DNA from: Hydrogenimonas sp. SS33 | Lineage (GTDB): Bacteria > Campylobacterota > Campylobacteria > Campylobacterales > Hydrogenimonadaceae | DNA: 64,000 nt | Direction: 5' to 3' | NCBI RefSeq assembly: GCF_040436365.1 | Contig: NZ_AP026369.1 | Location: forward strand, 1,365,501 to 1,429,500 | Part shown: positions 1 through 64,000 of the stretch, piece after piece | Numbering within the stretch: the first letter of the stretch is position 1 | Layout of the letters: every line of letters starts with the position of its first letter | Program-made: the position numbers and the translations under genes | Notes under the pieces: model-generated | What the model was told of the DNA's origin: nothing | The model's input: the letters and a program-made list of their open reading frames with translations, nothing else | The model's database searches: none

Positions 1-617
1 GCGATTCCCCGCTCCGCCAGGCCCGGGGCCGCCTTCATGGCGAAGTCGTTGATAGCCAGCGCCCCCTGGCTGCCTCCCAGGAAGATCACCCGCTCCACCT
101 TTTTTCGGGTGCGGGCGGTTTGGAAAAAGAGCTCCCTGACGGGGTAGTCGATGCGCTCCCCGTCGTAGGAGGAGAAGTAGGCGCGGCTCAAGGGGCGAAA
201 AAGTTTGTTGAGCCGCCCCGGCACGGCGTTTTGTTCATGGATGAACAGCGGCACGCCCGACGCCAACGAGGCGAAGGCGGCGGGGGCGGCGGAGAATCCC
301 CCCACACTCAACACCGCCGACACGCCATGCTCTTTCATGAAGCGTCGGGCCGACACCGCGCTTTTGAGCACCTGCACCATGGCGGCGGCCCTGCCCACGC
401 CCCGCCGGTTCACCACGCCCCGGGTCGGAAGAAAGAGCTTGGCGGCGAAATCCTCGTCGGCTTCGAACCACGTCCTGTCCTGCCCGCTCTCGCTGCCAAT
501 GTAAAGGGGACGCACCCCGCGTTCGATCAGCGCCTCCTTTACGGCCCGGACAATGGCCAGGTGCCCTCCCGTCCCGCCGCCGGTCAGAAGAATGGCTTGT
601 CGCGTCTTCCCTCTCAT
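1..617 (-). CDS. murG: MurG, lipid II synthase (UDP-GlcNAc transferase), 3' end beyond window
   Basis: The N-terminal ~205 residues read on the minus strand contain the MurG glycine-rich loop (LLTGGGTGGHL), the VLSVGGFSAAPAA segment and the HEQNAVPG motif. MurG transfers GlcNAc to lipid I on the inner face of the membrane, making lipid II. The ATG at 617 gives MRGKTRQAILLTGGG, a normal MurG start. No convincing Shine-Dalgarno sequence precedes it, because the upstream 42 nt are a heptamer array running into the dut stop codon. The gene lies downstream of ftsW and dut in the same orientation. The C-terminal UDP-GlcNAc-binding domain is outside the window. Confidence 0.93.
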   Translation of the reverse strand, partial: MRGKTRQAILLTGGGTGGHLAIVRAVKEALIERGVRPLYIGSESGQDRTWFEADEDFAAKLFLPTRGVVNRRGVGRAAAMVQVLKSAVSARRFMKEHGVSAVLSVGGFSAAPAAFASLASGVPLFIHEQNAVPGRLNKLFRPLSRAYFSSYDGERIDYPVRELFFQTARTRKKVERVIFLGGSQGALAINDFAMKAAPGLAERGI

Positions 618-618
618 C

Positions 619-660
619 CGTTCACCGTTCACTGTTCACTGTTTCCTGTTCACTGTTCAC
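619..660. repeat. Heptamer array (GTTCACC/GTTCACT type), six units
   Basis: Six 7-nt units read on the plus strand as cgttcac, cgttcac, tgttcac, tgtttcc, tgttcac, tgttcac. One unit is degenerate. The array overlaps the last codon of dut (stop at 657-659) and ends one base before the murG start codon, so it fills the position where the murG ribosome-binding site should be. The same unit family occurs inside the TolC signal-peptide coding region at 10815-10849. Confidence 0.85.
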
Positions 661-1358
661 CCGTTCCCCAGGGCATCATACGCCTCTTCCAGCTTCTCCA
701 TCAGGGCGTCGTAGGTGATGTCCGGATTTTGCGCCAGGATCTCCTGCATCACCACATTGTCCTCTCTGCCGTTCCAGATTTTGCGATAGGTCCCCTCCTT
801 GTAGCCGTGCTTCTGACGAAACTGGTTCAACGCATTCTTGCCGATGTAGAGTCGGTAGAGCTCGTCGAAGTCCATCCCGACGGCATCGACGCAGGTCCAG
901 AACTGCTCCAGCAGTTCCACCCTATAGGCCGGCGAATCATCCTTCACCAGTGCCAGCGCCATCAGGTCCTCGAAGGGTGCCAGCAGTTCGTCCAGCCGTC
1001 CCTTGTCCGCCTCGCTCCAGCTTTCGGGCACCCTGATCCCGCTCTCTTTCATCGTCTCCAGCGCCAGTTTCGCCGCCTCTTTCACCGGGAGAAAACGGAG
1101 CAGGTAACTCATGACGAAGTGCCAGATGTCGACCATCTCGATCTTCACATTCTCCAGGTCGATCCCCCCTTCGATGTTTTTCCAGTGCTTCCAGGGGAAA
1201 CTCTCGATCAGCTCCGCCGTCTCCATGACGATGCAGCGTTTCCAGTTGACCACCTTCCCCTGCTTCGTCATCCCGTCGCGCCATTTCGGGCCGTTGGTGT
1301 CGTCATTGAGCCGCTCCTGGAGGCGGAACATCTCTTCCATCTTCTTGCGTCTGTCCAT
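657..1358 (-). CDS. dut: Dimeric all-alpha dUTPase (MazG-like fold)
   Basis: This 233-aa protein matches the dimeric dUTP pyrophosphatase family found in Campylobacter, not the trimeric beta-fold enzyme. Helical metal-binding motifs are visible: METAELIES near residue 45 and VKIEMVDIWHF near residue 71, the ExxE...ExxD arrangement that binds Mg2+. The enzyme hydrolyses dUTP to dUMP, keeping uracil out of DNA and supplying thymidylate synthesis. The start at 1358 is preceded by AAGGATAG at a good distance. It lies between ftsW and murG on the same strand, probably cotranscribed. Confidence 0.9.
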   Translation of the reverse strand: MDRRKKMEEMFRLQERLNDDTNGPKWRDGMTKQGKVVNWKRCIVMETAELIESFPWKHWKNIEGGIDLENVKIEMVDIWHFVMSYLLRFLPVKEAAKLALETMKESGIRVPESWSEADKGRLDELLAPFEDLMALALVKDDSPAYRVELLEQFWTCVDAVGMDFDELYRLYIGKNALNQFRQKHGYKEGTYRKIWNGREDNVVMQEILAQNPDITYDALMEKLEEAYDALGNG

Positions 1359-1415
1359 TATTCTATCCTTTACCGTCGTACTTCAAGTTTCGGTTTTAAG
1401 CGGCCTTGAGGGACG

Positions 1416-2591
1416 TCACCCCATCTTCGCTCTCTTGCTCATGGAAAGGGCTATCCCGATGCCGATGCTCAGAGCCACCACCTGGGAGCCGCCGTAGCTG
1501 AGAAAGGGAACGGCGATCCCTTTGAGGGGGATGACGCCGCTGATTCCCAGGGCGTTGATGAGAAAGGCGAAACCGATGATCATCGCCATACCGGCGCAAA
1601 AAAGGTAGTAGAGGGGGTTCTCCACCCGTCCGGCGATCTTCATGAGACGGAAAATGACGAAAATCAGCAGCCCCGTCACCGCCATGACCCCCACGGCGCC
1701 GATCTCCTCCGCCATGCCCGCCAGGACGAAGTCGGTATGCACTTCACTCAAAAACCCCAGCTTCAGCACCCCGTTTCCGAGCCCCACGCCGAAAAGCCCT
1801 CCGTGGTGGATGGCATGGAGCGAGTTGGCCACCTGGTAGGGCTCTTCCGCCAGGTTCACCTTCGGGACGGTATGGGCCCACTGGGGAAACGCCTTGGCCA
1901 CGGCGTTTTGCAGCAGGAACCACCACCCTTTGAACCGTTCGATCCGGTGGGGCGAGGTGACGATGAAGCCCACGAACCCCATCAGGGCCAACAAAACCAC
2001 GAGGCCGAAGACCCGGAAGCTGCTGCCCGCCAGCACCATCATGAAGAGCAACGTCCCCGCCAGCACCAGCACCTGCCCCAGGTCGTTCTGAAAGACGGCG
2101 ATAATCAGCATCGCCATGGCGAAGAAGATGATATAGGGCAGAAGCATCCTGACCTCTTCCTTGAGGGTGTAACGCTTCCCGCCCATATGTTTCGGGGCGA
2201 TCTTTCTCGAAAAGCTCCAGGCCAGAAAGTAGACGAAGCCGACCTTGAAAAACTCCACCGGCGCGATGGAAACGGGCCCCAGGCGGATCCACCGCTTCGC
2301 CCCGCCGACGGCGTGGGCCATGCTTTCGGGCAGAAAGGGGATGGCGATCATCATCAGCAGCGAGAGGACGAAGATGGTGAGCCCTAGCCACTTCACCCCG
2401 CGGTCCGGGTCCATCCTCGCGATGCTCCACATCAGAATGATCCCGATCATCCCCGCCCCCAGCTGCCGGACCAGAAAATGGGTGGGGGAGGTGTTGAAAA
2501 GCAGCACCGTGTAGGCCGAGAGGGAGTAGCTGAATACGATCCCAATGACGATGAGAGTCAAGGCGGCGAGAAAGAGGGGACGGTCGATCAT
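1416..2591 (-). CDS. ftsW: FtsW/RodA-type SEDS peptidoglycan polymerase
   Basis: This 391-aa polytopic membrane protein has about ten hydrophobic segments and SEDS-family signatures: GGAKRWIRLGP, QNDLGQ, and the C-terminal VPFLSYGGS. SEDS proteins polymerise lipid II glycan strands together with a class B penicillin-binding protein. The neighbours dut-murG downstream, and flgB-flgC-fliE-ftsI a short way off on the other strand, match the Helicobacter-type cluster in which this gene is called ftsW. FtsW is preferred to RodA from this context and the presence of murG and ftsI, but the two paralogues are hard to separate by sequence alone. Confidence 0.88.
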   Translation of the reverse strand: MIDRPLFLAALTLIVIGIVFSYSLSAYTVLLFNTSPTHFLVRQLGAGMIGIILMWSIARMDPDRGVKWLGLTIFVLSLLMMIAIPFLPESMAHAVGGAKRWIRLGPVSIAPVEFFKVGFVYFLAWSFSRKIAPKHMGGKRYTLKEEVRMLLPYIIFFAMAMLIIAVFQNDLGQVLVLAGTLLFMMVLAGSSFRVFGLVVLLALMGFVGFIVTSPHRIERFKGWWFLLQNAVAKAFPQWAHTVPKVNLAEEPYQVANSLHAIHHGGLFGVGLGNGVLKLGFLSEVHTDFVLAGMAEEIGAVGVMAVTGLLIFVIFRLMKIAGRVENPLYYLFCAGMAMIIGFAFLINALGISGVIPLKGIAVPFLSYGGSQVVALSIGIGIALSMSKRAKMG

Positions 2592-2647
2592 TCGGCAGGT
2601 CTTTGCGATGGGCTACGGTTCAAAACTGATTTTTGATATTATATGGA

Positions 2648-3613
2648 ATGTTTACTGACAGAAAGGTTTGCTCCCGCCTTTTCAAAACGCTCGTTCCCGT
2701 CACCCTGCTCCTTTTCACGGCTGGGTGCGAGCGGCATCCCGCAGGCGTTCGCCGCGAAACCGCCCAGGCTCCCTTCATCCGCTACAAAGTGGAATCCTAC
2801 CGCCAGACCCGGGAGATTCTCGACCGCCTGGGCTACAGTGAGGAAGCGTTTCAAAAAGGGATGAAGGAGATTCCCCCCGTTTTGCTGACCAAAATCTCCG
2901 CCCGCTGGAACGAAGAGGCGAAAAAGATTCCCGTAGCCGAAAAGAAGAGCCTCTTTCTCAGGCTTCTCGCCGCCGGCGCCCTCATGGCCGACGCGGAGGT
3001 GCTGCAGGAGAGAAAACACCTTCTGGAACTGTTGCGGAAGATGGAAGAGGGGGAGATCTCCCCGAAAGAGAGCCGGTGGCTCCGCCGGCTCGCCCTCAAA
3101 TACAGAATCCTCAAAAGCCCCGACGGCATCCTGACCCCCGCCGGGCTGAAGGAGCTGCGCAGGCGGGTCGACATCGTTCCCCCCTCCCTCATCGTCGCCC
3201 AGGGGGCGATCGAAAGCGCCTGGGGCACCTCCCGCTTCGCCGTCGAAGGGAATGCGCTTTTCGGCCAGTGGCACTACGGGGGCGACGCCATGAAACCCAA
3301 AAAACAGCGAAAAGAGCTGGGAGACTACGGCCTCGCCCGCTTCAAAACCCCTCTCGATTCGATCCGTGCCTACCTTCTCAACCTCAACACCTACCCCGCC
3401 TACCGGCCTTTCAGGGATCTGAGGGCGAAACTCCGCGCCGAAGGCAAACCCCTGGATGGAAAGCTTCTCGCCGGCACCCTCACCCGCTACTCCGAGCGGG
3501 GCGAAGCCTACGTGGAGGACCTTCGCCGGCTCATCCGGGCCAACCGCCTCGGCTGGCTGGACCGTGCGAAACTGAAAAAAATGAAGCCGGTTTACATTCA
3601 TCCGGATAGATAG
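2648..3613 (+). CDS. Bax-like glucosaminidase lipoprotein
   Basis: The protein (about 321 aa) has a lipoprotein signal (VTLLLFTAGC, Cys near residue 23) and a C-terminal glucosaminidase domain of the Bax/FlgJ type with VAQGAIESAWGTSRFA, holding the catalytic Glu, followed by NALFGQWHY. Such enzymes cleave GlcNAc linkages in peptidoglycan and would act from a lipid-anchored periplasmic position. The ATG at 2648 gives the best signal peptide (MFTDRKVCSRLFKTL); an in-frame TTG at 2633 would add five residues. It is divergent from ftsW across about 55 bp. Transglycosylase versus glucosaminidase chemistry is not certain. Confidence 0.85.
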   Translation: MFTDRKVCSRLFKTLVPVTLLLFTAGCERHPAGVRRETAQAPFIRYKVESYRQTREILDRLGYSEEAFQKGMKEIPPVLLTKISARWNEEAKKIPVAEKKSLFLRLLAAGALMADAEVLQERKHLLELLRKMEEGEISPKESRWLRRLALKYRILKSPDGILTPAGLKELRRRVDIVPPSLIVAQGAIESAWGTSRFAVEGNALFGQWHYGGDAMKPKKQRKELGDYGLARFKTPLDSIRAYLLNLNTYPAYRPFRDLRAKLRAEGKPLDGKLLAGTLTRYSERGEAYVEDLRRLIRANRLGWLDRAKLKKMKPVYIHPDR

Positions 3614-3617
3614 ATTT

Positions 3618-3638
3618 TGGTCATTGGTCATCGGTCAT
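3618..3638. repeat. Short heptamer run, three TGGTCAT-type units
   Basis: Units tggtcat, tggtcat, cggtcat start five bases after the glucosaminidase stop codon. It is the same unit family as the arrays at 7193-7256, 54936-54963 and 55185-55256. Bases 3639-3743, between this run and the inverted-repeat element, show no gene or clear signal. Confidence 0.75.
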
Positions 3639-3743
3639 TGGGAAAACTCGGCTTTCTACTGGTTGCGCCTACCGCTTACTTCCTAACTTCCCGGAACTCT
3701 TGTTTCGGAACGATTCTTGCTTGTAAACTGCCAACAAATTAAT

Positions 3744-3986
3744 AACTGATGTTACGCAGTATATGCCACCATCCGCGGCATCAGCGTCGTGCTAGCACAA
3801 GGCGCGGCGGCGAGGCGTAGCCTTAGCTACGCCGATGGTGCCGCCCCTTCGGGGTCCAACGAGAACGCACACACTGACATCGTTGAAAAGAACCGAACGT
3901 AGCTTCGGCTATGCCCGAACCTTTTCGCCTCGCATCGTATGCGTTCTCGTTGGACGGAGGATGACATATACTGCGTAACATCAGTT
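3744..3986 (+). mobile_element. MITE-like element, copy 1 (243 bp)
   Basis: The ends are a perfect 21-bp inverted repeat (left end begins AACTGATGTTACGCAGTA; right end at 3966-3986 is its exact reverse complement), with looser complementarity further in. The interior is full of hairpins: CCCCTTCGGGG, GTAGCTTCGGCTA, and a 15-bp inverted pair beginning TCCAACGAGAAC at about 3857-3871 and 3940-3954. There is no open reading frame of note. A second copy lies at 31556-31828. The right end abuts the flgB ribosome-binding site. No clear target-site duplication is visible: flanks are aat on the left and aag on the right. Confidence 0.85.
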
Positions 3987-3999
3987 AAGAAGGATCGTC

Positions 4000-4422
4000 A
4001 TGCAGATCAGCCGTGTCCACAACCTGATGGCCGAAGCCCTCGATTACCGGGGGATGCGCCAGGATATGATCAGCGCCAACATCGCCAATGTCGACACCCC
4101 CTTCTACCGTTCCAGAGACATCGGTTTCGAAGGGGTCCTGGCGAAGGAGGCGGACAAAATTTTCCCCAAACCCTCCCCGAAACTGGCCCTGGCGCAGACC
4201 GAAAAGGGGCATCTTCCCGGCTTCGGTGACGACGCGCCCTCCAGGGCGGAAATCTTCTTCCGCGACGGCCACACGGCCCGCAACGACGGCAATACGGTGG
4301 ACCTGGACGTGGAGACGACGGAGATGGCGAAAAACACGGTTATGTACAACGCCATCGTGGCGGCGCTCAAAAAGGACAGCGCCCTCTTCCGCAGCGTCCT
4401 GGACGCTTCGGCGAAAGTGTAA
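4000..4422 (+). CDS. flgB: Flagellar proximal rod protein FlgB
   Basis: This 140-aa protein has the N-terminal rod/hook family signature (DMISANIANVDTPFYRSRDI) and the C-terminal helix that pairs with it to form a coiled coil. FlgB assembles the proximal rod on the MS ring, exported through the flagellar type III apparatus, so no Sec signal is expected. It starts the flgB-flgC-fliE-ftsI run, with 13-nt spacing to flgC. AAGGATCGTC precedes the ATG, immediately after the right end of the MITE-like element, so transcription must read through or start within that element. Confidence 0.95.
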   Translation: MQISRVHNLMAEALDYRGMRQDMISANIANVDTPFYRSRDIGFEGVLAKEADKIFPKPSPKLALAQTEKGHLPGFGDDAPSRAEIFFRDGHTARNDGNTVDLDVETTEMAKNTVMYNAIVAALKKDSALFRSVLDASAKV

Positions 4423-4435
4423 GGAGTAGCGGACC

Positions 4436-4930
4436 ATGGCCTTTCTGAGCAGCTTCGACATCAACGGCTACGGCCTCTCGGCCCAGCGCTTCCGGGTCGA
4501 CATCATCAGCGCCAACATCGCCAACGCCAACACGACCCGAACCGACGAAGGAGGCCCCTACCGGCGGCGGGAGGTGATCTTCAAAGCTTTCAATTTCGAT
4601 AAAGTTTTACAGAGTAAAATGGAAGAAGATAGCGACTACCTTCCCTACTCCGACCCGCTGGAGGAGGGGATGGAAGGCAAAACGGCCCAGCCGCCGGTCA
4701 TGGGGGTCGTGGTCGACAAGGTGGTGCGCGACGACAGCCCGCCGAAGATGAAGTACGACCCCTCCAACCCGGACGCGGACGCCAACGGGTATGTGGCCTA
4801 CCCCAACATCAACCCGGTGGTGGAAATGGCCGATCTTATAGAAGCGACCCGGGCCTACCAGGCCAACGTGGCGGCGTTTCAGAACGTGAAGGCGATGGCC
4901 ACCAGCGCCATCGACATTCTAAGAGCCTAA
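4436..4930 (+). CDS. flgC: Flagellar rod protein FlgC
   Basis: This 164-aa protein carries the N-terminal motif IISANIANANTTRT, the typical FlgC segment YDPSNPDADANGYVAYPNIN, and the C-terminal VVEMADLIEATRAYQANV shared by rod and hook proteins. It is a proximal rod subunit next to FlgB. The ATG at 4436 is preceded by AAGGAGTAGCGGACC. Length and domain order are normal for the family. Confidence 0.97.
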   Translation: MAFLSSFDINGYGLSAQRFRVDIISANIANANTTRTDEGGPYRRREVIFKAFNFDKVLQSKMEEDSDYLPYSDPLEEGMEGKTAQPPVMGVVVDKVVRDDSPPKMKYDPSNPDADANGYVAYPNINPVVEMADLIEATRAYQANVAAFQNVKAMATSAIDILRA

Positions 4931-4943
4931 GGAGCGACGTTTC

Positions 4944-5243
4944 ATGGAGAAAAACATTCAGGGTGTCGGCCGACTCTCCACCGCCGATCTGCTCAAAAAG
5001 GGGAGCGAAACCCAGAAGAGCGGCGAGAGCTTCTCCGATGTATTGAAGGAGACGATCGGTGAAGTGAACGACCTGCAGAAAGAGGGCCAGAAGGCGATGA
5101 GCGACATCGCCACGGGCCAGGTCAAGGACCTCCACCAGGCCGCCATCGCCATCGACAAGGCGGAACTCAGTATGAAAATGATGCTCGAAGTGCGCAACAA
5201 GGCGATCAACGCGTACAAAGAGATTCTCCGCACCCAGATCTGA
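4944..5243 (+). CDS. fliE: Flagellar hook-basal body protein FliE
   Basis: This 99-aa protein ends with the FliE signature (AAIAIDKAELSMKMMLEVRNK followed by AINAYKEILRTQI). FliE links the MS ring to the rod and is among the first rod components exported. AAGGAGCG lies upstream of the ATG, and the gene sits 13 nt after flgC and 18 nt before ftsI. Confidence 0.96.
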   Translation: MEKNIQGVGRLSTADLLKKGSETQKSGESFSDVLKETIGEVNDLQKEGQKAMSDIATGQVKDLHQAAIAIDKAELSMKMMLEVRNKAINAYKEILRTQI

Positions 5244-5261
5244 CACTTCCCGCTTCCCGAC

Positions 5262-7097
5262 GTGTCGAAAACCCAAAAATCCCCTTCCGGCTCCCGCGTC
5301 AGCGAAGCGCTCAACCGAAAAGCGAAACTTTTGCTGCTTTTCGTCATGGTGCTTTTTCTGGCGCTCCTCTTTTTCGGCGCCCTCACCCACGTCGCCGTCG
5401 GCAAACGGCACATTCCCCAGCTGGTCATCAGCGAAACCAACCGGGCATTGCGCGGGGGCATCGTCAGCAAGGAGGGGTTCAGGCTCTCTTTTAGCCAGAA
5501 GCTTTACAAAGCGATGGTCAACACCCACAACATCGACCCGGACAAAAGAGAGCTCTTCGTCAACCTCTTCAGCATCTACAGCGGCATCCCGGCGGATGAG
5601 ATCAGGCAGAGGCTGCGTCGCAAAGGGAATGTGGTCCTCTCCTACGCCATCGACGCCAACCGGGCGAAATACCTCAAGGAACTGGCCCGCAAGCTCCGCC
5701 TTCTGAAGGTCTTCGTCCCCTACAAGACCCCCGGGGGGCGCATCATCAAATACGGCCTGAGCATCACCGAAAGCGGGGAGTCGCGCATCTTCGCCTACCA
5801 CGACATGCTCACGCCGGTACTGGGCTACATGAAGAAGCGGGAAGAGGATGGCTTCACCCGCCCCGTAGGCGTCAAAGGGCTCGAAAAGTACTACGACGAA
5901 CAGCTCCGCCCCCTCCAGAACGGCCTGGTCAAGGGGGAACGGGACATCGGAAACACGATCATCCTCAACGCCGACAGCTTCGTCCGCCCCGCCATCGACG
6001 GCATGAGCCTCTTTCTCAACATCCCCGTCGCCTTTCAGAAATCCCTCGAAGCGGTGCTGGACAAGGCGAAGGCCGAACACGAAGCCAAAGAGGTCATCGC
6101 CGTCGTCATGGAGGCCGGAACGGGCCACATCCTGGCCCTCGCCACCTCCAACCGCTACGACCCGGAGCATATCCGCAAGCGGGACTACCCCTCCCTCAAC
6201 GTGGCCGCCTCCGAATACACCTACGAACCCGGCTCGGTCATGAAGCCGGTCACTTTCGCCCTGCTGCTGGAGAGCCACAAAGTCAACCCCCTGGAGATCG
6301 TCCGTACCTACAACGGCCGCTTCAAGCTGGGGAGGAAGGTGATCACCGACGAACACAAGGCGGCCTGGCTGAGCGCCGAAAACGTCATCGTCTACTCCTC
6401 CAACATCGGCATCGCCCAGCTGGCCCAGCGGCTCGACGGGGTGGAGTTCACCGAGGGGCTCAAGGATTTCGGCTTCACCCGGAAAACCGGGATCGACCTG
6501 CCCTACGAACATACCGGCATCATGCCCCACGTCACCCAGATGGAGAGCGAGATCTACAAAGCCACCGTCGCCTACGGTTACGGCATCCGGGTGACCCTGA
6601 TGCAGCTGGTGAGGGCCTACAATGTCTTCAACAACCGGGGGCGCCTCGTGGAGCCCAAGATCGTCGGCGACATCGTCGACCCCCTGGGCAGGCACTACGA
6701 CATCCCCTACAACGAGGAGCCCCGGCAGGTGATCCCCCCCGCCACTGCCTACACGGTCAAGAAGATCCTCGAAAAGGTCGTCGCCAAGGGTACGGGAACC
6801 AAGGCGCAGATTCCGGGTCTGACCATCGGCGGAAAAACGGGAACCGCCCATATCGCCGCGAAAAAGAAGCGGGGGTATGCCAAACTCTACAACAGCACCT
6901 TCATCGGCTTCGCCGACGACAAGAGCCGGCGCTACACCATCGGCGTCCTGGTCCGCCAGGCAAAGAAGCCCTACCACTACTTCGCCGCCATGTCGGCGGT
7001 ACCGATATTCAAACAGGTGGTGGAGCTGATGGTCGACCAGGGGCTGCTGACACCCGACCCGAGCCTTGGCCACTACCCGAAACTATCGCATCATTGA
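5262..7097 (+). CDS. ftsI: Class B penicillin-binding protein (FtsI/PBP2-like transpeptidase)
   Basis: This 611-aa protein has one N-terminal membrane segment (LLLLFVMVLFLALLFFG, about residues 22-40), a PBP dimerisation region, and a transpeptidase domain with all three active-site motifs: SVMK (nucleophile Ser, near residue 325), SSNIG and KTGTAH. It cross-links peptidoglycan, probably at the septum with FtsW. The start is GTG at 5262, 18 nt after fliE. The coupling of fliE to ftsI is conserved in Helicobacter and relatives. The C-terminal region is short, without PASTA repeats. Confidence 0.93.
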   Translation: MSKTQKSPSGSRVSEALNRKAKLLLLFVMVLFLALLFFGALTHVAVGKRHIPQLVISETNRALRGGIVSKEGFRLSFSQKLYKAMVNTHNIDPDKRELFVNLFSIYSGIPADEIRQRLRRKGNVVLSYAIDANRAKYLKELARKLRLLKVFVPYKTPGGRIIKYGLSITESGESRIFAYHDMLTPVLGYMKKREEDGFTRPVGVKGLEKYYDEQLRPLQNGLVKGERDIGNTIILNADSFVRPAIDGMSLFLNIPVAFQKSLEAVLDKAKAEHEAKEVIAVVMEAGTGHILALATSNRYDPEHIRKRDYPSLNVAASEYTYEPGSVMKPVTFALLLESHKVNPLEIVRTYNGRFKLGRKVITDEHKAAWLSAENVIVYSSNIGIAQLAQRLDGVEFTEGLKDFGFTRKTGIDLPYEHTGIMPHVTQMESEIYKATVAYGYGIRVTLMQLVRAYNVFNNRGRLVEPKIVGDIVDPLGRHYDIPYNEEPRQVIPPATAYTVKKILEKVVAKGTGTKAQIPGLTIGGKTGTAHIAAKKKRGYAKLYNSTFIGFADDKSRRYTIGVLVRQAKKPYHYFAAMSAVPIFKQVVELMVDQGLLTPDPSLGHYPKLSHH

Positions 7098-7104
7098 AGT
7101 GAGC

Positions 7105-7285
7105 AGTATCAGCGAAGCTGATTTCGAATGTGTTGTCAAGGATTTGGATCAATTCTACGAAATTTTAAACTGCGAATCATTCTCAACGCGCCCCAATGAC
7201 CAATGACCAATGACCAATGACCAATGACCAATGACCAATGACCAATGACCAATGACCAAAAATCAAAGAGGGGCAAAGCCCCGTT
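7105..7285. repeat. Dispersed repeat B, copy 1, with nine-unit CCAATGA array
   Basis: The sequence closely matches 55098-55292. In order on the plus strand it holds a small hairpin (ATCAGCGAAGCTGAT), an AT-rich core, a palindrome-like GAATCATTC resembling half of a Fur-type box, nine tandem CCAATGA units (7193-7256), and a GC hairpin GGGGCAAAGCCCC. It lies between the 3' ends of ftsI and panC. Confidence 0.85.
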
Positions 7286-7286
7286 C
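7267..7286 (-). terminator. Probable intrinsic terminator of panC, inside repeat B copy 1
   Basis: On the minus strand, 15 nt after the panC stop codon, the hairpin GGGGCTTTGCCCC is followed by TCTTTGATTTTT, a plausible rho-independent terminator. The same hairpin follows the acyl-CoA ligase gene in copy 2 of the repeat. Confidence 0.6.
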
Positions 7287-7300
7287 CGATGACTACAAAA

Positions 7301-8122
7301 TCAAAGCCAAATATTGTCGATGAGCCTGGTCGCCCCGACTCTGGCGGCGACAAGGATGATGCTCTTTTTCAGCTCGACACGCTCCTGCGGCCTGAAATCC
7401 CGGTCCACAATGGCCACATACTCCACATCGATCCCGCGCATCACCTCCCGCATTTCCGCCTCGATCGCCTCCGCCGACCGTTCCCCCGCCATGACCATTT
7501 TCGACGCCCGCTTCAAGGCCTTGGAAATCGAAAGGGCCCGGCGCCGCTCTTCGGGGGAGAGGTAGACGTTCCGGCTGCTCAGGGCCAGGCCATCCTCTTC
7601 ACGAACCGTCTCCATCGGCACGATCGTCACCGGAAGGAAAAAATCCTCCGCCATCTTCTGCAAAATCCGCAGCTGCTGGGCATCTTTTTTTCCGAAATAG
7701 GCGAAATCGGGTTGCACGAGGCCGAAGAGTTTCATCACCACCTGCACCACGCCGTCGAAGTGCCCCGGCCGGCGGTGCCCTTCGAGAATGTAGCCCAGAT
7801 AAGCCGGCGCCTTGAGGGTTACCTCATCCTCATGGTAGATGGCGGAGGCGTCGGGCATGAAAAGAAGGTCCACCCCCGCCTTTTCGCAGATGAGCCGATC
7901 CGCCTCCTCCCGCCTGGGGTATTTCTCCAGGTCTTCGCCCGGCAGAAACTGGGTCGGGTTGACGAAGACGGAGACCACCACATGGTCGTTCTCCTCCCTC
8001 GCCCTTCGTATCAGCGACAGATGGCCCGCATGCAGCGCCCCCATGGTCGGCACGAAACCCACACTTCCCTCCATCTTCCCTCTCTCTTCCCGCAGCGCCT
8101 GGATGGTTCGAACGATTTTCAC
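7301..8122 (-). CDS. panC: Pantothenate synthetase PanC
   Basis: This 273-aa protein shows the ATP-binding HIGH-type motif in [34 protein letters not shown] and the SSRN segment ([14 protein letters not shown]). It condenses pantoate and beta-alanine with ATP to make pantothenate, the coenzyme A precursor, in the cytoplasm. The start is GTG at 8122, preceded by AAAGGG. It is divergent from prfB. Length is normal. Confidence 0.97.
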
Positions 8123-8136
8123 GGCATCCCTTTGGG

Positions 8137-8142
8137 TATAAT
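8137..8142 (+). promoter_or_regulatory. Likely -10 box of the prfB promoter
   Basis: TATAAT preceded by TTTGGG, 58 nt upstream of the prfB start. No good -35 box is seen, which is usual for the housekeeping sigma factor of this group. Confidence 0.5.
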
Positions 8143-8194
8143 TGCATCAAAATTTTTACTTAAGTGATAAGTGAATTATAACGAAGGACGCCCC

Positions 8195-9313
8195 GTGGAC
8201 AGTTACGAATTTTCCGAATTGATGAAAAAACTGAAAACCAAACTCGACAATATCCGCAACATCGTCAAACCTGACGAAATCCGCAAACGCCTTGACGAGA
8301 TCGCCAAAATGGAGATGGAGGAGAATTTCTGGAGTGACGCGAAACGGGCGGGGGAGATCCAGAAGGAAAAGAACCGTCTGGAGCGGCTTCTGAAAAAGTA
8401 CGAAGAGGCCGAAAGCGCCGTCAACGACGCCCTGGAGCTTTTCGAAATGGCCACCGAGGAGAAGGATGAGGAGACCCTTCAGACCCTCTTCGAGGAGGCG
8501 CCCCAGATCGAGGAGCGGGTCAACAAGGTCGAGATCGAGGTGATGCTCAGCGGGCCCCACGACGCCAACAACGCCATCGTCACGATCCACCCGGGTGCGG
8601 GCGGTACCGAGAGCCAGGACTGGGCCAGCATCCTCTACCGGATGTACCTGCGCTGGGCGGAGCGCCACGGCTTCAAGGTCGAAACTCTCGACTACCAGCC
8701 CGGTGAAGAGGCGGGCATCAAGGATGTAAGCTTCATCATCAAGGGGGAGAACGCCTACGGCTACCTCAAGGCCGAAAACGGCGTCCACCGGCTGGTGCGC
8801 ATCAGCCCCTTCGATTCCAACGCCAGGCGCCACACCTCCTTTACGTCGGTGATGGTCTCCCCCGAAATCGACGACGACATCGACATCGAGATCGAGGACA
8901 AGGACCTGCGCATCGACACCTACCGCGCTTCCGGCGCGGGGGGCCAGCACGTCAACAAGACCGAAAGCGCCATCCGCATCACCCATATCCCCACCGGCGT
9001 CGTGGTCCAGTGCCAGAACGACCGTTCACAGCACAAGAACAAGGCGACGGCGATGAAGATGCTCAAATCCCGCCTCTACGAACTGGAGCTTGAGAAAAAA
9101 CGGGCCGAAGCGGAAGGGGTGGAAAAAAGCGACATCGGCTGGGGGCACCAGATTCGAAGCTACGTTCTCGCCCCCTACCAGCAGGTCAAGGACCTGCGCA
9201 GCGGCCAGGCCTTCAGCAATGTCGACGCCATCCTCGACGGCGACATCGACAAGCTCATCGAAGGGGTGCTGGTCGCCGAAGCGGAGAAGCAGAGCGGCGA
9301 AAAGAGCGAGTAA
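8195..9313 (+). CDS. prfB: Peptide chain release factor 2
   Basis: RF2 recognises UGA and UAA stop codons. The catalytic GGQ is in [13 protein letters not shown] near residue 250, and the stop-codon recognition region is intact. GTG at 8195 ([13 protein letters not shown]) is chosen because AAGGA lies six bases upstream and the N-terminus matches relatives; an in-frame GTG at 8171 would add eight residues without such a site. The frame is continuous, so the programmed UGA frameshift of E. coli prfB is absent. Length is about 372 aa. Confidence 0.96.
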
Positions 9314-9314
9314 G

Positions 9315-9530
9315 ACCAATCCCCATCCATTAGAAGAGATCGGGTTCGTCTGTTTGGCACGCGGGGGTGCGATTTGCCCTTCGGGACGCGGCCTCTTGCC
9401 TAAAAACCGCTAATGCCTGCGGCACCCTACGGGCACGCGCGGTTTTCTTGACGGCAAGAGGCCGCTCAAATCGCAACGCTACCCAAACAGACACCCCCGA
9501 TCTCTTGTTAGGTATGGGTTGGGGATTGGT
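9315..9530. repeat. 216-bp near-palindromic element
   Basis: The outer arms pair over nearly 50 bp: the left end starts ACCAATCCCCAT and the right end is TTGGGGATTGGT, with AAGAGATCGGG and GTCTGTTTGG also repeated in inverse orientation. The inner arms share GCGATTTG, GGCCTCTTGCC and AAAACCGC. The centre is CTGCGGCACCCTACGGGCAC. No coding potential is seen. It fills the gap between the convergent prfB and tolC-like genes and could act as a two-way terminator; the size and end-to-end inverted repeat also suggest a MITE-like element. It is not the same sequence as the 3744 element. Confidence 0.8.
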
Positions 9531-9543
9531 ATAACGGGCCCCT

Positions 9544-10887
9544 TCAGCGCCCGACGGCGTGGTCGAGCCGCGCCAGGGCGATGTAGGTGTCGAAATAGCT
9601 GTTGACCAGCGCCGCCAAAGCGGCGATGTAGTCCTGCTGGGCGCTTTTGAGCTCCAGGAAATCGGCCAGGCCGTTTTCGTACCGTTTGGACGCCTGATGG
9701 AGCTTCTCTCTGGCGGTATGTGCGATGACGCTATCCAATCGCACATTCTCTTCGCTTCGCTTGAGAGCCAGCCACGCCTCCGTCACCTCCTCCTGGACCG
9801 TGAGTTTCAAACGCTGCACCTCCGACACGGCTTTTAAATGCAGCGCTTTCGCCTCTTCAAGGCGCGCGTCACTGCGAAATCCTTCAAAGAGGTTCCACCG
9901 CAAAGCCACCACCCCCCTGGCGTCGTTTTCGGGCAGGCTCATCGCAAGGTCGTCATCCACATACTGCGCCCCCGCGTCCGCCTCCAGGCCGATGGTGGGC
10001 AGGTACTCCCCCTCTACGGCGCGGATGCGTGCGGCTTCGCTTCGGGCCCGATGTTTCAGGCTTTCAATCGCGAAGCGGTGCCGCCACGCAAAACCGGTCA
10101 GCGCCTGCAGATTCGAGGGTACCGGCGGCAGGCGCTCGGCCAGCCGCTCCCACACCAGGTCGGGCATGGCGAGGCGGTACGCTCCCTCGGCAATCGCGCC
10201 GCCCACGGCCCGCTCCAACGCCGCGCGCAGCCGCTGCACGTCAAAACGCACATTCTGCAAGTCCCGCCTCGCCCGTGCCAGCTCCACTTTCGCGTCGCTG
10301 ACGTCGATGATGGTGCGGATGCCCGCTTTGAGGTACTTTTGGGCGCGGTAGAGCTGCTGTTGGCGCAGCTCCACACCCTTTTGGCGCACCCGCACCAGGC
10401 TTTTTGCCTTCAGCACCGCGTAATAGGCCTCTTTGACTTCCAGAATCTTGTCGGAAACCCGCTGGTAAAGCGCCGCACCGCTCGCTTTTTGCAGCGCCTC
10501 GGCGGCTTCGACCGTCCCGCCGGTCTTTCCGAAATCCCACAGCAACTGCGAAACGCTCAAACGTCCCGCCAACAGCGCCGCATCCTGCGATATGTCCCCC
10601 TTGAAACGGGCGGTGCTCCCACCCGTGTTTGCGGTGAGGTCGAGCCGGGGCAGGTAGCCCGCTTTGGCGCTTTTTAGGCGCATCTTCGCCGCTTCCACGT
10701 CAAGGCGCGCGCTTTGCAGGTCGGGGCTTTTTTTCAAAGCGGTCGCTACCAGGTCGTCGAGGGTGACGGTGGTCCCGGCGGCGAAAAGGGAGAGGGGTAG
10801 GAGAAGGAGGAGAGAGTAAACGGTGAACAGTGAACGGTGAACGATGAACGGGAAGAGTTTTTTTGCGAATCCGCTCATATTACGCAT
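9544..10887 (-). CDS. TolC-family outer-membrane efflux protein
   Basis: This 447-aa protein has a signal peptide (hydrophobic core LLLLLPLSLFAAG) and two outer-membrane-efflux repeats with long helices (LDDLVATALKKSPDL; YLKAGIRTIIDVSDAKVELA; YENGLADFLELKSAQQDY). It should form the outer-membrane duct of the RND pump encoded just upstream. The ATG at 10887 lies inside the last codons of the inner-membrane pump gene (8-nt overlap), so translation is probably coupled. The signal peptide contains VHRSLFTVYS, encoded by five tandem 7-nt repeats; a change of one unit would shift the frame. Confidence 0.92.
   Translation of the reverse strand: MRNMSGFAKKLFPFIVHRSLFTVYSLLLLLPLSLFAAGTTVTLDDLVATALKKSPDLQSARLDVEAAKMRLKSAKAGYLPRLDLTANTGGSTARFKGDISQDAALLAGRLSVSQLLWDFGKTGGTVEAAEALQKASGAALYQRVSDKILEVKEAYYAVLKAKSLVRVRQKGVELRQQQLYRAQKYLKAGIRTIIDVSDAKVELARARRDLQNVRFDVQRLRAALERAVGGAIAEGAYRLAMPDLVWERLAERLPPVPSNLQALTGFAWRHRFAIESLKHRARSEAARIRAVEGEYLPTIGLEADAGAQYVDDDLAMSLPENDARGVVALRWNLFEGFRSDARLEEAKALHLKAVSEVQRLKLTVQEEVTEAWLALKRSEENVRLDSVIAHTAREKLHQASKRYENGLADFLELKSAQQDYIAALAALVNSYFDTYIALARLDHAVGR
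10815..10849. repeat. Five-unit heptamer array inside the tolC-like signal-peptide coding region
   Basis: Plus-strand units are agtaaac, ggtgaac, agtgaac, ggtgaac, gatgaac, that is GTTCACC/T-type heptamers on the coding strand. They encode roughly residues 13-24 of the TolC-like protein. Seven is not a multiple of three, so gain or loss of a unit would disrupt the protein. Confidence 0.88.
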
Positions 10888-13800
10888 GGTCGCCTCCGAA
10901 GCGCTCTTTGAGCCGCTGCAACACGACGAAGAGGACGGGGGTGAGCAGGAAGGTCAGCAGCGTCGACATCGCCATGCCGCCGAAGACCGCGGTCCCCAGG
11001 GAGTGGCGTGAGGCGGCGCCGGCGCCGCTGGCGAAGACCAGAGGCAGGATGCCCAGCAAAAAGGCCAGCACCGTCATCAGGATGGCCCGCATCCGAAGCA
11101 CCGACGCCTCCACGGCGCTCTCGACGATCCCTTTGCCCTTCTCCCGCAGCTCCTTGGCGAACTCCACGACCAAAATGGCATTCTTGCTCGCCATGCCGAT
11201 CAGCAGCACCAGGCCGATCTGGGTGTAGATGTCATTAAGCAGCCCCGCCATCATGTTGGCCCCCAGGGCGCCCAGCATCACCACCGGAATGGGGAGCATG
11301 ATCATCAGCGGCGTCAGCCAGCTCTCGTACTGCGCCGCCAGCACCAGGTAGACCATCAGCAGCGAGAGCATGAAGATATAAAGCGCCGCATTGCCCGCCT
11401 CCTTCTCCTGGCGCGTCAGGCCGGCATAGTCGTAGGCGACCTCCTTGGGAAGCACTTTCGCCGCCGTCTCCTCGATGGCGGCGATCGCGTCGGCGGAGCT
11501 GAAGCCTCTTTGCATCGCGTGCATACCGTTGATAGCGATGGAGGGGTAGCCGTTGAAACGGGTGATGGCGTTGGGCCCGGTGGTGGTTTTGAGCGTCACG
11601 AGGGTGCCAAGCGGAATCATCTCCCCCTTGCCGTTTTGCACAAAAAGCCCCTTGATGTCGCCGATTTTAGCCCGGAATTTCGGTGCCGCCTGCAAAAAGA
11701 CGCGGTAGGTCTTGCCGAATTTGTTGAAGTCGTTGACGTAGTAGGAGCCCAGATAGGTCTGCAGCGCCGCGAAGAGGTCGCTCAGTTTCACACCAAGCGA
11801 AAAGACTTTGTCCCGGTCGACGATCACCTCGATCTGGGGGTAGTCGCTGCTGTAGGTGGTGTAGGCCGAAGCGATCCTCGGGTCGGCGTTGAGCGCTTTT
11901 ATAAAGCTCTGTGCGACCTTTTCAAACCGTTTTCGCGGCAGCGCCCCGACATTCTCCAGCCGCACGTCGAAACCGCCGGTGGCGGAGATGCCCGGAATGG
12001 AGGGGACGCCGAAAATCCGCACCGTCGTATCAGGCACCGCTTTGGCGCACTTGGCCTGCAGCGTCTGAATGAGAGCATCAACGGAGGTTTCTGGCGTCGT
12101 GCGCTTGTCCCAGTCGTCCAGAATGATATAGAGCGTCCCGCCCGAGGAGTCCACCACCCCCGTGACGGTGTTGTAGCCGCTGATCGTCACCACATCCTTC
12201 ACGCCCGGCGTGTCGCGGATGACCTCCGTCAGCCGTTTTGTCCGTTTCTCCAGATACTTGAGACTGGTGCCGGGGGTCATGTTGACGGTGGCGATCAGTG
12301 TCCCCTGGTCTTCGTCGGGTAAAAAGCCGGTCGAGAGGGTTTTGAAGACGAGGTAGGTCGCCGCCAGCAGGGCCACGTAGAGCCCCAGCACGGCCCAGCG
12401 GTAGCGCACGAGGGCCTCCACCAGCTTCGCATACCACCGCTTCAGCCCCTCCAGCGCCCGGTTGAAGGCGCCGAAAAAGCCTTTGCTCTTCTCCTGGCGG
12501 TGCTTGAGGATCGTCGCCGCCAGCGCCGGGGAGAGGGTGAGCGCCACGACGGCGGAGATGAGCACCGAAAAGGCGATAGTCATAGCGAACTGCCGGTAGA
12601 GCGCGCCGGAGATGCCGGGAATGAAGGCGACGGGGATGAAGACCGCCAGCAGCACCAGCGTCGTGGAGATGACGGGGGCGAAGATCTCCTTCATCGCCAG
12701 CGCCGTCGCCTCCCTCACCCCCATGTCGGGATGTTTTTCCAGGTTGGCTTCCACGTTTTCCACCACCAAAATCGCGTCGTCGACGACGATGCCGATGGCG
12801 AGAATCAGCCCGAACAGCGTCAGCAGGTTGATGCCAAAGCCCGCCATCTCCAGAAAGGCGAAGGTACCGATGAGCGACACCGGAATCGCCAGGGCCGGAA
12901 TGATGGTGGCGCGCAGCGACTGCAGAAAGAGAAAGACTACCAGCAGCACGAGCGCCAGCGCCTCGAAGAGGGTGTGGACCACCTCTTCGATGGAGGAGCG
13001 GACGAATTTGGTGGTGTCGTAGGTCGGGCGCACGACAATATCTTTGGGAAAGCGCTTTTTGAGCTCTTCGAGCTTTTTGTCGATGGCCGCCGCCGACGCC
13101 AGCGCGTTGGCGCCCGGAAGCAGGAAGATGCCCAGTCCCGCGGAAGATTTGCCGTTGAGCGTGGCCGACGAGGTGTAACTCTCCGCCCCCAGCTCCACCC
13201 GCGCCACATCCCGCAGCCGCACTTTCGAGCCGTCGTCGTTCTGGCGGATGACGATATTTTTGAACTCCTCCGGATCGTCCAGCCGCGTCTTGGCGATGAG
13301 CGTGAAACGGTAGCGCCCCTGCTGTTTGATGAGGGTCTCCCCCACGGTCCCCAGCGACACCTGCAGGTTCTGCTCCTTCACGGCGGCGATGACATCCCCC
13401 ACCCGCACATGCAGCGCCGCCAGCCGCTCCGGGTCGAGCCAGATGCGCATGGCATAGCGCTTTTCGCCGAAGATCACCACATCGCTGACTCCCTGCACCC
13501 GCTTGAGCTCTTCGACGATGTTCAGGGCGGCGAAGTTGGAGAGGAAGAGGGCGTCACGGCGCGGGTCCTCGGAGGTGACGGCCAGAATCTCCAGCATCGA
13601 GGAGGAGATCTTCTTCGTCACGACCCCCCGCTGCTTCACCGCCTCCGGCAGGGCCGGCATCGCCTGGGAGAGACGGTTTTGCACATCCACCGCCGCCGTA
13701 TCCAGGTCTGTCGAAAGGTCGAAATAGCACTTGATCGTCGATGAGCCGTCGGAGGCGGAGGTGGACTCCATGTAAATCATCCCCTCGGTGCCGTTGAGCT

Positions 13801-14005
13801 TTTCCTCGATGGGGGCGGTCAGCTGCTTCTCGACCGCTTCGGCGCTGCCGCCGGGGAAAGTCGCCTGCACCTGCACCACCGGCGGCACGATCTGGGGAAA
13901 CTGGGCCACGGGAAGCACCCGCATGGCGATGAGCCCCACCAGCACGATGAGGATGGAGATCACTTTGGCCACGACGGGCCGGCGGATGAAAAAGAGGGAG
14001 AACAT
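10880..14005 (-). CDS. RND efflux pump inner-membrane transporter (AcrB/HAE1 family)
   Basis: This 1041-aa protein has the duplicated RND layout of twelve membrane segments and two large periplasmic loops. The proton-relay aspartates of TM4 are present in GIVVDDAILVVENVE. The N-terminus (FFIRRPVVAKVISILIVLVG) and PGGSAEAVEKQLTAPIEEKL are typical of hydrophobe/amphiphile exporters rather than heavy-metal pumps. It uses the proton gradient to extrude lipophilic compounds through the TolC partner downstream. It overlaps the adaptor stop codon by one base (14005). Confidence 0.95.
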   Translation of the reverse strand: MFSLFFIRRPVVAKVISILIVLVGLIAMRVLPVAQFPQIVPPVVQVQATFPGGSAEAVEKQLTAPIEEKLNGTEGMIYMESTSASDGSSTIKCYFDLSTDLDTAAVDVQNRLSQAMPALPEAVKQRGVVTKKISSSMLEILAVTSEDPRRDALFLSNFAALNIVEELKRVQGVSDVVIFGEKRYAMRIWLDPERLAALHVRVGDVIAAVKEQNLQVSLGTVGETLIKQQGRYRFTLIAKTRLDDPEEFKNIVIRQNDDGSKVRLRDVARVELGAESYTSSATLNGKSSAGLGIFLLPGANALASAAAIDKKLEELKKRFPKDIVVRPTYDTTKFVRSSIEEVVHTLFEALALVLLVVFLFLQSLRATIIPALAIPVSLIGTFAFLEMAGFGINLLTLFGLILAIGIVVDDAILVVENVEANLEKHPDMGVREATALAMKEIFAPVISTTLVLLAVFIPVAFIPGISGALYRQFAMTIAFSVLISAVVALTLSPALAATILKHRQEKSKGFFGAFNRALEGLKRWYAKLVEALVRYRWAVLGLYVALLAATYLVFKTLSTGFLPDEDQGTLIATVNMTPGTSLKYLEKRTKRLTEVIRDTPGVKDVVTISGYNTVTGVVDSSGGTLYIILDDWDKRTTPETSVDALIQTLQAKCAKAVPDTTVRIFGVPSIPGISATGGFDVRLENVGALPRKRFEKVAQSFIKALNADPRIASAYTTYSSDYPQIEVIVDRDKVFSLGVKLSDLFAALQTYLGSYYVNDFNKFGKTYRVFLQAAPKFRAKIGDIKGLFVQNGKGEMIPLGTLVTLKTTTGPNAITRFNGYPSIAINGMHAMQRGFSSADAIAAIEETAAKVLPKEVAYDYAGLTRQEKEAGNAALYIFMLSLLMVYLVLAAQYESWLTPLMIMLPIPVVMLGALGANMMAGLLNDIYTQIGLVLLIGMASKNAILVVEFAKELREKGKGIVESAVEASVLRMRAILMTVLAFLLGILPLVFASGAGAASRHSLGTAVFGGMAMSTLLTFLLTPVLFVVLQRLKERFGGDHA

Positions 14006-15147
14006 CAGCGCGTCCCGTTTTCGTCGTTTCGCGTCACGGGGCGCACACGCATCCCCTCATGCAGACCGGCGACCTCTTCGGTCACGATCCTCTCCCCCGC
14101 TTTCAGCTCCCCCTTTTGGGGGATGACCAGCTCCTCGGAGGAGAAGAGGGGCACCACCCGCGCTTTGCGCAGCGTGTCGTTGTTATCGAGGCGGTAGACG
14201 AAGCCCCCCTCCTGGTCATAGAAGAGCCAGTCGGGATGCAGGGCGATGGTCTCGAAGCGCCCCAGCAGCAGATGTACCTCGACGAAGGTGCCGGGCAGCA
14301 CCAGGTTCTTCGGGTTTTCCACCACGGCCCGCATTGCCACGGTGCCGGTGGAGGGGTCGGTTTCGTTGTCGATGAAGTCGACGCGCCCTTTGAGCGTCAC
14401 GATGGGGGCGCCCTCTTTCTGGGCGACGGTGACGTTGACTTCGGGCAACGGCTCTTTGGCATACTTTTTCATCAGCGCCACTTCGTGGTCGGCGGGGTGG
14501 AAATTGACGTAGAGCCTGTCGGCCTTGACGATGTGCGCCAGCACCGTGCTGGGCTTGACCACGTTGCCGGGCAGCACCAGCGGCTTGCCGATGATGCCGT
14601 CGATGGGGGCACGGACATCGCAGTAGGAGCGCTGCAGCTTCTCCTTTTCCAGCGCCGCCCTGTCGGCCTTGACGACCGCCTTCATTTCCGCCACCGCCGC
14701 TTTGAGCTGGTCGAACTTGGCCCGCGGCGCCAACTGCTCTTTGACAAGCGGGGCGTAGCGGCGCATTTCGGCCCTGGCCAGCGCCAGGGAAGCCAGGTCT
14801 TTTTGCAGCAGCCCTTCGGTGCGCGTCACCGCCGCGTCGTATTCGCTGGGATCGATGCGAAAGAGAAGCTCCCCTTCATGCACCCGCGAGCCGGGCTTGA
14901 AAAGCCACGCCTGCAGGGGGCCGCCGACACGGGCGACGAGCCGTACGTCGTCCACCGCTTCGCTCTTGCCCGGAAACTTCAGCCAGACCTCGTGGGGTTT
15001 TCGCTCGAGTCTCTGCACCTGTACCGCCGGCGGCTGCGGAGGCTTCGCTTTTTTCTCGTTTCCACCCTTATTGCCCGCGCCGCACCCCTGTAAAACCGCT
15101 GCCACGACCCAGGCATAAAAAAGGCTCTTGAAAATTTCCCGCATCAC
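14005..15147 (-). CDS. RND efflux periplasmic adaptor lipoprotein (AcrA-like)
   Basis: This 380-aa protein has a lipoprotein signal (VAAVLQGCGAG), a lipoyl/barrel-sandwich domain split around a coiled-coil hairpin (about residues 90-160) and a C-terminal beta-barrel (AIVTLKGRVDFIDNETDPSTGT). It bridges the RND pump and TolC-like duct. It is first in a three-gene operon and is divergent from the small Cys-containing gene. No regulator gene is adjacent. Confidence 0.93.
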   Translation of the reverse strand: MMREIFKSLFYAWVVAAVLQGCGAGNKGGNEKKAKPPQPPAVQVQRLERKPHEVWLKFPGKSEAVDDVRLVARVGGPLQAWLFKPGSRVHEGELLFRIDPSEYDAAVTRTEGLLQKDLASLALARAEMRRYAPLVKEQLAPRAKFDQLKAAVAEMKAVVKADRAALEKEKLQRSYCDVRAPIDGIIGKPLVLPGNVVKPSTVLAHIVKADRLYVNFHPADHEVALMKKYAKEPLPEVNVTVAQKEGAPIVTLKGRVDFIDNETDPSTGTVAMRAVVENPKNLVLPGTFVEVHLLLGRFETIALHPDWLFYDQEGGFVYRLDNNDTLRKARVVPLFSSEELVIPQKGELKAGERIVTEEVAGLHEGMRVRPVTRNDENGTR

Positions 15148-15264
15148 TCCCCTTCAAAACCGCTATTTTTCGTGATAGTTTACCTAATTTTATCTTACGG
15201 GTGTATTTTTGAACGGCCCGGTATGGTATGATTTATGCATTCTTTTTTCTTTTCGGAGAGAGTT

Positions 15265-15489
15265 ATGAGCGGATGGACATGCTCCCACCAGGTCGGAAGC
15301 CTCTGCGATCTTCTGAACCGCCCCTGCGAACCGGGCATCAAAGGGTGCACCCTCTACGGCAAAGCGCTCTTCGCCGACCCGGCCACCCCTTCCAACGAAG
15401 CGGTCGCCAGGCGGGAAGCGATGCGAAAGCAAAAAGAGCAGGAAGAGGAGATGCGGCGCTTGATGGAAGAGGCCAAAAAGGGGTTTTGA
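15265..15489 (+). CDS. Small conserved-looking Cys/His protein of unknown function
   Basis: A 74-aa protein starting MSGWTCSHQVGSLCDLL. Four Cys and one His (WTCSHQ, LCDLLNRPC, KGCTLYG) lie in the first 35 residues and look like a metal-binding or Fe-S cluster, followed by a charged helix ending MRRLMEEAKKGF. The ATG at 15265 is chosen because GGAGAG precedes it; an in-frame ATG at 15235 would add ten residues. It lies 21 nt upstream of the chemoreceptor gene. I recall similar short proteins in Campylobacterota, but no function is known to me. Confidence 0.7.
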   Translation: MSGWTCSHQVGSLCDLLNRPCEPGIKGCTLYGKALFADPATPSNEAVARREAMRKQKEQEEEMRRLMEEAKKGF

Positions 15490-15510
15490 CCCCGATAGAG
15501 AGGAAACACA

Positions 15511-17106
15511 ATGCTACAAACGATACGCGGTAAATTTCTCGCCATGCTCCTGCTCTCCTTTCTTTTCGGTGCCGTTGCCATCGGAAGTTATCTCTTCCAC
15601 GCTTTCGACCGCGTCGTTTCGGATATGACGGCGTCCAACATCCAGACCCTCGGACAGACCATCTTCACCGCCGTGCGAAAGAGCATGGATGCGGGCGATC
15701 CGGCGGTGGTGGAAAAGACGCTTCATGAGATCAAACAGATTCCGGGCATCAAAAGCATCGATATCGCCAAATCGAAAGCCGTCATCGAACTCTTCGGCCT
15801 AAAAGCGCAACCTTCGAAAGATCCGGCGATTCTTGAAGTGTTCCGTGACAAACAAAGAAAGCTGTTTGACACTTACCGCTCCGGGTTGCACGAAAAGCGG
15901 CTTCTCGACCCCCTCAGGGCCGACAAAAGCTGCCTTTCCTGCCATGTCAACGCCAAGGAGGGCGATGTGCTGGGAGTGATGGATGTGTCGATTTCCATGC
16001 AAAAAAGCGACCGGGAAATCAGGCGGCTGGAGTGGTCCGTTGCCGCGGTGATGGCGGCCGCCACGATCGCTGCCATCGGGATCTTTCTCCTCTTTTTTGG
16101 GAAAAACCTTTTCAAACCGCTTGAGATCATGCGCCGGCGGGCCGAAGATATCGCCGGCGGAGAGGGGGACCTGACCCGCCGTCTTCATTTTGTCAAAAAC
16201 GACGAAATCGGCCAGGTGGGCCGGTGGATCGACGCTTTTATAGAGAAGGTGCACGACGCCATCGCCAAGGCCAAACAGGCCAGCCACAAAAATATCGATC
16301 GGGTCAACCATCTGCAACAGGAACTCGATATGGTGGAAAAGCGCTCCGGTACAACAATGGAAACGGTGAAAAAGAGCGTCGCCAGCGCCAAAGAGGTGGC
16401 GGCGAACCTGAACGAGACAATGGAAAAGATCAAAGAGAGCTCCAGCCACGTGCAAGCCGCAAAGAACCGAATCGGCGGCATCGGGGAGGAGATGGAGCGG
16501 CTCATCGCCCAGGTGCAACAGCAATCGGACGCGGGTATGGAGATGGCCGACCGGCTCAAAGGATTGACCGCCAACGCCGATTCTGCGAAGCAGGTGCTGC
16601 AATCGATCGAAGAGATCGCGGAGCAGACCAACCTGCTGGCGCTCAACGCCGCCATCGAGGCGGCCCGGGCGGGCGCGCACGGAAGAGGGTTCGCCGTCGT
16701 GGCCGACGAAGTGCGCAAACTGGCGGAACAGACCCAAAAGAGCCTGACCGAGATCGACGCAACCATCGGATCGATGATACAAAACATCGCCGATACCAGC
16801 GACATGATGAGCCGAAACGCCCGGGAGATTCAAACATTGAGCCAAGCGGCAGAAGCGACCCGGCAGAGGACGGATGAAGCGGTTGTCTTCATGGCCGATG
16901 TCCAGAGAGTGAGTGACAAGACGGTCAGAATGGCCGAATCCCTTATCGCCCGTCTCGACAAAACGGCCGGGGAGATCGATGCGATCGAAGCCCATATGGA
17001 AGGTAATCTCAAAAATATCGATGCCATTCGCACACTGGGCAGAGAGATCCGGCGCATCGCCAGCGAGCTCAACGATGTGCTCGATGCATTCAAAACCTCG
17101 GCATAA
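15511..17106 (+). CDS. Methyl-accepting chemotaxis protein with periplasmic c-type haem motif
   Basis: This 531-aa receptor has TM1 at about residues 9-30, a periplasmic domain of about 140 residues, TM2 at about 172-195, a HAMP domain ([23 protein letters not shown]) and a signalling domain with the hairpin-tip [21 protein letters not shown] and [23 protein letters not shown] at residues 141-145 is a CxxCH haem c site just before TM2, so the sensor may detect redox state, NO or O2 through haem. It is separated from the downstream FadL-type gene by 19 nt. Cytochrome c maturation would be needed for function. Confidence 0.93.
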
Positions 17107-17125
17107 ACCCACACAAAGGCAGACG

Positions 17126-18289
17126 ATGCAACCATTTTCCGGACCTTTGAAAAAAGGGGTACTCCTGCTGTGGCTGGGAAGCGCCCTCTACGCCACCAAC
17201 GGCGACCTGCTCATCGGCGTGGGCGCCCAGACACGGGGCATGGGCGGCGCGGGCATCGCCTACGGCCACAAGTCGGAGTCATCGCTGGTCAACCCCGCCC
17301 TCATCGCCACGACCCCTGTCAGAGAGATGAGTGTGGGCGCGACCTTCTTCTATCCCGACATCGAAACCAAGACTTCGGTTATGAAAGATTTCGCCCAGAG
17401 CGACAGCGACTTCTACGTCATCCCCTTCGCCTCGGTCTCCAGGCCGATGGCAGAGCACTGGTATGTGGGGCTGGGCATGTGGGGGACGGCGGGCCTGGGG
17501 ACCGATTTTGAAGGCAACCCCGCGCTCTTCAACATGCAGACCGAATTCATGCTGATGCAGATCGCCCTCCCCGTCGCCTACCGGATGGGAAGCTGGAGCT
17601 TCGGCGTGGCTCCCATCGTCGAGTACGGATCGCTCGACATCTCCTACCATCTCGGCGGCAAATACGTCGACCCGGATGCGGCAGATGACTTCGGTTTCGG
17701 TTGGTCTGCCGGGTTCACCTACGACTTCGGCAACGGGCTGATCGTGGGAGCCGTCTACAAATCGCCCGTGAAAATGGCGTATGACGGCGTCCTCTCCGGC
17801 GCCACCGGCGGCCTGCTGGGCGACACCCTCACACAGCCCGAGGAGGTCGGGGCCGGCATCGACTATAGCTGGGCAGAACACCACTCCGTCGCCGTCGACT
17901 ACAAGCGCATCGGCTGGGGATCGGTGGCCGGGTACGAGGATTTCAACTGGAAAGACCAGGATGTCTTCGCCGTCGGCTACGAATACGCCACGCCCCAGTG
18001 GGCCCTGCGCGCCGGCTACAACCATGCCGAAAGCCCCGTCAAAACCCTACCGGGAGGATTCAATAACGGCGCGCTTCTGAATTTCATGAACCTGCTGGGC
18101 TTTCCTGCCACTTCCGAAGACCACTACACCGCCGGCGCCAGCTACACCATCAGCGACATCTCCTCCATGGACCTCACGTTCGTCTATTCACCCGTAAAAG
18201 AGAGGGAAGCGCCCATTCTTTTCAACAGCACCATCACCAACCGGCACAGCGAGATAAGCTTCACCCTGCAATACAATTACAAATACTGA
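17126..18289 (+). CDS. FadL/OmpP1/TodX-family outer-membrane transporter
   Basis: The protein (about 387 aa) has a signal peptide ending near LYATNG, then the family's N-terminal hatch-like segment (GVGAQTRGMGGAGIAYG, SSLVNPALIATTP), followed by amphipathic strands and the C-terminal aromatic SFTLQYNYKY. The family passes hydrophobic molecules across the outer membrane; the substrate here is unknown. The ATG at 17126 is chosen because the signal peptide follows directly; the open frame extends upstream into the chemoreceptor. A 43-bp near-copy of its 3' end lies at 25538-25580. Confidence 0.88.
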   Translation: MQPFSGPLKKGVLLLWLGSALYATNGDLLIGVGAQTRGMGGAGIAYGHKSESSLVNPALIATTPVREMSVGATFFYPDIETKTSVMKDFAQSDSDFYVIPFASVSRPMAEHWYVGLGMWGTAGLGTDFEGNPALFNMQTEFMLMQIALPVAYRMGSWSFGVAPIVEYGSLDISYHLGGKYVDPDAADDFGFGWSAGFTYDFGNGLIVGAVYKSPVKMAYDGVLSGATGGLLGDTLTQPEEVGAGIDYSWAEHHSVAVDYKRIGWGSVAGYEDFNWKDQDVFAVGYEYATPQWALRAGYNHAESPVKTLPGGFNNGALLNFMNLLGFPATSEDHYTAGASYTISDISSMDLTFVYSPVKEREAPILFNSTITNRHSEISFTLQYNYKY

Positions 18290-18365
18290 AACAAGGCACC
18301 TCCAATTTTAAAGGTGTCCATAGGTCATAGAGTCGTTGAAAGCCAAGGTTTGGTTTTGATTTACC

Positions 18366-18428
18366 GTGGGGTGTTCGCATCCTGTTTGGCATGATATAAT
18401 TCATGTTATAAAAAAACAAGGAGTGTGA
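18366..18428 (+). promoter_or_regulatory. Promoter and RBS of the SQR/YdhV-like operon
   Basis: A good -10 box TATAAT lies at 18395-18400 and AAGGAG lies directly upstream of the ATG. No clear -35 is seen. The 139-bp gap between the FadL gene and this operon also holds a weak hairpin (GGCACCT...AGGTGTCC, about 18295-18319) that may end the FadL transcript. Confidence 0.5.
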
Positions 18429-19901
18429 ATGGCTCGCGTCGTCATCATGGGAGGAGGGGTCGCCGGACACACGACGGCGACGTTTTTGGGCAAATGGCTC
18501 GGAAAAGAGCATGAGATCATCGTCGTGACACCCAACAGCCACTGGAACTGGATTCCGTCGAACATTTGGGTCGGCGTCGGACGGATGTCGAAGGAGCAGG
18601 TGGTCTTCCCCCTGGCGCCGGTCTACAAAAAGGTCAATGTCGATTACCGTCAGGCCAAAGCGCTTTCGATTCACCCGGAAGGCTCCAAAGAGAGTGAGAA
18701 GCCCTATATCGTCGTCGAATATACGGGGCAGGGCAAAGAGGGCACAAAAGAAGAGATCGCTTACGACTATCTCGTCAACGCCACCGGGCCCAAACTCAAT
18801 TTCGACGCGACTGAAGGGTTGGGGGACGGAAACAACCAATTGGGAAAACATACGGTTTCTGTCTGCACGGCTGACCATGCGCTCCATGCCAATAAAAAAC
18901 TTCGTGAGCTGTTCGAACGCGCCAAAAAGGGTGAGAAACTCAAAGTGGTCGTCGGAACGGGGCATGGAACATGCACCTGCCAGGGGGCGGCTTTCGAGTA
19001 TATCCTAAACATCGAAAAAGAGGCCCGTGACGCCGGCGTGAGGGAGAATATCGAACTTACCTGGTTCTCCAACGAACCCTCCTTGGGTGATTTCGGAATG
19101 GATAGTATCCATATGGGGGTGATGGGTTATGTGGCGGATACCAGCCTGTTGGCCGAATCCCTTTTTGCGGAGCGGGGAATTCACTGGATACTCAACGCCC
19201 ACGCCCACAAAATCGAAGAGGGCAAAATCCACTATGAGCTAGTTGACGGCACGATGGGCGAGCTGGAGTTCGATTTTGCCATGCTCATTCCCGCCTTTGG
19301 CGGTGTGGGCCTCAAAGCATACGACAAAGAGAATAATGATATTACCGATCAACTCTTTATGTCAAACGGTTTCATGAAAGTGGATGCCGACTACACTCCC
19401 AAGCCCTATGAGGAGTGGAAACCCTCCGACTGGCCCAAAACCTACCAATCACCGGTCTATAAAAACATCTTCGCCGCCGGCATCGCCTTCGCGCCGCCGC
19501 ATCCCATTTCCAAACCGCAAAAATCGCCCAACGGCACGCTCATTGTCGCCTCTCCTCCACGGACGGGGATGCCCTCCGGAACCATCGGCAAAGCGGTAGC
19601 GCATTCGATTCGCAATCTTATCGAACAGGGAGAAAACGCGCCGCTTCATGCTATCTCCATGGCGGAGATGGGTGCTCTTTGTGTCGCTTCCGCCGGGTAT
19701 GGGCTCAAGTCGGGCGAGGCGGTCTCTTTTACCGTCTATCCGCTTGTAAAAAATTTCGAGAAATATCCCGGAACCGGGCGAGATACGGGCAAAACATTCG
19801 GAACGATCGGGCTTGCGGGCCACTGGATCAAATATATCCTTCACTATATGTTTATCTACAAAGCCAAAGTCAAGCCGGGCTGGACCCTCATCCCCGAATA
19901 A
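18429..19901 (+). CDS. Sulfide:quinone reductase-like flavoprotein
   Basis: This 490-aa protein has the N-terminal FAD dinucleotide fold (VVIMGGGVAGHTTATFL) and SQR-family segments (NSHWNWIPSNIWVGVG). Cys146, Cys182/184 and Cys418 are candidates for the redox-active pair or trisulfide. There is no signal peptide. The C-terminal amphipathic stretch (GHWIKYILHYMFIYK) would sit on the membrane. SQR enzymes oxidise sulfide to sulfur chains and reduce quinone. It is longer than most SQRs (about 430 aa) and heads an operon with cytochrome b and a YdhV-like enzyme, so substrate and partner may differ from classic SQR. Confidence 0.8.
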   Translation: MARVVIMGGGVAGHTTATFLGKWLGKEHEIIVVTPNSHWNWIPSNIWVGVGRMSKEQVVFPLAPVYKKVNVDYRQAKALSIHPEGSKESEKPYIVVEYTGQGKEGTKEEIAYDYLVNATGPKLNFDATEGLGDGNNQLGKHTVSVCTADHALHANKKLRELFERAKKGEKLKVVVGTGHGTCTCQGAAFEYILNIEKEARDAGVRENIELTWFSNEPSLGDFGMDSIHMGVMGYVADTSLLAESLFAERGIHWILNAHAHKIEEGKIHYELVDGTMGELEFDFAMLIPAFGGVGLKAYDKENNDITDQLFMSNGFMKVDADYTPKPYEEWKPSDWPKTYQSPVYKNIFAAGIAFAPPHPISKPQKSPNGTLIVASPPRTGMPSGTIGKAVAHSIRNLIEQGENAPLHAISMAEMGALCVASAGYGLKSGEAVSFTVYPLVKNFEKYPGTGRDTGKTFGTIGLAGHWIKYILHYMFIYKAKVKPGWTLIPE

Positions 19902-19919
19902 AATAAGGAGAAAACAACG

Positions 19920-20102
19920 ATGAAAAAAGAAGAGATCAATTTCGCGCAAGAGCAATTCAAGCGTACGATGATACCGGGCAAGGTTCAGAGATTTCTGCGT
20001 CACTGCGTTTTGACTCAGCTCATTTCGCTCATACACTACTCCATCCGGGCGCTGGGTATCATACTGCTCAATCTCCGCAACGAAAAAGAGATTCCGCAAT
20101 AA
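19920..20102 (+). CDS. Small protein of unknown function in the oxidoreductase operon
   Basis: A 60-aa basic protein (MKKEEINFAQEQFKRTMIPG...) whose middle (VLTQLISLIHYSIRALGIILL) is a weakly hydrophobic, possibly amphipathic helix. AAGGAG precedes the ATG at the usual distance. It lies between the SQR-like and cytochrome b genes with short gaps and the same strand, so it may be an accessory peptide of the complex. I do not recognise the family. Confidence 0.65.
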   Translation: MKKEEINFAQEQFKRTMIPGKVQRFLRHCVLTQLISLIHYSIRALGIILLNLRNEKEIPQ

Positions 20103-20157
20103 TCCTCCCTCTCAATCGGGTTGAGGATGCATCAGCAGACAAAAAAGGAGTGGCAAT

Positions 20158-20949
20158 ATGTTACAAGAAGGCGCCGGAAAAACTTCGCTCTTTTTCTTCG
20201 ACCACTACTGGTGGTTTATCTACCTGGTGCTCTTTGGCGCACTGCTGCTTAGCGCCTATACGGTTAGACCCAGTCCCTACTGCAAGAATGGCCAGGTATT
20301 GCGGCACGACTGGGCGGCGCGGTTTAGCCACTGGTTCAATGCTGTGGGGATTCTTCTATTGCTTTATAGCGGATGGGAGCTTGGCTTTTTGGGCTTTCCC
20401 AGGAGGGTTTTCGGAACGGACGAGATCCGTTTTATGTTCAACCTCCATTTTATCGGTGCCGCACTCTTTTTGCTCGGTGCCGTCTTTTGGCTTGGCAATA
20501 TGTTTCTTGATACAAAGAGGCTGAAGCAGCACGCCCCCTACAGCGGCTCTATCAAAGATGCCATTCTTCACTACCTCCACCTTGCGGGGCTTGTCAAAAT
20601 GGAGGGTGCACCGACTGGAAAATATGAAGCGAGTGAACGCTTGGCATTCATTCCGCTAACCCTTTTGGCTCTTTTTATGGGCATAACGGGGTTGATAAAG
20701 ATGACGGCACATGCGATCTATCTTCCGACCCCTGTGCTGCAATTTGCTACGACCACCCACGACTATTCGACATTCCTGCTTGCTGTTTTGCTTGTATTTC
20801 ACATTATTCTGGCTGCGGTCGTGCCCTGGGCCTGGCCGCTCTTTCGCTCGATGATCACGGGCTTTGTTCCCTTGGAATTTGTCAAAGAGCATCACAAAAG
20901 ATGGTACAAAGAGCTGCAAGAAGAAGGAGCCTGCGATGCAGAACAGTGA
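20158..20949 (+). CDS. Di-haem cytochrome b membrane subunit (FdnI/YdhU-like)
   Basis: This 263-aa protein has four or five membrane spans. Candidate haem-ligand histidines lie in AARFSHWFNAVGILLLLYSG, MFNLHFIGAALFLLG and HDYSTFLLAVLLVFHIILAA, the pattern of formate-dehydrogenase gamma-type cytochromes b. Such subunits pass electrons between a periplasm-facing Fe-S protein and the quinone pool. AAAGGAG precedes the ATG. Its 3' end overlaps the ferredoxin start by 14 nt. The size is close to E. coli YdhU, the cytochrome of the ydhV operon. Confidence 0.85.
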   Translation: MLQEGAGKTSLFFFDHYWWFIYLVLFGALLLSAYTVRPSPYCKNGQVLRHDWAARFSHWFNAVGILLLLYSGWELGFLGFPRRVFGTDEIRFMFNLHFIGAALFLLGAVFWLGNMFLDTKRLKQHAPYSGSIKDAILHYLHLAGLVKMEGAPTGKYEASERLAFIPLTLLALFMGITGLIKMTAHAIYLPTPVLQFATTTHDYSTFLLAVLLVFHIILAAVVPWAWPLFRSMITGFVPLEFVKEHHKRWYKELQEEGACDAEQ

Positions 20950-21643
20950 ACCCAAATTCGGCGGAATGGATCGAAGAACCTTTTTGAAGGTACTTGCCGC
21001 CAGTGGTGTGACGGCGACGGCAGGGGCAGCGTTTATGCTTCCGGGAACCAACCTGATGGTGATGCCCAACTCCAAAGGCTACCTCGTGGTCGATATGGCC
21101 AAATGCATGGGGTGTGTCAGCTGTATGATGGCCTGTTCGATGGTGCATCACGGCGAATCATCCCTTTCGCTTTCTCGCATTCAGATCCAGCAGGACGCTT
21201 TTCAGAAATTTCCCGACGACATTCATATGGCAGTGTGTCATCAGTGCGAAGATGCCCCCTGTGTCAACGCCTGCCCGGTCGAAGCCGACCATGTCGATAT
21301 TGTCCACGGCAATATCCGCACCATCGACCCCGACCGCTGTATCGGCTGCACCCAGTGTATCGACGCCTGTCCGTGGCTGCCCAAACGGTTGCAGTTCAAT
21401 CCCAAAACGAGGAAAGTCCAAAAGTGCGATCTTTGCGCCAACACCCCTTACCTCGACGAAAAGGGCGGACCCGGCGGTACGCAAACCTGCGTCAAAGTTT
21501 GTCCGGTCGGAGCGATTTCGTATGTAGAGAAGATGCCCAAACAGCACGACCCCTACGCCTACAATGTCAATCTGCGCGACAAAAGCTGGGTCGAAGTGGG
21601 CCATACCGACAAAGATTTTAAACTGAACGAGGGGAAGGTATGA
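20936..21643 (+). CDS. Tat-signal ferredoxin with four [4Fe-4S] clusters (electron-transfer subunit)
   Basis: This 235-aa protein begins with a Tat-type leader (DRRTFLKVLAASGVTATAGAA) and has four cysteine groups: CMGCVSCMMAC, CHQCEDAPCVNACP, CIGCTQCIDACP and CDLC...CVKVCP, the DmsB/HybA/PsrB layout. It would wire the catalytic subunit to cytochrome b. The Tat leader implies that the complex faces the periplasm, the catalytic subunit being carried along. GAAGGAG precedes the ATG at 20936, inside the end of the cytochrome gene. It overlaps the next gene by four bases (ATGA). Confidence 0.9.
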   Translation: MQNSEPKFGGMDRRTFLKVLAASGVTATAGAAFMLPGTNLMVMPNSKGYLVVDMAKCMGCVSCMMACSMVHHGESSLSLSRIQIQQDAFQKFPDDIHMAVCHQCEDAPCVNACPVEADHVDIVHGNIRTIDPDRCIGCTQCIDACPWLPKRLQFNPKTRKVQKCDLCANTPYLDEKGGPGGTQTCVKVCPVGAISYVEKMPKQHDPYAYNVNLRDKSWVEVGHTDKDFKLNEGKV

Positions 21644-23790
21644 GCGATATCACAAACAGAGGATATGCCGGGAAGATTTTGCATCTGAAGCTCTCCACGC
21701 TCGAATATGAGGTCATCCCTACAGAAAAGTATGTCGAGTGGGGTGGCGGCAACGGCATGGGAACCGCGCTCTACTGGGACTTTTGCGAAGATAAAACCAT
21801 CCAAGACGGCCGGGATGAGAAGAATGTGGTGGTCATCGCTACTTCGCCCCTTTGCGGTACCGCCACTCCCTCGGCCGGAGGCAGATGCGAAATTGTCGGT
21901 ACCGCCTGCGGGCTCTACCCCGAGAGCTTCTTTAGCCGCTCCAACATCGGCGGGCGGCTCTCTTCGATGATGAAATATGCCGGCTGGGATGCCATCGTCA
22001 TCAGCGGCAAAGCGCCAAAACCGGTCTGGGTGGAGATCCAGAACTCGCTGGTGCGTTATCACAGCGCCGAAGCACTTTGGGGCAAAGATGCCCATGAGAC
22101 GCAACTGAGGCTCTTTGGCATACTCGATCGCAAAAATGAAGGCTGGGGATGGCAGCCGCTTCCGGGCAAAGGAGCGGGTGATAGCGGCTACACGACCCAA
22201 ATACCGGCTATCGCGGCGATCTCTCAAGCCGGAGAGAGGCTACAGACGATGGCGGGGATTTTGCACGACGCGGGCAATATCTCGGGGCAAGGCGGTTTTG
22301 GCGCCGTGTGGGGTTCTAAGAACCTCAAAGCCATTTCGGTATTGGGCACCGGGGCGGTCAAGGCGGCAGATCCCGCCGCACTGATACGCGCCCGTTTCAA
22401 AGTCAAGGAGCGTTACGCCCCTGATGTCCAGAAACCCGATTTGCTTGCGTGGTCCTTTCTCTCCTACCCAAAACCCATCGCCTTTGCCGGAGACTACGAC
22501 CAAAGCCGCCGCTCGGCCTGTGTAGGATGTGTGATGGGGTGTCGGCAACGCTTCTCTACCGGTGTGGGCAATCAGGTCAAGTGCCAGGCGTCGGCGTGGT
22601 ATCTGGCGTATATCAAAAAATACGCCAAAAAGCATCCCGAAGAGATTGACCTCAATAACGAAAAACAGATCGTCGAAATCAGCAACTACGCCGCCGATCT
22701 GTGCAACCGCTACGCTCTTAACACCTACCTCTTTCAGCACGCGCTACCGTGGCTTGAGGGGCTTTGGCACAGAGGGTTGCTGGGTAAAGGCAAGCAGGTA
22801 CCGAGTGAACTTGATTTCGACAAACTCGGATCCAAAGCTTTTGTCAAAGAGTTTTGCGAAGCTTTCGCCTTTAGAAAAGACATCGGTGCGCTCTTTGGCG
22901 ACGGCTTTGTGCACGGCGTCATCAAGCTGGGCTTGGAAGAGGATTACAAAAACGGTACCCTCGATTTCCCATACTGGGGAATCCAGGAGCACGGATACGA
23001 CCCAAGGGCCGAAGTGGAGTGGGGGTATGCCTCCATTCTGACCGACCGCGACGTCAATTCGCATGAATTCAATCAGCTTTACTGGAATATCTCCATCTAT
23101 ACGCTCATGGGTCTCAAACCTCGCATCTCCGCCGAAAAGCTCGTGCATCTCATCGCCGAAAAGCTCAAACCCTATGTGGACGGGCCGGAGTGTATGGACT
23201 TTTCTGAGGAGAATATCTACTCGGACGCGGTTTTGAACCTTACACGCTGGTATATCCACTACAATCGCTTCTGGAAAAATTCTGCGCTCTTTTGTGATTT
23301 GCGCTGGGCCAACCTCTTTCACAGCAGAGGCGATGACGCCGGCAACGAAGGCGCTACCGGCGATCCGGAAGTGGGAGAGCAGGTCTACTGGAATGCCGTT
23401 ACCGGGGAGAACATAAGCATCGTCGACGGACTCAAAAGGGGATACCGCGTCATCGTGCTGCAAAACGCCATCTGGGCACTGCAGGGCAGACACCGCGACA
23501 AGGTGCATTTTGCCGATTTTATCTACGAAAAACCCTTCGAGAAGGGGGAGTTTCCCTTCTATATGTGGACGGTGCGCGACAAGGAGGGCAAGTGGCGTTA
23601 CGGCGATATCATGCACCGCAAACTCGATAGAGAAAAATTCGAAGATTTCAAAACCCGCTACTACCTCGCCGAAGGGCTCGACCCCAAAACCGGCTGGCCA
23701 ACCGAAGAGACACTGAAAAAGCTCAAGCTCGATTTTGCTATCGACGAGCTCAAAGAACACGGTAAACTGCCTGAAAGCAACGCATCATGA
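21640..23790 (+). CDS. YdhV-like tungsten/molybdenum oxidoreductase (aldehyde:ferredoxin oxidoreductase family)
   Basis: This 716-aa protein opens with GYAGKILHLKLST, and has the cofactor loop (GNGMGTALYW) and cluster cysteines C294-x2-C297-x3-C301 with C354 (AADLCNRYAL) as probable fourth ligand. The C-terminus (DPKTGWPTEETLKKL) closely parallels that of E. coli YdhV as I remember it, a bis-molybdopterin enzyme of unknown substrate. It has no export signal of its own. In the family the active site is a W or Mo bis-pyranopterin beside one [4Fe-4S] cluster. The ferredoxin and cytochrome b partners suggest quinone-linked oxidation or reduction of an unknown substrate. Confidence 0.88.
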   Translation: MSDITNRGYAGKILHLKLSTLEYEVIPTEKYVEWGGGNGMGTALYWDFCEDKTIQDGRDEKNVVVIATSPLCGTATPSAGGRCEIVGTACGLYPESFFSRSNIGGRLSSMMKYAGWDAIVISGKAPKPVWVEIQNSLVRYHSAEALWGKDAHETQLRLFGILDRKNEGWGWQPLPGKGAGDSGYTTQIPAIAAISQAGERLQTMAGILHDAGNISGQGGFGAVWGSKNLKAISVLGTGAVKAADPAALIRARFKVKERYAPDVQKPDLLAWSFLSYPKPIAFAGDYDQSRRSACVGCVMGCRQRFSTGVGNQVKCQASAWYLAYIKKYAKKHPEEIDLNNEKQIVEISNYAADLCNRYALNTYLFQHALPWLEGLWHRGLLGKGKQVPSELDFDKLGSKAFVKEFCEAFAFRKDIGALFGDGFVHGVIKLGLEEDYKNGTLDFPYWGIQEHGYDPRAEVEWGYASILTDRDVNSHEFNQLYWNISIYTLMGLKPRISAEKLVHLIAEKLKPYVDGPECMDFSEENIYSDAVLNLTRWYIHYNRFWKNSALFCDLRWANLFHSRGDDAGNEGATGDPEVGEQVYWNAVTGENISIVDGLKRGYRVIVLQNAIWALQGRHRDKVHFADFIYEKPFEKGEFPFYMWTVRDKEGKWRYGDIMHRKLDREKFEDFKTRYYLAEGLDPKTGWPTEETLKKLKLDFAIDELKEHGKLPESNAS

Positions 23791-24173
23791 GCCAGGAGCG
23801 CGACTATTTGCTAAGAGAACTGCCCTATGAGGAGTGGTTTGAAGCCGCCACCTTGACCGGTTCGAAGATGATTATCCGGGAAGCCATCGGCTCACTGGAG
23901 GAGCTAAAAGACTTTTTCAATCCCATCAGAGACGACATGATCCCCTCCATCCGACTGCCCGAATTGGCTGTTTGGCTCAGGGAGACATTGGGCGACAAGG
24001 TGCTTGCCGAGAAAGTCGAGAAAATTTTGCAGACAACGCCGGTCTATATCGAGCAGTGCAGGAGAGTTAGAGAGGCGGTGATAGAACGGTATGGGAAGCT
24101 TACCGGTGAAATCCAGGGCACCTCCAAGAAAATCGAGGAGTGTTCCACCCCCCTAAGTCAAAACGGCTCTTAG
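23787..24173 (+). CDS. Unknown 128-aa protein coupled to the YdhV-like gene
   Basis: The ATG overlaps the oxidoreductase stop codon (ATGA), so translation is probably coupled. The protein is soluble, mostly helical and acidic (YEEWFEAATLTGSKMII, ELAVWLRETLGDKVLAEKVEKIL). A dedicated assembly chaperone for the catalytic subunit would fit the position, as many exported Mo/W enzymes have one, but the sequence does not match a chaperone family I recognise. Confidence 0.72.
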   Translation: MSQERDYLLRELPYEEWFEAATLTGSKMIIREAIGSLEELKDFFNPIRDDMIPSIRLPELAVWLRETLGDKVLAEKVEKILQTTPVYIEQCRRVREAVIERYGKLTGEIQGTSKKIEECSTPLSQNGS

Positions 24174-24293
24174 AACAGATTCGATATACTACCCAAGCCC
24201 ATAAAACAGGTCCTTTTGCAATTGAAACCTTGACGAATCAGGAAAAAATCTTCCCATGAACAGAAAAAAAACATCGGATTATTCTCTTGGCAA

Positions 24294-25382
24294 GTGCTGC
24301 TCATGCTGTTGTTTACCCTGGGTCTGGGCGGATGTTCTAGCTTTGGCCCACGTTCGGTACCGGTGGATCGTTTCGATTACAATGAAGCCGTTTCCCGCTC
24401 CTCGGCCAAGCAAATGTTGATGAATCTGGTACGGTTGCGCTACCTGGATTTTCCCTCTTTTCTTGCCGTCACTTCCATCATCACCTCATACACCTACGAG
24501 GGCTCATTGGGGCTGGGAACCACGATCGGTCTTCATGCATCGAGCGATAGCGAGGCCAGGGGCGATGTGAACCTCCTCTATTCGGAACGGCCGACCATCA
24601 CCTATACACCCATCACCGGCCGTGAATTTATAAGGAAACTGCTTCTGCCCATTCCCGCATCCACCATCTTTGCCATGGCCCAGTCAGGCTGGACGGTGGA
24701 TCTGCTGTTGTTCAGCGGCATCAACCGTATCAATGACATTCTCAATTTCTCTTTTACCGCCATTCCGCCGCCCGGCGAGGTGGAACTGCGCCGCCAGAGA
24801 CAGAACGACATCGAGAATGCCATGCGTTTCCAACATCTAATCCGCCTGTTGCTCGTTCTCGAAGAGCGCGGCATCATAGAATTTCAAGCGAAGCATGCCG
24901 GCAAGAATGAGTTTCCCACTTTGATCATCAGACGGAATGTTTCCGGTAGCGAGCGGGCGCTGGTAAAGGAATTTCGCTCCATGCTCGGTCTGAAGCCCGA
25001 ATATGATACCTTCCGCATCATCCAGCGGGTGGCGGGGCGAAAGGAGGATGAAATCACCATTCAAACCCGATCCTTGCTCGCTATCATGGCTTTTGTCTCA
25101 AAGGGGGTAGATGTGCCCGAAGAGCACCGGAAACGGGGCTGGGTCGAGGGCGGTCCCGTGGTGGACGCCAACGGAAAACGGATCATCCATTTTCACGTCC
25201 GCTCATCCGCCACGCGGCCCGAAGGGGCATATCTTTCGGTGAAGTACCGCGGCTACTGGTTCTACATCGATCAGAGAGACCTGAAAAGCAAACGTTTCTT
25301 CAATTACCTGTTGGCCCTGTTTCAACTACAGTCCCCCGCCAACGATTCCGAAAAACCCCTTGTCACCCTGCCGGCGGGGTGA
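24294..25382 (+). CDS. Outer-membrane-type lipoprotein of unknown function, start possibly frameshifted
   Basis: A 362-aa protein read from GTG 24294, with a lipobox LGLGGCSS and a long body (DYNEAVSRSSAKQMLMNLVRLRYLDFPSFL) that is not assigned to a family. No ribosome-binding site serves the GTG and the signal peptide lacks a basic start. Upstream, ATG 24256 has AGGA about 12 nt before it and starts MNRKK, but an A8 tract (24264-24271) leaves it out of frame; nine A would give a full signal peptide. Either the gene is phase-variable, or it is disrupted, or one base is missing from the assembly. Confidence 0.72.
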   Translation: MLLMLLFTLGLGGCSSFGPRSVPVDRFDYNEAVSRSSAKQMLMNLVRLRYLDFPSFLAVTSIITSYTYEGSLGLGTTIGLHASSDSEARGDVNLLYSERPTITYTPITGREFIRKLLLPIPASTIFAMAQSGWTVDLLLFSGINRINDILNFSFTAIPPPGEVELRRQRQNDIENAMRFQHLIRLLLVLEERGIIEFQAKHAGKNEFPTLIIRRNVSGSERALVKEFRSMLGLKPEYDTFRIIQRVAGRKEDEITIQTRSLLAIMAFVSKGVDVPEEHRKRGWVEGGPVVDANGKRIIHFHVRSSATRPEGAYLSVKYRGYWFYIDQRDLKSKRFFNYLLALFQLQSPANDSEKPLVTLPAG

Positions 25383-25537
25383 AACTGTTTCAGATTGGAG
25401 CGACGGGTTGGGCCGGGAAGAATATTATTGGCACTTAATGGAGACAGGTGATAGATTCTACAGATTCCCGACACATCGCAACCGGCAATAAAACAATGAA
25501 ACGGAAGGAACAGTGATTATCACCCGGCCCCTTTATA
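25383..25537. other. Intergenic DNA, no feature recognised
   Basis: About 155 bp between the lipoprotein stop codon and the FadL 3'-end remnant. No open frame, RNA gene or strong hairpin is seen. Confidence 0.6.
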
Positions 25538-25580
25538 CAGCGAGATGAGTTTCACCCTGCAATACATTTACAAATATTGA
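25538..25580 (+). pseudogene. Remnant of the 3' end of a FadL/OmpP1 gene
   Basis: The 43 bp encode SEMSFTLQYIYKY and a TGA stop, against SEISFTLQYNYKY and TGA at the end of the FadL-type gene at 17126-18289. Only four bases differ up to the stop. No further homology is evident upstream. It is either what is left of a second FadL paralogue or the far end of a direct duplication bracketing the 18.4-25.4 kb block. Confidence 0.8.
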
Positions 25581-25626
25581 GAGAGGTCGTATAATACCGG
25601 TTGGACAATCGGAGGGAGAGACATCA

Positions 25627-25648
25627 GGGCACCTCGATGGAGGTGCCC
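25627..25648 (-). terminator. Hairpin after the NodT-like gene
   Basis: A perfect 9-bp stem, GGGCACCTC/GAGGTGCCC with a 4-nt loop, starts 13 nt after the stop codon of the minus-strand NodT-like gene. There is no clear T tract, so it may be a terminator or an mRNA-stabilising hairpin. Confidence 0.55.
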
Positions 25649-25661
25649 GGCAGAAGAGGTG

Positions 25662-27062
25662 TTACTTTTTCTGCGCCGTTTTCTGCGTGGCGGCGTAACC
25701 GGCGTTCCACGCCGGCTTGGCGTCGAAGCTGCCTCCCAGCGCCAGGTGGAGGTTGACACGGTTGGCGAGGCGGTAGAGGTGCATCTGCACCCGCTGCACC
25801 TTCGCATCGATCCACTTGCCCTGTGCGATCAACACGTCGATGATGGTCCCTTCACCGATTTTGTAACTCTCCATCGTCATGTCGTAGGCTTTTTTGTACT
25901 CTTTTTCCATCTTGTCCAGATAGTCGTACCGGATGGCGAAGCCCTTCTCCTTGGTCAGGGCGTCTTCCGTCTCCCGGTAGGCCCGAAGCACCGTGGCGCG
26001 GTACTGGGCGATGGCTGCCTTCTGCTCCGCCGTCGCCGCGGCGATCCGCGCGTCGATCCGGCCGTTGTCGATGACCGGCATGAAGAGTGAGCCGATCAGT
26101 TTGGCGATCGTATCTTCCACATGGTCGTAGCCGGCCTGAAAGCTGAAACGCAGACTGGGAAGTTTCAGCAGTTCCATCGCCTTTTCGTTGTGGAAAGCGG
26201 CGGCGACGCGGTAGCGGGCGGCGACCAGGTCGGGGCGCCGGTTGAGCAGGTCGGCGGGAATGCCCGAAGGCACCGGGGCAGGGACCGGCACCAGCGTTTT
26301 GGGAACGATCGACTCGTCGGGGTAGCGCCCCACCAGAATCGCCAGGGCATGGGCATCGAGCTTCTCTTTGGAGGTGAAGGACTGGCGCATCTCCCTCGAC
26401 TCTTCGGTCATGGCTGCGACCATATGGACATCCCGCTGGGTGCCGGCACCGATCGATTCACGCTCCTTCGCCACCTTCAGGGCCTTCTCCTGGATGCCGA
26501 CCACTTCGTCCATGAAAGCTTTGAGAAGCCGGTCGGCATTGAGGCGGAACCATATGCGGGCGGTGTCGGCCGCCAGCGACTGGCGCGCCCAGGCGTAGTC
26601 GGCGGCCATCGCCCGCATCGTCTCCCTGTCGGAGGCGGTCAGATTGGCCACCTTGCCCCAGATGTCGGGCTCCCAGCTGACGGCGGGGCCGAAGAACGCC
26701 CTGTCCTTCTTGCTACCGTCACGGTCGGTGAAGCTGCCCCTGATGTCGAGCCTCGGATAGATGCCGCTTTCACTCAGACGCATCAGGGCCGCCGCCTGTT
26801 CGACCCGCGCCGCGGCGACGGTCAGGTCGGGGTTGTGGGCCTGGGCCTCTTTGACGAGGGTGACCAGTGTCGGATCGTCGAAGGTGGCGATCCAATCGTC
26901 GGCCACGTTGCCCGCTTCCGCGGGCGAGGCGAAGTGCCCGGGCGCTTTGACCGCCCCATCCAGGGGCTTGGTCGCCTCCGGAAGGTTCGCCACATTGTGG
27001 GCGCAGCCGCCCAGGGTCAAAACGGCCGCCGCGGAGAGGGCCACGGTTTTGAGATGTTTCAT
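25662..27062 (-). CDS. NodT-family outer-membrane efflux lipoprotein
   Basis: The protein (about 466 aa) has a lipoprotein signal (VALSAAAVLTLGGCAHN) and two outer-membrane-efflux domains (DPTLVTLVKEAQAHNPDL; LNRRPDLVAARYRVAAA; YKIGEGTIIDVLIAQGKW). It should form an outer-membrane duct anchored by lipid. The ATG at 27062 is chosen because GAGGGGAATAAGG precedes it; an in-frame start at 27080 would lie inside the upstream HlyD gene. It is third in an operon with a HlyD-type adaptor and a DUF3302-like protein, with no pump subunit of the usual families adjacent. Confidence 0.9.
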   Translation of the reverse strand: MKHLKTVALSAAAVLTLGGCAHNVANLPEATKPLDGAVKAPGHFASPAEAGNVADDWIATFDDPTLVTLVKEAQAHNPDLTVAAARVEQAAALMRLSESGIYPRLDIRGSFTDRDGSKKDRAFFGPAVSWEPDIWGKVANLTASDRETMRAMAADYAWARQSLAADTARIWFRLNADRLLKAFMDEVVGIQEKALKVAKERESIGAGTQRDVHMVAAMTEESREMRQSFTSKEKLDAHALAILVGRYPDESIVPKTLVPVPAPVPSGIPADLLNRRPDLVAARYRVAAAFHNEKAMELLKLPSLRFSFQAGYDHVEDTIAKLIGSLFMPVIDNGRIDARIAAATAEQKAAIAQYRATVLRAYRETEDALTKEKGFAIRYDYLDKMEKEYKKAYDMTMESYKIGEGTIIDVLIAQGKWIDAKVQRVQMHLYRLANRVNLHLALGGSFDAKPAWNAGYAATQKTAQKK

Positions 27063-27076
27063 CCTTATTCCCCTCG

Positions 27077-28033
27077 TCAATGGAATCGAAGGAAGTGCGA
27101 CCAGGTGATCATGCGCAGCAAAATCTTGCGCACGATCGCCACGTGGGACCAGTACCCCTCTTTGGCGCCGTAGACCGCCACGTCGGCATCCACCCCCATG
27201 GGCAGCCCGAGCTGGCTGATGTTTTTGTCCAGGGTGATGACCGCAGGCACAAGGCCTGGAGGAAGCTGGCGGGTGAAGGAGACCATATCCTGGCCCGGTT
27301 TCAACTCGCCCTCCGCCATGACCGGCAGCACTTTGGAAACATGGCCCTGGAAGGTCATGCCCGGATAGGCGGTGAAGACCGCCTCCGCCGGGTCACCCTC
27401 GTGCAGGTTGCTGGATGGTTCCTGGGGAAAGCCCGCCACCAGCGTCGCCGTGTCGGCATTGACGAAGGTCATCATGGGCTGGAAGGGGAAGGGCACCGCC
27501 ATCTGCCCGGGCCGGACGCGCATATGGGTGACGTAGCCGTCGGAAGGGGCCGTCACGGTGCAGCTTTTTAGGTCGAACATGGCACTGGCCAGCTGCGCTT
27601 TGTACTGGGCCACCTGCTTCTTGTACTCTTCGATGTCGAATTTCGACCCGCCTGCCCGTTTGCGCAGTTTAATCACATCCTGCAGGCGCTTCTGGGCGAA
27701 AGCCAGCAGCGCCTTGATCTCGTCCACCTTCGCCTGATAGGGAGTGGGGTCGATCTTGAAGAGCACGTCGCCCTTTTTGATAGGCACGTTGGGCTGGACC
27801 GGGACCTCGATCACCTTGCCCCGGACATTGGGGATGATCTGGGTCGTGACATAGAAGATGCGCGCCTTCTTGGAAGCGGGGTGGTAGTAGGCCATCCCCA
27901 TCAGAACATGGCCGATGAGGAAGACGCCGCCGAGCACCGCGGTGGTCAGGGACCATTTGTTGACCGGGATTTTGAAGATTTTGAAGATCGCCCAGCAGAG
28001 TGCGGCGTAGGTCAGGAGCATCAAGGTTTCCAT
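27077..28033 (-). CDS. HlyD/EmrA-family membrane fusion protein (YiaV-like)
   Basis: This 318-aa protein has two N-terminal membrane segments (about residues 3-20 and 28-48), then the barrel-sandwich sequence RGKVIEVPVQPNVPIKKGDVLF with YQAKVDEIKALLAFAQKRL as the start of the coiled coil, and a second half-motif SDGYVTHMRVRPGQMAV. The layout fits the YibH/YiaV subgroup. It would bridge inner and outer membranes with the NodT-like duct. It begins at the last base of the upstream DUF3302-like gene. Confidence 0.88.
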   Translation of the reverse strand: METLMLLTYAALCWAIFKIFKIPVNKWSLTTAVLGGVFLIGHVLMGMAYYHPASKKARIFYVTTQIIPNVRGKVIEVPVQPNVPIKKGDVLFKIDPTPYQAKVDEIKALLAFAQKRLQDVIKLRKRAGGSKFDIEEYKKQVAQYKAQLASAMFDLKSCTVTAPSDGYVTHMRVRPGQMAVPFPFQPMMTFVNADTATLVAGFPQEPSSNLHEGDPAEAVFTAYPGMTFQGHVSKVLPVMAEGELKPGQDMVSFTRQLPPGLVPAVITLDKNISQLGLPMGVDADVAVYGAKEGYWSHVAIVRKILLRMITWSHFLRFH

Positions 28034-28410
28034 CAGGCCAGCTCTCCTTTGCTGCTTTCACGCTTCTCGAGCTCCGTCTGAAGCTCCTCCACCCTCTTTT
28101 CGAGGGCTTCGAGCTTCTTGAGCTGCTCGCGGAACTCCTCGGAGGGCTCCACCGCCACCTTCTCCACGCCCCACCCCTCTTTGGGGTTATAGAGGTAGGC
28201 CCAGATCCAGAGAAAGGGCCAGATGGTGTGCATCAGAAAGAGGCTCACCCACCCCGCGGCGTGGATCGCCTCCCGATGGGGGTGGTTGCGCTTTTTGGCG
28301 ATTTCGTAGGGGATATCGTGGATGAAGATGACGACATAGACCAGGAAAATCGCCACCACCACGAAGATTCCCAATGCGACGAAATCGAGCAGTCGCGGTT
28401 CGATATGCAT
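28033..28410 (-). CDS. DUF3302/YiaW-like inner-membrane protein
   Basis: A protein of about 125 aa with two membrane segments (FVALGIFVVVAIFLVYVVIF; AGWVSLFLMHTIWPFLWIWAYLY) and a C-terminal coiled coil (EFREQLKKLEALEKRVEELQTEL). The HIEPRLLDFVAL start and the pairing with a HlyD-type gene resemble E. coli yiaW-yiaV. ATG 28410 is preferred to the upstream in-frame start at 28488, because it directly precedes the conserved part. Function unknown; probably part of the efflux or envelope system encoded downstream. Confidence 0.82.
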   Translation of the reverse strand: MHIEPRLLDFVALGIFVVVAIFLVYVVIFIHDIPYEIAKKRNHPHREAIHAAGWVSLFLMHTIWPFLWIWAYLYNPKEGWGVEKVAVEPSEEFREQLKKLEALEKRVEELQTELEKRESSKGELA

Positions 28411-28597
28411 AGCCCGTGTCCTTTTTTGTGAGTATTTGAATCTCTTCAAGTGTAGCGAAAAAGGGGTCATCGGCGGCTTAAACACCATAAGGGCACATGT
28501 ATCCTTCTACCGTGCACGGAATGCACAGCCTATGCCGTTGCCTATTTCAAATAAATAGTGATGATTTCGTTCAGGAGTGGGTTGAAGAGAGGAAAGA

Positions 28598-28674
28598 TGG
28601 CGCGCCCGGCACGATTCGAACGTGCGACCGCTGGTACCGCAAACCAGTGCTCTATCCAGCTGAGCTACGAGCGC
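28598..28674 (-). tRNA. tRNA-Arg (anticodon GCG)
   Basis: A full 77-nt cloverleaf with encoded CCA: acceptor GCGCTCG/CGGGCGC, D-arm GCTCAGCTGGATAGAGC, anticodon arm CTGGT-TTGCGGT-ACCAG, T-arm with GTTCGAATC. The loop reads TTGCGGT, giving anticodon GCG, which decodes CGC and CGU without inosine. The flanks 28411-28597 and 28675-28846 show no gene. Confidence 0.95.
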
Positions 28675-28846
28675 ATCTTTGCTTTGTGGACGGGAATTAT
28701 ACTTCAAAACGGAACAATTTTCAAGGGTCTACCCTCGATTTCACGAATTTTTTTGGCATTTCTATAAAAACATGCCAACAGCCGACGACCATTCACGATA
28801 AATTGGCGCATACCCCATGCCGATTCGCGAAGCGAATCTCGCTGCC

Positions 28847-29557
28847 TCATCCCTTATGCTTGCGCAAAAGATGCATCGGACCGAAGAGGGCATGGGCCGT
28901 CACGTTGCAGACGAAAGTGTGGTTGTAGGGGTGTTCCAGCAGGTGGTGGCGGAAGCGGGCCGCTTCGGGCAGGTCGAGAATGCGCCGGGCGATGGCGCCG
29001 AAGAGTATCAGCTCCACCTCCGTCGGCAGTTCCGAGAGCAGGGCCCGCAGAAAGGGGCGCCACGCCTTGGCATGGCGGTTGGAGGCGCTCTTTTCCTCGA
29101 AAACCAGCGCCGCATTGAGAAGCAAGACGCCGTGACGTTCAAAATTTTGCCGCAGGTCGTCGATAGAGTCGATGAGGGCCCGCTTATCCAGGGCCGCGAT
29201 CGCCTCCTGGGAGAGGTCGTCGCAGGTAAGCAGCCCCTCGGCGACAAGCGCCATTTTGATGAAATTGCGCAGGCTGGTGGCGCGATTGACCCGGGCACTC
29301 AGCCCTTTCTCGCCAAAAAGGCGCTCCACCGCCCCGTCGATGAAGGCGTGCCCCGTGGCCGACTCGGGTCTCGGGTAGGGGTCCTGGCCAAAGAGAATAT
29401 AGCGCATTCTGGATCGGGGAAGGGTTTTGAAGGCGGCGAAAACCCGCTCTTTTGCGGGAATGTATTCCCCCGTTTGCAAAAAGGCGCGATAGGCCCCATC
29501 GAGGGCGCCGTAGGCACGCTGCAGGCTCTCCTGCCAGTCGGGGGCGGCGTCAATCAT
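28847..29557 (-). CDS. Uracil-DNA glycosylase-like protein
   Basis: This 236-aa protein has the UDG motif A region (YILFGQDPYPRPESATGHAF), LLLNAALVFEE matching the LLN strand, and ILFGAIAR; the C-terminal motif is EHPYNHTFVCN instead of HPSPLS. UDG removes uracil from DNA by base excision. The water-activating Asp of GQDPY and a C-terminal His are kept, but motif A has Pro where classical UDG has His. Its ATG overlaps the stop of the coiled-coil gene (ATGA). It may be a divergent family-1 enzyme. Confidence 0.8.
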   Translation of the reverse strand: MIDAAPDWQESLQRAYGALDGAYRAFLQTGEYIPAKERVFAAFKTLPRSRMRYILFGQDPYPRPESATGHAFIDGAVERLFGEKGLSARVNRATSLRNFIKMALVAEGLLTCDDLSQEAIAALDKRALIDSIDDLRQNFERHGVLLLNAALVFEEKSASNRHAKAWRPFLRALLSELPTEVELILFGAIARRILDLPEAARFRHHLLEHPYNHTFVCNVTAHALFGPMHLLRKHKG

Positions 29558-30077
29558 GGATTTTGGAAAACTTCAGGACCAGTTCCACTTCGCCTTTGCC
29601 CAGGCGAAGCTGTTTGGCGATGCTCTCGGCATCCATCCCCTTGGCGTGCAGCTGGAGAATCTTCTGTTCGTCCGGCGCCGCATGCTCGCTGGCGAAGGCG
29701 ACCTGCCGCACCTTTCCGTCGAGCTTCTCCACCCGCTCCTGCAGCTCCTCGCTCATGGCATCTACCCGCTCCTGCAGGTGCTGGATCTGCAGCACGAAGG
29801 GCTGAAGCTTGCGGTTGAGCAAATGTTCATCCACCTCCCTGCCGTTCTGGCGCTCCTCCAGCTCCAGGCGCATCAGCTCTTCGCGCATCTCCTTTCGCAC
29901 CTGCTCCACACCTTTGGAGAGTTTGAAGATCTCCCGGTTCATGGCGTCGATGCCAGCCTCCATCATCGCCAGCTTCCGCGACGTCTCCCTATCCTTCACC
30001 GCCATGTAAATGACGACGATGAGAAGCGCCAGCGCCACCCCTCCGATCGCCAGTACCGTCGTGTCGATCTCACCCAT
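29550..30077 (-). CDS. Membrane-anchored coiled-coil protein with C-terminal helix-turn-helix-like end
   Basis: This 175-aa protein has one N-terminal membrane span (VLAIGGVALALLIVVIYMAV), a long charged coiled coil (about residues 35-125) and a C-terminal segment ILQLHAKGMDAESIAKQLRLGKGEVELVL that resembles a HTH of the sigma-70 region 4 or DUF6115 type. It overlaps both neighbours by a few bases, so the four genes from the prenyltransferase to the UDG-like gene are probably one operon. Function unknown. Confidence 0.75.
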   Translation of the reverse strand: MGEIDTTVLAIGGVALALLIVVIYMAVKDRETSRKLAMMEAGIDAMNREIFKLSKGVEQVRKEMREELMRLELEERQNGREVDEHLLNRKLQPFVLQIQHLQERVDAMSEELQERVEKLDGKVRQVAFASEHAAPDEQKILQLHAKGMDAESIAKQLRLGKGEVELVLKFSKIHD

Positions 30078-30606
30078 GGGAAGCCTCTCTGTTCTTCATT
30101 TCGCGAATCATCACCCGCTCCCTGGCGGTGACGTACTGGTTCCACTCCTTCTCGTCCCGCTCGTGCATCCGCACGATCTTCGCCAGCTGCCGGTCCACGG
30201 CCCTGAACCAGAACCCCACATCCCGCCGGGGAAAGACGGGCATAGCGATTCTGCCGTAGTAGAGCCTCTCCGGCTCCAGCAGGGGTTCGGCCAGCCGGAT
30301 ATGCTCGAAACCGACCCCCTCCACCGCCGCGTGGCGCTCCAGGTCCAGGCGTTCGGGCGCTTCGTTTTTGACGATCTGCGTCAGCTGGTCCACCTTGCGG
30401 TGCAGCTCCACCATCAGATGGAGCAGCACCGGGTCGGTCTCTTTCGTTTCGCCCCGGGCCTTGGCGATCTTGAGCCACTGGCCGATCGGATCTTCGTCGG
30501 TTTCGTTGAGGCTCTGGTACTCCCGCTCAAACGCCTCTTTCGCCGCCTCCGCCGGTGAGAAATCGATCTCCAGCGGCGCAGGGACGAGCCGGATATGCCC
30601 GCTCAT
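30070..30606 (-). CDS. Conserved-looking protein of unknown function
   Basis: A protein of about 178 aa starting MSGHIRLVPAPLEIDFSPAE. It is soluble, with helices around residues 20-75 and a segment YYGRIAMPVFPRRDVGFWFRAVDRQLAKIV. ATG 30606 overlaps the prenyltransferase stop (ATGA), so translation is probably coupled; the open frame extends further upstream only through that gene. A PilZ-like or envelope role was considered but no motif supports it. Confidence 0.72.
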   Translation of the reverse strand: MSGHIRLVPAPLEIDFSPAEAAKEAFEREYQSLNETDEDPIGQWLKIAKARGETKETDPVLLHLMVELHRKVDQLTQIVKNEAPERLDLERHAAVEGVGFEHIRLAEPLLEPERLYYGRIAMPVFPRRDVGFWFRAVDRQLAKIVRMHERDEKEWNQYVTARERVMIREMKNREASHG

Positions 30607-31460
30607 GCCACACTCCTGTCCAGAACGATGAGCGCCAGGTAGGCGAACCCGAGATAGCCGTTGACGGTAAAAAAGGCGCGGTCGATCTTCGTGAAATCCT
30701 TTGCGACGATGCGGTGCTCGTACCAAAGCATCCCCGCCGCCACCGCCACGGCGAGCCAGGCGAAGAGGCCCAGATGGGCCTGGGCGGTGAAGAAGGCCCA
30801 GAAAAGAACCGCCAGGGCGTGGAAAATGCGTGCCAGGAACATCGTGCAGGCGCTGCCGTAACGGGAGGGGATGGAGTGCAGGCCCGCCTCCTTGTCAAAA
30901 TCGATATCCTGCAGGGAGTAGAGCAGATCGAATCCGGCGACCCAGAACATGACCCCCACCGCCAGCATCAGCGACCACATCGGAATGCTTCCCGTCACGG
31001 CGACCGCCCCGGCGACGGGCGCCAGCCCCAGGGAGAGTCCGAGCACAAGATGGGCCGTCTCGCTGAAACGCTTGAAGAGGCTGTAGCCCCCCAGCACGGC
31101 GAGAATGGGGAACGAGAGCCAGAAGGCGAGCCGGTTGATGGCGTAGGCAGTGGCGATGAAAATGAAAGCGTTGACCACAATGAGCAGTTTCATCTGAGCG
31201 GCAGAGAAGCGGCCGTCGACACTGGGACGGTTTTTCGTCCGCGGGTTGAGCGCGTCGATGTCACGGTCGAGGTAGCGGTTGACCAGCATGGCGTAGTTGC
31301 GCGCACTCACCGCCGCCACCACGCCCAGCGCCAGCAGCCGCCAACCAAACCACCCGTCCGCCGCCACGATCATCCCGATGAAGATGAAAGGCAGTGAAAA
31401 GACCGAGTGCTGGAACATGATGAGTTCGTTGAAATCCCGGTACCATTTTAGAAGTGACAA
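30603..31460 (-). CDS. UbiA-family prenyltransferase, probably MqnP of menaquinone synthesis
   Basis: This 285-aa protein has about eight membrane segments and both Asp-rich motifs: NRYLDRDIDALNPRT near residue 62, and DLLYSLQDIDFDKEAG near 190. UbiA enzymes attach a polyprenyl chain to an aromatic ring. Campylobacterota make menaquinone by the futalosine route, where MqnP performs this step, so MqnP is the likely role. The start is TTG at 31460, with AAAAGGGG just upstream. Confidence 0.85.
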   Translation of the reverse strand: MSLLKWYRDFNELIMFQHSVFSLPFIFIGMIVAADGWFGWRLLALGVVAAVSARNYAMLVNRYLDRDIDALNPRTKNRPSVDGRFSAAQMKLLIVVNAFIFIATAYAINRLAFWLSFPILAVLGGYSLFKRFSETAHLVLGLSLGLAPVAGAVAVTGSIPMWSLMLAVGVMFWVAGFDLLYSLQDIDFDKEAGLHSIPSRYGSACTMFLARIFHALAVLFWAFFTAQAHLGLFAWLAVAVAAGMLWYEHRIVAKDFTKIDRAFFTVNGYLGFAYLALIVLDRSVA

Positions 31461-31555
31461 GCGGCCCCTTTTACATGTTTGATGTTACGCAAAAAGATGA
31501 AAAACCATGCTTTAAGAAGAGATCACATTTTTGCGTCACACCGGTGACAATTTTT

Positions 31556-31828
31556 AACTGATGTTACGCAGTATATACCATCCTCCGCGGCATCAGCGTC
31601 GTGGGAGCACAAGGCGCGGCGGCGAGGCGTAGCCTTAGCTACGCCGATGGTGCCGCAACGCCGTGATCGTGCGGCGATGGTGCCGCCCCTTCGGGGTCCA
31701 ACGAGAACGCACACACTGACGTCGTTGAAAAGAACCGAACGTAGCTTCGGCTACGCCCGAACCTTTTCGCCTCGCATCGTATGTGTTCTCGTTGGACGGA
31801 TGATGGCATATACTGCATAACATCAGTT
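31556..31828 (+). mobile_element. MITE-like element, copy 2 (273 bp)
   Basis: Same ends and interior as the element at 3744-3986, in the same orientation relative to the downstream gene. The right terminal repeat has one mismatch (CTGCATAAC for CTGCGTAAC). The copy is exactly 30 bp longer because a GGCGATGGTGCCGC-containing segment is partly duplicated near 31655-31684. It lies 42 bp upstream of miaA. Bases 31461-31555 upstream hold no gene, only a short GTCAC/GTGAC hairpin near 31534-31547. Confidence 0.85.
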
Positions 31829-31857
31829 TTTAATGTCCGATTTTATCATATTCAGCA

Positions 31858-31863
31858 TATAAT
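31858..31863 (+). promoter_or_regulatory. Possible -10 box just upstream of miaA
   Basis: TATAAT lies only seven bases before the miaA ATG. If used, transcription would begin at or next to the start codon, giving a leaderless or nearly leaderless message. The GAGG at 31865-31868 is too close to the ATG to be a normal ribosome-binding site. Confidence 0.4.
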
Positions 31864-31870
31864 GTGAGGC

Positions 31871-32815
31871 ATGAAGACCCTATCGATATTAGGGCCGACG
31901 GCTTCGGGGAAAACCGACCTGGCCCTGCGGCTCGCGAAAACCTTCGGCGCCCACATTCTCTCGCTCGACTCCCTGGCGATCTACCGCCATATCGACATCG
32001 CCTCCGCCAAGCCGACGGCGGAGGAGAGGGGGAGGGTTCCCCACTGGGGTATCGACCTGCTGCAGCCTGACGAACACTTCAGCGCCGCCGTCTACATCGA
32101 GCTATACCATGCGGCGAAAGCACGGGCCGAGGGGGCAGGCGTCCCCCTCATCATTGTCGGCGGAACCGGTTTCTACCTCAAAACGCTTATGGAGGGGATC
32201 TCCCGTTTCCCCCCGGTCGACGAAAGGGTGCGCCAAAAGGTGGAAAAAGAGCTTCGCAACCTCCCCGGCGCCTATGAAACCCTCAAACATACCGATCCAG
32301 AATACGCCGCGAAAATCGCCCCGACGGACCGTTATCGCATCGGCAAGGGGCTGGAACTGCTGGAGAGTACGGGGAAGCGGCCGAGCCTATACCTTCGCCG
32401 TCACCCGCCCCGCCCTATTCTCGAAGAGACCGCCCTCTACGAAATCGAAATCGACAGGGAGCGGCTGGATGAGCGGATCCGCCGGCGCACCCGTCACATG
32501 ATGGAAGCGGGGCTGGTGGACGAAGTGGCGATGCTGGAGAAGCGCTTCGGCAGGGAGCCCCATCCGATGAAAGCGATCGGCATCAGGGAAGTGCTGGACT
32601 ATTTCGACGCGAAGACGAGCCTGGAAGAAGCCGAGGAGCGCATCGCCATCCACACCCGTCAGCTCGCCAAGCGGCAGCGGACCTTCAACGCCACCCAGTT
32701 TCCGCCCCATACCAAAGCGGGGGCCGATGCGCTCTACGAGATGATTGCCCGGGAGCTCACTCTCCCAGACTCAACGCCTCCCGGCAGAGTTTCCGCCACG
32801 CACCCCCCTCTTTGA
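31871..32815 (+). CDS. miaA: tRNA dimethylallyltransferase MiaA
   Basis: This 314-aa protein has the P-loop GPTASGKT (residues 8-15), LDSLAIYRHIDIASAKP, the substrate loop GGTGFYLKTLMEGI, and APTDRYRIGKGLELLESTGK. It adds a dimethylallyl group to A37 of tRNAs reading UNN codons. The 3' end overlaps the convergent TPR gene by 59 bp, an unusual tail-to-tail overlap. It is preceded by MITE-like copy 2. Confidence 0.95.
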   Translation: MKTLSILGPTASGKTDLALRLAKTFGAHILSLDSLAIYRHIDIASAKPTAEERGRVPHWGIDLLQPDEHFSAAVYIELYHAAKARAEGAGVPLIIVGGTGFYLKTLMEGISRFPPVDERVRQKVEKELRNLPGAYETLKHTDPEYAAKIAPTDRYRIGKGLELLESTGKRPSLYLRRHPPRPILEETALYEIEIDRERLDERIRRRTRHMMEAGLVDEVAMLEKRFGREPHPMKAIGIREVLDYFDAKTSLEEAEERIAIHTRQLAKRQRTFNATQFPPHTKAGADALYEMIARELTLPDSTPPGRVSATHPPL

Positions 32816-35132
32816 CGCCGCCACAGGCGGCAAACGCCTCTTTCGCCTTCTCTTTTTTGCCCAAAAGGTCGTAGAGAAGTCCCCGCTCATAGGCAGCCCG
32901 CGCCACCGCTTCCCCTTTCAGTCCAAGACGGGTCAGTTCTTCCGCCGTTTTCAGGGCCTCTTCGTACCGCTTTTCATTTTTGAGCAGGCGGATCAGTTCG
33001 AATTCTGCCCAGGGGGAGTAGGGGTGGCTCTTTTTGAGGTTTTGAAGCGCAATCAGCTGTTTCAGCAGCCACACCTGCTGGAGTGTGTCACCCTGTTTCC
33101 TGGCGTCGTCGTAGGCCAGACGGTAGATCTCCGCCATCCGCATCTCGCCGCCATACCGTTTCGCCAGCCGGTGGATCAGTGCCATCTCGTCGGCGTAGCG
33201 CCCCAGGGCGTGGTAGAGATGCACCCTATCCCATTCGTAGTAGGGGCACCCCTTTTCGGGGTGTTCGACGAGAGACTCGAGGTCCGAGTAGGCCTGAAAG
33301 GCTTTCGACGCCTCTCCGGCCAGCTGCAGGGCATGGCCGGCCAGGCAGGTCCACTCGGCCCTCTCTTTCAGACTGCCGTTCGCCACATGTCTGGCGGCCA
33401 GCTTCGCCGCTTTGGCATAGTCGGCGTACCGGAGGTAGCAGCCGTAGAGGAAGCGGTCCGCCCCGCTCATCTGCATCCCGTAGTTTTCCGCCATCGTCAC
33501 GCCCGTTTTGCAGTTCCCCGTTTTCATCGCCTGGGCAAAAGCCGCTTTCGCCGCCGCTTCCAGTGCCTTTTCGGCAAGCTTTTTCGCCTCGCTGTCACCG
33601 ATCTTCTTCACCATCGGTTCCAGTTTCAACGCCTCGGCATACCGCTTCTGGGCCACCAGCAGTTTCACCTTCGCCGCCAGCGCCTTGTCGGCGATGGGGG
33701 AACCTTCATACTCCTCCATCAGGCTCTCGTAGCGCTTCAACGCTTCGGTGGCGTTCATATCGTTGCCGGCGACGAAGAGGGCATCGAGATTCTTCTTCGC
33801 CTTGTCGCTGAATTGGCCGTAGGCGAACTCCTCGAGATAGCGCTGATACCAGGCGACCGCCTCCCTGACTTTCCCCGCTTCGTCATACCACTCGCCGATT
33901 TCAAAGAGGATGGGCTCGTAGAGTTCGTCCAGCTTTTTCAGCCGTTTCAGCAGTGCCTTGTCGATGGCGATGGCCAGGTCGTAGACATGCCTCGCCGCCA
34001 GTTGCCGGGCGATGCGGTGGGCATCCTCTCTGTCCTTGAGCAGAAATTCGGGGTTTTTCCGCCAAATCTTGCGCAGAAACTCCACCGCCTTTTTGTTCTT
34101 GCCCTGGTCCATGTAGCGCACCGCCAGCTTGTAGGCAGCCAGAGAGGCGACTTCGAGATCTCTGGCACTGTAGAAGGCCTCCATATAACTCTTCATCGCC
34201 TCTTTCGTCTTGCCGTTGATGTAGAGCTGGTCTCCCAGATAGATCAGCCCCAGATTGGCGTATTTCGTGTCACGGTGCTCTTCGATGAGGCGGTTGAAGA
34301 AGTAGTCGGCATCGCTGATGAAGCCGGTAGCGCTGTAGACCCGGGCCAGATAGAGGAGCACTTCCGGCAAATACTCGTCGGAGGCGTAGCGCTTGATGAA
34401 AATTTTGCCCAGTTTGATGATTTCATCCGCATGCTCTTTCACTCCCATTTGAAAAAGCGACTTGATGCGGTAACGCAAAAAATCTCCGCTGAAAATGGAG
34501 TCAGGGTAGCGTTCCGCCGCTTCGGTCGCCAGGTCGTAGGCCTTCTGGTAGCGTCCCGAAGCGAAAGCCTCCTTGATGGCGATGAAACGCTCCACATCAC
34601 GGTTATCCCGCATGAAGACCGGTTTTCCGTCGATATCCACAGCCCCCACCGCCGGAATGGCGTAGGCTTTCAAATCGAGAGGGAAGGCGAGGCCGTCGTC
34701 GAAGCTTTTCGGCTCCCCCAGGTAGACAGGGCTCTTTTTGAACCCGAGAACGATCCAGTGCTTCGATTTTGGCAATGGTTTCACTTCCAGGATAGGGTCT
34801 TCATGGATCGGCGGGGGGAGGGGTTGAAGCAGGCTTCGGGTAGAGGGTTCGACGGTGACGATGAAGTGCTTGCCTTCGGTCTTGAAGGCGATTTTGAAAA
34901 AGTCGGTCTTCAGGGGCTTGAGACTGTTGAGCGGCATCTTGTCGAAACGGCACTCATAGAGCGAAGGCATCCCCTTCTCGTCGTAGTAGCTTTTGCAGGC
35001 GAAGGGGGTATCGTTTCTGATATGGAGTATGGCGAAGGGGACGTTTTTCTCGAGGCCCCGCTTCAGGTCAAGAGTCAGGGCATGAAGCATGCCGCCCGTC
35101 AAAAGGAGGACGGCGAGAAGTCGGGCGAAAAT
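32757..35132 (-). CDS. Secreted TPR-repeat protein, probable ATT start
   Basis: The protein (about 791 aa) is built of TPR-like helical hairpins (GRYQKAYDLATEAAERYP; AREAVAWYQRYLEEF-type pairs) from about residue 190 onward. Between the nuoN stop and the first in-frame TTG (35102) no ATG/GTG/TTG exists, but ATT at 35132 sits six bases after AGGAG and yields a good signal peptide (FARLLAVLLLTGGMLHA). It is the last gene of the nuo run, 27 nt after nuoN. It may be an envelope scaffold; function unknown. Confidence 0.8.
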   Translation of the reverse strand: MFARLLAVLLLTGGMLHALTLDLKRGLEKNVPFAILHIRNDTPFACKSYYDEKGMPSLYECRFDKMPLNSLKPLKTDFFKIAFKTEGKHFIVTVEPSTRSLLQPLPPPIHEDPILEVKPLPKSKHWIVLGFKKSPVYLGEPKSFDDGLAFPLDLKAYAIPAVGAVDIDGKPVFMRDNRDVERFIAIKEAFASGRYQKAYDLATEAAERYPDSIFSGDFLRYRIKSLFQMGVKEHADEIIKLGKIFIKRYASDEYLPEVLLYLARVYSATGFISDADYFFNRLIEEHRDTKYANLGLIYLGDQLYINGKTKEAMKSYMEAFYSARDLEVASLAAYKLAVRYMDQGKNKKAVEFLRKIWRKNPEFLLKDREDAHRIARQLAARHVYDLAIAIDKALLKRLKKLDELYEPILFEIGEWYDEAGKVREAVAWYQRYLEEFAYGQFSDKAKKNLDALFVAGNDMNATEALKRYESLMEEYEGSPIADKALAAKVKLLVAQKRYAEALKLEPMVKKIGDSEAKKLAEKALEAAAKAAFAQAMKTGNCKTGVTMAENYGMQMSGADRFLYGCYLRYADYAKAAKLAARHVANGSLKERAEWTCLAGHALQLAGEASKAFQAYSDLESLVEHPEKGCPYYEWDRVHLYHALGRYADEMALIHRLAKRYGGEMRMAEIYRLAYDDARKQGDTLQQVWLLKQLIALQNLKKSHPYSPWAEFELIRLLKNEKRYEEALKTAEELTRLGLKGEAVARAAYERGLLYDLLGKKEKAKEAFAACGGVKEGGAWRKLCREALSLGE

Positions 35133-35159
35133 GGGAGGCTCCTGCGCCCGGAAAGCGGC

Positions 35160-36647
35160 TTAGAAGCCGCTCGCCTGGACATAGGCGGTGATGGCATCCA
35201 TCATCGGATTGACGGCGAACATGGCGAAGACCGTCAGGAATGCGGAGAAGCCGATGATCGTCTGCAGCGGTTTGGAAGTGTTTTGCGAATAGATCGTCCC
35301 TTCGTTCTGGGAGGGGTCTTTTAGGAACATATAGACGATCAGTTTCAGATAATAGTAGGCCGAAATGGCGCTGTTGACCGCCATGATCAGGGCCAGGATG
35401 ATGTAGTCACTGTTGACCGCCGCACTCATGATGTAGAGTTTCCCCCAGAAGAGAGAGAAGGGGGGCACACCCGCCAGAGAGAGCATGAAAAGAGCCATGA
35501 TGACCGCTCCCACCGGCTTGATCTGGATCATCCCCGAGAATTTTTCGTAGGGGTGGTCGTAGCGCTCGTGCCAGATGCTCGCCTTGTGACGGGAAATCCA
35601 CAGCATGGCGAATGCCCCCAGGTTGGTGAAGAGGAAGAGGATCCAGTAGAGGAAGAGGGCACTGTTGGCCTGGGTCGTGCCGATCATAATGGCGGCCATG
35701 ACGAAACCGGCATGGGAGATGGAGCTGAAGGCGAGCATCCGCTTCACGTCGTGCTGGACCAGCGCCATGATGTTGGCCAGTGTCATCGTGATGACGACGG
35801 CGGCATAGAGAATGTCACGCATCCAGACGATGTCGGACTGGATGAAGTAACCGAAAATCCGCAGTGCGACCACGAAGCCGGCGATTTTCGGCACGACGGA
35901 CATATAGCCCGCCAGTGTGGCGCTGGCACCTTCGTAGACATCCGGCGTCCAGGTGTGAAAAGGGACCATGGAGAGTTTGAATCCCAACGCCGCGATCATG
36001 AATGCGGCACCCACCAGAAGGAGGGATAGGTTGGCGAACCCGCTCGCTTCCAGAACTTCTGCGATTTTGCCCAGTTCCACGCTGCCGCTGACGGCGTAGA
36101 AGATCATGGCACCCATGACGTAGAAGCCCGCCGCCAGTGCGCCCATGACGAAATATTTGATCGCCGCTTCGAAGGAGCGCTCCCGGTTGTGGAGGGCGAT
36201 GAGGGTATAAAGGGCGAGGCTTGCCGTCTCCAGGCCCACGAAGATCAGGATCAGGTTGTCGCTGGCGACCATGAACTGGAATCCCGCGACCATGAAGAGA
36301 AAGAGGGCGAAGAACTCGGGATAACTGAATTCATGGAACCGCTTGGATGTCAGGGCCAGGGGAATAAAGAGCATCGACGCCAGCAGGATGACGATCTGCC
36401 CCAGTACGGCGATGCCGTCGATGAGCATAACGTCGAAAAAGCCGCGGGTGCCGACCGTCTGCCCCAGTACCGCACCCAGGTCGACGAAGAGGAAGAGGAC
36501 ACTGAGCATGACGTAGAGTGTCTTGTCCAGATCCTTTTTGATCAGGTCGATGACAAGAATACCGAGCCCTCCCGCGATGGCGATGAGCATCGGGGCCAGG
36601 GTTCCGAGATTCAGCGATTCAAGGCTGACTGAGATTGGCTCTAACAT
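35160..36647 (-). CDS. nuoN: Complex I subunit NuoN
   Basis: This 495-aa antiporter-like membrane subunit has about 14 spans with the proton-channel segments [18 protein letters not shown] and [12 protein letters not shown]. It belongs to the proton-pumping arm of complex I. Its start overlaps the last base of nuoM. Confidence 0.95.
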
Positions 36648-38173
36648 TATTTCGCCTCCCTTTCGATTACCGTCGGCGCAATCACTTTTTTCGCCTCGTC
36701 GGTAATCGCTTTTTTATGCATGAATGACACGAGCGACTCGACACTCGTATTGATCGGTTCGAGAACCGGTTTGGGATAGACACCCAGCCAGATCGTCACA
36801 AGCACGAGAGTCCAGAGGGCCATACTCTCCTTGCCGTTGAGATCCTTGAGGTTTTTGTTCTCCTCCTTCGTCACTTCGCCGAAGAAGGATTTTTTATAGA
36901 GCGTCAACATATAGACGGCACCCAGAATGATGCTGGTTCCCGCGAGGATCGTCATGGCATGGGAGACTTTGTAGAAGCCCGCCAGGCTCAGGAACTCCCC
37001 GACGAAACTCATGGTAAGCGGCAGGCCCACGGAAGCCATTACCATGATACCCATGATCGTTGCGTAGCGGGGCATCACCTTAGCCAGCCCTCCGAATTCG
37101 CTCATCAGCTTGGTGTGTCGGCGGTCATAGATGACACCCACCAGCATAAAGAGTGCGCCGGAGACGATACCGTGGCTCAGCATGAAGAAGACCGAACCGC
37201 TGATGCCGACGGCGTTCATCGCGAAGGTTCCCAGCACGATGACCCCCATGTGGGAGATGGAGCTGTAGGCGACCACCTGTTTCATATCTTCCTGGGCGTA
37301 GGCGACCATGGCCGTATAGATGATCATGATCAGCGACAGCACCGCCACGGGGAAAATCATGTAAACCGAAGCGTCGGGGAACATGGGAAGGGGCAGGCGG
37401 ACCAGGCCGTAGGTACCCATTTTCAGCAGCACGGCGGCCAGGATGACCGAACCGATGGTCGGCGCCTGGCCGTGGGCGTAGGGAAGCCATGTGTGGAAGG
37501 GGAACATCGGCACCTTGATCGCCAAACCGATGAAGAAGGCGATGAAAAGCCAGATCTGGTAATCGAGGGGCAGGATCAGCCTGTGCCACTCGGTGATGGA
37601 GAAGCTCCAGACACCGGTCGCCTGATGGTAGAGGTAGGCCATGACCAGCATACCCACCAGCATGACCAACGACCCGGCGAAGGTGTAGAGGAAGAATTTG
37701 ATCGCCGCGTAGATTCTCAGGTTGCCGCCCCAGGCGCCGATGATGTAAAGCATCGGAACCAGGGAGAGTTCCCAGAAAACATAGAAGACAATGGCATCGA
37801 GGGCAACAAAGACACCGACCATCGTCATCTCGAGAAAGAGCAGCGAGATGATCATGTTCTTCAAATCCTTCTCCACGCTCAGGGCGATCAGCCCTACCAG
37901 CGTGATGAAGGTAGAGAGGACCACGATGAAGAGGCTGATGCCGTCGACACCCAGATAGTAGTTGATGCCGAAGCTGGGAATGAGCGGCAGCATCTCTACG
38001 AACTGGAAGCCCGGGTAATGGCTGTCGAAGCTGAACCAGAGCCAGAGGGAGAGCAGGAATTCGATCGCAGCCACCGTGAGTCCGTATGCCCGGATCGACT
38101 CTTTACTGACGACGAATCCAAGCAGACCGGCGAGGGCCGGGAAAAGTACCAAGATTGATAAAATGTGATCCAT
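36647..38173 (-). CDS. nuoM: Complex I subunit NuoM
   Basis: This 508-aa antiporter-like subunit has the signatures [34 protein letters not shown] (with the channel Lys), and [13 protein letters not shown]. It lies in the inner membrane between NuoL and NuoN. Spacing to nuoL is 9 nt. Confidence 0.96.
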
Positions 38174-38182
38174 ACCTACTCC

Positions 38183-40039
38183 TTAACGCACGGGACTGTA
38201 AAAGATGGCTGCAAGCAGAAGAATGAGCAGACCCACTCCCATCCAGCGCAGCATGTTCGAAAGGTTACCGCTCTGTACGACGCGGGAGACCATACCGGAC
38301 TTGTAGATGGTCGCCGCGATGAAGTCGACGGTCGCATCCACGATTTTGAGATCCAACTGCTTCCATGCGATTCTCGAAAGGTCGGCATAGGGTTTGCAGA
38401 TGTACTCGTCATAGATTTTCGGAATGTAGTACTGGTTGAAGAGCAGTTGATAGATGAAAGTCTGCTGCCACTTCTCGCTGAAACCGCCCTTGCTGTATTT
38501 GAAGACGGCAAAAGCGATACCGCCGAGGGCGATACCCTGGGTGACGACGACCAGCGCCCAGAAGGTCGCGGTCGATACTTCATACTCTTCGATGGGCAGG
38601 ACCGCCTTGACCAGGTGGATGAAGTCGTGTTCGAAGAAACCGGCAATCATCGCCAGCAATGCCAGCGGTGCCATGGCCCAGAGCATGAAGCGGTAGGCTT
38701 CATGGGGATGGTAGCCGAAGATTTTGTAGCGCTCTTCACCGAAGAAGACCAGCATGATGAGCCGGAAGCTGTAGAAAGCGGTTAGGCCGGCGGTGAACCA
38801 GAGCACCGCCCACATGATGTAGTGGTCCTGGGCGAAAGCCGCTTCGAGGATCTTGTCTTTGGAGAAGAAGCCGGCGAAGGGGTAGATGCCCGCCAGTGCG
38901 ACGGAAGCGATGGTCATCAGGATCATCGTCCACTGCATCTTCTTCGCCAGGCCCCCCATCTTGAAGATGTCAAGCTCGTCGTCCATGGCATGCATGACGT
39001 TACCGGCACCCAGGAAGAGGAGCGCTTTGAAGAAGGCGTGGGTCATCAGGTGGAAGAGGGCCACCCAGTAGGCGCCGATGCCGGCCGCGACGAACATGTA
39101 CCCGAGCTGTGAAAGGGTCGAGTAGGCGATGATCCGCTTCAGGTCCCGATTGACCAGCGCCATGGAGGCAGCGAACATGGCGACGAAGGCACCGAGGCTC
39201 GCGACGAACATGCTCACTTCATGCACTTCGCTGTAGAGGGGGTTGGCACGTACGACCAGATAGACACCGGCGGTAACCATCGTCGCCGCGTGGATCAGTG
39301 CCGAAACGGGGGTGGGGCCTTCCATCGCGTCCGCCAGCCAGGTATGGAGCGGGAACTGGGCCGACTTACCCATGGCGCCGATGAAGAGGAAGGCGGTGAT
39401 CATCATCAATGTGCCGGCGGAGACATCGTCGACATGGCTGAAGACGTAGTCGTACTGGAGGGTGCCGAAATTCCAGTAGACCAGGAAGATGCCGATGAGC
39501 ATGCCCAGGTCGGCGATACGGTTCATGATGAAAGCTTCGTTGGCCGCCCAGGAGGCGCTCTCTTTGTGGTACCAGAAGCCGATGAGCGCCCATGAGCAGA
39601 GGCCGACACCCTCCCATCCGATGAAGAGGCCGGCGAAGTTGTCGCTCATGACCAGCACCATCATCGAGAAGACGAAGGCCGAAAGCCAGGCGAAGAATCG
39701 GTTGAAAGATTTGTCGTGGTCCATGTAACCGATGGAGTAGACGTGGACAACGGTGGAGACGGTGGTGACGACGAACATCATTACCGCCGTCACCTGATCG
39801 ACGACAAAGCCGAAGGGAATAGTGAGGCCGCCGGCATGGATCCAGTCCATCATTTTGACATGGACGACCTCGCCGTGGTAGACCTCCGCCAGAAGAATGA
39901 CGGAAGCGATCCACGACACGAACAGGAGCGCCGAGGTGACGATTCCCGTAAGCAGTGTCTTGGGCCTGTCCGCAAAGAGCGACGCGAAGAGCGACCCCAC
40001 CAGCGGCGCGAAGAGTGCGATGTAGAGATATTTTTCCAT
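38183..40039 (-). CDS. nuoL: Complex I subunit NuoL
   Basis: This 618-aa antiporter-like subunit has the long C-terminal part expected for the lateral helix. Signatures are FIGWEGVGLCSWALIGFWY, SAQFPLHTWLADAMEGPTPV and YSTLSQLGYMFVA. It is the distal proton-pumping subunit of the complex. Length is normal. Confidence 0.96.
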   Translation of the reverse strand: MEKYLYIALFAPLVGSLFASLFADRPKTLLTGIVTSALLFVSWIASVILLAEVYHGEVVHVKMMDWIHAGGLTIPFGFVVDQVTAVMMFVVTTVSTVVHVYSIGYMDHDKSFNRFFAWLSAFVFSMMVLVMSDNFAGLFIGWEGVGLCSWALIGFWYHKESASWAANEAFIMNRIADLGMLIGIFLVYWNFGTLQYDYVFSHVDDVSAGTLMMITAFLFIGAMGKSAQFPLHTWLADAMEGPTPVSALIHAATMVTAGVYLVVRANPLYSEVHEVSMFVASLGAFVAMFAASMALVNRDLKRIIAYSTLSQLGYMFVAAGIGAYWVALFHLMTHAFFKALLFLGAGNVMHAMDDELDIFKMGGLAKKMQWTMILMTIASVALAGIYPFAGFFSKDKILEAAFAQDHYIMWAVLWFTAGLTAFYSFRLIMLVFFGEERYKIFGYHPHEAYRFMLWAMAPLALLAMIAGFFEHDFIHLVKAVLPIEEYEVSTATFWALVVVTQGIALGGIAFAVFKYSKGGFSEKWQQTFIYQLLFNQYYIPKIYDEYICKPYADLSRIAWKQLDLKIVDATVDFIAATIYKSGMVSRVVQSGNLSNMLRWMGVGLLILLLAAIFYSPVR

Positions 40040-40049
40040 AAACGCTCCT

Positions 40050-40352
40050 TTACCCGTGCATCGACTGCAGGGAATCGAGATCCAGCGTACCGCGACGCTT
40101 GTACCACAGAATCATAAGGCCGAGGCCTACCGCCACTTCACTCGCCGCTACCGCGATGATGAAGAAGGCGAACATCTGCCCCGTCAGGTCGTGGTAGAAC
40201 TTGGAGATCGCCGCCAGGCCGACATTCACCGCATTGAGCAGTATCTCCGTCGAAAAAAGCAGCAGCAGCAGGTTCTTTCTGCGGTAGACACCGTAGAGGC
40301 CGATACAAAAGAGTATGGCCGAAAGGACCAGATAGTGACTGAGTGTAATCAT
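40050..40352 (-). CDS. nuoK: Complex I subunit NuoK
   Basis: This 100-aa protein has three membrane spans with the acidic residues of the family (LLLLFSTEILLNAVNVGL; AASEVAVGLGLMILWY). Its start overlaps the end of nuoJ by four bases. Confidence 0.96.
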   Translation of the reverse strand: MITLSHYLVLSAILFCIGLYGVYRRKNLLLLLFSTEILLNAVNVGLAAISKFYHDLTGQMFAFFIIAVAASEVAVGLGLMILWYKRRGTLDLDSLQSMHG

Positions 40353-40903
40353 TGGGCACCCTTTTCTTCGATTTCATCGTCGGCTTTGAGCGTCAGGCTC
40401 ACATCCATTTTCTTGCCGGCAAGGACGATACCGGCGATCATCGCGACCAGCAGCATCACCGCCGCGACTTCAAAAGGCACCAGATATTTGGTAAAGAGCA
40501 CGATACCAACTGCCTGCGGATTTTCCACATGCTCGACCATCGGGTAGAGCGCTTCGATGTGGTCGGAGACAATCGGGGCGACGAAGGCGATGACCAGCAG
40601 CAGGGCCGTCATGCCGCTGAGCAGGAAGGCGAGCTTGGGCGCGCGGATCTTCTCCTTCACTTCCCGTGTCGTATCGAAGAACATCATACCGAAGGCGTAG
40701 AGGGCCATCACCGCACCGGTATAGACGATGATCTGCACGACGCCGAGGAAGTCGGCGTCAAGGAGGAAGAAGAATCCGGAGATCATGATCATGCCCGCCG
40801 CCAGCGCACTCATGGAGTAGAGGGCGTTCTTGCTCGTGACGGTGATATAGAACATCACGATCGTCACGGCGCTGAATGTATAAAATGCAATCGCTTCAAA
40901 CAT
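40349..40903 (-). CDS. nuoJ: Complex I subunit NuoJ
   Basis: The protein (about 184 aa) has five spans, including the characteristic DFLGVVQIIVYTGAVMALYAFG. The ATG at 40903 (MFEAIAFYTFSAVTIVMF) is chosen because the membrane part begins there; the open frame extends upstream into nuoI. Confidence 0.93.
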   Translation of the reverse strand: MFEAIAFYTFSAVTIVMFYITVTSKNALYSMSALAAGMIMISGFFFLLDADFLGVVQIIVYTGAVMALYAFGMMFFDTTREVKEKIRAPKLAFLLSGMTALLLVIAFVAPIVSDHIEALYPMVEHVENPQAVGIVLFTKYLVPFEVAAVMLLVAMIAGIVLAGKKMDVSLTLKADDEIEEKGAQ

Positions 40904-40913
40904 CTTGCGGTCC

Positions 40914-41528
40914 TTAATACGCCAGAGGCGTTTTCTTGATACGCTCGTCCGCGTTGGGGCTGACGGCACCGAATCCGGGGAACTCCTGCTGTTTTCCCTC
41001 TTTCAGGAAATCGAGCGGTGTCAGCATATCTTCTTTGAGTACGAAGTGGGCCCGCTGTTCGCTGGCGTTTTCGTACTGTTGCCCGTGGACGATGGCCAGT
41101 TCGGGGCACACTTCCGCGCAGTAGCCGCAGAAGATGCAGCGGCCGAGGTTGATCGTGTACTCCGTCACCTCTTTGCGCTGGTTTTCGTCGTATCGGGTAT
41201 CCATGCGGATACAGTTGGCGATACAGATCTTTTCGCACAGGCCGCAGCCGATGCAGCGCTCGTTGCCGCTCTCCAGCAGGCGGTAAAGCTTGTGCACCGC
41301 ACGGTAGCGGGGCGAAATGGGAAGCTTCTCCATCGGGTATTTGACGGTATGGATGTTGAACCGTACCATCTCCCGGAAGACGACCCAGAGGCCGACGAAT
41401 AGCTCTCCCCTGAAGGTGCGACGCACCACCTGCTTGAATTTGTCCATCGGTTTGACCGGCGGCTTGTCCACCGGAATGAAGGTGTACCGCTGTGAAACGT
41501 TTCTATCTTTGAATTGATCCAGACTCAT
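40914..41528 (-). CDS. nuoI: Complex I subunit NuoI, two [4Fe-4S] ferredoxin
   Basis: This 204-aa protein has two 8-Cys-type cluster motifs: [16 protein letters not shown] and [16 protein letters not shown], which bind clusters N6a and N6b on the path to quinone. It is a peripheral-arm subunit at the membrane interface. Spacing to nuoH and nuoJ is about 10 nt on each side. Confidence 0.96.
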
Positions 41529-41538
41529 CTCTCCCCCC

Positions 41539-42534
41539 TTACATCATCAATACGAAGCCGGTGACGACTACGTTAATTACGGCGATCGGCATCAACACTT
41601 TCCAGCAGAGCCACATCAGCTGGTCCGGCCGGACATGGGGCCAAGCCGCCCGTGTCCAAAGGAAGAAGAAGAAGATGAAGGAGACCTTCAGGATGATGGC
41701 CAGGCCGCCGGGAATGAATCCCCAGTCGTTGAAACCGCCCAGGAAGATCAGGCTCGCCAGGAAGCCGAGGGTGATCATGTTGGCGTATTCGCCGATGAAG
41801 AACATACCCCACCGCATGCCGGAGTATTCCGTCGCATAACCGGAGACGATCTCCGCTTCGTGCTCCAGCAGGTCGAAGGGGGTCCGGTTGGTTTCGGCGA
41901 AACCGGCGATCAGGAAGAGGACGAAGGCCACCGGCTGCTTCCAGACGATCCAGTCGGTGAAGCCTCCCGCCTGATAGTTGTTGATGTCGATCAGGGAGAG
42001 AGAGCCGACCAGCATCAGGGGCGCCAGGATCGCAAGGCCCGTCACCACTTCGTAGCTCAGAAGCTGGATCGCGGTACGGGCGGCACCGAGAAGCCCCCAT
42101 TTGTTGGAGCTGGCCATACCCGCCAGGAGCGGTCCGTAAAGGCCGCTCGCCATGACACCCAGAACGAAAAGGACCCCCACGTTGATGTCGGCGATGATGG
42201 GGCGCACCGTCACCCCGAACATTTCGAACTCGGGAAGCAGCGGAACCGCCGCCAGGGCGATGAAGGCCGTCGCGGCGCCGACGACAGGTGCGATCTTGAA
42301 GATCGGCTTGACGGCGTTTTGGGGGACGATATCCTCTTTCGTGAAGAGTTTGATACCGTCGGCCGCGATCTGCAGCAGTCCGTAGGGTCCGACGTGCATC
42401 GGGCCGAGACGCCGCTGCATAAAGGCCAGCACCTTCCTCTCCAGATAGGTACCGAATCCCGCCAGGGCGGAGATGATACCCAGTACCAGGAGAACCTTGA
42501 TAACCGTGGCGATAATGAATCCAGTCATTGTCAT
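41539..42534 (-). CDS. nuoH: Complex I subunit NuoH
   Basis: This 331-aa membrane subunit forms the quinone chamber. The family signatures [39 protein letters not shown]-type (here [19 protein letters not shown]) and [18 protein letters not shown] are present. It starts three bases after nuoG2. Confidence 0.96.
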
Positions 42535-42537
42535 GGC

Positions 42538-45021
42538 TTACACCTTTTCTATCGTTACGTTTTGATACCGCCGATCGCCGAAGAGCGCATCCGCAGGAAC
42601 CGCCGGATCGAAATCGGGGACCATCACGATGTCACCGTCGATAAACTTGTCGCTACGCACCGGCAGCTCGATGGAGGTTTCTCCGATGGAAAGCCGCACT
42701 TTGCCATCCTCTTCGACGCCGAGGGCTTCCAGCTTCGCGGGCGAAACCACCAGGGCCGCCTCTTCGGCGAGCTGATGCGCCTTTTGGGTGAAGGCATTGA
42801 ACTGGAGCACGGGGTTGCAGCGGTAGGCGACCTCCCCTTCCAGTGCCTCCTTCTCGTCGATCGGGTCGACGGCGACTTTTGCTTTGCGCACCTTTTTGAC
42901 GCCAAGGTGGTAGCCGCGCACCTCTTCCCCGGCATTGGTGTAGTGGCAGGGCAGGTCGTCGAATTCGAGGGCCTTGTACCCTTTTTCCGCGGGAAGGGCC
43001 GCCGTGTAGTCGACGGTCAGCCGCGCTGTCACGCCCATGGCGCCGGCCAGGTCGTTGAGAATATACCCCTTGTAGGGAAGGGCCACATAAGTGGGAACAA
43101 CCCGCTTGTCCACATCGGTGAAGGTTCCCTCCTGCTGGTTGAGTGCCGGCATATCCAGATCCCCGTTTCCAAGGCTGCTGAGAACAAAATCCCCTTCGGC
43201 GTTGTAGCCGACGACCCGCTCTCCCGCCTCCTCGTCCAAGTCGCAGATGAGGCTGACGCCGAGGGTGTTGACCTTGGCGGGAAGCAGCACCACCTTGAAA
43301 TCGGTGCATGCCTGGACGAGACCCGCCAGCTTCGCCAGATTCTCCCATTTGGGGTGACGGTAGAGGTCTTCGCCGAAAATGACGGAGAACTTCTCCTTCT
43401 TCGCCAGCATCTTGGTCATGCGGTCCTGGAAATCTTCGGGTGCGTCGAGAATCTCCAGGAGCTTGTTGATCTCGACTTCCACCTCTTTCTTGACCTTTTT
43501 GGGCACCATCTTCGTCACCTCTTCGGTGACCTCTTTCTCTTCCCCGGTCTCCTCGTCCTTGACCTTCTTGGTCACCTTCTCGACCACCTTCTCCTTGACG
43601 GTCTCCTCGACCGTCTTCTTCCCTTTGCTGTGGAATTTGGCAAGGTAGTCGGCCACCTCTTTGGGCAATCTCTCCCTGTCGGCGAAGAGGTCGAGAATCA
43701 GATAGAGCGCCGCCTCTTCCAGGCCGGGCTTGTGGTTGACGCTCATGACGTTCTTCCCGAAGCCTTCAACCACCGGGTCTTTCACCGGGTGGAAGTAGAG
43801 GCCCGCCCCTTTGTTCATCTTAACGGCATTGTTGAACGCGAAGCGTGCCCTCGGGTTGTCGGACTTGAGCTGGGAGCCGACGCTGACGACGAAATCGCTG
43901 TGGTGGACGTCGTTGAGCTCGCCGTTCCAAAGTGTGGATCCCGCCGTTTTGGAGAAAGCCTGCAGAAACCGCTGGAACCTCTTCGCCTCGTCGTTGACAA
44001 GCCTGTAGCCGAACTTCTCTTTGAGACGTTGCAGAATCATCGCCTCTTCGTTGGTGATGGTGGAGGTGAAGCGGATGGTGTCGGCGCCTTTCAGGGCTTC
44101 AACCGCTTTGGCGAAGGCTGCTTCGTCTTTGCCTTCGACCCGGTTTTCGAAATCGTATCCGAAGCGCCCCGCACCGCAGAGGGAGACGTAGTTCCACTCG
44201 TTGGTGACGCGGTAGATCTTCGGTTCGGGATTGTCGATGCCGGTATGCTTGGTCTCATAGTACATGTGGCAGGCGGCGCTGCAGTGGGCACAGGCCGCAG
44301 GCACCTTGTTAAGCTCCCACGCGTTGCTGGTGTACTGGAAGTCGGTGCTGACCAGCGCGCCGACGGGGCAGACCGCGATACATTCGCCGCAGTCGGTACA
44401 CTCCAGAGTTTCGCCGGAAACGGGGCCGATGAGGGACTTGTTGAGCTTGTTCCACATGGCGTAGGCGTCTTTGGGCATCTCGTTCTTCAGCTCTTTGTCC
44501 AGAGGCTCGCTGCCACGGGGTACGGTTTTGAGGGCCGCGTCGCCGATCATATCCTTACAGACCGTTACACACCGCTCGCAGACGATACAAAGGCCCGGGT
44601 CGTAATGCATCAGCCCCCAGTCATGGGAAGGCCTCGGCACGTCTTTGATGGCGTAGTGCTGCTCATCGACCCCCATCTCCAGGGTGTAGTTCTGAAGCTC
44701 GCATTCACCGGACTGGTCGCAGACGCCGCACTGCAGGGGGTGGTTGACGTCGTAGACCTCCATGATGGCGCGGCGCTCGGCGGCGATGTTCTCCGTCAGC
44801 GTCGTAATCTCCATTCCGTCCTTGGCCTTGGCGTTACAGGCATAGACCTGCTTCCCATCCGCCTCCACCAGGCAAAGACGGCAGGCCAGCGTGGGGCTAC
44901 AGCGCGTCAGGTAACAGATGGCGGGGATGAAAATGTCGTTGGCGCGGGCGATATTGAGAATAAACTCCCCCTCTTCGGCCCGGCACTCTTTCCCGTCGAT
45001 TTTGATCGTGATTTCACTCAT
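42538..45021 (-). CDS. nuoG2: Complex I subunit NuoG, second tandem copy
   Basis: This 827-aa protein starts with a [2Fe-2S] plant-type domain (CSPTLACRLCLVEADGK), then the His-Cys3 cluster (HPLQCGVCDQSGECELQNY), two [4Fe-4S] sites (CIVCERCVTVC; CTDCGECIAVCPVGAL) and an N7-type set (CAHCSAAC...LCGAG). The C-terminal molybdopterin-like domain lacks cofactor residues, as usual. Residues about 464-514 form a Lys/Glu/Val-rich insert (VEETVKEKVVEKVTKKVKDE) that NuoG1 lacks. It overlaps nuoG1 by eight bases. The shared segment TNEEAMILQRLKEK shows that the two arose by duplication. Confidence 0.92.
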   Translation of the reverse strand: MSEITIKIDGKECRAEEGEFILNIARANDIFIPAICYLTRCSPTLACRLCLVEADGKQVYACNAKAKDGMEITTLTENIAAERRAIMEVYDVNHPLQCGVCDQSGECELQNYTLEMGVDEQHYAIKDVPRPSHDWGLMHYDPGLCIVCERCVTVCKDMIGDAALKTVPRGSEPLDKELKNEMPKDAYAMWNKLNKSLIGPVSGETLECTDCGECIAVCPVGALVSTDFQYTSNAWELNKVPAACAHCSAACHMYYETKHTGIDNPEPKIYRVTNEWNYVSLCGAGRFGYDFENRVEGKDEAAFAKAVEALKGADTIRFTSTITNEEAMILQRLKEKFGYRLVNDEAKRFQRFLQAFSKTAGSTLWNGELNDVHHSDFVVSVGSQLKSDNPRARFAFNNAVKMNKGAGLYFHPVKDPVVEGFGKNVMSVNHKPGLEEAALYLILDLFADRERLPKEVADYLAKFHSKGKKTVEETVKEKVVEKVTKKVKDEETGEEKEVTEEVTKMVPKKVKKEVEVEINKLLEILDAPEDFQDRMTKMLAKKEKFSVIFGEDLYRHPKWENLAKLAGLVQACTDFKVVLLPAKVNTLGVSLICDLDEEAGERVVGYNAEGDFVLSSLGNGDLDMPALNQQEGTFTDVDKRVVPTYVALPYKGYILNDLAGAMGVTARLTVDYTAALPAEKGYKALEFDDLPCHYTNAGEEVRGYHLGVKKVRKAKVAVDPIDEKEALEGEVAYRCNPVLQFNAFTQKAHQLAEEAALVVSPAKLEALGVEEDGKVRLSIGETSIELPVRSDKFIDGDIVMVPDFDPAVPADALFGDRRYQNVTIEKV

Positions 45022-47287
45022 TGGCTTGTCCCACTACTTCAATTTTGCTTTGGCTGTAACGATAGTTCGAAGATAGCAAATCTTCTCTTAAGCCCAAGTC
45101 AAAGGTGGGGTTGAGGCCCACGGTCCCTTTGAGCTTGGGATCGATTCTAAACACCCGTTCCATCGTACATCCGCCTACTTCGACCCGCACCCGGTCCCCC
45201 TCCTTCAGCTTCGCCGCCATGGCGAACTGCCGGGAGCCGACCAGCGCCGGCTCTTCACCGGAGAGCTGATGGGCCCGGTAGGTCTGCGGGCCGAACTGCA
45301 GGACCGGGTCGCAGCGGTAGAGCACCGCCCCGTTGAACTCGGGCAGCTCCGCCACCTCCTCCAGGGTGGAGTCGACGCCGTGTTTCACCCGGCGCAAGTC
45401 GTAACCGCGCACCTCTCCCTCTTTGTTGGAGAAGTGGTAGGGAATCTCGTCGAAAGGCGTCCCTTCGAACCCCTTCTCCCGGGGAAGCTTCTCGGTGTAG
45501 TCGATGGTGTATCTGGCTTCCAGCCCCATGGCGTTGGCGATATCGTTGAGGATGTACCCTCTCCAGGGCAGCGCCACATGGGTCGGCACCACCCGCTTGT
45601 CCAGGGTGGCGAAGGTCCCCTCCTGCTGGTTGAGCGCGGGCATCGGAAGGTCCCCTTCGCCCAGGCTGCTGAGCACGAAGTCGCCCGGGGCGTTGTAGCC
45701 GACGGTGTATCCCGTCGCCTCGTCGTCCAGGTCGCACACCAGCGCCACGCCCAGCGAGTTGGTTTTGGGGGCCACCGGCAGCACTTCGATGCCGCCGAAA
45801 CGCTCGAAAAGCGCCGCAAGGCGGGCGATCTGCGCCGCACGGGGGTGGTTGATGCAGTCTTCCCCGACCACCAGGGCGATACGCTTGCAGCGGCCCAAGT
45901 TCCGCCGGATCGACGCGAGCTCCTCTTCGCCCACATTGCTCTCGGCGCTCAGGTACCCTTCGTCCAGGCCTTCCAGGAAGGAAGCGATCTTCTTGGTATC
46001 GACCTTCTCTTCCAGCAGCGTTTTCGCCAGAAGGGCCAAAACCCCCTCTTCCGTACCCACTTCGTACTTGACGAACTGGGTCACGACGTTCTGCAACTCC
46101 AGGTCCTCCATCGGATGCATGTAGACAATGCGGGCGTTGTGCCGTTTGGAGGCCATCGTGATGTGGTAGCGCACCGCCGGGTTGTCGGTGAAGATGCGCG
46201 ACCCCATGACGATGACGCCGTCCGCATCCGCCAGCCCCTCCAGAGAACCGTTGAAGAGGCTCTTTCCGGTGATGGCGGCGTAGTTGTCGAGGAAGTCGGC
46301 GTAGCGTTTGGCGTCGTGGTTGACAAGTCTGTAGCCGTACTTCTCCTTGAGGCGCTGCAGGATCATCGCCTCTTCGTTGGTTATGCGGCTGGTGAAGCGG
46401 ATCGTCTCTGCTTTTTTGAAGGCTTCCAACGCTTTTTTGAAGGCGGCTTCGTCTTTGCCGTCGACACGGTTTTCGAAGTCGTACCCGAAACGCCCCGCGC
46501 CACAGAGGGTCGTGAATTCGAATTCGTTGGTGGCGCGGTAGATGGTCTGCTCTTCGCCCCGAAGCGAGCCGGCGTAGGAGCGTTCGTAGTAGAGCTGGCA
46601 GCCGGCGCTGCAGTGGGCGCAACTGGCGGGGATGCGCTCCAGCTCCCAGGCATTGGCTTTGTACTGGAAGTCGGTGCTGATCATGGCGCCGACGGGGCAG
46701 ACGGCGATGCATTCGCCGCAGTTGGAGCACTCCAGCTCCTCGCTTCCCTTGGGGACGATTTTGGAGCCGTAGCCGCCGTACCGGATCTCGATGGCGTCGT
46801 CGCCAATCACTTCGTTGCAGACATGCACACACTTTTCGCAGAGAATGCAGAGTGATTCGTCGTAGCCGATGAATTCCCATTTGCGAAGGTCGCGTTTCTT
46901 GTCCTTGGCGGAAAAATCCTGCCGGTCAACGCCGAACTCCAGGGTCTTGTTCTGCAGGTCGCAGGCACCGCTCTTGTCACAGACGCCGCACTCCAGCGGG
47001 TGGTTGACGTCATAGAGCTTCATGATGTTCTGACGGTGAGTGAAGATCTCCGCCGAGTTGGTCCGAACCTCCATGCCGTCGAGGGCGGGCGCCTGGCAAC
47101 TGAGGATGAATCCGTCGGCACCCTCCACTTCGACGACGCAGAGGCGGCAGGAGGCGATGGGTTTGACTTTGCTCAGGTAGCACATGGTGGGGATGTAGAG
47201 CCCCGCCTTGCGTGCCGCCTGAAGGATGGTGTCCCCCTTTTCGGCTTGAATCGTCTGTCCGTCTATGGTCAATGTAATCATGGACAA
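45014..47287 (-). CDS. nuoG1: Complex I subunit NuoG, first tandem copy
   Basis: This 757-aa protein has the complete NuoG cluster set: VKPIASCRLCVVEVEG, HPLECGVCDKSGACDLQNK, CILCEKCVHVC, CSNCGECIAVCPVGAM and the N7-like CAHCSAGC plus LCGAG. It is in the peripheral arm, passing electrons towards NuoI. It starts three bases after the NuoF-like gene. Both NuoG copies keep all cluster ligands, so neither looks degenerate; division of labour between them is unknown. Confidence 0.92.
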   Translation of the reverse strand: MSMITLTIDGQTIQAEKGDTILQAARKAGLYIPTMCYLSKVKPIASCRLCVVEVEGADGFILSCQAPALDGMEVRTNSAEIFTHRQNIMKLYDVNHPLECGVCDKSGACDLQNKTLEFGVDRQDFSAKDKKRDLRKWEFIGYDESLCILCEKCVHVCNEVIGDDAIEIRYGGYGSKIVPKGSEELECSNCGECIAVCPVGAMISTDFQYKANAWELERIPASCAHCSAGCQLYYERSYAGSLRGEEQTIYRATNEFEFTTLCGAGRFGYDFENRVDGKDEAAFKKALEAFKKAETIRFTSRITNEEAMILQRLKEKYGYRLVNHDAKRYADFLDNYAAITGKSLFNGSLEGLADADGVIVMGSRIFTDNPAVRYHITMASKRHNARIVYMHPMEDLELQNVVTQFVKYEVGTEEGVLALLAKTLLEEKVDTKKIASFLEGLDEGYLSAESNVGEEELASIRRNLGRCKRIALVVGEDCINHPRAAQIARLAALFERFGGIEVLPVAPKTNSLGVALVCDLDDEATGYTVGYNAPGDFVLSSLGEGDLPMPALNQQEGTFATLDKRVVPTHVALPWRGYILNDIANAMGLEARYTIDYTEKLPREKGFEGTPFDEIPYHFSNKEGEVRGYDLRRVKHGVDSTLEEVAELPEFNGAVLYRCDPVLQFGPQTYRAHQLSGEEPALVGSRQFAMAAKLKEGDRVRVEVGGCTMERVFRIDPKLKGTVGLNPTFDLGLREDLLSSNYRYSQSKIEVVGQANE

Positions 47288-47290
47288 TCC

Positions 47291-49294
47291 TTATACGGCC
47301 GTCATCGCGATGTAGTAGCACCGCATGCAGCGCTCCGCCTCGGCGATCGCCTGCTCCTGGGTGAAGCCGAGGTTGACTTCCCGGTTGTTGTCTTTCCGCT
47401 CGTCGACGGGGAGCTTCTCGCTCACCTGGCGCGGCAGGCCCGGCAGCCAGCCGGTCACCTTCTCGTTCTTGTCGTAGACCCGGAGTTTGCGCAGGTGGTC
47501 CTCCATGATCTCCTCGTCGGTGAGCGTCACCTCGCCCGTGTGGACATAGCGGGAGATGACCGACGCGGCCCGTTTCGCCTGCCCGACGGCATTGACGATG
47601 GTCATGGGGCCGTATTCGCAGTCGCCGGCGGCGAAGAGCCCTTTGCGGCTGGTCATATAGTCGCGGCCGTTGGTCTTGAGGGTGTTCCAGCTGGTCAGCT
47701 CCAGCTCCCACTCCTCGGGCAGGAGGCTCAGGTCCGCCGACTGGGAGACCGCCGGGATCAGGTAGTCACACTCGATGGTGAAGTCCGCCCCCTCGATCTT
47801 CACCAGCTGGGGACGGCCGCCGTCGGGGTCGGGGACCAGCTCGAAGCGGTTGCACTTGAGCGCCTTGAGGCGACCGTTTTTGTCTTCGATGATCTCCTCC
47901 ACCGCCGAGTGGAAGATGAATTCGACCCCCTCTTCCACCGCCTCGTGGTACTCCTCGTAGGTGGTGTTGCGGATGATCGTCTTCTCGTCCCGCCGATAGA
48001 GCATGATCACCTTTTCCGCATTGGCACGGACCGAGCAGCGGACCACGTCCATGGAGGTGAAGCCGCCGCCGACGCAGACGACGGTTTTGCCCGTCAGGTC
48101 CACCGGCTCGCCGATGCCGTATTTGACATAGAGGTTGATGGTGTCGAGGAAGTTGATGGCGCCCCAGTAGCCCGGCATGTCGGGGCGTTCGTTCTTCGCC
48201 CGAACCTTCTTGGAGAGGCGGGTGCCGAAGGCCAGCAAAGTCGCGTCGTACTCCTTGTCGAATTTGCGCAGCATGTCGGCATCGACTTTGGTGTTGGTGA
48301 TGAAGTTGGTACCCACACTCTTGGCCAGTTCGATATCTTTGTTGTATTTGCCCACCGGCATCCGGTATTCGGGAACGCCGACGGCCACTTCGCCGCCCAG
48401 TACCGGCAGCTCTTCATAGACATCGCACTGGATCCCCTCGACGCCCAGATAGTAGGCGGCGGTCAGCCCCGCGGGGCCCGCCCCGACGATGGCGACGCGC
48501 TTGTCGCTCTTCTCTTTCTTCGGCGGTACCGGATGGAGCCATTCATAGTGGTGGTCCGTCTCGTAGTCGGCGCCGATGCGCTTGAGCTCCATGATGGAGA
48601 TGGGCTCGTCCAGGTTGGCGCGGCGGCACTCGTCCTCGCAGGGGTGCGGGCAGACCCGGCCGCAGGTGTGGGCCAGGGGCATCGTCTTTCTAGTCGCCTT
48701 GAGGGAGTCGTCGTAACGCAGGTCGCGGACCCCTTCGATATAGGCGGGAATATCCACATGGGTCGGGCAGGCGTCCATACAGGGCGCCGTTACCTTGGCG
48801 ATGTAGTTGGTCTCCCTGTCGTCGTAGAGCGGTGACTTCTTCTTGTTTTCGATGAGATCCATGAAGGTGTCGTGGAAATACTCCATCATATCCAGCAGCG
48901 GTTTGGGCACCGTCCGGCCGATCTCGCATTTGGAGGTCTCCATCATGGTACGGGAGACCTCTTTGAGATGCTCCAGGTCGCTCACTTCCCCCTCGCCCCT
49001 GGCAATCTTGTCCATCAGGTCATAGAGGATCCGTCCTCCCCACCGGCCCGGCGCACACCGGCCGCAAGCTTCCGAATACTTCTGGTAGGTCGCCGCATAC
49101 TCGGTGCCCAGGCGGACCACATCGACACTCTCGTCGAAGATGGCGAAACCGTCCCAACCGATGAAGGCTTTGGCGTTGCGGTCGGTTTCGTACTGCTCGG
49201 GCAGCTTGTATTGCGACTCGGCCCACTCCTCTTCCGGCTTGCCGCGGTTGTCGATGAACTCCCCGCGCCAGGTCGAAAACAGTACTCGTGCCAC
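47291..49294 (-). CDS. NuoF-like Fe-S domain fused to GltD-type flavoprotein, in the NuoF position
   Basis: A 667-aa protein. Residues 1-140 match the C-terminal cluster domain of NuoF (SEACGRCAPGRWGGRIL, Cys77/Cys80/Cys123), but the third ligand is Gly83. Residues 165-240 carry the GltD cluster motifs (CMDAC; CGRVCPHPCEDEC), then an FAD fold (VAIVGAGPAGLTAAYYLG) and an NAD(P) fold (VVCVGGGFTSMDVVRC). The NuoF FMN/NADH-binding Rossmann part is absent. It lies exactly where nuoF belongs and probably brings electrons from NADPH, ferredoxin or flavodoxin into the complex. Confidence 0.88.
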   Translation of the reverse strand: MARVLFSTWRGEFIDNRGKPEEEWAESQYKLPEQYETDRNAKAFIGWDGFAIFDESVDVVRLGTEYAATYQKYSEACGRCAPGRWGGRILYDLMDKIARGEGEVSDLEHLKEVSRTMMETSKCEIGRTVPKPLLDMMEYFHDTFMDLIENKKKSPLYDDRETNYIAKVTAPCMDACPTHVDIPAYIEGVRDLRYDDSLKATRKTMPLAHTCGRVCPHPCEDECRRANLDEPISIMELKRIGADYETDHHYEWLHPVPPKKEKSDKRVAIVGAGPAGLTAAYYLGVEGIQCDVYEELPVLGGEVAVGVPEYRMPVGKYNKDIELAKSVGTNFITNTKVDADMLRKFDKEYDATLLAFGTRLSKKVRAKNERPDMPGYWGAINFLDTINLYVKYGIGEPVDLTGKTVVCVGGGFTSMDVVRCSVRANAEKVIMLYRRDEKTIIRNTTYEEYHEAVEEGVEFIFHSAVEEIIEDKNGRLKALKCNRFELVPDPDGGRPQLVKIEGADFTIECDYLIPAVSQSADLSLLPEEWELELTSWNTLKTNGRDYMTSRKGLFAAGDCEYGPMTIVNAVGQAKRAASVISRYVHTGEVTLTDEEIMEDHLRKLRVYDKNEKVTGWLPGLPRQVSEKLPVDERKDNNREVNLGFTQEQAIAEAERCMRCYYIAMTAV

Positions 49295-49524
49295 TATTTT
49301 TTCCTTCGGACCGAAATGGTCCAGTCGACTTCGTTGAACTTGAGGGAGTTGAGCAGTTCGTGACCCGCCTCTTTGACCAGGTCGGCCGATTTCTGGATCG
49401 GGGAAAAGTCACCGATTTCGAAAAGGAAGATCGCCACTTCACCCGGCTTGGTGCCGGTGTCGAGCAGTTCCATCATTCTGTCGTAAAAGTTGTCGTGCAG
49501 ATGGCGCAGATCGTATCGTACCAT
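49294..49524 (-). CDS. NuoE-position small subunit (NuoX-like)
   Basis: A 76-aa protein (MVRYDLRHLHDNFYDRMMELL) between nuoD and the NuoF-like gene, with none of the four [2Fe-2S] cysteines of NuoE. It resembles the short protein that replaces NuoE in Campylobacter (Cj1575-type). ATG 49524 is chosen because the conserved part starts there; the frame upstream overlaps nuoD. It probably attaches the electron-input module. Confidence 0.8.
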   Translation of the reverse strand: MVRYDLRHLHDNFYDRMMELLDTGTKPGEVAIFLFEIGDFSPIQKSADLVKEAGHELLNSLKFNEVDWTISVRRKK

Positions 49525-49534
49525 GGTCTCTTCC

Positions 49535-50767
49535 TTATCTGTCGATTTCGCCGAAGACGATATTGGTGCTGCCGATGATCGTAACGACATCGGGAATGTA
49601 GGTGCCGGGCAGAAGGTCCTGCAGCAGCCCGCAGTGCCAGAAGCTGGGGGCGCGCACCTTCAGCCGGTAGGGGTAGGGCTCTCCCTGGGAGTTGATGTAG
49701 AAGCCCAGCTCCCCTTTGGGGCTTTCGGTCGGGACGTAGACTTCGCCCACCGGCGGGCGCATCCCCTGGGTGACCAGAACGAAGTGCTGCATCAGCGAAT
49801 AGTTCTGGGTCATGATGTCCTCTTTGGGCGCGGAGATGTACTGGGGCACGTGGGCCATCAGCTCCGGCTCGGTCTCGTCGTACATGTGGATGAGCTGGTG
49901 CAGAATGCGCACCGACTGGCGCATCTCTTCCATGTAGAGTTTGTAGCGGCCGTAGCTGTCGCAGCTGTCGGTTACGGGGATGTCGAACTCCACTTCGTCG
50001 TAGAGTTCGTAGGGCTCCTCCTTGCGGATGTCGTACTCGATGCCGCTGCCCCGGAGCATGATGCCGGTACAACCCCAGCTCTTCGCCATCTCGGGCGGAA
50101 CGACCCCGACCCCTTCCAGACGCATCCGCCAGATGCGGTTTTCGGTCAGCAGGTCTTCGTAGTCTTTGATGTTGTTGGGAAGTTCGTTGATGAATTTCGC
50201 CAGCTGCCCCAGCCAGCCGTCGGGCAGGTCGAGGGGCACGCCGCCGATTCGCACCGACGAGTGGGTCAGGCGGGCGCCGCAGTAGTCTTCCATCAGGTCC
50301 ATGGCGAATTCCCGCTCCCGGAAGCAGTAGAGGAAGACACTCATGGCGCCGACGTCCAGCGCGTGGGTCGCCAGCCAGAAGAGGTGGGAGATGATGCGGT
50401 TGAGCTCCAGCAGCATCATGCGGATCACCTTGGCGCGTCGGGGAACCTTGTCCTCGATGCCCAGCAGCCGCTCCACCGCCAGGGCGAAACCGTAGTTGTT
50501 GGAGGTCGCCGCGATGTAGTCCATCCGGTCGGTGGTGGGGAGAAATTCATTGTAGATCATATTCTCCGCCATCTTCTCCATACCCCGGTGCAGGTAGCCG
50601 ATGTCGGGAACCGCCCGGACGATCTGCTCGCCGTCGAGCTCCAGGATCAGGCGCAGCTGGCCGTGGGCGGAGGGGTGCTGGGGCCCGAAGTTGATGACCA
50701 TATGGTTGTCTTCACGTTCGAACTCCAGGTTTTCGAAAAACGGTCGTAGTCTGTTGGTCTGTTGCAT
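49535..50767 (-). CDS. nuoD: Complex I subunit NuoD
   Basis: This 410-aa 49-kDa-type subunit has [38 protein letters not shown], and the C-terminal [18 protein letters not shown]. It lines the quinone site with NuoB. Separate from NuoC here (not fused). Confidence 0.97.
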
Positions 50768-50777
50768 CCGCGTCCCC

Positions 50778-51587
50778 TTACTTTCTCTTATCCAGAACTT
50801 TCGATGTCTCGGGCGACATCTTCTCGATCAGGAAGACACCTTCCTCTTCCTGGTAGTGTATCGGCGTCTTCGTTTCGTCCACCTCTTCGGCGGGCGCCCC
50901 TCTGGGCACTTCGTGGCCGAGGCGGGCGAAACGCTCCGTGTCGTAGCGGTCGATACGGGCGGGGTCCCGGTTTTCGGGCCCGATGATGTCGCGGGCCTCT
51001 TTGCCGAAGATCTTGTCCACTTCGTACCACTGGGCGAACTCGTCCCCTTCCAGCGGGTAGGTCTTGCGCAGGGGGTGCCCCTCCCAGTCGTCGGGCATGA
51101 TGAGGCGCTTGAGGTAGGGGTGGTTGTTGACGTTGACGCCCATCAGGTCCCACATCTCACGCTCGGCCCAGTCGGCGCTGCGGTAGAGGGGGTTGACGCT
51201 CTCGATCGCCTCCTCCTCTTTCAGGAAACACTTGACGCGGATACGGCGCGCCGTTTTGAGGTTGAGGATCTGGTAGAATACTTCGAATCCGCCGCGCTGC
51301 GCCAGGAAGTCGACGGCGCTCATTTCGCTGAGCATCCCGTAGCCGCGCTCCTCCTTCAGGGTTTTCAGGGCGGCCACATTGTCCTTTGCGTTGATGACGA
51401 TGACCAGTTGCCCGCGCTGGAGATAGGCGTTGAGTACCTTGCACGCCTTTTTGACGGCGGCGACATCCTCGGCGTAGATATCCCCTTCCGGAACCGGGTC
51501 TTCGGGAATGCGGGGCGCCACCCAGAAGCGGTCGGTATAGTAGGCTTTCTTCTGTACGTTGTCTTTGGGAGTATAGGGTCTCATCAT
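50778..51587 (-). CDS. nuoC: Complex I subunit NuoC
   Basis: This 269-aa 30-kDa-type subunit has [20 protein letters not shown] and [20 protein letters not shown]. The N-terminus carries an extension of about 60 residues before the conserved core, and the C-terminus an acidic tail. It overlaps nuoB by four bases. Confidence 0.96.
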
Positions 51588-52093
51588 ACCAGCCTTTTGG
51601 GTTTTTGGGATTTGTTCGCGCTCTCTTTACGGATCTTCTGCTGCAGCAGCAGCACCGCGTACTGCAGGGTTTCGGGACGCGGCGCGCAACCGGGCAGGTA
51701 GAGGTCCACCGGAATGACCCGGTCGCACCCCTGCACCGTGGCGTAGGTGTTGAACATACCGCCGGTGTTGGCGCAGCTCCCCATGGAGATGACCCACTTG
51801 GGTTCGGTCATCTGGTCGTAGAGGCGGCGGATGAATTCGGCGTGCTTTTTCGTCAGCGTGCCTGCGACGATCATCACGTCCGCCTGGCGGGGGGAGGCGC
51901 GGAAAATGGTACCGAAACGGTCGAAGTCGTACCGGCTCGCACCCGATGCCATCATCTCGATCGCACAGCACGCCAGACCGTAGGTGAGTGCCCAGAGCGA
52001 GTTGCTCCGTCCCCAGTTGAGGATTTTGTCCACCGTGGTCAGTGCCACCGGCAGACCGCCGCTTTGGGTGTAATTTACTTGATGCTGTGCCAT
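51584..52093 (-). CDS. nuoB: Complex I subunit NuoB
   Basis: This 169-aa protein has the N2 cluster ligands: the CC pair in [22 protein letters not shown] and PGCAPRPE. Cluster N2 hands electrons to quinone. It overlaps nuoA by 19 bp. Confidence 0.97.
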
Positions 52094-52464
52094 TCAAGCG
52101 CTCCTTTCTTCCATGCATAGATAAATCCGATCGCCAACAGGACGATGAAGAGAATCATTTCGGCGAAGCCGAACCATCCCAGCACCTTGAAATCGATCGC
52201 CCAGGGGAACATGAAGATGATCTCCACATCAAAGAGAATGAAAAGCAGGGCGAAGAGATAGAACTGGGCGGAGATGGTGTTGGGCTGTTTCGTCACTTCG
52301 GGCCCGCACTCGTAGATCGTGAGTTTGAGCTTTTCCGTGTCGAGCCGCGCCAGCTTTCGGCTGACGAAGCGGGCGGCGAAGAGCGTGAGGCTGAACGCGC
52401 CGAAGGTGACGACCAGCAGCAAAAATGCACCGAAATATGGATGTTCCACAGCCATGTGTGTCAT
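52075..52464 (-). CDS. nuoA: Complex I subunit NuoA
   Basis: This 129-aa protein has three membrane spans and the loop motif [11 protein letters not shown], followed by [10 protein letters not shown]-type sequence ([15 protein letters not shown]). It is the first gene of the nuo operon. AAAAGGGG lies upstream of the ATG. Confidence 0.97.
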
Positions 52465-52615
52465 CGAAACCCCTTTTGTTCAAGTCTGTTACGACTCGGT
52501 TAGTGTCTATAAACCAATGTTAGGGTAGTTTAACAAACAAACTTTAAAGAAAGATTGTTTGCCCCGACCCCTCCGCCTCTTCGTCCTGCCTGTTTCACAT
52601 AGAAACATCTTATAG

Positions 52616-52650
52616 TGGAGAGTGGGTAGTAGGTAGTGGACAGCGGGTAG
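52616..52650. repeat. Degenerate heptamer run, five TGGGTAG-like units
   Basis: Units tggagag, tgggtag, taggtag, tggacag, cgggtag. It looks like a decayed version of the perfect array at 54974-55099. Confidence 0.65.
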
Positions 52651-52806
52651 CATTTTTGATTACTGTCATAAATTTTTATGCAGGAAGTCACAGTGGAGAG
52701 AGCACGCGGTTGATGATTGATGAGCAGAGGTTACGCAAAAGGCACAAACTCTTCTTGAAACCTTTGATTTCATAACTTCAGGGAGTGTGGGGGACTTGCT
52801 CCTCCG

Positions 52807-52829
52807 ACACATGAGCTTCGCTCATGTGT
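52807..52829. terminator. Perfect 10-bp hairpin between the AAA operon and nuo upstream region
   Basis: ACACATGAGC and GCTCATGTGT flank a 3-nt loop. It lies 12 bp beyond the stop codon of the 92-aa gene on the minus strand. No T tract follows, so termination efficiency is uncertain. Confidence 0.5.
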
Positions 52830-52840
52830 TACGTGACATT

Positions 52841-53119
52841 TTACCGTTTTCGGCAACAATCGGCGACGATCGCTTCGAGTTTCGCCACCCGCTCCCGCAG
52901 CCGCATCACCTCATCTTCCAGACTCGTCGACTCGCTTTCAGGGCGTTGTTCGCCCTCTGGCGCTTTTGCTTCCGTTTCGGAAAGAAGCACATAGTTGACC
53001 TTGACGCCGTTTACCTCTTCCGAAACCCCTTCCAACTCTCCCCGCTGGATCATTTTGATGACCTGAAAAATGGGAATCCGGTGCTCTTTGGCGTAAGCCT
53101 TGACCGTCATTTTCCGCAT
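52841..53119 (-). CDS. Small helix-turn-helix-like protein with C-terminal coiled coil
   Basis: A 92-aa protein: MRKMTVKAYAKEHRIPIFQVIKMIQRGELEG resembles the excisionase/MerR-type short HTH with a following wing (VNGVKVNYVLL), then a Glu-rich linker and a coiled coil (MRLRERVAKLEAIVADC). ATG 53119 follows AAAAGGAG and is 11 nt after the AAA+ gene; the frame upstream is a shadow of that gene. It may be a DNA-binding or adaptor partner of the ATPase. Confidence 0.78.
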   Translation of the reverse strand: MRKMTVKAYAKEHRIPIFQVIKMIQRGELEGVSEEVNGVKVNYVLLSETEAKAPEGEQRPESESTSLEDEVMRLRERVAKLEAIVADCCRKR

Positions 53120-53130
53120 CTTGGCTCCTT

Positions 53131-54870
53131 TTAGGCAAGAAATCCCATCGTATTGCTTTCCGCTTCGAAGCTGCCGCCCTTTTCCTTTTTGATCTCGGCG
53201 ACGAAATCTTCCACGGTAAAGAGAGGCTCCTCCTTGACCGCGACCCGGTAGGCGGTATTTTTGATGACCAGTTCGATCTGCCCGCCGGTGAGGTCGTAAC
53301 CGGCCAGGGTCTCGATGTCGAAATCCCTGGCATAGGGGGCGTTTTGGGGCAGCAACCGTTTCCAAAGTGCCATCCGTTGCTGTCTGCCGGGCTTTTTGAA
53401 GGCGATTTTGTAGTTGAAACGGCGGGAGAAGGCGGTATCGAGATTCTCCAGCAGGTTGGTCGTGGCGACAAGCACCCCCTCGAACCGTTCGATCTGCTCC
53501 AGAAAGATGTTCTGCATCTGGTTGTGCATCTTGTCGGCGCTGCCGCCGGCACCCGTGCCTCTGGCGCTCAGAAACTGGTCCGCCTCATTCAGCAGCAGCA
53601 CCGGTTCGCTCTTCGACTTCTCCGCCAGATCCCGGTAGGTGTCGAAAATTTTGCGCACATTCTTTTCACTCTCGCCCACATACATCGAAAGGATTTTGGA
53701 GCAGTCGAAACTGAGGACCTGCTTTTTGAGGGACTTGGCCAGGCTCAGCGCCGTCATCGTCTTGCCCGTCCCCGGAGGGCCGTAGAAGATGATGCGGGCA
53801 TCCAGGCTCCTGGCTTTGGGGCGGATGCCCCACTCTTTGAGCCGTTTGGCGACCCGCTTGTCCATCTGGCGAAGCAGCCGCTCCAGCACCTCCCTGGTAT
53901 CGGAGTGGAGTACCACATCCTCCAGGGTCGTCTTTGGTTCGACCAGTTCGAAAATCTCCTGCTCCTTGACCAGCTGCCCCAGTTTCAGGCGGGTCGTCTT
54001 CTTCTTTTTCTGGGGGTGGATGATGTCGTGCAGTATCTCTTCGTTGATGAAGAAGGAGCGGGTGATGCCTCCGAAGGGGTTGAGCATCTCGTCGTAGTCG
54101 ATGATCTCTTCGCTCACCAGCTTCGCCCCCTCTTCCAGCAGCGCCCTGTTCTTGAAGCGGTCGTACTCGTCGAAGCTCACCAGGTCGATCAGGGCATTCA
54201 TGTCCCGCAGGTTCCCCTCGCCCCCGGCGTACTCCTCCTTCAAAAGTGCCAGAAAGATAAGCTGCTCCTTGGGCTCCAACCCCTTCTCTTTGAAAAAGGC
54301 TTCCACGACGATGGGCTCCTTCGTCGCCGCAACCCGCTCCTCAATCCGCTTCTCCAGAAGGCTCAGTTTGTTCTGCAGGCGGTTCGCCCCCATCCCCGGC
54401 CCCATGAAGCCGTTGCGGGCCTGGCCGATTTTGCTGTAGAGGTCGATGCGTAGAAACTGGTCCTGCAGGTACTCCAGATGGTCGGTATAGGGAGTCGCTT
54501 CCGGCAATGCCAGGTCGAGGTTCCCCTTCTCCAGCAGCTTCAGAAACGACGGGCTCAGGCTCACGGAGGCGTGCAGCAGCTCCAGGGAGGAGATCTCCCC
54601 CAGTTTGATAGGCTGGAACTGCTGGTTCTGCATGAGCCACCCCGCCTCCAGCAGCCGCTGGACCTTCTTTAGATGGAGGATGTGGCTGTAGTCGTCGCTG
54701 CCGTAGAGCTCCATCAGCAGGTCGATGACCCCCACCTCTTCGCTCCCCTCCACATAGCGGCGGGCCATAACGCGAAGAAGCTCCGCTTCATCCTTTGAGC
54801 ATTTGAGCTGGTCGTAGATGGCCGTCTTTTCGACAGCCTCCTTCCGCAGAAAGTCGATGAGATATTTCAT
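53131..54870 (-). CDS. AAA+ ATPase of unknown role
   Basis: A 579-aa protein with a long N-terminal helical part (about residues 1-320) and one AAA+ module: Walker A GPPGTGKT near residue 366, Walker B PVLLLNEADQFL, and sensor/arginine-finger region ATTNLLENLDTAFSRRF. Walker B has Asn instead of the usual first acidic residue (NE, not DE), while the catalytic Glu remains. The Cdc48/FtsH-like core suggests remodelling of proteins. It is followed by the small HTH-like gene in the same operon. Confidence 0.85.
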   Translation of the reverse strand: MKYLIDFLRKEAVEKTAIYDQLKCSKDEAELLRVMARRYVEGSEEVGVIDLLMELYGSDDYSHILHLKKVQRLLEAGWLMQNQQFQPIKLGEISSLELLHASVSLSPSFLKLLEKGNLDLALPEATPYTDHLEYLQDQFLRIDLYSKIGQARNGFMGPGMGANRLQNKLSLLEKRIEERVAATKEPIVVEAFFKEKGLEPKEQLIFLALLKEEYAGGEGNLRDMNALIDLVSFDEYDRFKNRALLEEGAKLVSEEIIDYDEMLNPFGGITRSFFINEEILHDIIHPQKKKKTTRLKLGQLVKEQEIFELVEPKTTLEDVVLHSDTREVLERLLRQMDKRVAKRLKEWGIRPKARSLDARIIFYGPPGTGKTMTALSLAKSLKKQVLSFDCSKILSMYVGESEKNVRKIFDTYRDLAEKSKSEPVLLLNEADQFLSARGTGAGGSADKMHNQMQNIFLEQIERFEGVLVATTNLLENLDTAFSRRFNYKIAFKKPGRQQRMALWKRLLPQNAPYARDFDIETLAGYDLTGGQIELVIKNTAYRVAVKEEPLFTVEDFVAEIKKEKGGSFEAESNTMGFLA

Positions 54871-54935
54871 AAAAACCCCGGGTAAATTGGTGGGGCTATT
54901 ATATGGTTTTGCGAAAATCTGTCAAGAGGGAAGTT

Positions 54936-54963
54936 TGGTCACTGGTCACTGGTCATTGGTCAT
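54936..54963. repeat. Four-unit TGGTCAC/TGGTCAT heptamer array
   Basis: Units tggtcac, tggtcac, tggtcat, tggtcat, about 65 bp upstream of the AAA+ gene start. It is the reverse complement family of the CCAATGA arrays. Confidence 0.8.
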
Positions 54964-54973
54964 TGGGGAATGG

Positions 54974-55099
54974 TGGGTAGTGGGTAGTGGGTAGTGGGTA
55001 GTGGGTAGTGGGTAGTGGGTAGTGGGTAGTGGGTAGTGGGTAGTGGGTAGTGGGTAGTGGGTAGTGGGTAGTGGGTAGTGGGTAGTGGGTAGTGGGTAG
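54974..55099. repeat. Perfect 18-unit TGGGTAG heptamer array
   Basis: Eighteen identical 7-nt units in tandem (126 bp), directly followed by repeat B copy 2. The minus strand is an open frame of repeating HYPLPTT, but it is only the translation of the array and has no start context; I do not call it a gene. Confidence 0.95.
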
Positions 55100-55292
55100 T
55101 ATCAGCGAAGCTGATTTTGGATGCGTTGTCAAGGATTTGCGTCAATTCGACAAAATTTTAAACCGAGAATCATTCTCAACGCGCCCCAATGACCAATGAC
55201 CAATGACCAATGACCAATGACCAATGACCAATGACCAATGACCAATGACCAATGACCAAAATCTAAAATCAAAGAGGGGCGAAGCCCCGTTC
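55098..55292. repeat. Dispersed repeat B, copy 2, with ten-unit CCAATGA array
   Basis: Same order of parts as copy 1 at 7105-7285: hairpin ATCAGCGAAGCTGAT, AT-rich core, palindrome GAGAATCATTCTC (55165-55177), ten CCAATGA units (copy 1 has nine) and hairpin GGGGCGAAGCCCC. The last hairpin lies 27 nt after the acyl-CoA ligase stop codon on the minus strand and may be its terminator. Confidence 0.87.
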
Positions 55293-55319
55293 TAACGACC
55301 AACGACAACAGGCCGACGA

Positions 55320-56876
55320 CTATCGACTCTCCGCCAACTCCTCTTTCAACTGCTCCTTGAGGACCCGCTTGAGCACTTTGCCCGTGGCGTTTTTGGGCAG
55401 GGCTTCGATGATGCGGATCTCCCTGGGGAGTTTGAAGTTGGCCAGTTTCTCCTTCAGGTATTTCCGAAGTGCCTTTTCATCCACGCTCTCCCCTTCGGCG
55501 GGTTCAACGAAAGCGACGGGCACTTCGCCGCTCTTTTCGTCGGGCATCCCCACGACCGCCGAGGCCCCCACCCCGTCGAAGGCGTTGATCACCTCTTCGA
55601 TCTCCCGGGGGTAGATGTTGATCCCTTTGGAGATGATCAGGTCTTTCTTGCGGTCGACGATGAAGAGGAAGCCCTCTTCGTCCAGGTAGCCCATGTCGCC
55701 GGTGAGCAGCCAGCCGTTGATGATGGTTTCGTCGGTGGCGGTCGGGTTGTTCAGGTAGCCTTGCATCACATTGTCTCCCCGGACGATGATCTCGCCGATG
55801 TCGCCCGTCGGCAGTTCGATCATATTTTCGTCAACGATCTTGATCTCAACACCGGGAATCGCCGGCCCCACGGAGCGGGGTTTCTGCCTGCTCGGGAGAT
55901 TGACCGAAACGACAGGTGAACACTCGCTCAGGCCGTACCCTTCCAGCAGCTTGGCCCGTTTGAACTTGGCGTTGAAGCGTTCGATGGTCGCCTCGCCAAG
56001 AGGCGCCGCCCCGCTGACGAAGTAGCGGATCTTCTGGAACCACATGAAGTACCAGGGGAGCTTGGCCCGGCTGAGGGCGTTGTAGACGTCGGGAACCCCC
56101 ACGAACATCGTCACCCGCTTGAAGAGGATCTGCTTGATGATGTTGGAGAAGGGCATGATCTTCCGGACAATGACATAACTGGCGCCGTAGTAGAGCGGCA
56201 TGATGACCGTCACCGTCAGGGTGAAGGCGTGGAACATCGGCAGGTAGACGATGAATCGGTCTTTGCGGGTAAAGTCGGTCAGCCGGCCGATCGCTTCACA
56301 GTTGTGCATGATGTTGCGGTAACTGAGCATCGCCCCTTTCGGGTTGCCGGTGGTACCGGAGGTATAGATGATGACGGCCAGGTCGTCGATTTTCGGCAGC
56401 GCCCCCTTCTCGTGGCTTTTGAGAATTTCAAAAATTTCGTCGAAACCGATATTCCGGTTGTCCAGTGCCTCGTACTCCCCTTCCCAGACCACCTTCTCGA
56501 TTCGGGTCGTCTCCCACAGCGGTTCCACCACCTTCTTCTGCTCCGCGGAAGCCATCAGCATCTTCGCACCGCAGTCGTTGAGGATGTAGGCGACCTCCTC
56601 GCTTTTTAAAAAAGTGTTGACCGGTACCGCCACCGCCCCCAGTTTCGTAACGGCAAAGAGGCTGATGACGAACTCCTTGGAGTTTTGCATGAAGATCGCC
56701 ACCCGGTCGCCACGCCCGATGTCGGAAAGCTCCAGAAAACGGGCCAGGGTATCGACTTTTTGCAGCAAACGCCTGTAGGAGATTTTCTGGTCGTTTACGA
56801 ACAGGGCGGTCCGCCTCGGCGCACGCCCGGCGTGGTGCGCCAGCATCTCGTAGAAGTTTTGAAACCGATACTCCAT
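55320..56876 (-). CDS. Long-chain fatty acid-CoA ligase (FadD-like, AMP-forming)
   Basis: This 518-aa protein has the AMP-binding core (AVIIYTSGTTGNPKGAMLS), YGLSECSPVV, and GWLLTGDMGYLDEEGFLFIVDRKKD with GINIYPREIEEVI. The final Lys lies in LPKNATGKVLKRVL. It activates carboxylic acids to CoA thioesters. The start codon overlaps the stop of the FadL-like gene (TGATG), so transport and activation are coupled. Chain-length preference cannot be read from the sequence. Confidence 0.9.
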   Translation of the reverse strand: MEYRFQNFYEMLAHHAGRAPRRTALFVNDQKISYRRLLQKVDTLARFLELSDIGRGDRVAIFMQNSKEFVISLFAVTKLGAVAVPVNTFLKSEEVAYILNDCGAKMLMASAEQKKVVEPLWETTRIEKVVWEGEYEALDNRNIGFDEIFEILKSHEKGALPKIDDLAVIIYTSGTTGNPKGAMLSYRNIMHNCEAIGRLTDFTRKDRFIVYLPMFHAFTLTVTVIMPLYYGASYVIVRKIMPFSNIIKQILFKRVTMFVGVPDVYNALSRAKLPWYFMWFQKIRYFVSGAAPLGEATIERFNAKFKRAKLLEGYGLSECSPVVSVNLPSRQKPRSVGPAIPGVEIKIVDENMIELPTGDIGEIIVRGDNVMQGYLNNPTATDETIINGWLLTGDMGYLDEEGFLFIVDRKKDLIISKGINIYPREIEEVINAFDGVGASAVVGMPDEKSGEVPVAFVEPAEGESVDEKALRKYLKEKLANFKLPREIRIIEALPKNATGKVLKRVLKEQLKEELAESR

Positions 56877-58126
56877 CAGAACCTATACCCTACCCCGACT
56901 GTCGCCAGATAGGCGCCGCCCTTGTCGAAGGTGCCGTCGATACCGTTTTCATTGGGCGGCGTGGAGACGCTGCGCTCATCCTTCTTGTCGTAGAGCATCG
57001 CGAAGCCCGCCTCCCAGTGCTTGTCTATTTGGATCATCGTGCCGACGGAGAAGACATTGGCGTCCGAGTCGGGAAGTTCGAATCCGAGGGACTTTTCGGG
57101 AATGGGGCTTTCGTCCCAGGCATACCCGAACATCATGTCCCACCGCTCATCCACATGCCAGGTCAGGCCGATGCGGAAGGTGTCGGTATCGTCCCAATCC
57201 TTTCGGATGGGGCGGCCCAGAACCCCTTCAACCGCCCTGTTGTCGAAATTGAAATCGAGTTTGTCGTACTCGCTCCAGAACGTTCGTTCATACACCGCTT
57301 CGAGCCGGATGCGGCCGAAATCGTGGGAGACGGCCAGGGCCAGCGTGGCGGGCAGGGGAACCTCCACATCGGCATCCACATCGAACCAGGCCGGCAAACC
57401 GCCGACGCTACCGCCCCCTTTTGCAGTGCCGTCCACCGTCAGATCGACGTTGGAGCGGTAGGTGACGCTCAAAACCGTCTGGGGCCGGGGCCGGTAGGCG
57501 AGGGCCAGGTTGTATCCGAAATCGAAAGAGTCCCCTTCCATATTGTCGGCATAGAGAAAATCGCCCCGATTGTCCTGGCCGTAGATGCGTACGGTCCCGT
57601 CCGTATAGACGAGGCGCACACCCCCGCCTACGCTCCACCGGTCGTTGAAGGTATAGGAAAAGGTCGGGTTGGCTTCGATAATCGCAAGGGTGAACTCTTC
57701 GGCAGTGGAACGCTGCGGCTGCCGGTTCCACCGCTTCGAAAGACCGCCGGGGGCCGTGACGGAAAAACCGAAACGCCAATGGCCGAATCGGGGGCCGACA
57801 TAATGGAGCGTCGGAACGAGAAAATCCTCCTCTTTGCTGGATGCGTCGGCGGGAACTCCCGCGACGGTACCTTTGAAATCCACGGAAGGAAGATGGATGC
57901 CCGTCAAAGCGCCCTCGACCGCCTGGTTCTCTTCCAGCCACCCCATTTTGGCCGGGTTGTAGTAACTGGTATCAGCCCCTTGGGCCCCGGAGACATAGGC
58001 CGCAGACAGCGCCATGGAACGGACCGACTGTTCCGGAATTTTGTAGGCGCTGGCATGCAGGGAGAGGGAAGCCAGGGAGAGGGCCGCCGCTGCCGCCAGG
58101 CTCTTTTTCACAGTTCGCACTTGCAT
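56876..58126 (-). CDS. FadL-family long-chain fatty-acid outer-membrane transporter
   Basis: The protein (about 416 aa) has a signal peptide (SLAAAAALSLASLSLHASA), the FadL N-terminal segment (YKIPEQSVRSMALSAAYVSGAQGADTSYYNPAKMGWL) and a C-terminal strand ending VGVGYRF. FadL forms a beta-barrel with a lateral route for fatty acids. ATG 58126 follows AAGGATTTCT and leads directly into the signal peptide. It is divergent from a VolA-like lipase gene and cotranscribed with an acyl-CoA ligase. Confidence 0.92.
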   Translation of the reverse strand: MQVRTVKKSLAAAAALSLASLSLHASAYKIPEQSVRSMALSAAYVSGAQGADTSYYNPAKMGWLEENQAVEGALTGIHLPSVDFKGTVAGVPADASSKEEDFLVPTLHYVGPRFGHWRFGFSVTAPGGLSKRWNRQPQRSTAEEFTLAIIEANPTFSYTFNDRWSVGGGVRLVYTDGTVRIYGQDNRGDFLYADNMEGDSFDFGYNLALAYRPRPQTVLSVTYRSNVDLTVDGTAKGGGSVGGLPAWFDVDADVEVPLPATLALAVSHDFGRIRLEAVYERTFWSEYDKLDFNFDNRAVEGVLGRPIRKDWDDTDTFRIGLTWHVDERWDMMFGYAWDESPIPEKSLGFELPDSDANVFSVGTMIQIDKHWEAGFAMLYDKKDERSVSTPPNENGIDGTFDKGGAYLATVGVGYRF

Positions 58127-58252
58127 AGAAATCCTTGTTGCGTCGAATTGTAGCAATCATAACAAAGGCAAATGGAGATTAAAATAAATTAACGATAAAT
58201 TAAATCGAGTAATACTAATATGTTACAAAATTCTTCACCAAAGGAATTCTCC

Positions 58253-60352
58253 ATGTTGTGGAAACTTCTCGCTTCCTCGCTGACGGCGGCCCTGCTGCTC
58301 ACCGGCTGCGGTTCCGGCACGTCGGACAACTACTCCTCCGAAGAGGCGCCGGGCGGGTACGTGGTTTTCGATACGACGACGGGCAATGTCCCCTACCCCA
58401 TCGACATCTTCATCGACTACAACCTGACCCATCCCGAAAAGACCCACCTCAACCTGCCCATCGCCCCCGACGAAGATCCCGGTTCGGCGGCACTGAAGCG
58501 CCAGCTCAACACGCTCGACGGCTTTTCCACCACCAGCCCCGTTACCGTAGGCGTCACGACGGAAGTCGACGCCGACACCCTTCCCGGCAACATCTTCCTG
58601 ATCGACACGACATCCGGACCCCTGCAGTACGGTGTCGATTTCGTCGCGACATCCCGCCGGGGGAAACTGGCGCTCGTTCCCCTAAAGCCCCTCAAAGGCA
58701 ATACCCGCTACATCGTTTTGCTCAAAAAAGGGATTCTCGGTGCCGACGGCAAACCGATCGTACCCGACTATCTTACCTCCCTGGTCCTCGGGGACACTCC
58801 ACTAATCGACGCTACGAGAAAATCGACTGTCAGCACCCTCACCGACGAGCAGGCGCGGCAGTTGGAAAACCTGCGGCAGGTCAACATTAACCAGTTGATC
58901 CCCGCCACCGGCGTCCCGGCAGCCGCCGTTTTGGATGTCTGGAGCTTCAAAACCCAGACGATCGGCAAAGTGGCCGAAGCTTTCAGCAGGAACAATGACC
59001 AATCCGCAGATCTTAAACTCAAACCTTTCCTAAATCCAAAAAGTTCATCGCCATTCACATCGAAAGATATTCTTCTCGCAGCAGGATACGATGTGAACAA
59101 TACAATGATCGGCTCTGCAGATGTCTATATGGGAAAGCTGGAAAACCTCCCCTATTATTTGGGCATTCCAACTCCGGAAAACAACTTTACCGAGCCCCTG
59201 AGTTACTATTTTGAAATCAATTCCGCCGATGGTTTGCCAAAGGAGACGGGACGAGTCGACATTCCTATACTGATTACCGTTCCAAATACAAAAGAGTGTA
59301 AAGACCTAATGGATAGTAGTGGCACAGGCTGGCCTGTCGTCATTTTCCAACATGGTATTACCCGAAACCGGCTCGATGTCCTGGCCATTTCCGAAGCTTT
59401 CGCGAAAATTTGTTACGCGGTAATCGGCATGGACCTTCCCCTCCATGGCATTACGGACAAGAAGAGTCCTTTTTACAAAAACCAGGGGTTGCGAGATCCT
59501 GGCTTGCTCGCCGAAGAACGAACTTTCGATCTCGACTTTCTAACTCAAGACGCCAACGAAACGATCCTCTCCCAAAGTTCCGACGGAGAGCCCGACACAT
59601 CTGGCATTCACTATATCAACTTCGAAAGTCTCCTGACGGCCCGTGACAACATACGACAGAGCACAAGTGACTATGTCGAGCTCTACAATGCGATTGTCAA
59701 TGCTACCGAAGTTCAAAACGGTCTGGATTTCGATGAAAACAATATCGCATTCGTCGGGCATTCACTTGGAACAATGGCTCCTTTTGGTTATTTCCGCTAT
59801 CAAAATGAAGCGGGTCAGGCTTTTAAAGAGGTGTTGTTGTCGATGCCGGGAGGAGGGATCACCGACATCATGATCCATTCACAAACATTTGGCAAAACTG
59901 TCTTGGAAGGATTGAAAAAAGTTGGTCCGTCCCTCGGAAGCAAGAAATTCGAAGCATTCGTCATAGCGATGCAAACCATTTTGGATGATGCAGACCCTCT
60001 CAACTATGCCCAAACCGCAGCAGCCAAACAGAAATTCCTGATCCATGCCGTAAAAGACGACGATGTCATTCCAAACAGGGTCCCTTCATCACCGATGTCA
60101 GGAGGTTTGCCGATTATAAAATTGATGGGTGCGACCGATATAACTGACTATTTCACACCAGGAGAAACAACCAAATACATATCCACACAGGATGAGGATA
60201 TCTATACCCTCTTTGCAAAAGGGAACCATCGTTCACTGATTGTTCCCAATTACAACCTTGAAACCACGATTGAAATGCAAACGGAAATGGATACCTTTAT
60301 CGCTTCGGAAGGGAAAATAATCGAAGCCAACCTTTCCCGAATTCTCCAATAA
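58253..60352 (+). CDS. VolA-like surface lipase/lysophospholipase lipoprotein
   Basis: A 699-aa protein with lipoprotein signal (LTAALLLTGCGSG), the Lipase_bact_N-type domain (YVVFDTTTGNVPYPIDIFIDY) and an alpha/beta-hydrolase domain with nucleophile elbow IAFVGHSLGTMAPFG near residue 502 and FQHGITRNR. In Vibrio cholerae VolA, encoded beside fadL, cleaves lysophosphatidylcholine and FadL imports the fatty acid. AAGGA precedes ATG 58253. From about 58990 the gene is visibly more AT-rich than its first part. It is convergent with nfo, with no base between the stop codons. Confidence 0.85.
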   Translation: MLWKLLASSLTAALLLTGCGSGTSDNYSSEEAPGGYVVFDTTTGNVPYPIDIFIDYNLTHPEKTHLNLPIAPDEDPGSAALKRQLNTLDGFSTTSPVTVGVTTEVDADTLPGNIFLIDTTSGPLQYGVDFVATSRRGKLALVPLKPLKGNTRYIVLLKKGILGADGKPIVPDYLTSLVLGDTPLIDATRKSTVSTLTDEQARQLENLRQVNINQLIPATGVPAAAVLDVWSFKTQTIGKVAEAFSRNNDQSADLKLKPFLNPKSSSPFTSKDILLAAGYDVNNTMIGSADVYMGKLENLPYYLGIPTPENNFTEPLSYYFEINSADGLPKETGRVDIPILITVPNTKECKDLMDSSGTGWPVVIFQHGITRNRLDVLAISEAFAKICYAVIGMDLPLHGITDKKSPFYKNQGLRDPGLLAEERTFDLDFLTQDANETILSQSSDGEPDTSGIHYINFESLLTARDNIRQSTSDYVELYNAIVNATEVQNGLDFDENNIAFVGHSLGTMAPFGYFRYQNEAGQAFKEVLLSMPGGGITDIMIHSQTFGKTVLEGLKKVGPSLGSKKFEAFVIAMQTILDDADPLNYAQTAAAKQKFLIHAVKDDDVIPNRVPSSPMSGGLPIIKLMGATDITDYFTPGETTKYISTQDEDIYTLFAKGNHRSLIVPNYNLETTIEMQTEMDTFIASEGKIIEANLSRILQ

Positions 60353-61198
60353 CTACTCCCCTGCCAGATCATAGAGGGCCCGGATCTCCTGGGCCCAGAT
60401 CGTCTCGTCGATCGTCTCCAGAATCAGCGGGATGTCATCCATCCGCGGGTCATTCATGATAAATTTGAAAGCGTCCCACCCGATCTCACCGCATCCGAGG
60501 GAGTGGTGCCTGTCCACACGGCTTCCAAGCGGCGGCTTGGAGTCGTTGATGTGCATCCCCCGCAGGTATTCGAACCCCACGATCTCGTCGAATGTTTTCA
60601 TTGTCTCTTCGTACGCCTCTTTCGTCCGCAGGTCGTAGCCGGCCGTGAAGGTGTGGCAGGTGTCCAGGCAGACCCCGACCCGGCTCTTGTCTTCGGTTTT
60701 GTCGATGAGATAGGCCAGATGCTCGAACCGGTAGCCCAGGTTGCTCCCCTGCCCCGCGGTGTTTTCGATGACCAGCGTCACCCCTTCCGTTTCGTTCAGC
60801 GTGATGTTCATCGCTTCGGCGATTCTGTCGAGGCACGCCTCTTCGCTCAGTTTTTTCAGGTGGCTGCCGGGATGGAAGTTGAGCTTGTCCAGCCCCAGCT
60901 GCCGGCACCGCTTCACTTCGTCGATGAAAGCATCGAGGCTCTTTTGCCATTTCTGCTCTTCGGGATGCCCCAGGTTGATCAGGTAGCTGTCGTGGGGCAG
61001 CACATGTTTGGCCTCGATACCGCTTTCGGCCAGGTTGGCTTTGAACTTCTCGACCGTCTCCTCCTCCAGAGGCTTCGCTTTCCACTGGCGCTGGTTTTTC
61101 GTAAAGAGGGCGAACGCTTTCGCGCCGATGGCTTTGGCGTTGAGAGGGGCGTTGAAAACGCCGCCGGAAGCGGAAACGTGGGCGCCGACATATTTCAT
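60353..61198 (-). CDS. nfo: Endonuclease IV (AP endonuclease)
   Basis: This 281-aa TIM-barrel protein has family signatures: [46 protein letters not shown], and [26 protein letters not shown], holding the tri-zinc ligands. It cuts DNA 5' of abasic sites, following glycosylases such as the UDG-like protein. Length is normal. Confidence 0.97.
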
Positions 61199-61274
61199 AT
61201 GCCGCCTCCCACATTTTCATTTTTAGTCACTTTACTCGCAGCCGGCGTGCATTCAGCACCCCGTTGCGAGATAT

Positions 61275-61292
61275 CATGGGCGCCGACATATT
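61275..61292. repeat. Second copy of the nfo 5' end motif
   Basis: The 17 bases TGGGCGCCGACATATTT also occur at 61180-61196, where they encode the start of endonuclease IV (KYVGAH on the minus strand). The copy lies about 95 bp upstream of nfo and would read NKYVGAH. It looks like a small local duplication. Confidence 0.6.
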
Positions 61293-61302
61293 TGTTTGAC
61301 AT

Positions 61303-61788
61303 TTATCGAATCTCCGTCATTTTGATGAGTATATGGTTTTTCCTGTCTTTGAATCGGACATGGCCCGAATCGAAGGCGTAGATTATATCGTACCGGCCCG
61401 GTTCGTCAATACGCTGTTCACATCTGCCCCGGCTGCACTGAAGCCCTTTTTTGCCGAAGATGGGCCTGCCCAGAAATATGGAGCGCATCGTCCCCTCCGG
61501 ATAGACGACCCCAAGAAAGGCTTCGTCGAAACGCCTCTCCTCCATGCACTTCCCGTCGATGCAGAGATTTCTGCCCGCCGTCAGGGTCAAAACCGCCTTT
61601 CCGGAGGCATAGACCTGCACCTTGACGCGGTCGCGCCCCCGGTAGACGAACCCCTGGTCCGCATATTTCAGCTTCGGCGTTTTCAGCACGATAAGGGCCG
61701 GATGCGGCTTTTCATACCGTTTCACGGCACATCCGCCAAACCCAAGCAGCGACAGGAAAAGAGGGAGGAAAAAAAGTTTTTTGAGCAA
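61303..61788 (-). CDS. Lipoprotein of unknown function
   Basis: A 161-aa protein with a clear lipobox (LSLLGFGGCAVK). The body has paired cysteines (NLCIDGKCMEERRF; GLQCSRGRCEQ) that could form disulfides, and ends GHVRFKDRKNHILIKMTEI. It is conserved in style with small Campylobacterota lipoproteins. No function can be assigned. Confidence 0.8.
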   Translation of the reverse strand: MLKKLFFLPLFLSLLGFGGCAVKRYEKPHPALIVLKTPKLKYADQGFVYRGRDRVKVQVYASGKAVLTLTAGRNLCIDGKCMEERRFDEAFLGVVYPEGTMRSIFLGRPIFGKKGLQCSRGRCEQRIDEPGRYDIIYAFDSGHVRFKDRKNHILIKMTEIR

Positions 61789-61861
61789 ACCGTTCCTTTC
61801 GGCACAAGTTTTATAGTTATTTAAGATTAGTTTACTATAATTTCACCCACAAACCGTTGAT

Positions 61862-61937
61862 GGCCCCTTCATCTAGCGGTCCAGGATGCAAGGTTTTCAT
61901 CCTTGTCACAGGGGTTCGAGTCCCCTAGGGGTCACCA
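61862..61937 (+). tRNA. tRNA-Glu (anticodon TTC)
   Basis: A 76-nt cloverleaf with encoded CCA: acceptor GGCCCCT/AGGGGTC, anticodon arm CAAGG-TTTTCAT-CCTTG giving anticodon TTC, T-arm with GTTCGAGTC. It reads GAA and GAG. Confidence 0.96.
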
Positions 61938-61965
61938 CCGTTTTCTTCATTACCCTCCTGATTTT

Positions 61966-62478
61966 TCAGCACGTTTTTTGATACCCAAGCCATTTTAGAA
62001 TATTTTGACGCATGTGCATCGCATGCGTCCCCTGCCAGTAGATTTTTCCGCATTTGCTGCACTGCCAGAACCCCTCCAGCCACCGGTAGGTCTCTTTCGG
62101 AATCTCGTTTCTATGCATCCGCTTGTCGCAGGGGACCATGGCGCGGTTGCAGCAGAGCGAGCGGTGAAAGGGGTGGGCGTAGCGGCGCAGGTCCATGAGA
62201 AGGGCGAGACGCCGCACCTGCCGCTGCGACGCTTCGCAGGAGAAGAGAATGATCCGCTCCGGCAGCCGCGCCTGCAATGCCCTGTCGCAGGTGAGGCCGA
62301 TACGACCGAACCGGCATATACCGACGATTTCGTCATCGCCGATGTCGTTGCGCCAGACCGTATCGAACCCCAGAAGCCGCAGAGAGAGGGCCACTTTCGC
62401 CAGGTGGACGTCGCAGACAAAGCGGGGGCGAACCTTCCAGGGAATACAAAAGTCTCCCTTTCTCTCCCTCTTATCCAT
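61966..62478 (-). CDS. Mut7-C family RNase/zinc-ribbon protein
   Basis: This 170-aa protein has the PIN-like Mut7-C core (PRFVCDVHLAKVALSLRLLGFDTVW, acidic pair DDE, LTCDRALQARL) and a C-terminal CxxC zinc site (WQCSKCGKIYWQGTH, with further Cys in RSLCCNRAM and VPCDKR). The family is predicted to contain nucleases acting on RNA. There is no obvious operon partner. Confidence 0.85.
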   Translation of the reverse strand: MDKRERKGDFCIPWKVRPRFVCDVHLAKVALSLRLLGFDTVWRNDIGDDEIVGICRFGRIGLTCDRALQARLPERIILFSCEASQRQVRRLALLMDLRRYAHPFHRSLCCNRAMVPCDKRMHRNEIPKETYRWLEGFWQCSKCGKIYWQGTHAMHMRQNILKWLGYQKTC

Positions 62479-62503
62479 ACTGCGGGGGTGAACCTAAAGG
62501 CCG

Positions 62504-64000
62504 CTATACATGGCAGATGCCATGGTCCGTCCGCTCCTGCATCCACTGCTGAAACGCCTCGATGCTCATCGGTTTGCCGAAATAGTATCCCTGGACGATA
62601 TCGCAGCCGAAATTTTTGAGGAATGTGAGCTGGGTCTCATTCTCCACCCCTTCCGCAACCGTTTTCATGTCGAAGTGGGAGGCGATATCGATGATGGTAC
62701 GCGTCAGGACCTCGTCGTTGGGGTTGATGCCGATATCCTCGATGAACCCCTTGTCGATCTTGAGGGTTTTGATGGAGAGGTTTTTCAGGTAGGCCAGAGA
62801 GGAGTAGCCGGTTCCGAAGTCGTCGATGCTGAAGCGGAAACCCATCTCCCGAAGTTCCCGCAGCTTTTCATTGATGGTCCGGAAGTTTTCAATGAAGACG
62901 GACTCGGTCATCTCCAGCTCTATGCGCGAAGGGTCGATCTCACCCGCGGCTGCCATCTCCTTCACCATCTCGATAAAGTCGCTGCGGACGAACTCCTTGA
63001 TACTGATATTGACGGCGATATACTCCAGCGGCAACTCCCGTGTCTGCCGGGAAACCTGCCGCAGTACCCACTGCCCCAGTTCGTGAATCGCCCCGCTCTC
63101 TTCGGCGAGCGGAATGAAAATCTCCGGGGAGATCAGCCCTTTGCGGGGATGTTCCCACCGCAACAGCGCCTCCGCCCCGACACAGCGTGCCGTCGCGATT
63201 TCGACCTGGGGCTGGTAGAGGATGGTCAGCTGGTTCTTTTCGATGGCGTTGTGGATATCCTGAAGCAGCTCCGTCTTGTCGACGGTGCTCTTCTCAAGCT
63301 GGCTGTCGAAGAGTTTGATGCTGTTCTTGCCCGAAGACTTGGCTTCGTACATCGCCACGTCCGCCTCTTTGAGCAGATCGAAGAAATCCCTGCCGTGCTT
63401 AAAGAGGGTGATGCCGATACTGACGCTGAAGTGGAGTTTCCGCCCCTTGATCGAAAAGGGCCGGGCGATCTCTTCGCAAATCTTCTTCGCGACGATCTCG
63501 CTTTTGAGGGCGGCCTCTTCCCTGTCCCCCTTGATGTCGGAGAGGAGGACGACGAACTCGTCTCCGCCGAGGCGGGCGACGATATCTCCGGTGCGCATCA
63601 GTTCGGTCAGGCGCTTGGCGAGCTGCACCAGCAGGTAATCCCCCACGTCGTGCCCCATGGAGTCGTTGATCTGCTTGAAGTTGTCCAGGTCCAGGAAAAG
63701 GAGGGCATTGGTCGTGTCGTTCCGCTCGGCCCTGAGCATCGCGATCTTCACATGCTCCAGAAGCAGCTTCCGCCGGGGCAGACCCGTCAGTTCGTCGTAA
63801 TAGGCGAGGTAGTCCGCCCGTTCCCTGGCGATTCGCTCCTTGGTCACGTTGCGGCCGTAGAGGTTGATCCGGTGAATATCCAGGGAGACCACGTCAAACT
63901 GATAGACCTCTTCCCCGTATTTGAGGTCGACACTCTTTTCATCCCCTTCGCAGACCCTCTGCAAAAACCGCTTCCATCGCACCGGCTGGTTCGTGCGCAA
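62504..64000 (-). CDS. GGDEF-EAL signalling protein, N-terminus beyond window
   Basis: About 498 residues are visible. The end of a PAS-like sensor (VYQFDVVSLDIHRINLYGRNVTKE) is followed by a GGDEF domain with intact RLGGDEFVV and an EAL domain with GAEALLRWEHP, NISIKEF, ELEMTES and DDFGTGYSSLAYL. Both catalytic motifs look complete, so it may make and degrade c-di-GMP. The protein's start, and probably more sensor sequence, lie to the right of the window. Confidence 0.93.
   Translation of the reverse strand: MRTNQPVRWKRFLQRVCEGDEKSVDLKYGEEVYQFDVVSLDIHRINLYGRNVTKERIARERADYLAYYDELTGLPRRKLLLEHVKIAMLRAERNDTTNALLFLDLDNFKQINDSMGHDVGDYLLVQLAKRLTELMRTGDIVARLGGDEFVVLLSDIKGDREEAALKSEIVAKKICEEIARPFSIKGRKLHFSVSIGITLFKHGRDFFDLLKEADVAMYEAKSSGKNSIKLFDSQLEKSTVDKTELLQDIHNAIEKNQLTILYQPQVEIATARCVGAEALLRWEHPRKGLISPEIFIPLAEESGAIHELGQWVLRQVSRQTRELPLEYIAVNISIKEFVRSDFIEMVKEMAAAGEIDPSRIELEMTESVFIENFRTINEKLRELREMGFRFSIDDFGTGYSSLAYLKNLSIKTLKIDKGFIEDIGINPNDEVLTRTIIDIASHFDMKTVAEGVENETQLTFLKNFGCDIVQGYYFGKPMSIEAFQQWMQERTDHGICHV

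Follow-up and report, generated by a model that had tools for sequence, protein, structure and literature searches.

Six closely packed genes in a 64,000-nucleotide stretch of the Hydrogenimonas sp. SS33 genome (referred to here as the window) raise two questions: what kind of enzyme do they encode, and do they form a single unit? The first-pass annotation had described them as a joined operon with three overlapping start codons, combining an SQR-like flavoprotein with a YdhV-like Mo/W oxidoreductase. All six open reading frames were borne out on the + strand between positions 18429 and 24173, and the start codons of the ferredoxin, AOR and 128-aa protein genes do overlap the gene before them, by 14 bp, 4 bp and 4 bp, respectively.

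18429..19901, + strand: SQR paralogue of the operon type, 490 aa (PDB match, retained cysteines, tree)
19920..20102, + strand: hydrophobic SQR companion, 60 aa (homologues beside other SQR genes; one hydrophobic segment)
20158..20949, + strand: FdnI-type di-haem cytochrome b; additional hydrophobic segment at the N-terminus (PF01292, FdnI alignment)
20936..21643, + strand: four-cluster [4Fe-4S] ferredoxin with the twin-arginine leader MDRRTFLK (16 cysteines, RR motif)
21640..23790, + strand: AOR/WOR-family catalytic subunit, 716 aa (PF02730/PF01314, predicted fold, invariant cysteine)
23787..24173, + strand: DUF5752-like protein, 128 aa (PF19027, below the gathering score; kept position after AOR)

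The locus consists of two modules, a core (cytochrome b, ferredoxin, AOR and DUF5752-like protein) and a pair formed by the SQR and the 60-aa protein. We examined the window genome by targeted searches. A profile search recovered the order of the four core genes in at least five other sampled Campylobacterota genomes and a Helicobacteraceae MAG, as well as in at least three Shewanella and one unclassified MAG (L059), whereas a sequence search of the genome contigs with the window AOR as single query gave no matches. Among the matches listed, the Tat-ferredoxin gene lies directly 5' of the AOR gene throughout the window AOR clade, and the ferredoxin-AOR pair alone, with RR motifs, is found in further phyla. 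The core enzyme is a rare, uncharacterised metal enzyme, and a literature search on AORs in Campylobacterota found nothing. A homologue of the 128-aa protein follows AOR in all Campylobacterota loci, L059, Shewanella, L062 and L063. Its PF19027 match (1.9e-4) falls below the gathering score, its predicted fold has no PDB match and a literature search on DUF5752 found nothing; it is possibly a dedicated maturation or structural partner. The window genome lacks HYPb, an exported protein encoded in other operons, and the lipoprotein flanking the window locus had no match in congeners in an empty-site comparison.

In terms of its subunits, the core resembles a respiratory dehydrogenase. The ferredoxin has 16 cysteines in four groups and no hydrophobic C-terminal segment, and is 80-92% identical to those of other Campylobacterota. 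Its Tat leader was judged from the N-terminal DRRTFLK motif alone (PF10518 is weak in the window, E 0.006); the RR motif is kept in relatives. The cytochrome b matches PF01292 above cut-off (7.3e-18) and FdnI (1kqf_C, 5.4e-11). His58, His201 and His215 align with FdnI histidines and His97 lies within two residues of one; all four are kept in relatives, and the protein counts as an FdnI-type cytochrome b, a group defined by four haem-ligating histidines in a four-helix core. The catalytic subunit matches PF02730 (8.7e-43, 146.8 bits) and PF01314 (71.1 bits), both above cut-off, and is predicted to adopt the AOR fold (pLDDT 87.9, nine PDB matches, the best being aldehyde enzymes). With both AFOR domains, this fold and the cluster ligands C294, C297, C301 and C552 (CxxCxxxC...C), it belongs to the AOR/WOR (AFOR) family; no signal peptide was seen on it.

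At the level of sequence, gene content and order, the 16-cysteine ferredoxin with its Tat leader, the FdnI-type cytochrome b, the predicted AOR fold and the cysteines of the cluster and ligand site are shown, and the annotation of an uncharacterised AOR-family enzyme with Tat ferredoxin and FdnI-type cytochrome b is supported by Pfam matches, the 16 cysteines, the RR motif and the FdnI histidines. We consider it likely that the core is a periplasm-facing, membrane-bound, quinone-linked, Fdn-like Mo/W oxidoreductase whose AOR/WOR subunit comes from a distinct clade; export by hitch-hiking and a quinone link, both proposed earlier, are probable. While still in the cytoplasm, the apo-AOR would acquire its [4Fe-4S] cluster and a Mo- or W-bis-pterin; it would then bind the ferredoxin, and both would cross through Tat on the ferredoxin leader. 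In the periplasm, electrons would pass from the substrate to Mo/W (at Cys315), the AOR [4Fe-4S] cluster, the four ferredoxin clusters, the two b haems and menaquinone. In G582, a genome of the window clade, genes for WtpA (366 bits, cut-off 355), WtpB/C-like proteins, MoeA and FdhD lie next to the core operon, as expected for a Mo/W enzyme. The window genome carries ModABC; TupA was not found there in a search with one distant query.

The SQR-like flavoprotein matches PF07992 above cut-off, and its best PDB match is Aquifex SQR (3hyv, 4.1e-42). It retains Cys146, Cys182, Cys184 and Cys418, of which 146, 184 and 418 match the SQR redox cysteines; with its FAD domain and these three residues it is an SQR, approximately 69-72% identical to its nearest homologues. 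Homologues of the 60-aa protein, which has one hydrophobic segment, directly adjoin 23 of the 29 other Campylobacterota SQR genes, and also the second SQR of the window genome and the operon SQR of another Campylobacterota genome, G251. Such a pair of SQR and 60-aa protein is ordinary in Campylobacterota and usually occurs apart from the core. When co-occurrence of the six genes was checked, an SQR adjoined the core in only two of seven Campylobacterota loci (window genome and G251). No SQR was found in the genomes of ten relatives, in a search without positive control and among MAGs that are possibly incomplete. The view of the six genes as one conserved operon was rejected; two of them belong to a separate, commoner pair. 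What survives of the joined operon is the core order, which recurs in several phyla, and an SQR that is a distinct, co-inherited paralogue.

It is possible, though we think it the less probable case, that the pair stands beside the core by chance or co-transfer, without functional coupling. The pair is common elsewhere; within the reach of the contigs, no SQR is visible with the core in five other Campylobacterota loci; and the pair lies upstream of the core in the window and downstream in G251. Against this, the operon SQRs of the window and G251 form their own clade (100/100), apart from housekeeping SQRs including the second copy of the window genome, while each of the two genomes retains a housekeeping SQR. 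The proximity has also outlasted rearrangement, and the two 60-aa partners share a diverged C-terminus. Because the two SQRs form this clade, the link with the core appears to be a lineage-specific addition; an AOR clade of window, G251 and G563 (98/98) is congruent with it. We conclude that the SQR probably joined the operon later, in one lineage, and that its link with the core is probably functional. This sublineage (window, G251 and probably G563) would have acquired an SQR duplicate along with its small partner, and sulfide electrons would thereby enter the quinone pool that the core enzyme uses. A plausible reason would be that reduced sulfur is encountered or set free in the AOR reaction.

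One gene run holds both a sulfide-to-quinone donor and a periplasmic enzyme linked to quinone, and the SQR paralogue is co-inherited, which would also be expected of a reductase. Here the six genes would form a short sulfide-driven respiratory chain, in which sulfide electrons pass from SQR through menaquinone to cytochrome b, ferredoxin and AOR, and on to a periplasmic acceptor (polysulfide, an S-oxide or other). However, with FdnI-type wiring and the active site in the periplasm, quinone reduction is the energetically favoured direction (compare Fdn with Phs), and most core operons have no SQR. BamB, a Cys-ligated AOR relative, does work as a reductase (PMC12096430). On balance the reductase seems less likely, and we lean modestly towards the dehydrogenase direction.

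The catalytic subunit had also been called YdhV-like, which holds at the family level only. Were the enzyme simply an orthologue of YdhV (Class V WOR, Clade 41) in another host, one would expect the export logic and subunit types seen here, and the window AOR and YdhV have in common C315, the cluster cysteines and an RDxxxH motif. Moreover, a sister relation of the window clade to the YdhV clade is not rejected (p-AU 0.0585). Against this, the window AOR is only 27% identical to E. coli YdhV and scores 176.4 bits on the NCBIfam YdhV model (PRK09849), far below the cut-off of 868; proteins of its clade score 152-213 bits, and five YdhV-clade controls from four phyla 1035-1375 bits. In a tree that covers Clade 41 by the YdhV clade and CsWOR41, the window clade (100/100) is separate from the YdhV clade (also 100/100) and from CsWOR41, and both types occur in Shewanella, where L149-L151 are 46% identical to YdhV. 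Orthology was rejected on the separate clades and the model score, and we regard it as very unlikely.

C315 is the predicted metal ligand, at the position of the metal-ligating C336 of YdhV and C322 of BamB (the BamB MMKC322 was matched by eye on the alignment with the window VKC315), and all 20 aligned sequences, drawn from both Cys-type clades, have it. By sequence position, the subunit falls with the Cys-ligated AORs (YdhV, BamB). Canonical AORs carry PEYE at this site (E313 in Pf AOR), which the window protein lacks; it has NxxxC, and most of its clade NExxC. Since a cysteine that probably ligates the metal stands in place of the catalytic-site glutamate, routine aldehyde oxidation, one of the routes suggested earlier, is disfavoured and appears unlikely, and the substrate is probably not a common aldehyde. 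A cytoplasmic aldehyde:ferredoxin oxidoreductase beside an unrelated Tat ferredoxin, for which the AOR fold and its best matches to aldehyde enzymes might speak, is hardly credible given the Tat-ferredoxin directly before AOR across the clade and the cysteine at the glutamate site.

The Tat leader, presented earlier as unexpected, had already been published for Class V WORs, which were described in 2026; that work covers the exported concept, placed only in the YdhV clade (Clade 41), to which reports of membrane-linked members are so far confined (PMC13328260). None of these enzymes has a known function, and the YdhV system is proposed to be periplasmic and respiratory (PMC13328260). The MDRRTFLK leader and cytochrome b gene of the window give the Class V arrangement (a WorS that carries a Tat signal, a transmembrane domain or both, and one or more additional subunits). 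In the window clade, the probable export arrangement is found in AORs that fall outside the YdhV model, and the operons are conserved in Campylobacterota as well as Shewanella, of which Shewanella species may be tractable hosts. The SQR link points to reduced sulfur, a concrete and testable lead on what an entire group of orphan Mo/W enzymes acts upon. More speculatively, and improbably as a whole, this may be a second exported Cys-ligated Mo/W lineage, separate from YdhV, which in one Campylobacterota line is connected by menaquinone with an SQR of its own as a new sulfur-linked respiratory route, such as organosulfur oxidation that collects the released sulfide.

Among known systems, E. coli ydhYVWXUT shares a Cys-ligand AOR subunit, ferredoxin and a YdhU-type cytochrome b with the extra N-terminal segment, but its AOR is of another clade and it has two ferredoxins rather than one. 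The window operon adds the DUF5752-like protein and, in this lineage, the SQR pair; no YdhW or YdhT counterparts were found by BLAST. Cetobacterium somerae CsWOR41 has tungstate transporter, FdhD and MoeA neighbours, as in G582, but scores 1165 bits on the YdhV model and belongs to that clade, with no cytochrome b annotated in the stretch retrieved. BamB, of class II benzoyl-CoA reductase, has the AOR fold and a Cys ligand at the same place, but is distant in sequence and part of the BamBC complex (PDB 4z3w); no Bam neighbour genes were seen in the core operon. FdnGHI likewise combines a periplasmic Mo/W enzyme, a four-cluster ferredoxin and a di-haem cytochrome b with Tat export of the complex. 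In the window, however, the catalytic subunit is of the AOR and not the DMSO-reductase family, the leader sits on the ferredoxin, and the ferredoxin lacks the hydrophobic C-terminal segment. Finally, the nearest Campylobacterota SQRs share about 69-72% identity and all catalytic cysteines with the window copy, which differs from them as a diverged operon-type paralogue beside an AOR core.

All six genes that the first-pass annotation had described were found, as were their coordinates and strand:

18429-19901, forward strand, SQR-like flavoprotein
19920-20102, forward strand, 60-aa protein
20158-20949, forward strand, cytochrome b
20936-21643, forward strand, ferredoxin with Tat leader
21640-23790, forward strand, AOR-family catalytic subunit
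23787-24173, forward strand, 128-aa DUF5752-like protein

The three overlapping starts also hold, with the ferredoxin, AOR and 128-aa genes reaching 14, 4 and 4 bp into the gene before, while gaps of 18 and 55 bp separate the 60-aa gene from the SQR and cytochrome b genes, respectively. GC3 is 0.59-0.67 in the gene run versus 0.80-0.86 in five other window genes, though 0.71 in an adjacent MCP gene. A search of the genus's 17 remaining genomes, not all of which are complete, did not find this AOR gene, which suggests that it was acquired. On the same strand, 139 bp separate the SQR gene from an upstream gene for an OmpP1/FadL/TodX-type outer-membrane channel (17123-18289), which is preceded by a chemoreceptor gene (15511-17106) with a CLSCH haem-c-like motif in its sensor part.

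The proposal that the six genes form one unit was not borne out, because the SQR and 60-aa genes are a common pair, independent of an AOR that is itself rare. With the window SQR as query, 111 of 397 genomes of the class gave relatives at E <= 1e-60, and a 60-aa homologue adjoins 23 of the 29 fetched SQR genes as well as the window genome's own second SQR. The window 60-aa protein, which matched no Pfam or NCBIfam family, is one copy of a small hydrophobic protein with the motif M[IV]P...R.C..WQ..RF that is encoded immediately next to most of the Campylobacterota SQR genes retrieved (L005-L033, L138, L003).

The window-type AOR occurs in two of the same 397 genomes, where conventional AORs are commoner, and in four more among 175 genomes of the family of G251, a Campylobacterota genome. 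Among the loci sampled, including the matches listed from a profile scan of contigs, the order cytochrome b, Tat ferredoxin, AOR, DUF5752-like protein recurs in five Campylobacterota genomes (G251, G563, G569, G628, G582) and a Helicobacteraceae MAG (L058), each ending in HYPb, an exported protein of unknown family absent from the window genome when searched for. The same four genes are found in at least three Shewanella and an unclassified MAG (L059); L061 and L065 carry cytochrome b, ferredoxin and AOR, and at six loci (L060, L062, L063, L066, L067, L069) a Tat ferredoxin precedes the AOR, with no adjacent cytochrome b found. G582 repeats AOR-DUF5752-HYPb, and two AORs are present in L059 and in Shewanella L064. 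Two close AOR copies, seen at L059, L061, L064, L069 and L165 (the G582 locus), suggest heteromers or two substrates. The G569 cytochrome b gene (L163:7579-8348) is split by a frame change, so that either the assembly is wrong here or the gene is broken. In Shewanella a LysR-type regulator lies upstream on the opposite strand (L152:4609-5550, L153) and a putative exported protein of 245-279 aa downstream, suggesting substrate induction.

In trees of 100 and, more carefully, 48 sequences the window AOR falls in its own clade (100/100), and the YdhV clade is equally distinct. Against the NCBIfam YdhV model (cut-off 868), window-clade proteins score 152-213 bits versus 1035-1375 for YdhV-clade proteins. 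Orthology with E. coli YdhV is disfavored by the separate clades and the scores, although forced union of the two clades was not rejected (p-AU 0.0585). Three of 117 sampled Shewanella genomes have the window-type AOR; another 24 gave weaker matches, and the three of these that were retrieved share 46% identity with YdhV. In E. coli a flavoprotein gene, ydhS, lies beside ydhT on the other strand (L055:2132-3736). Tat-leader ferredoxins also adjoin AORs outside both clades (L074:553, L085:2969), so there may be several lineages of exported AORs.

The window AOR has the AOR fold in its predicted structure. Position 315 is cysteine across the whole aligned set, in the same place as BamB C322 (W) and YdhV C336, both reported as metal ligands (PMC12096430), and where aldehyde-oxidising AORs have the PEYE glutamate. 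The YdhV-type enzyme CsWOR41 was inactive with 46 aldehydes (PMC13328260), which fits a different substrate for this group without proving it; catalytic claims for the window AOR rest on sequence.

The ferredoxin has 16 cysteines and an RR motif. The FdnI alignment of the cytochrome b spans 43-257; three histidines match in position and the fourth is at most two residues off. Like YdhU, this cytochrome carries an additional hydrophobic segment at its N-terminus. In Fdn-type wiring electrons pass from a periplasmic site to menaquinone; such cytochromes also serve reductases (Phs). By likeness to Fdn, the same direction would be implied for this complex, whose export and localisation are predicted from sequence. 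Genes expected beside a Mo/W enzyme lie just upstream of the two-AOR operon of G582:

L165:100-4877, WtpABC-like tungstate transport, MoeA and FdhD, with an AraC-type regulator between these genes and the operon

Its WtpA exceeds both curated cut-offs, while WtpB and WtpC are best matches yet fall under theirs. These neighbors hint that the window clade can use tungsten. The window genome has ModABC; one query for TupA found none.

The operon SQRs of the window and G251 group together (100/100, to be read with caution given their long branches) and keep all SQR cysteines; the 32 other SQRs in the tree, among them the housekeeping copies of the two genomes, fall outside this group. The AORs of the window, G251 and G563 group at 98/98; the G563 contig ends just past HYPb, short of the site where G251 has its SQR. 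No SQR was seen near the core at loci L163, L164 and L165. The simplest account is that this sublineage gained the SQR pair once and that rearrangement followed. Proximity kept through rearrangement argues for, but does not prove, a functional link. G354 carries a second, strongly diverged SQR copy (L143) outside the AOR-linked SQR clade.

Export by Tat hitch-hiking has been described, as have modules that pair a Tat ferredoxin with a cytochrome b (PMC10924467). The Class V section of PMC13328260 presents Class V WORs as Tat-linked, membrane-associated AOR-family enzymes occurring only in Clade 41, reports no function and names no Campylobacterota genera. The window clade is predicted to share this Tat-linked, membrane-associated plan but stands apart from the YdhV clade; what is new here is a distinct AOR clade that follows the Class V WOR plan and, in one line, adds a sulfur-linked accessory.
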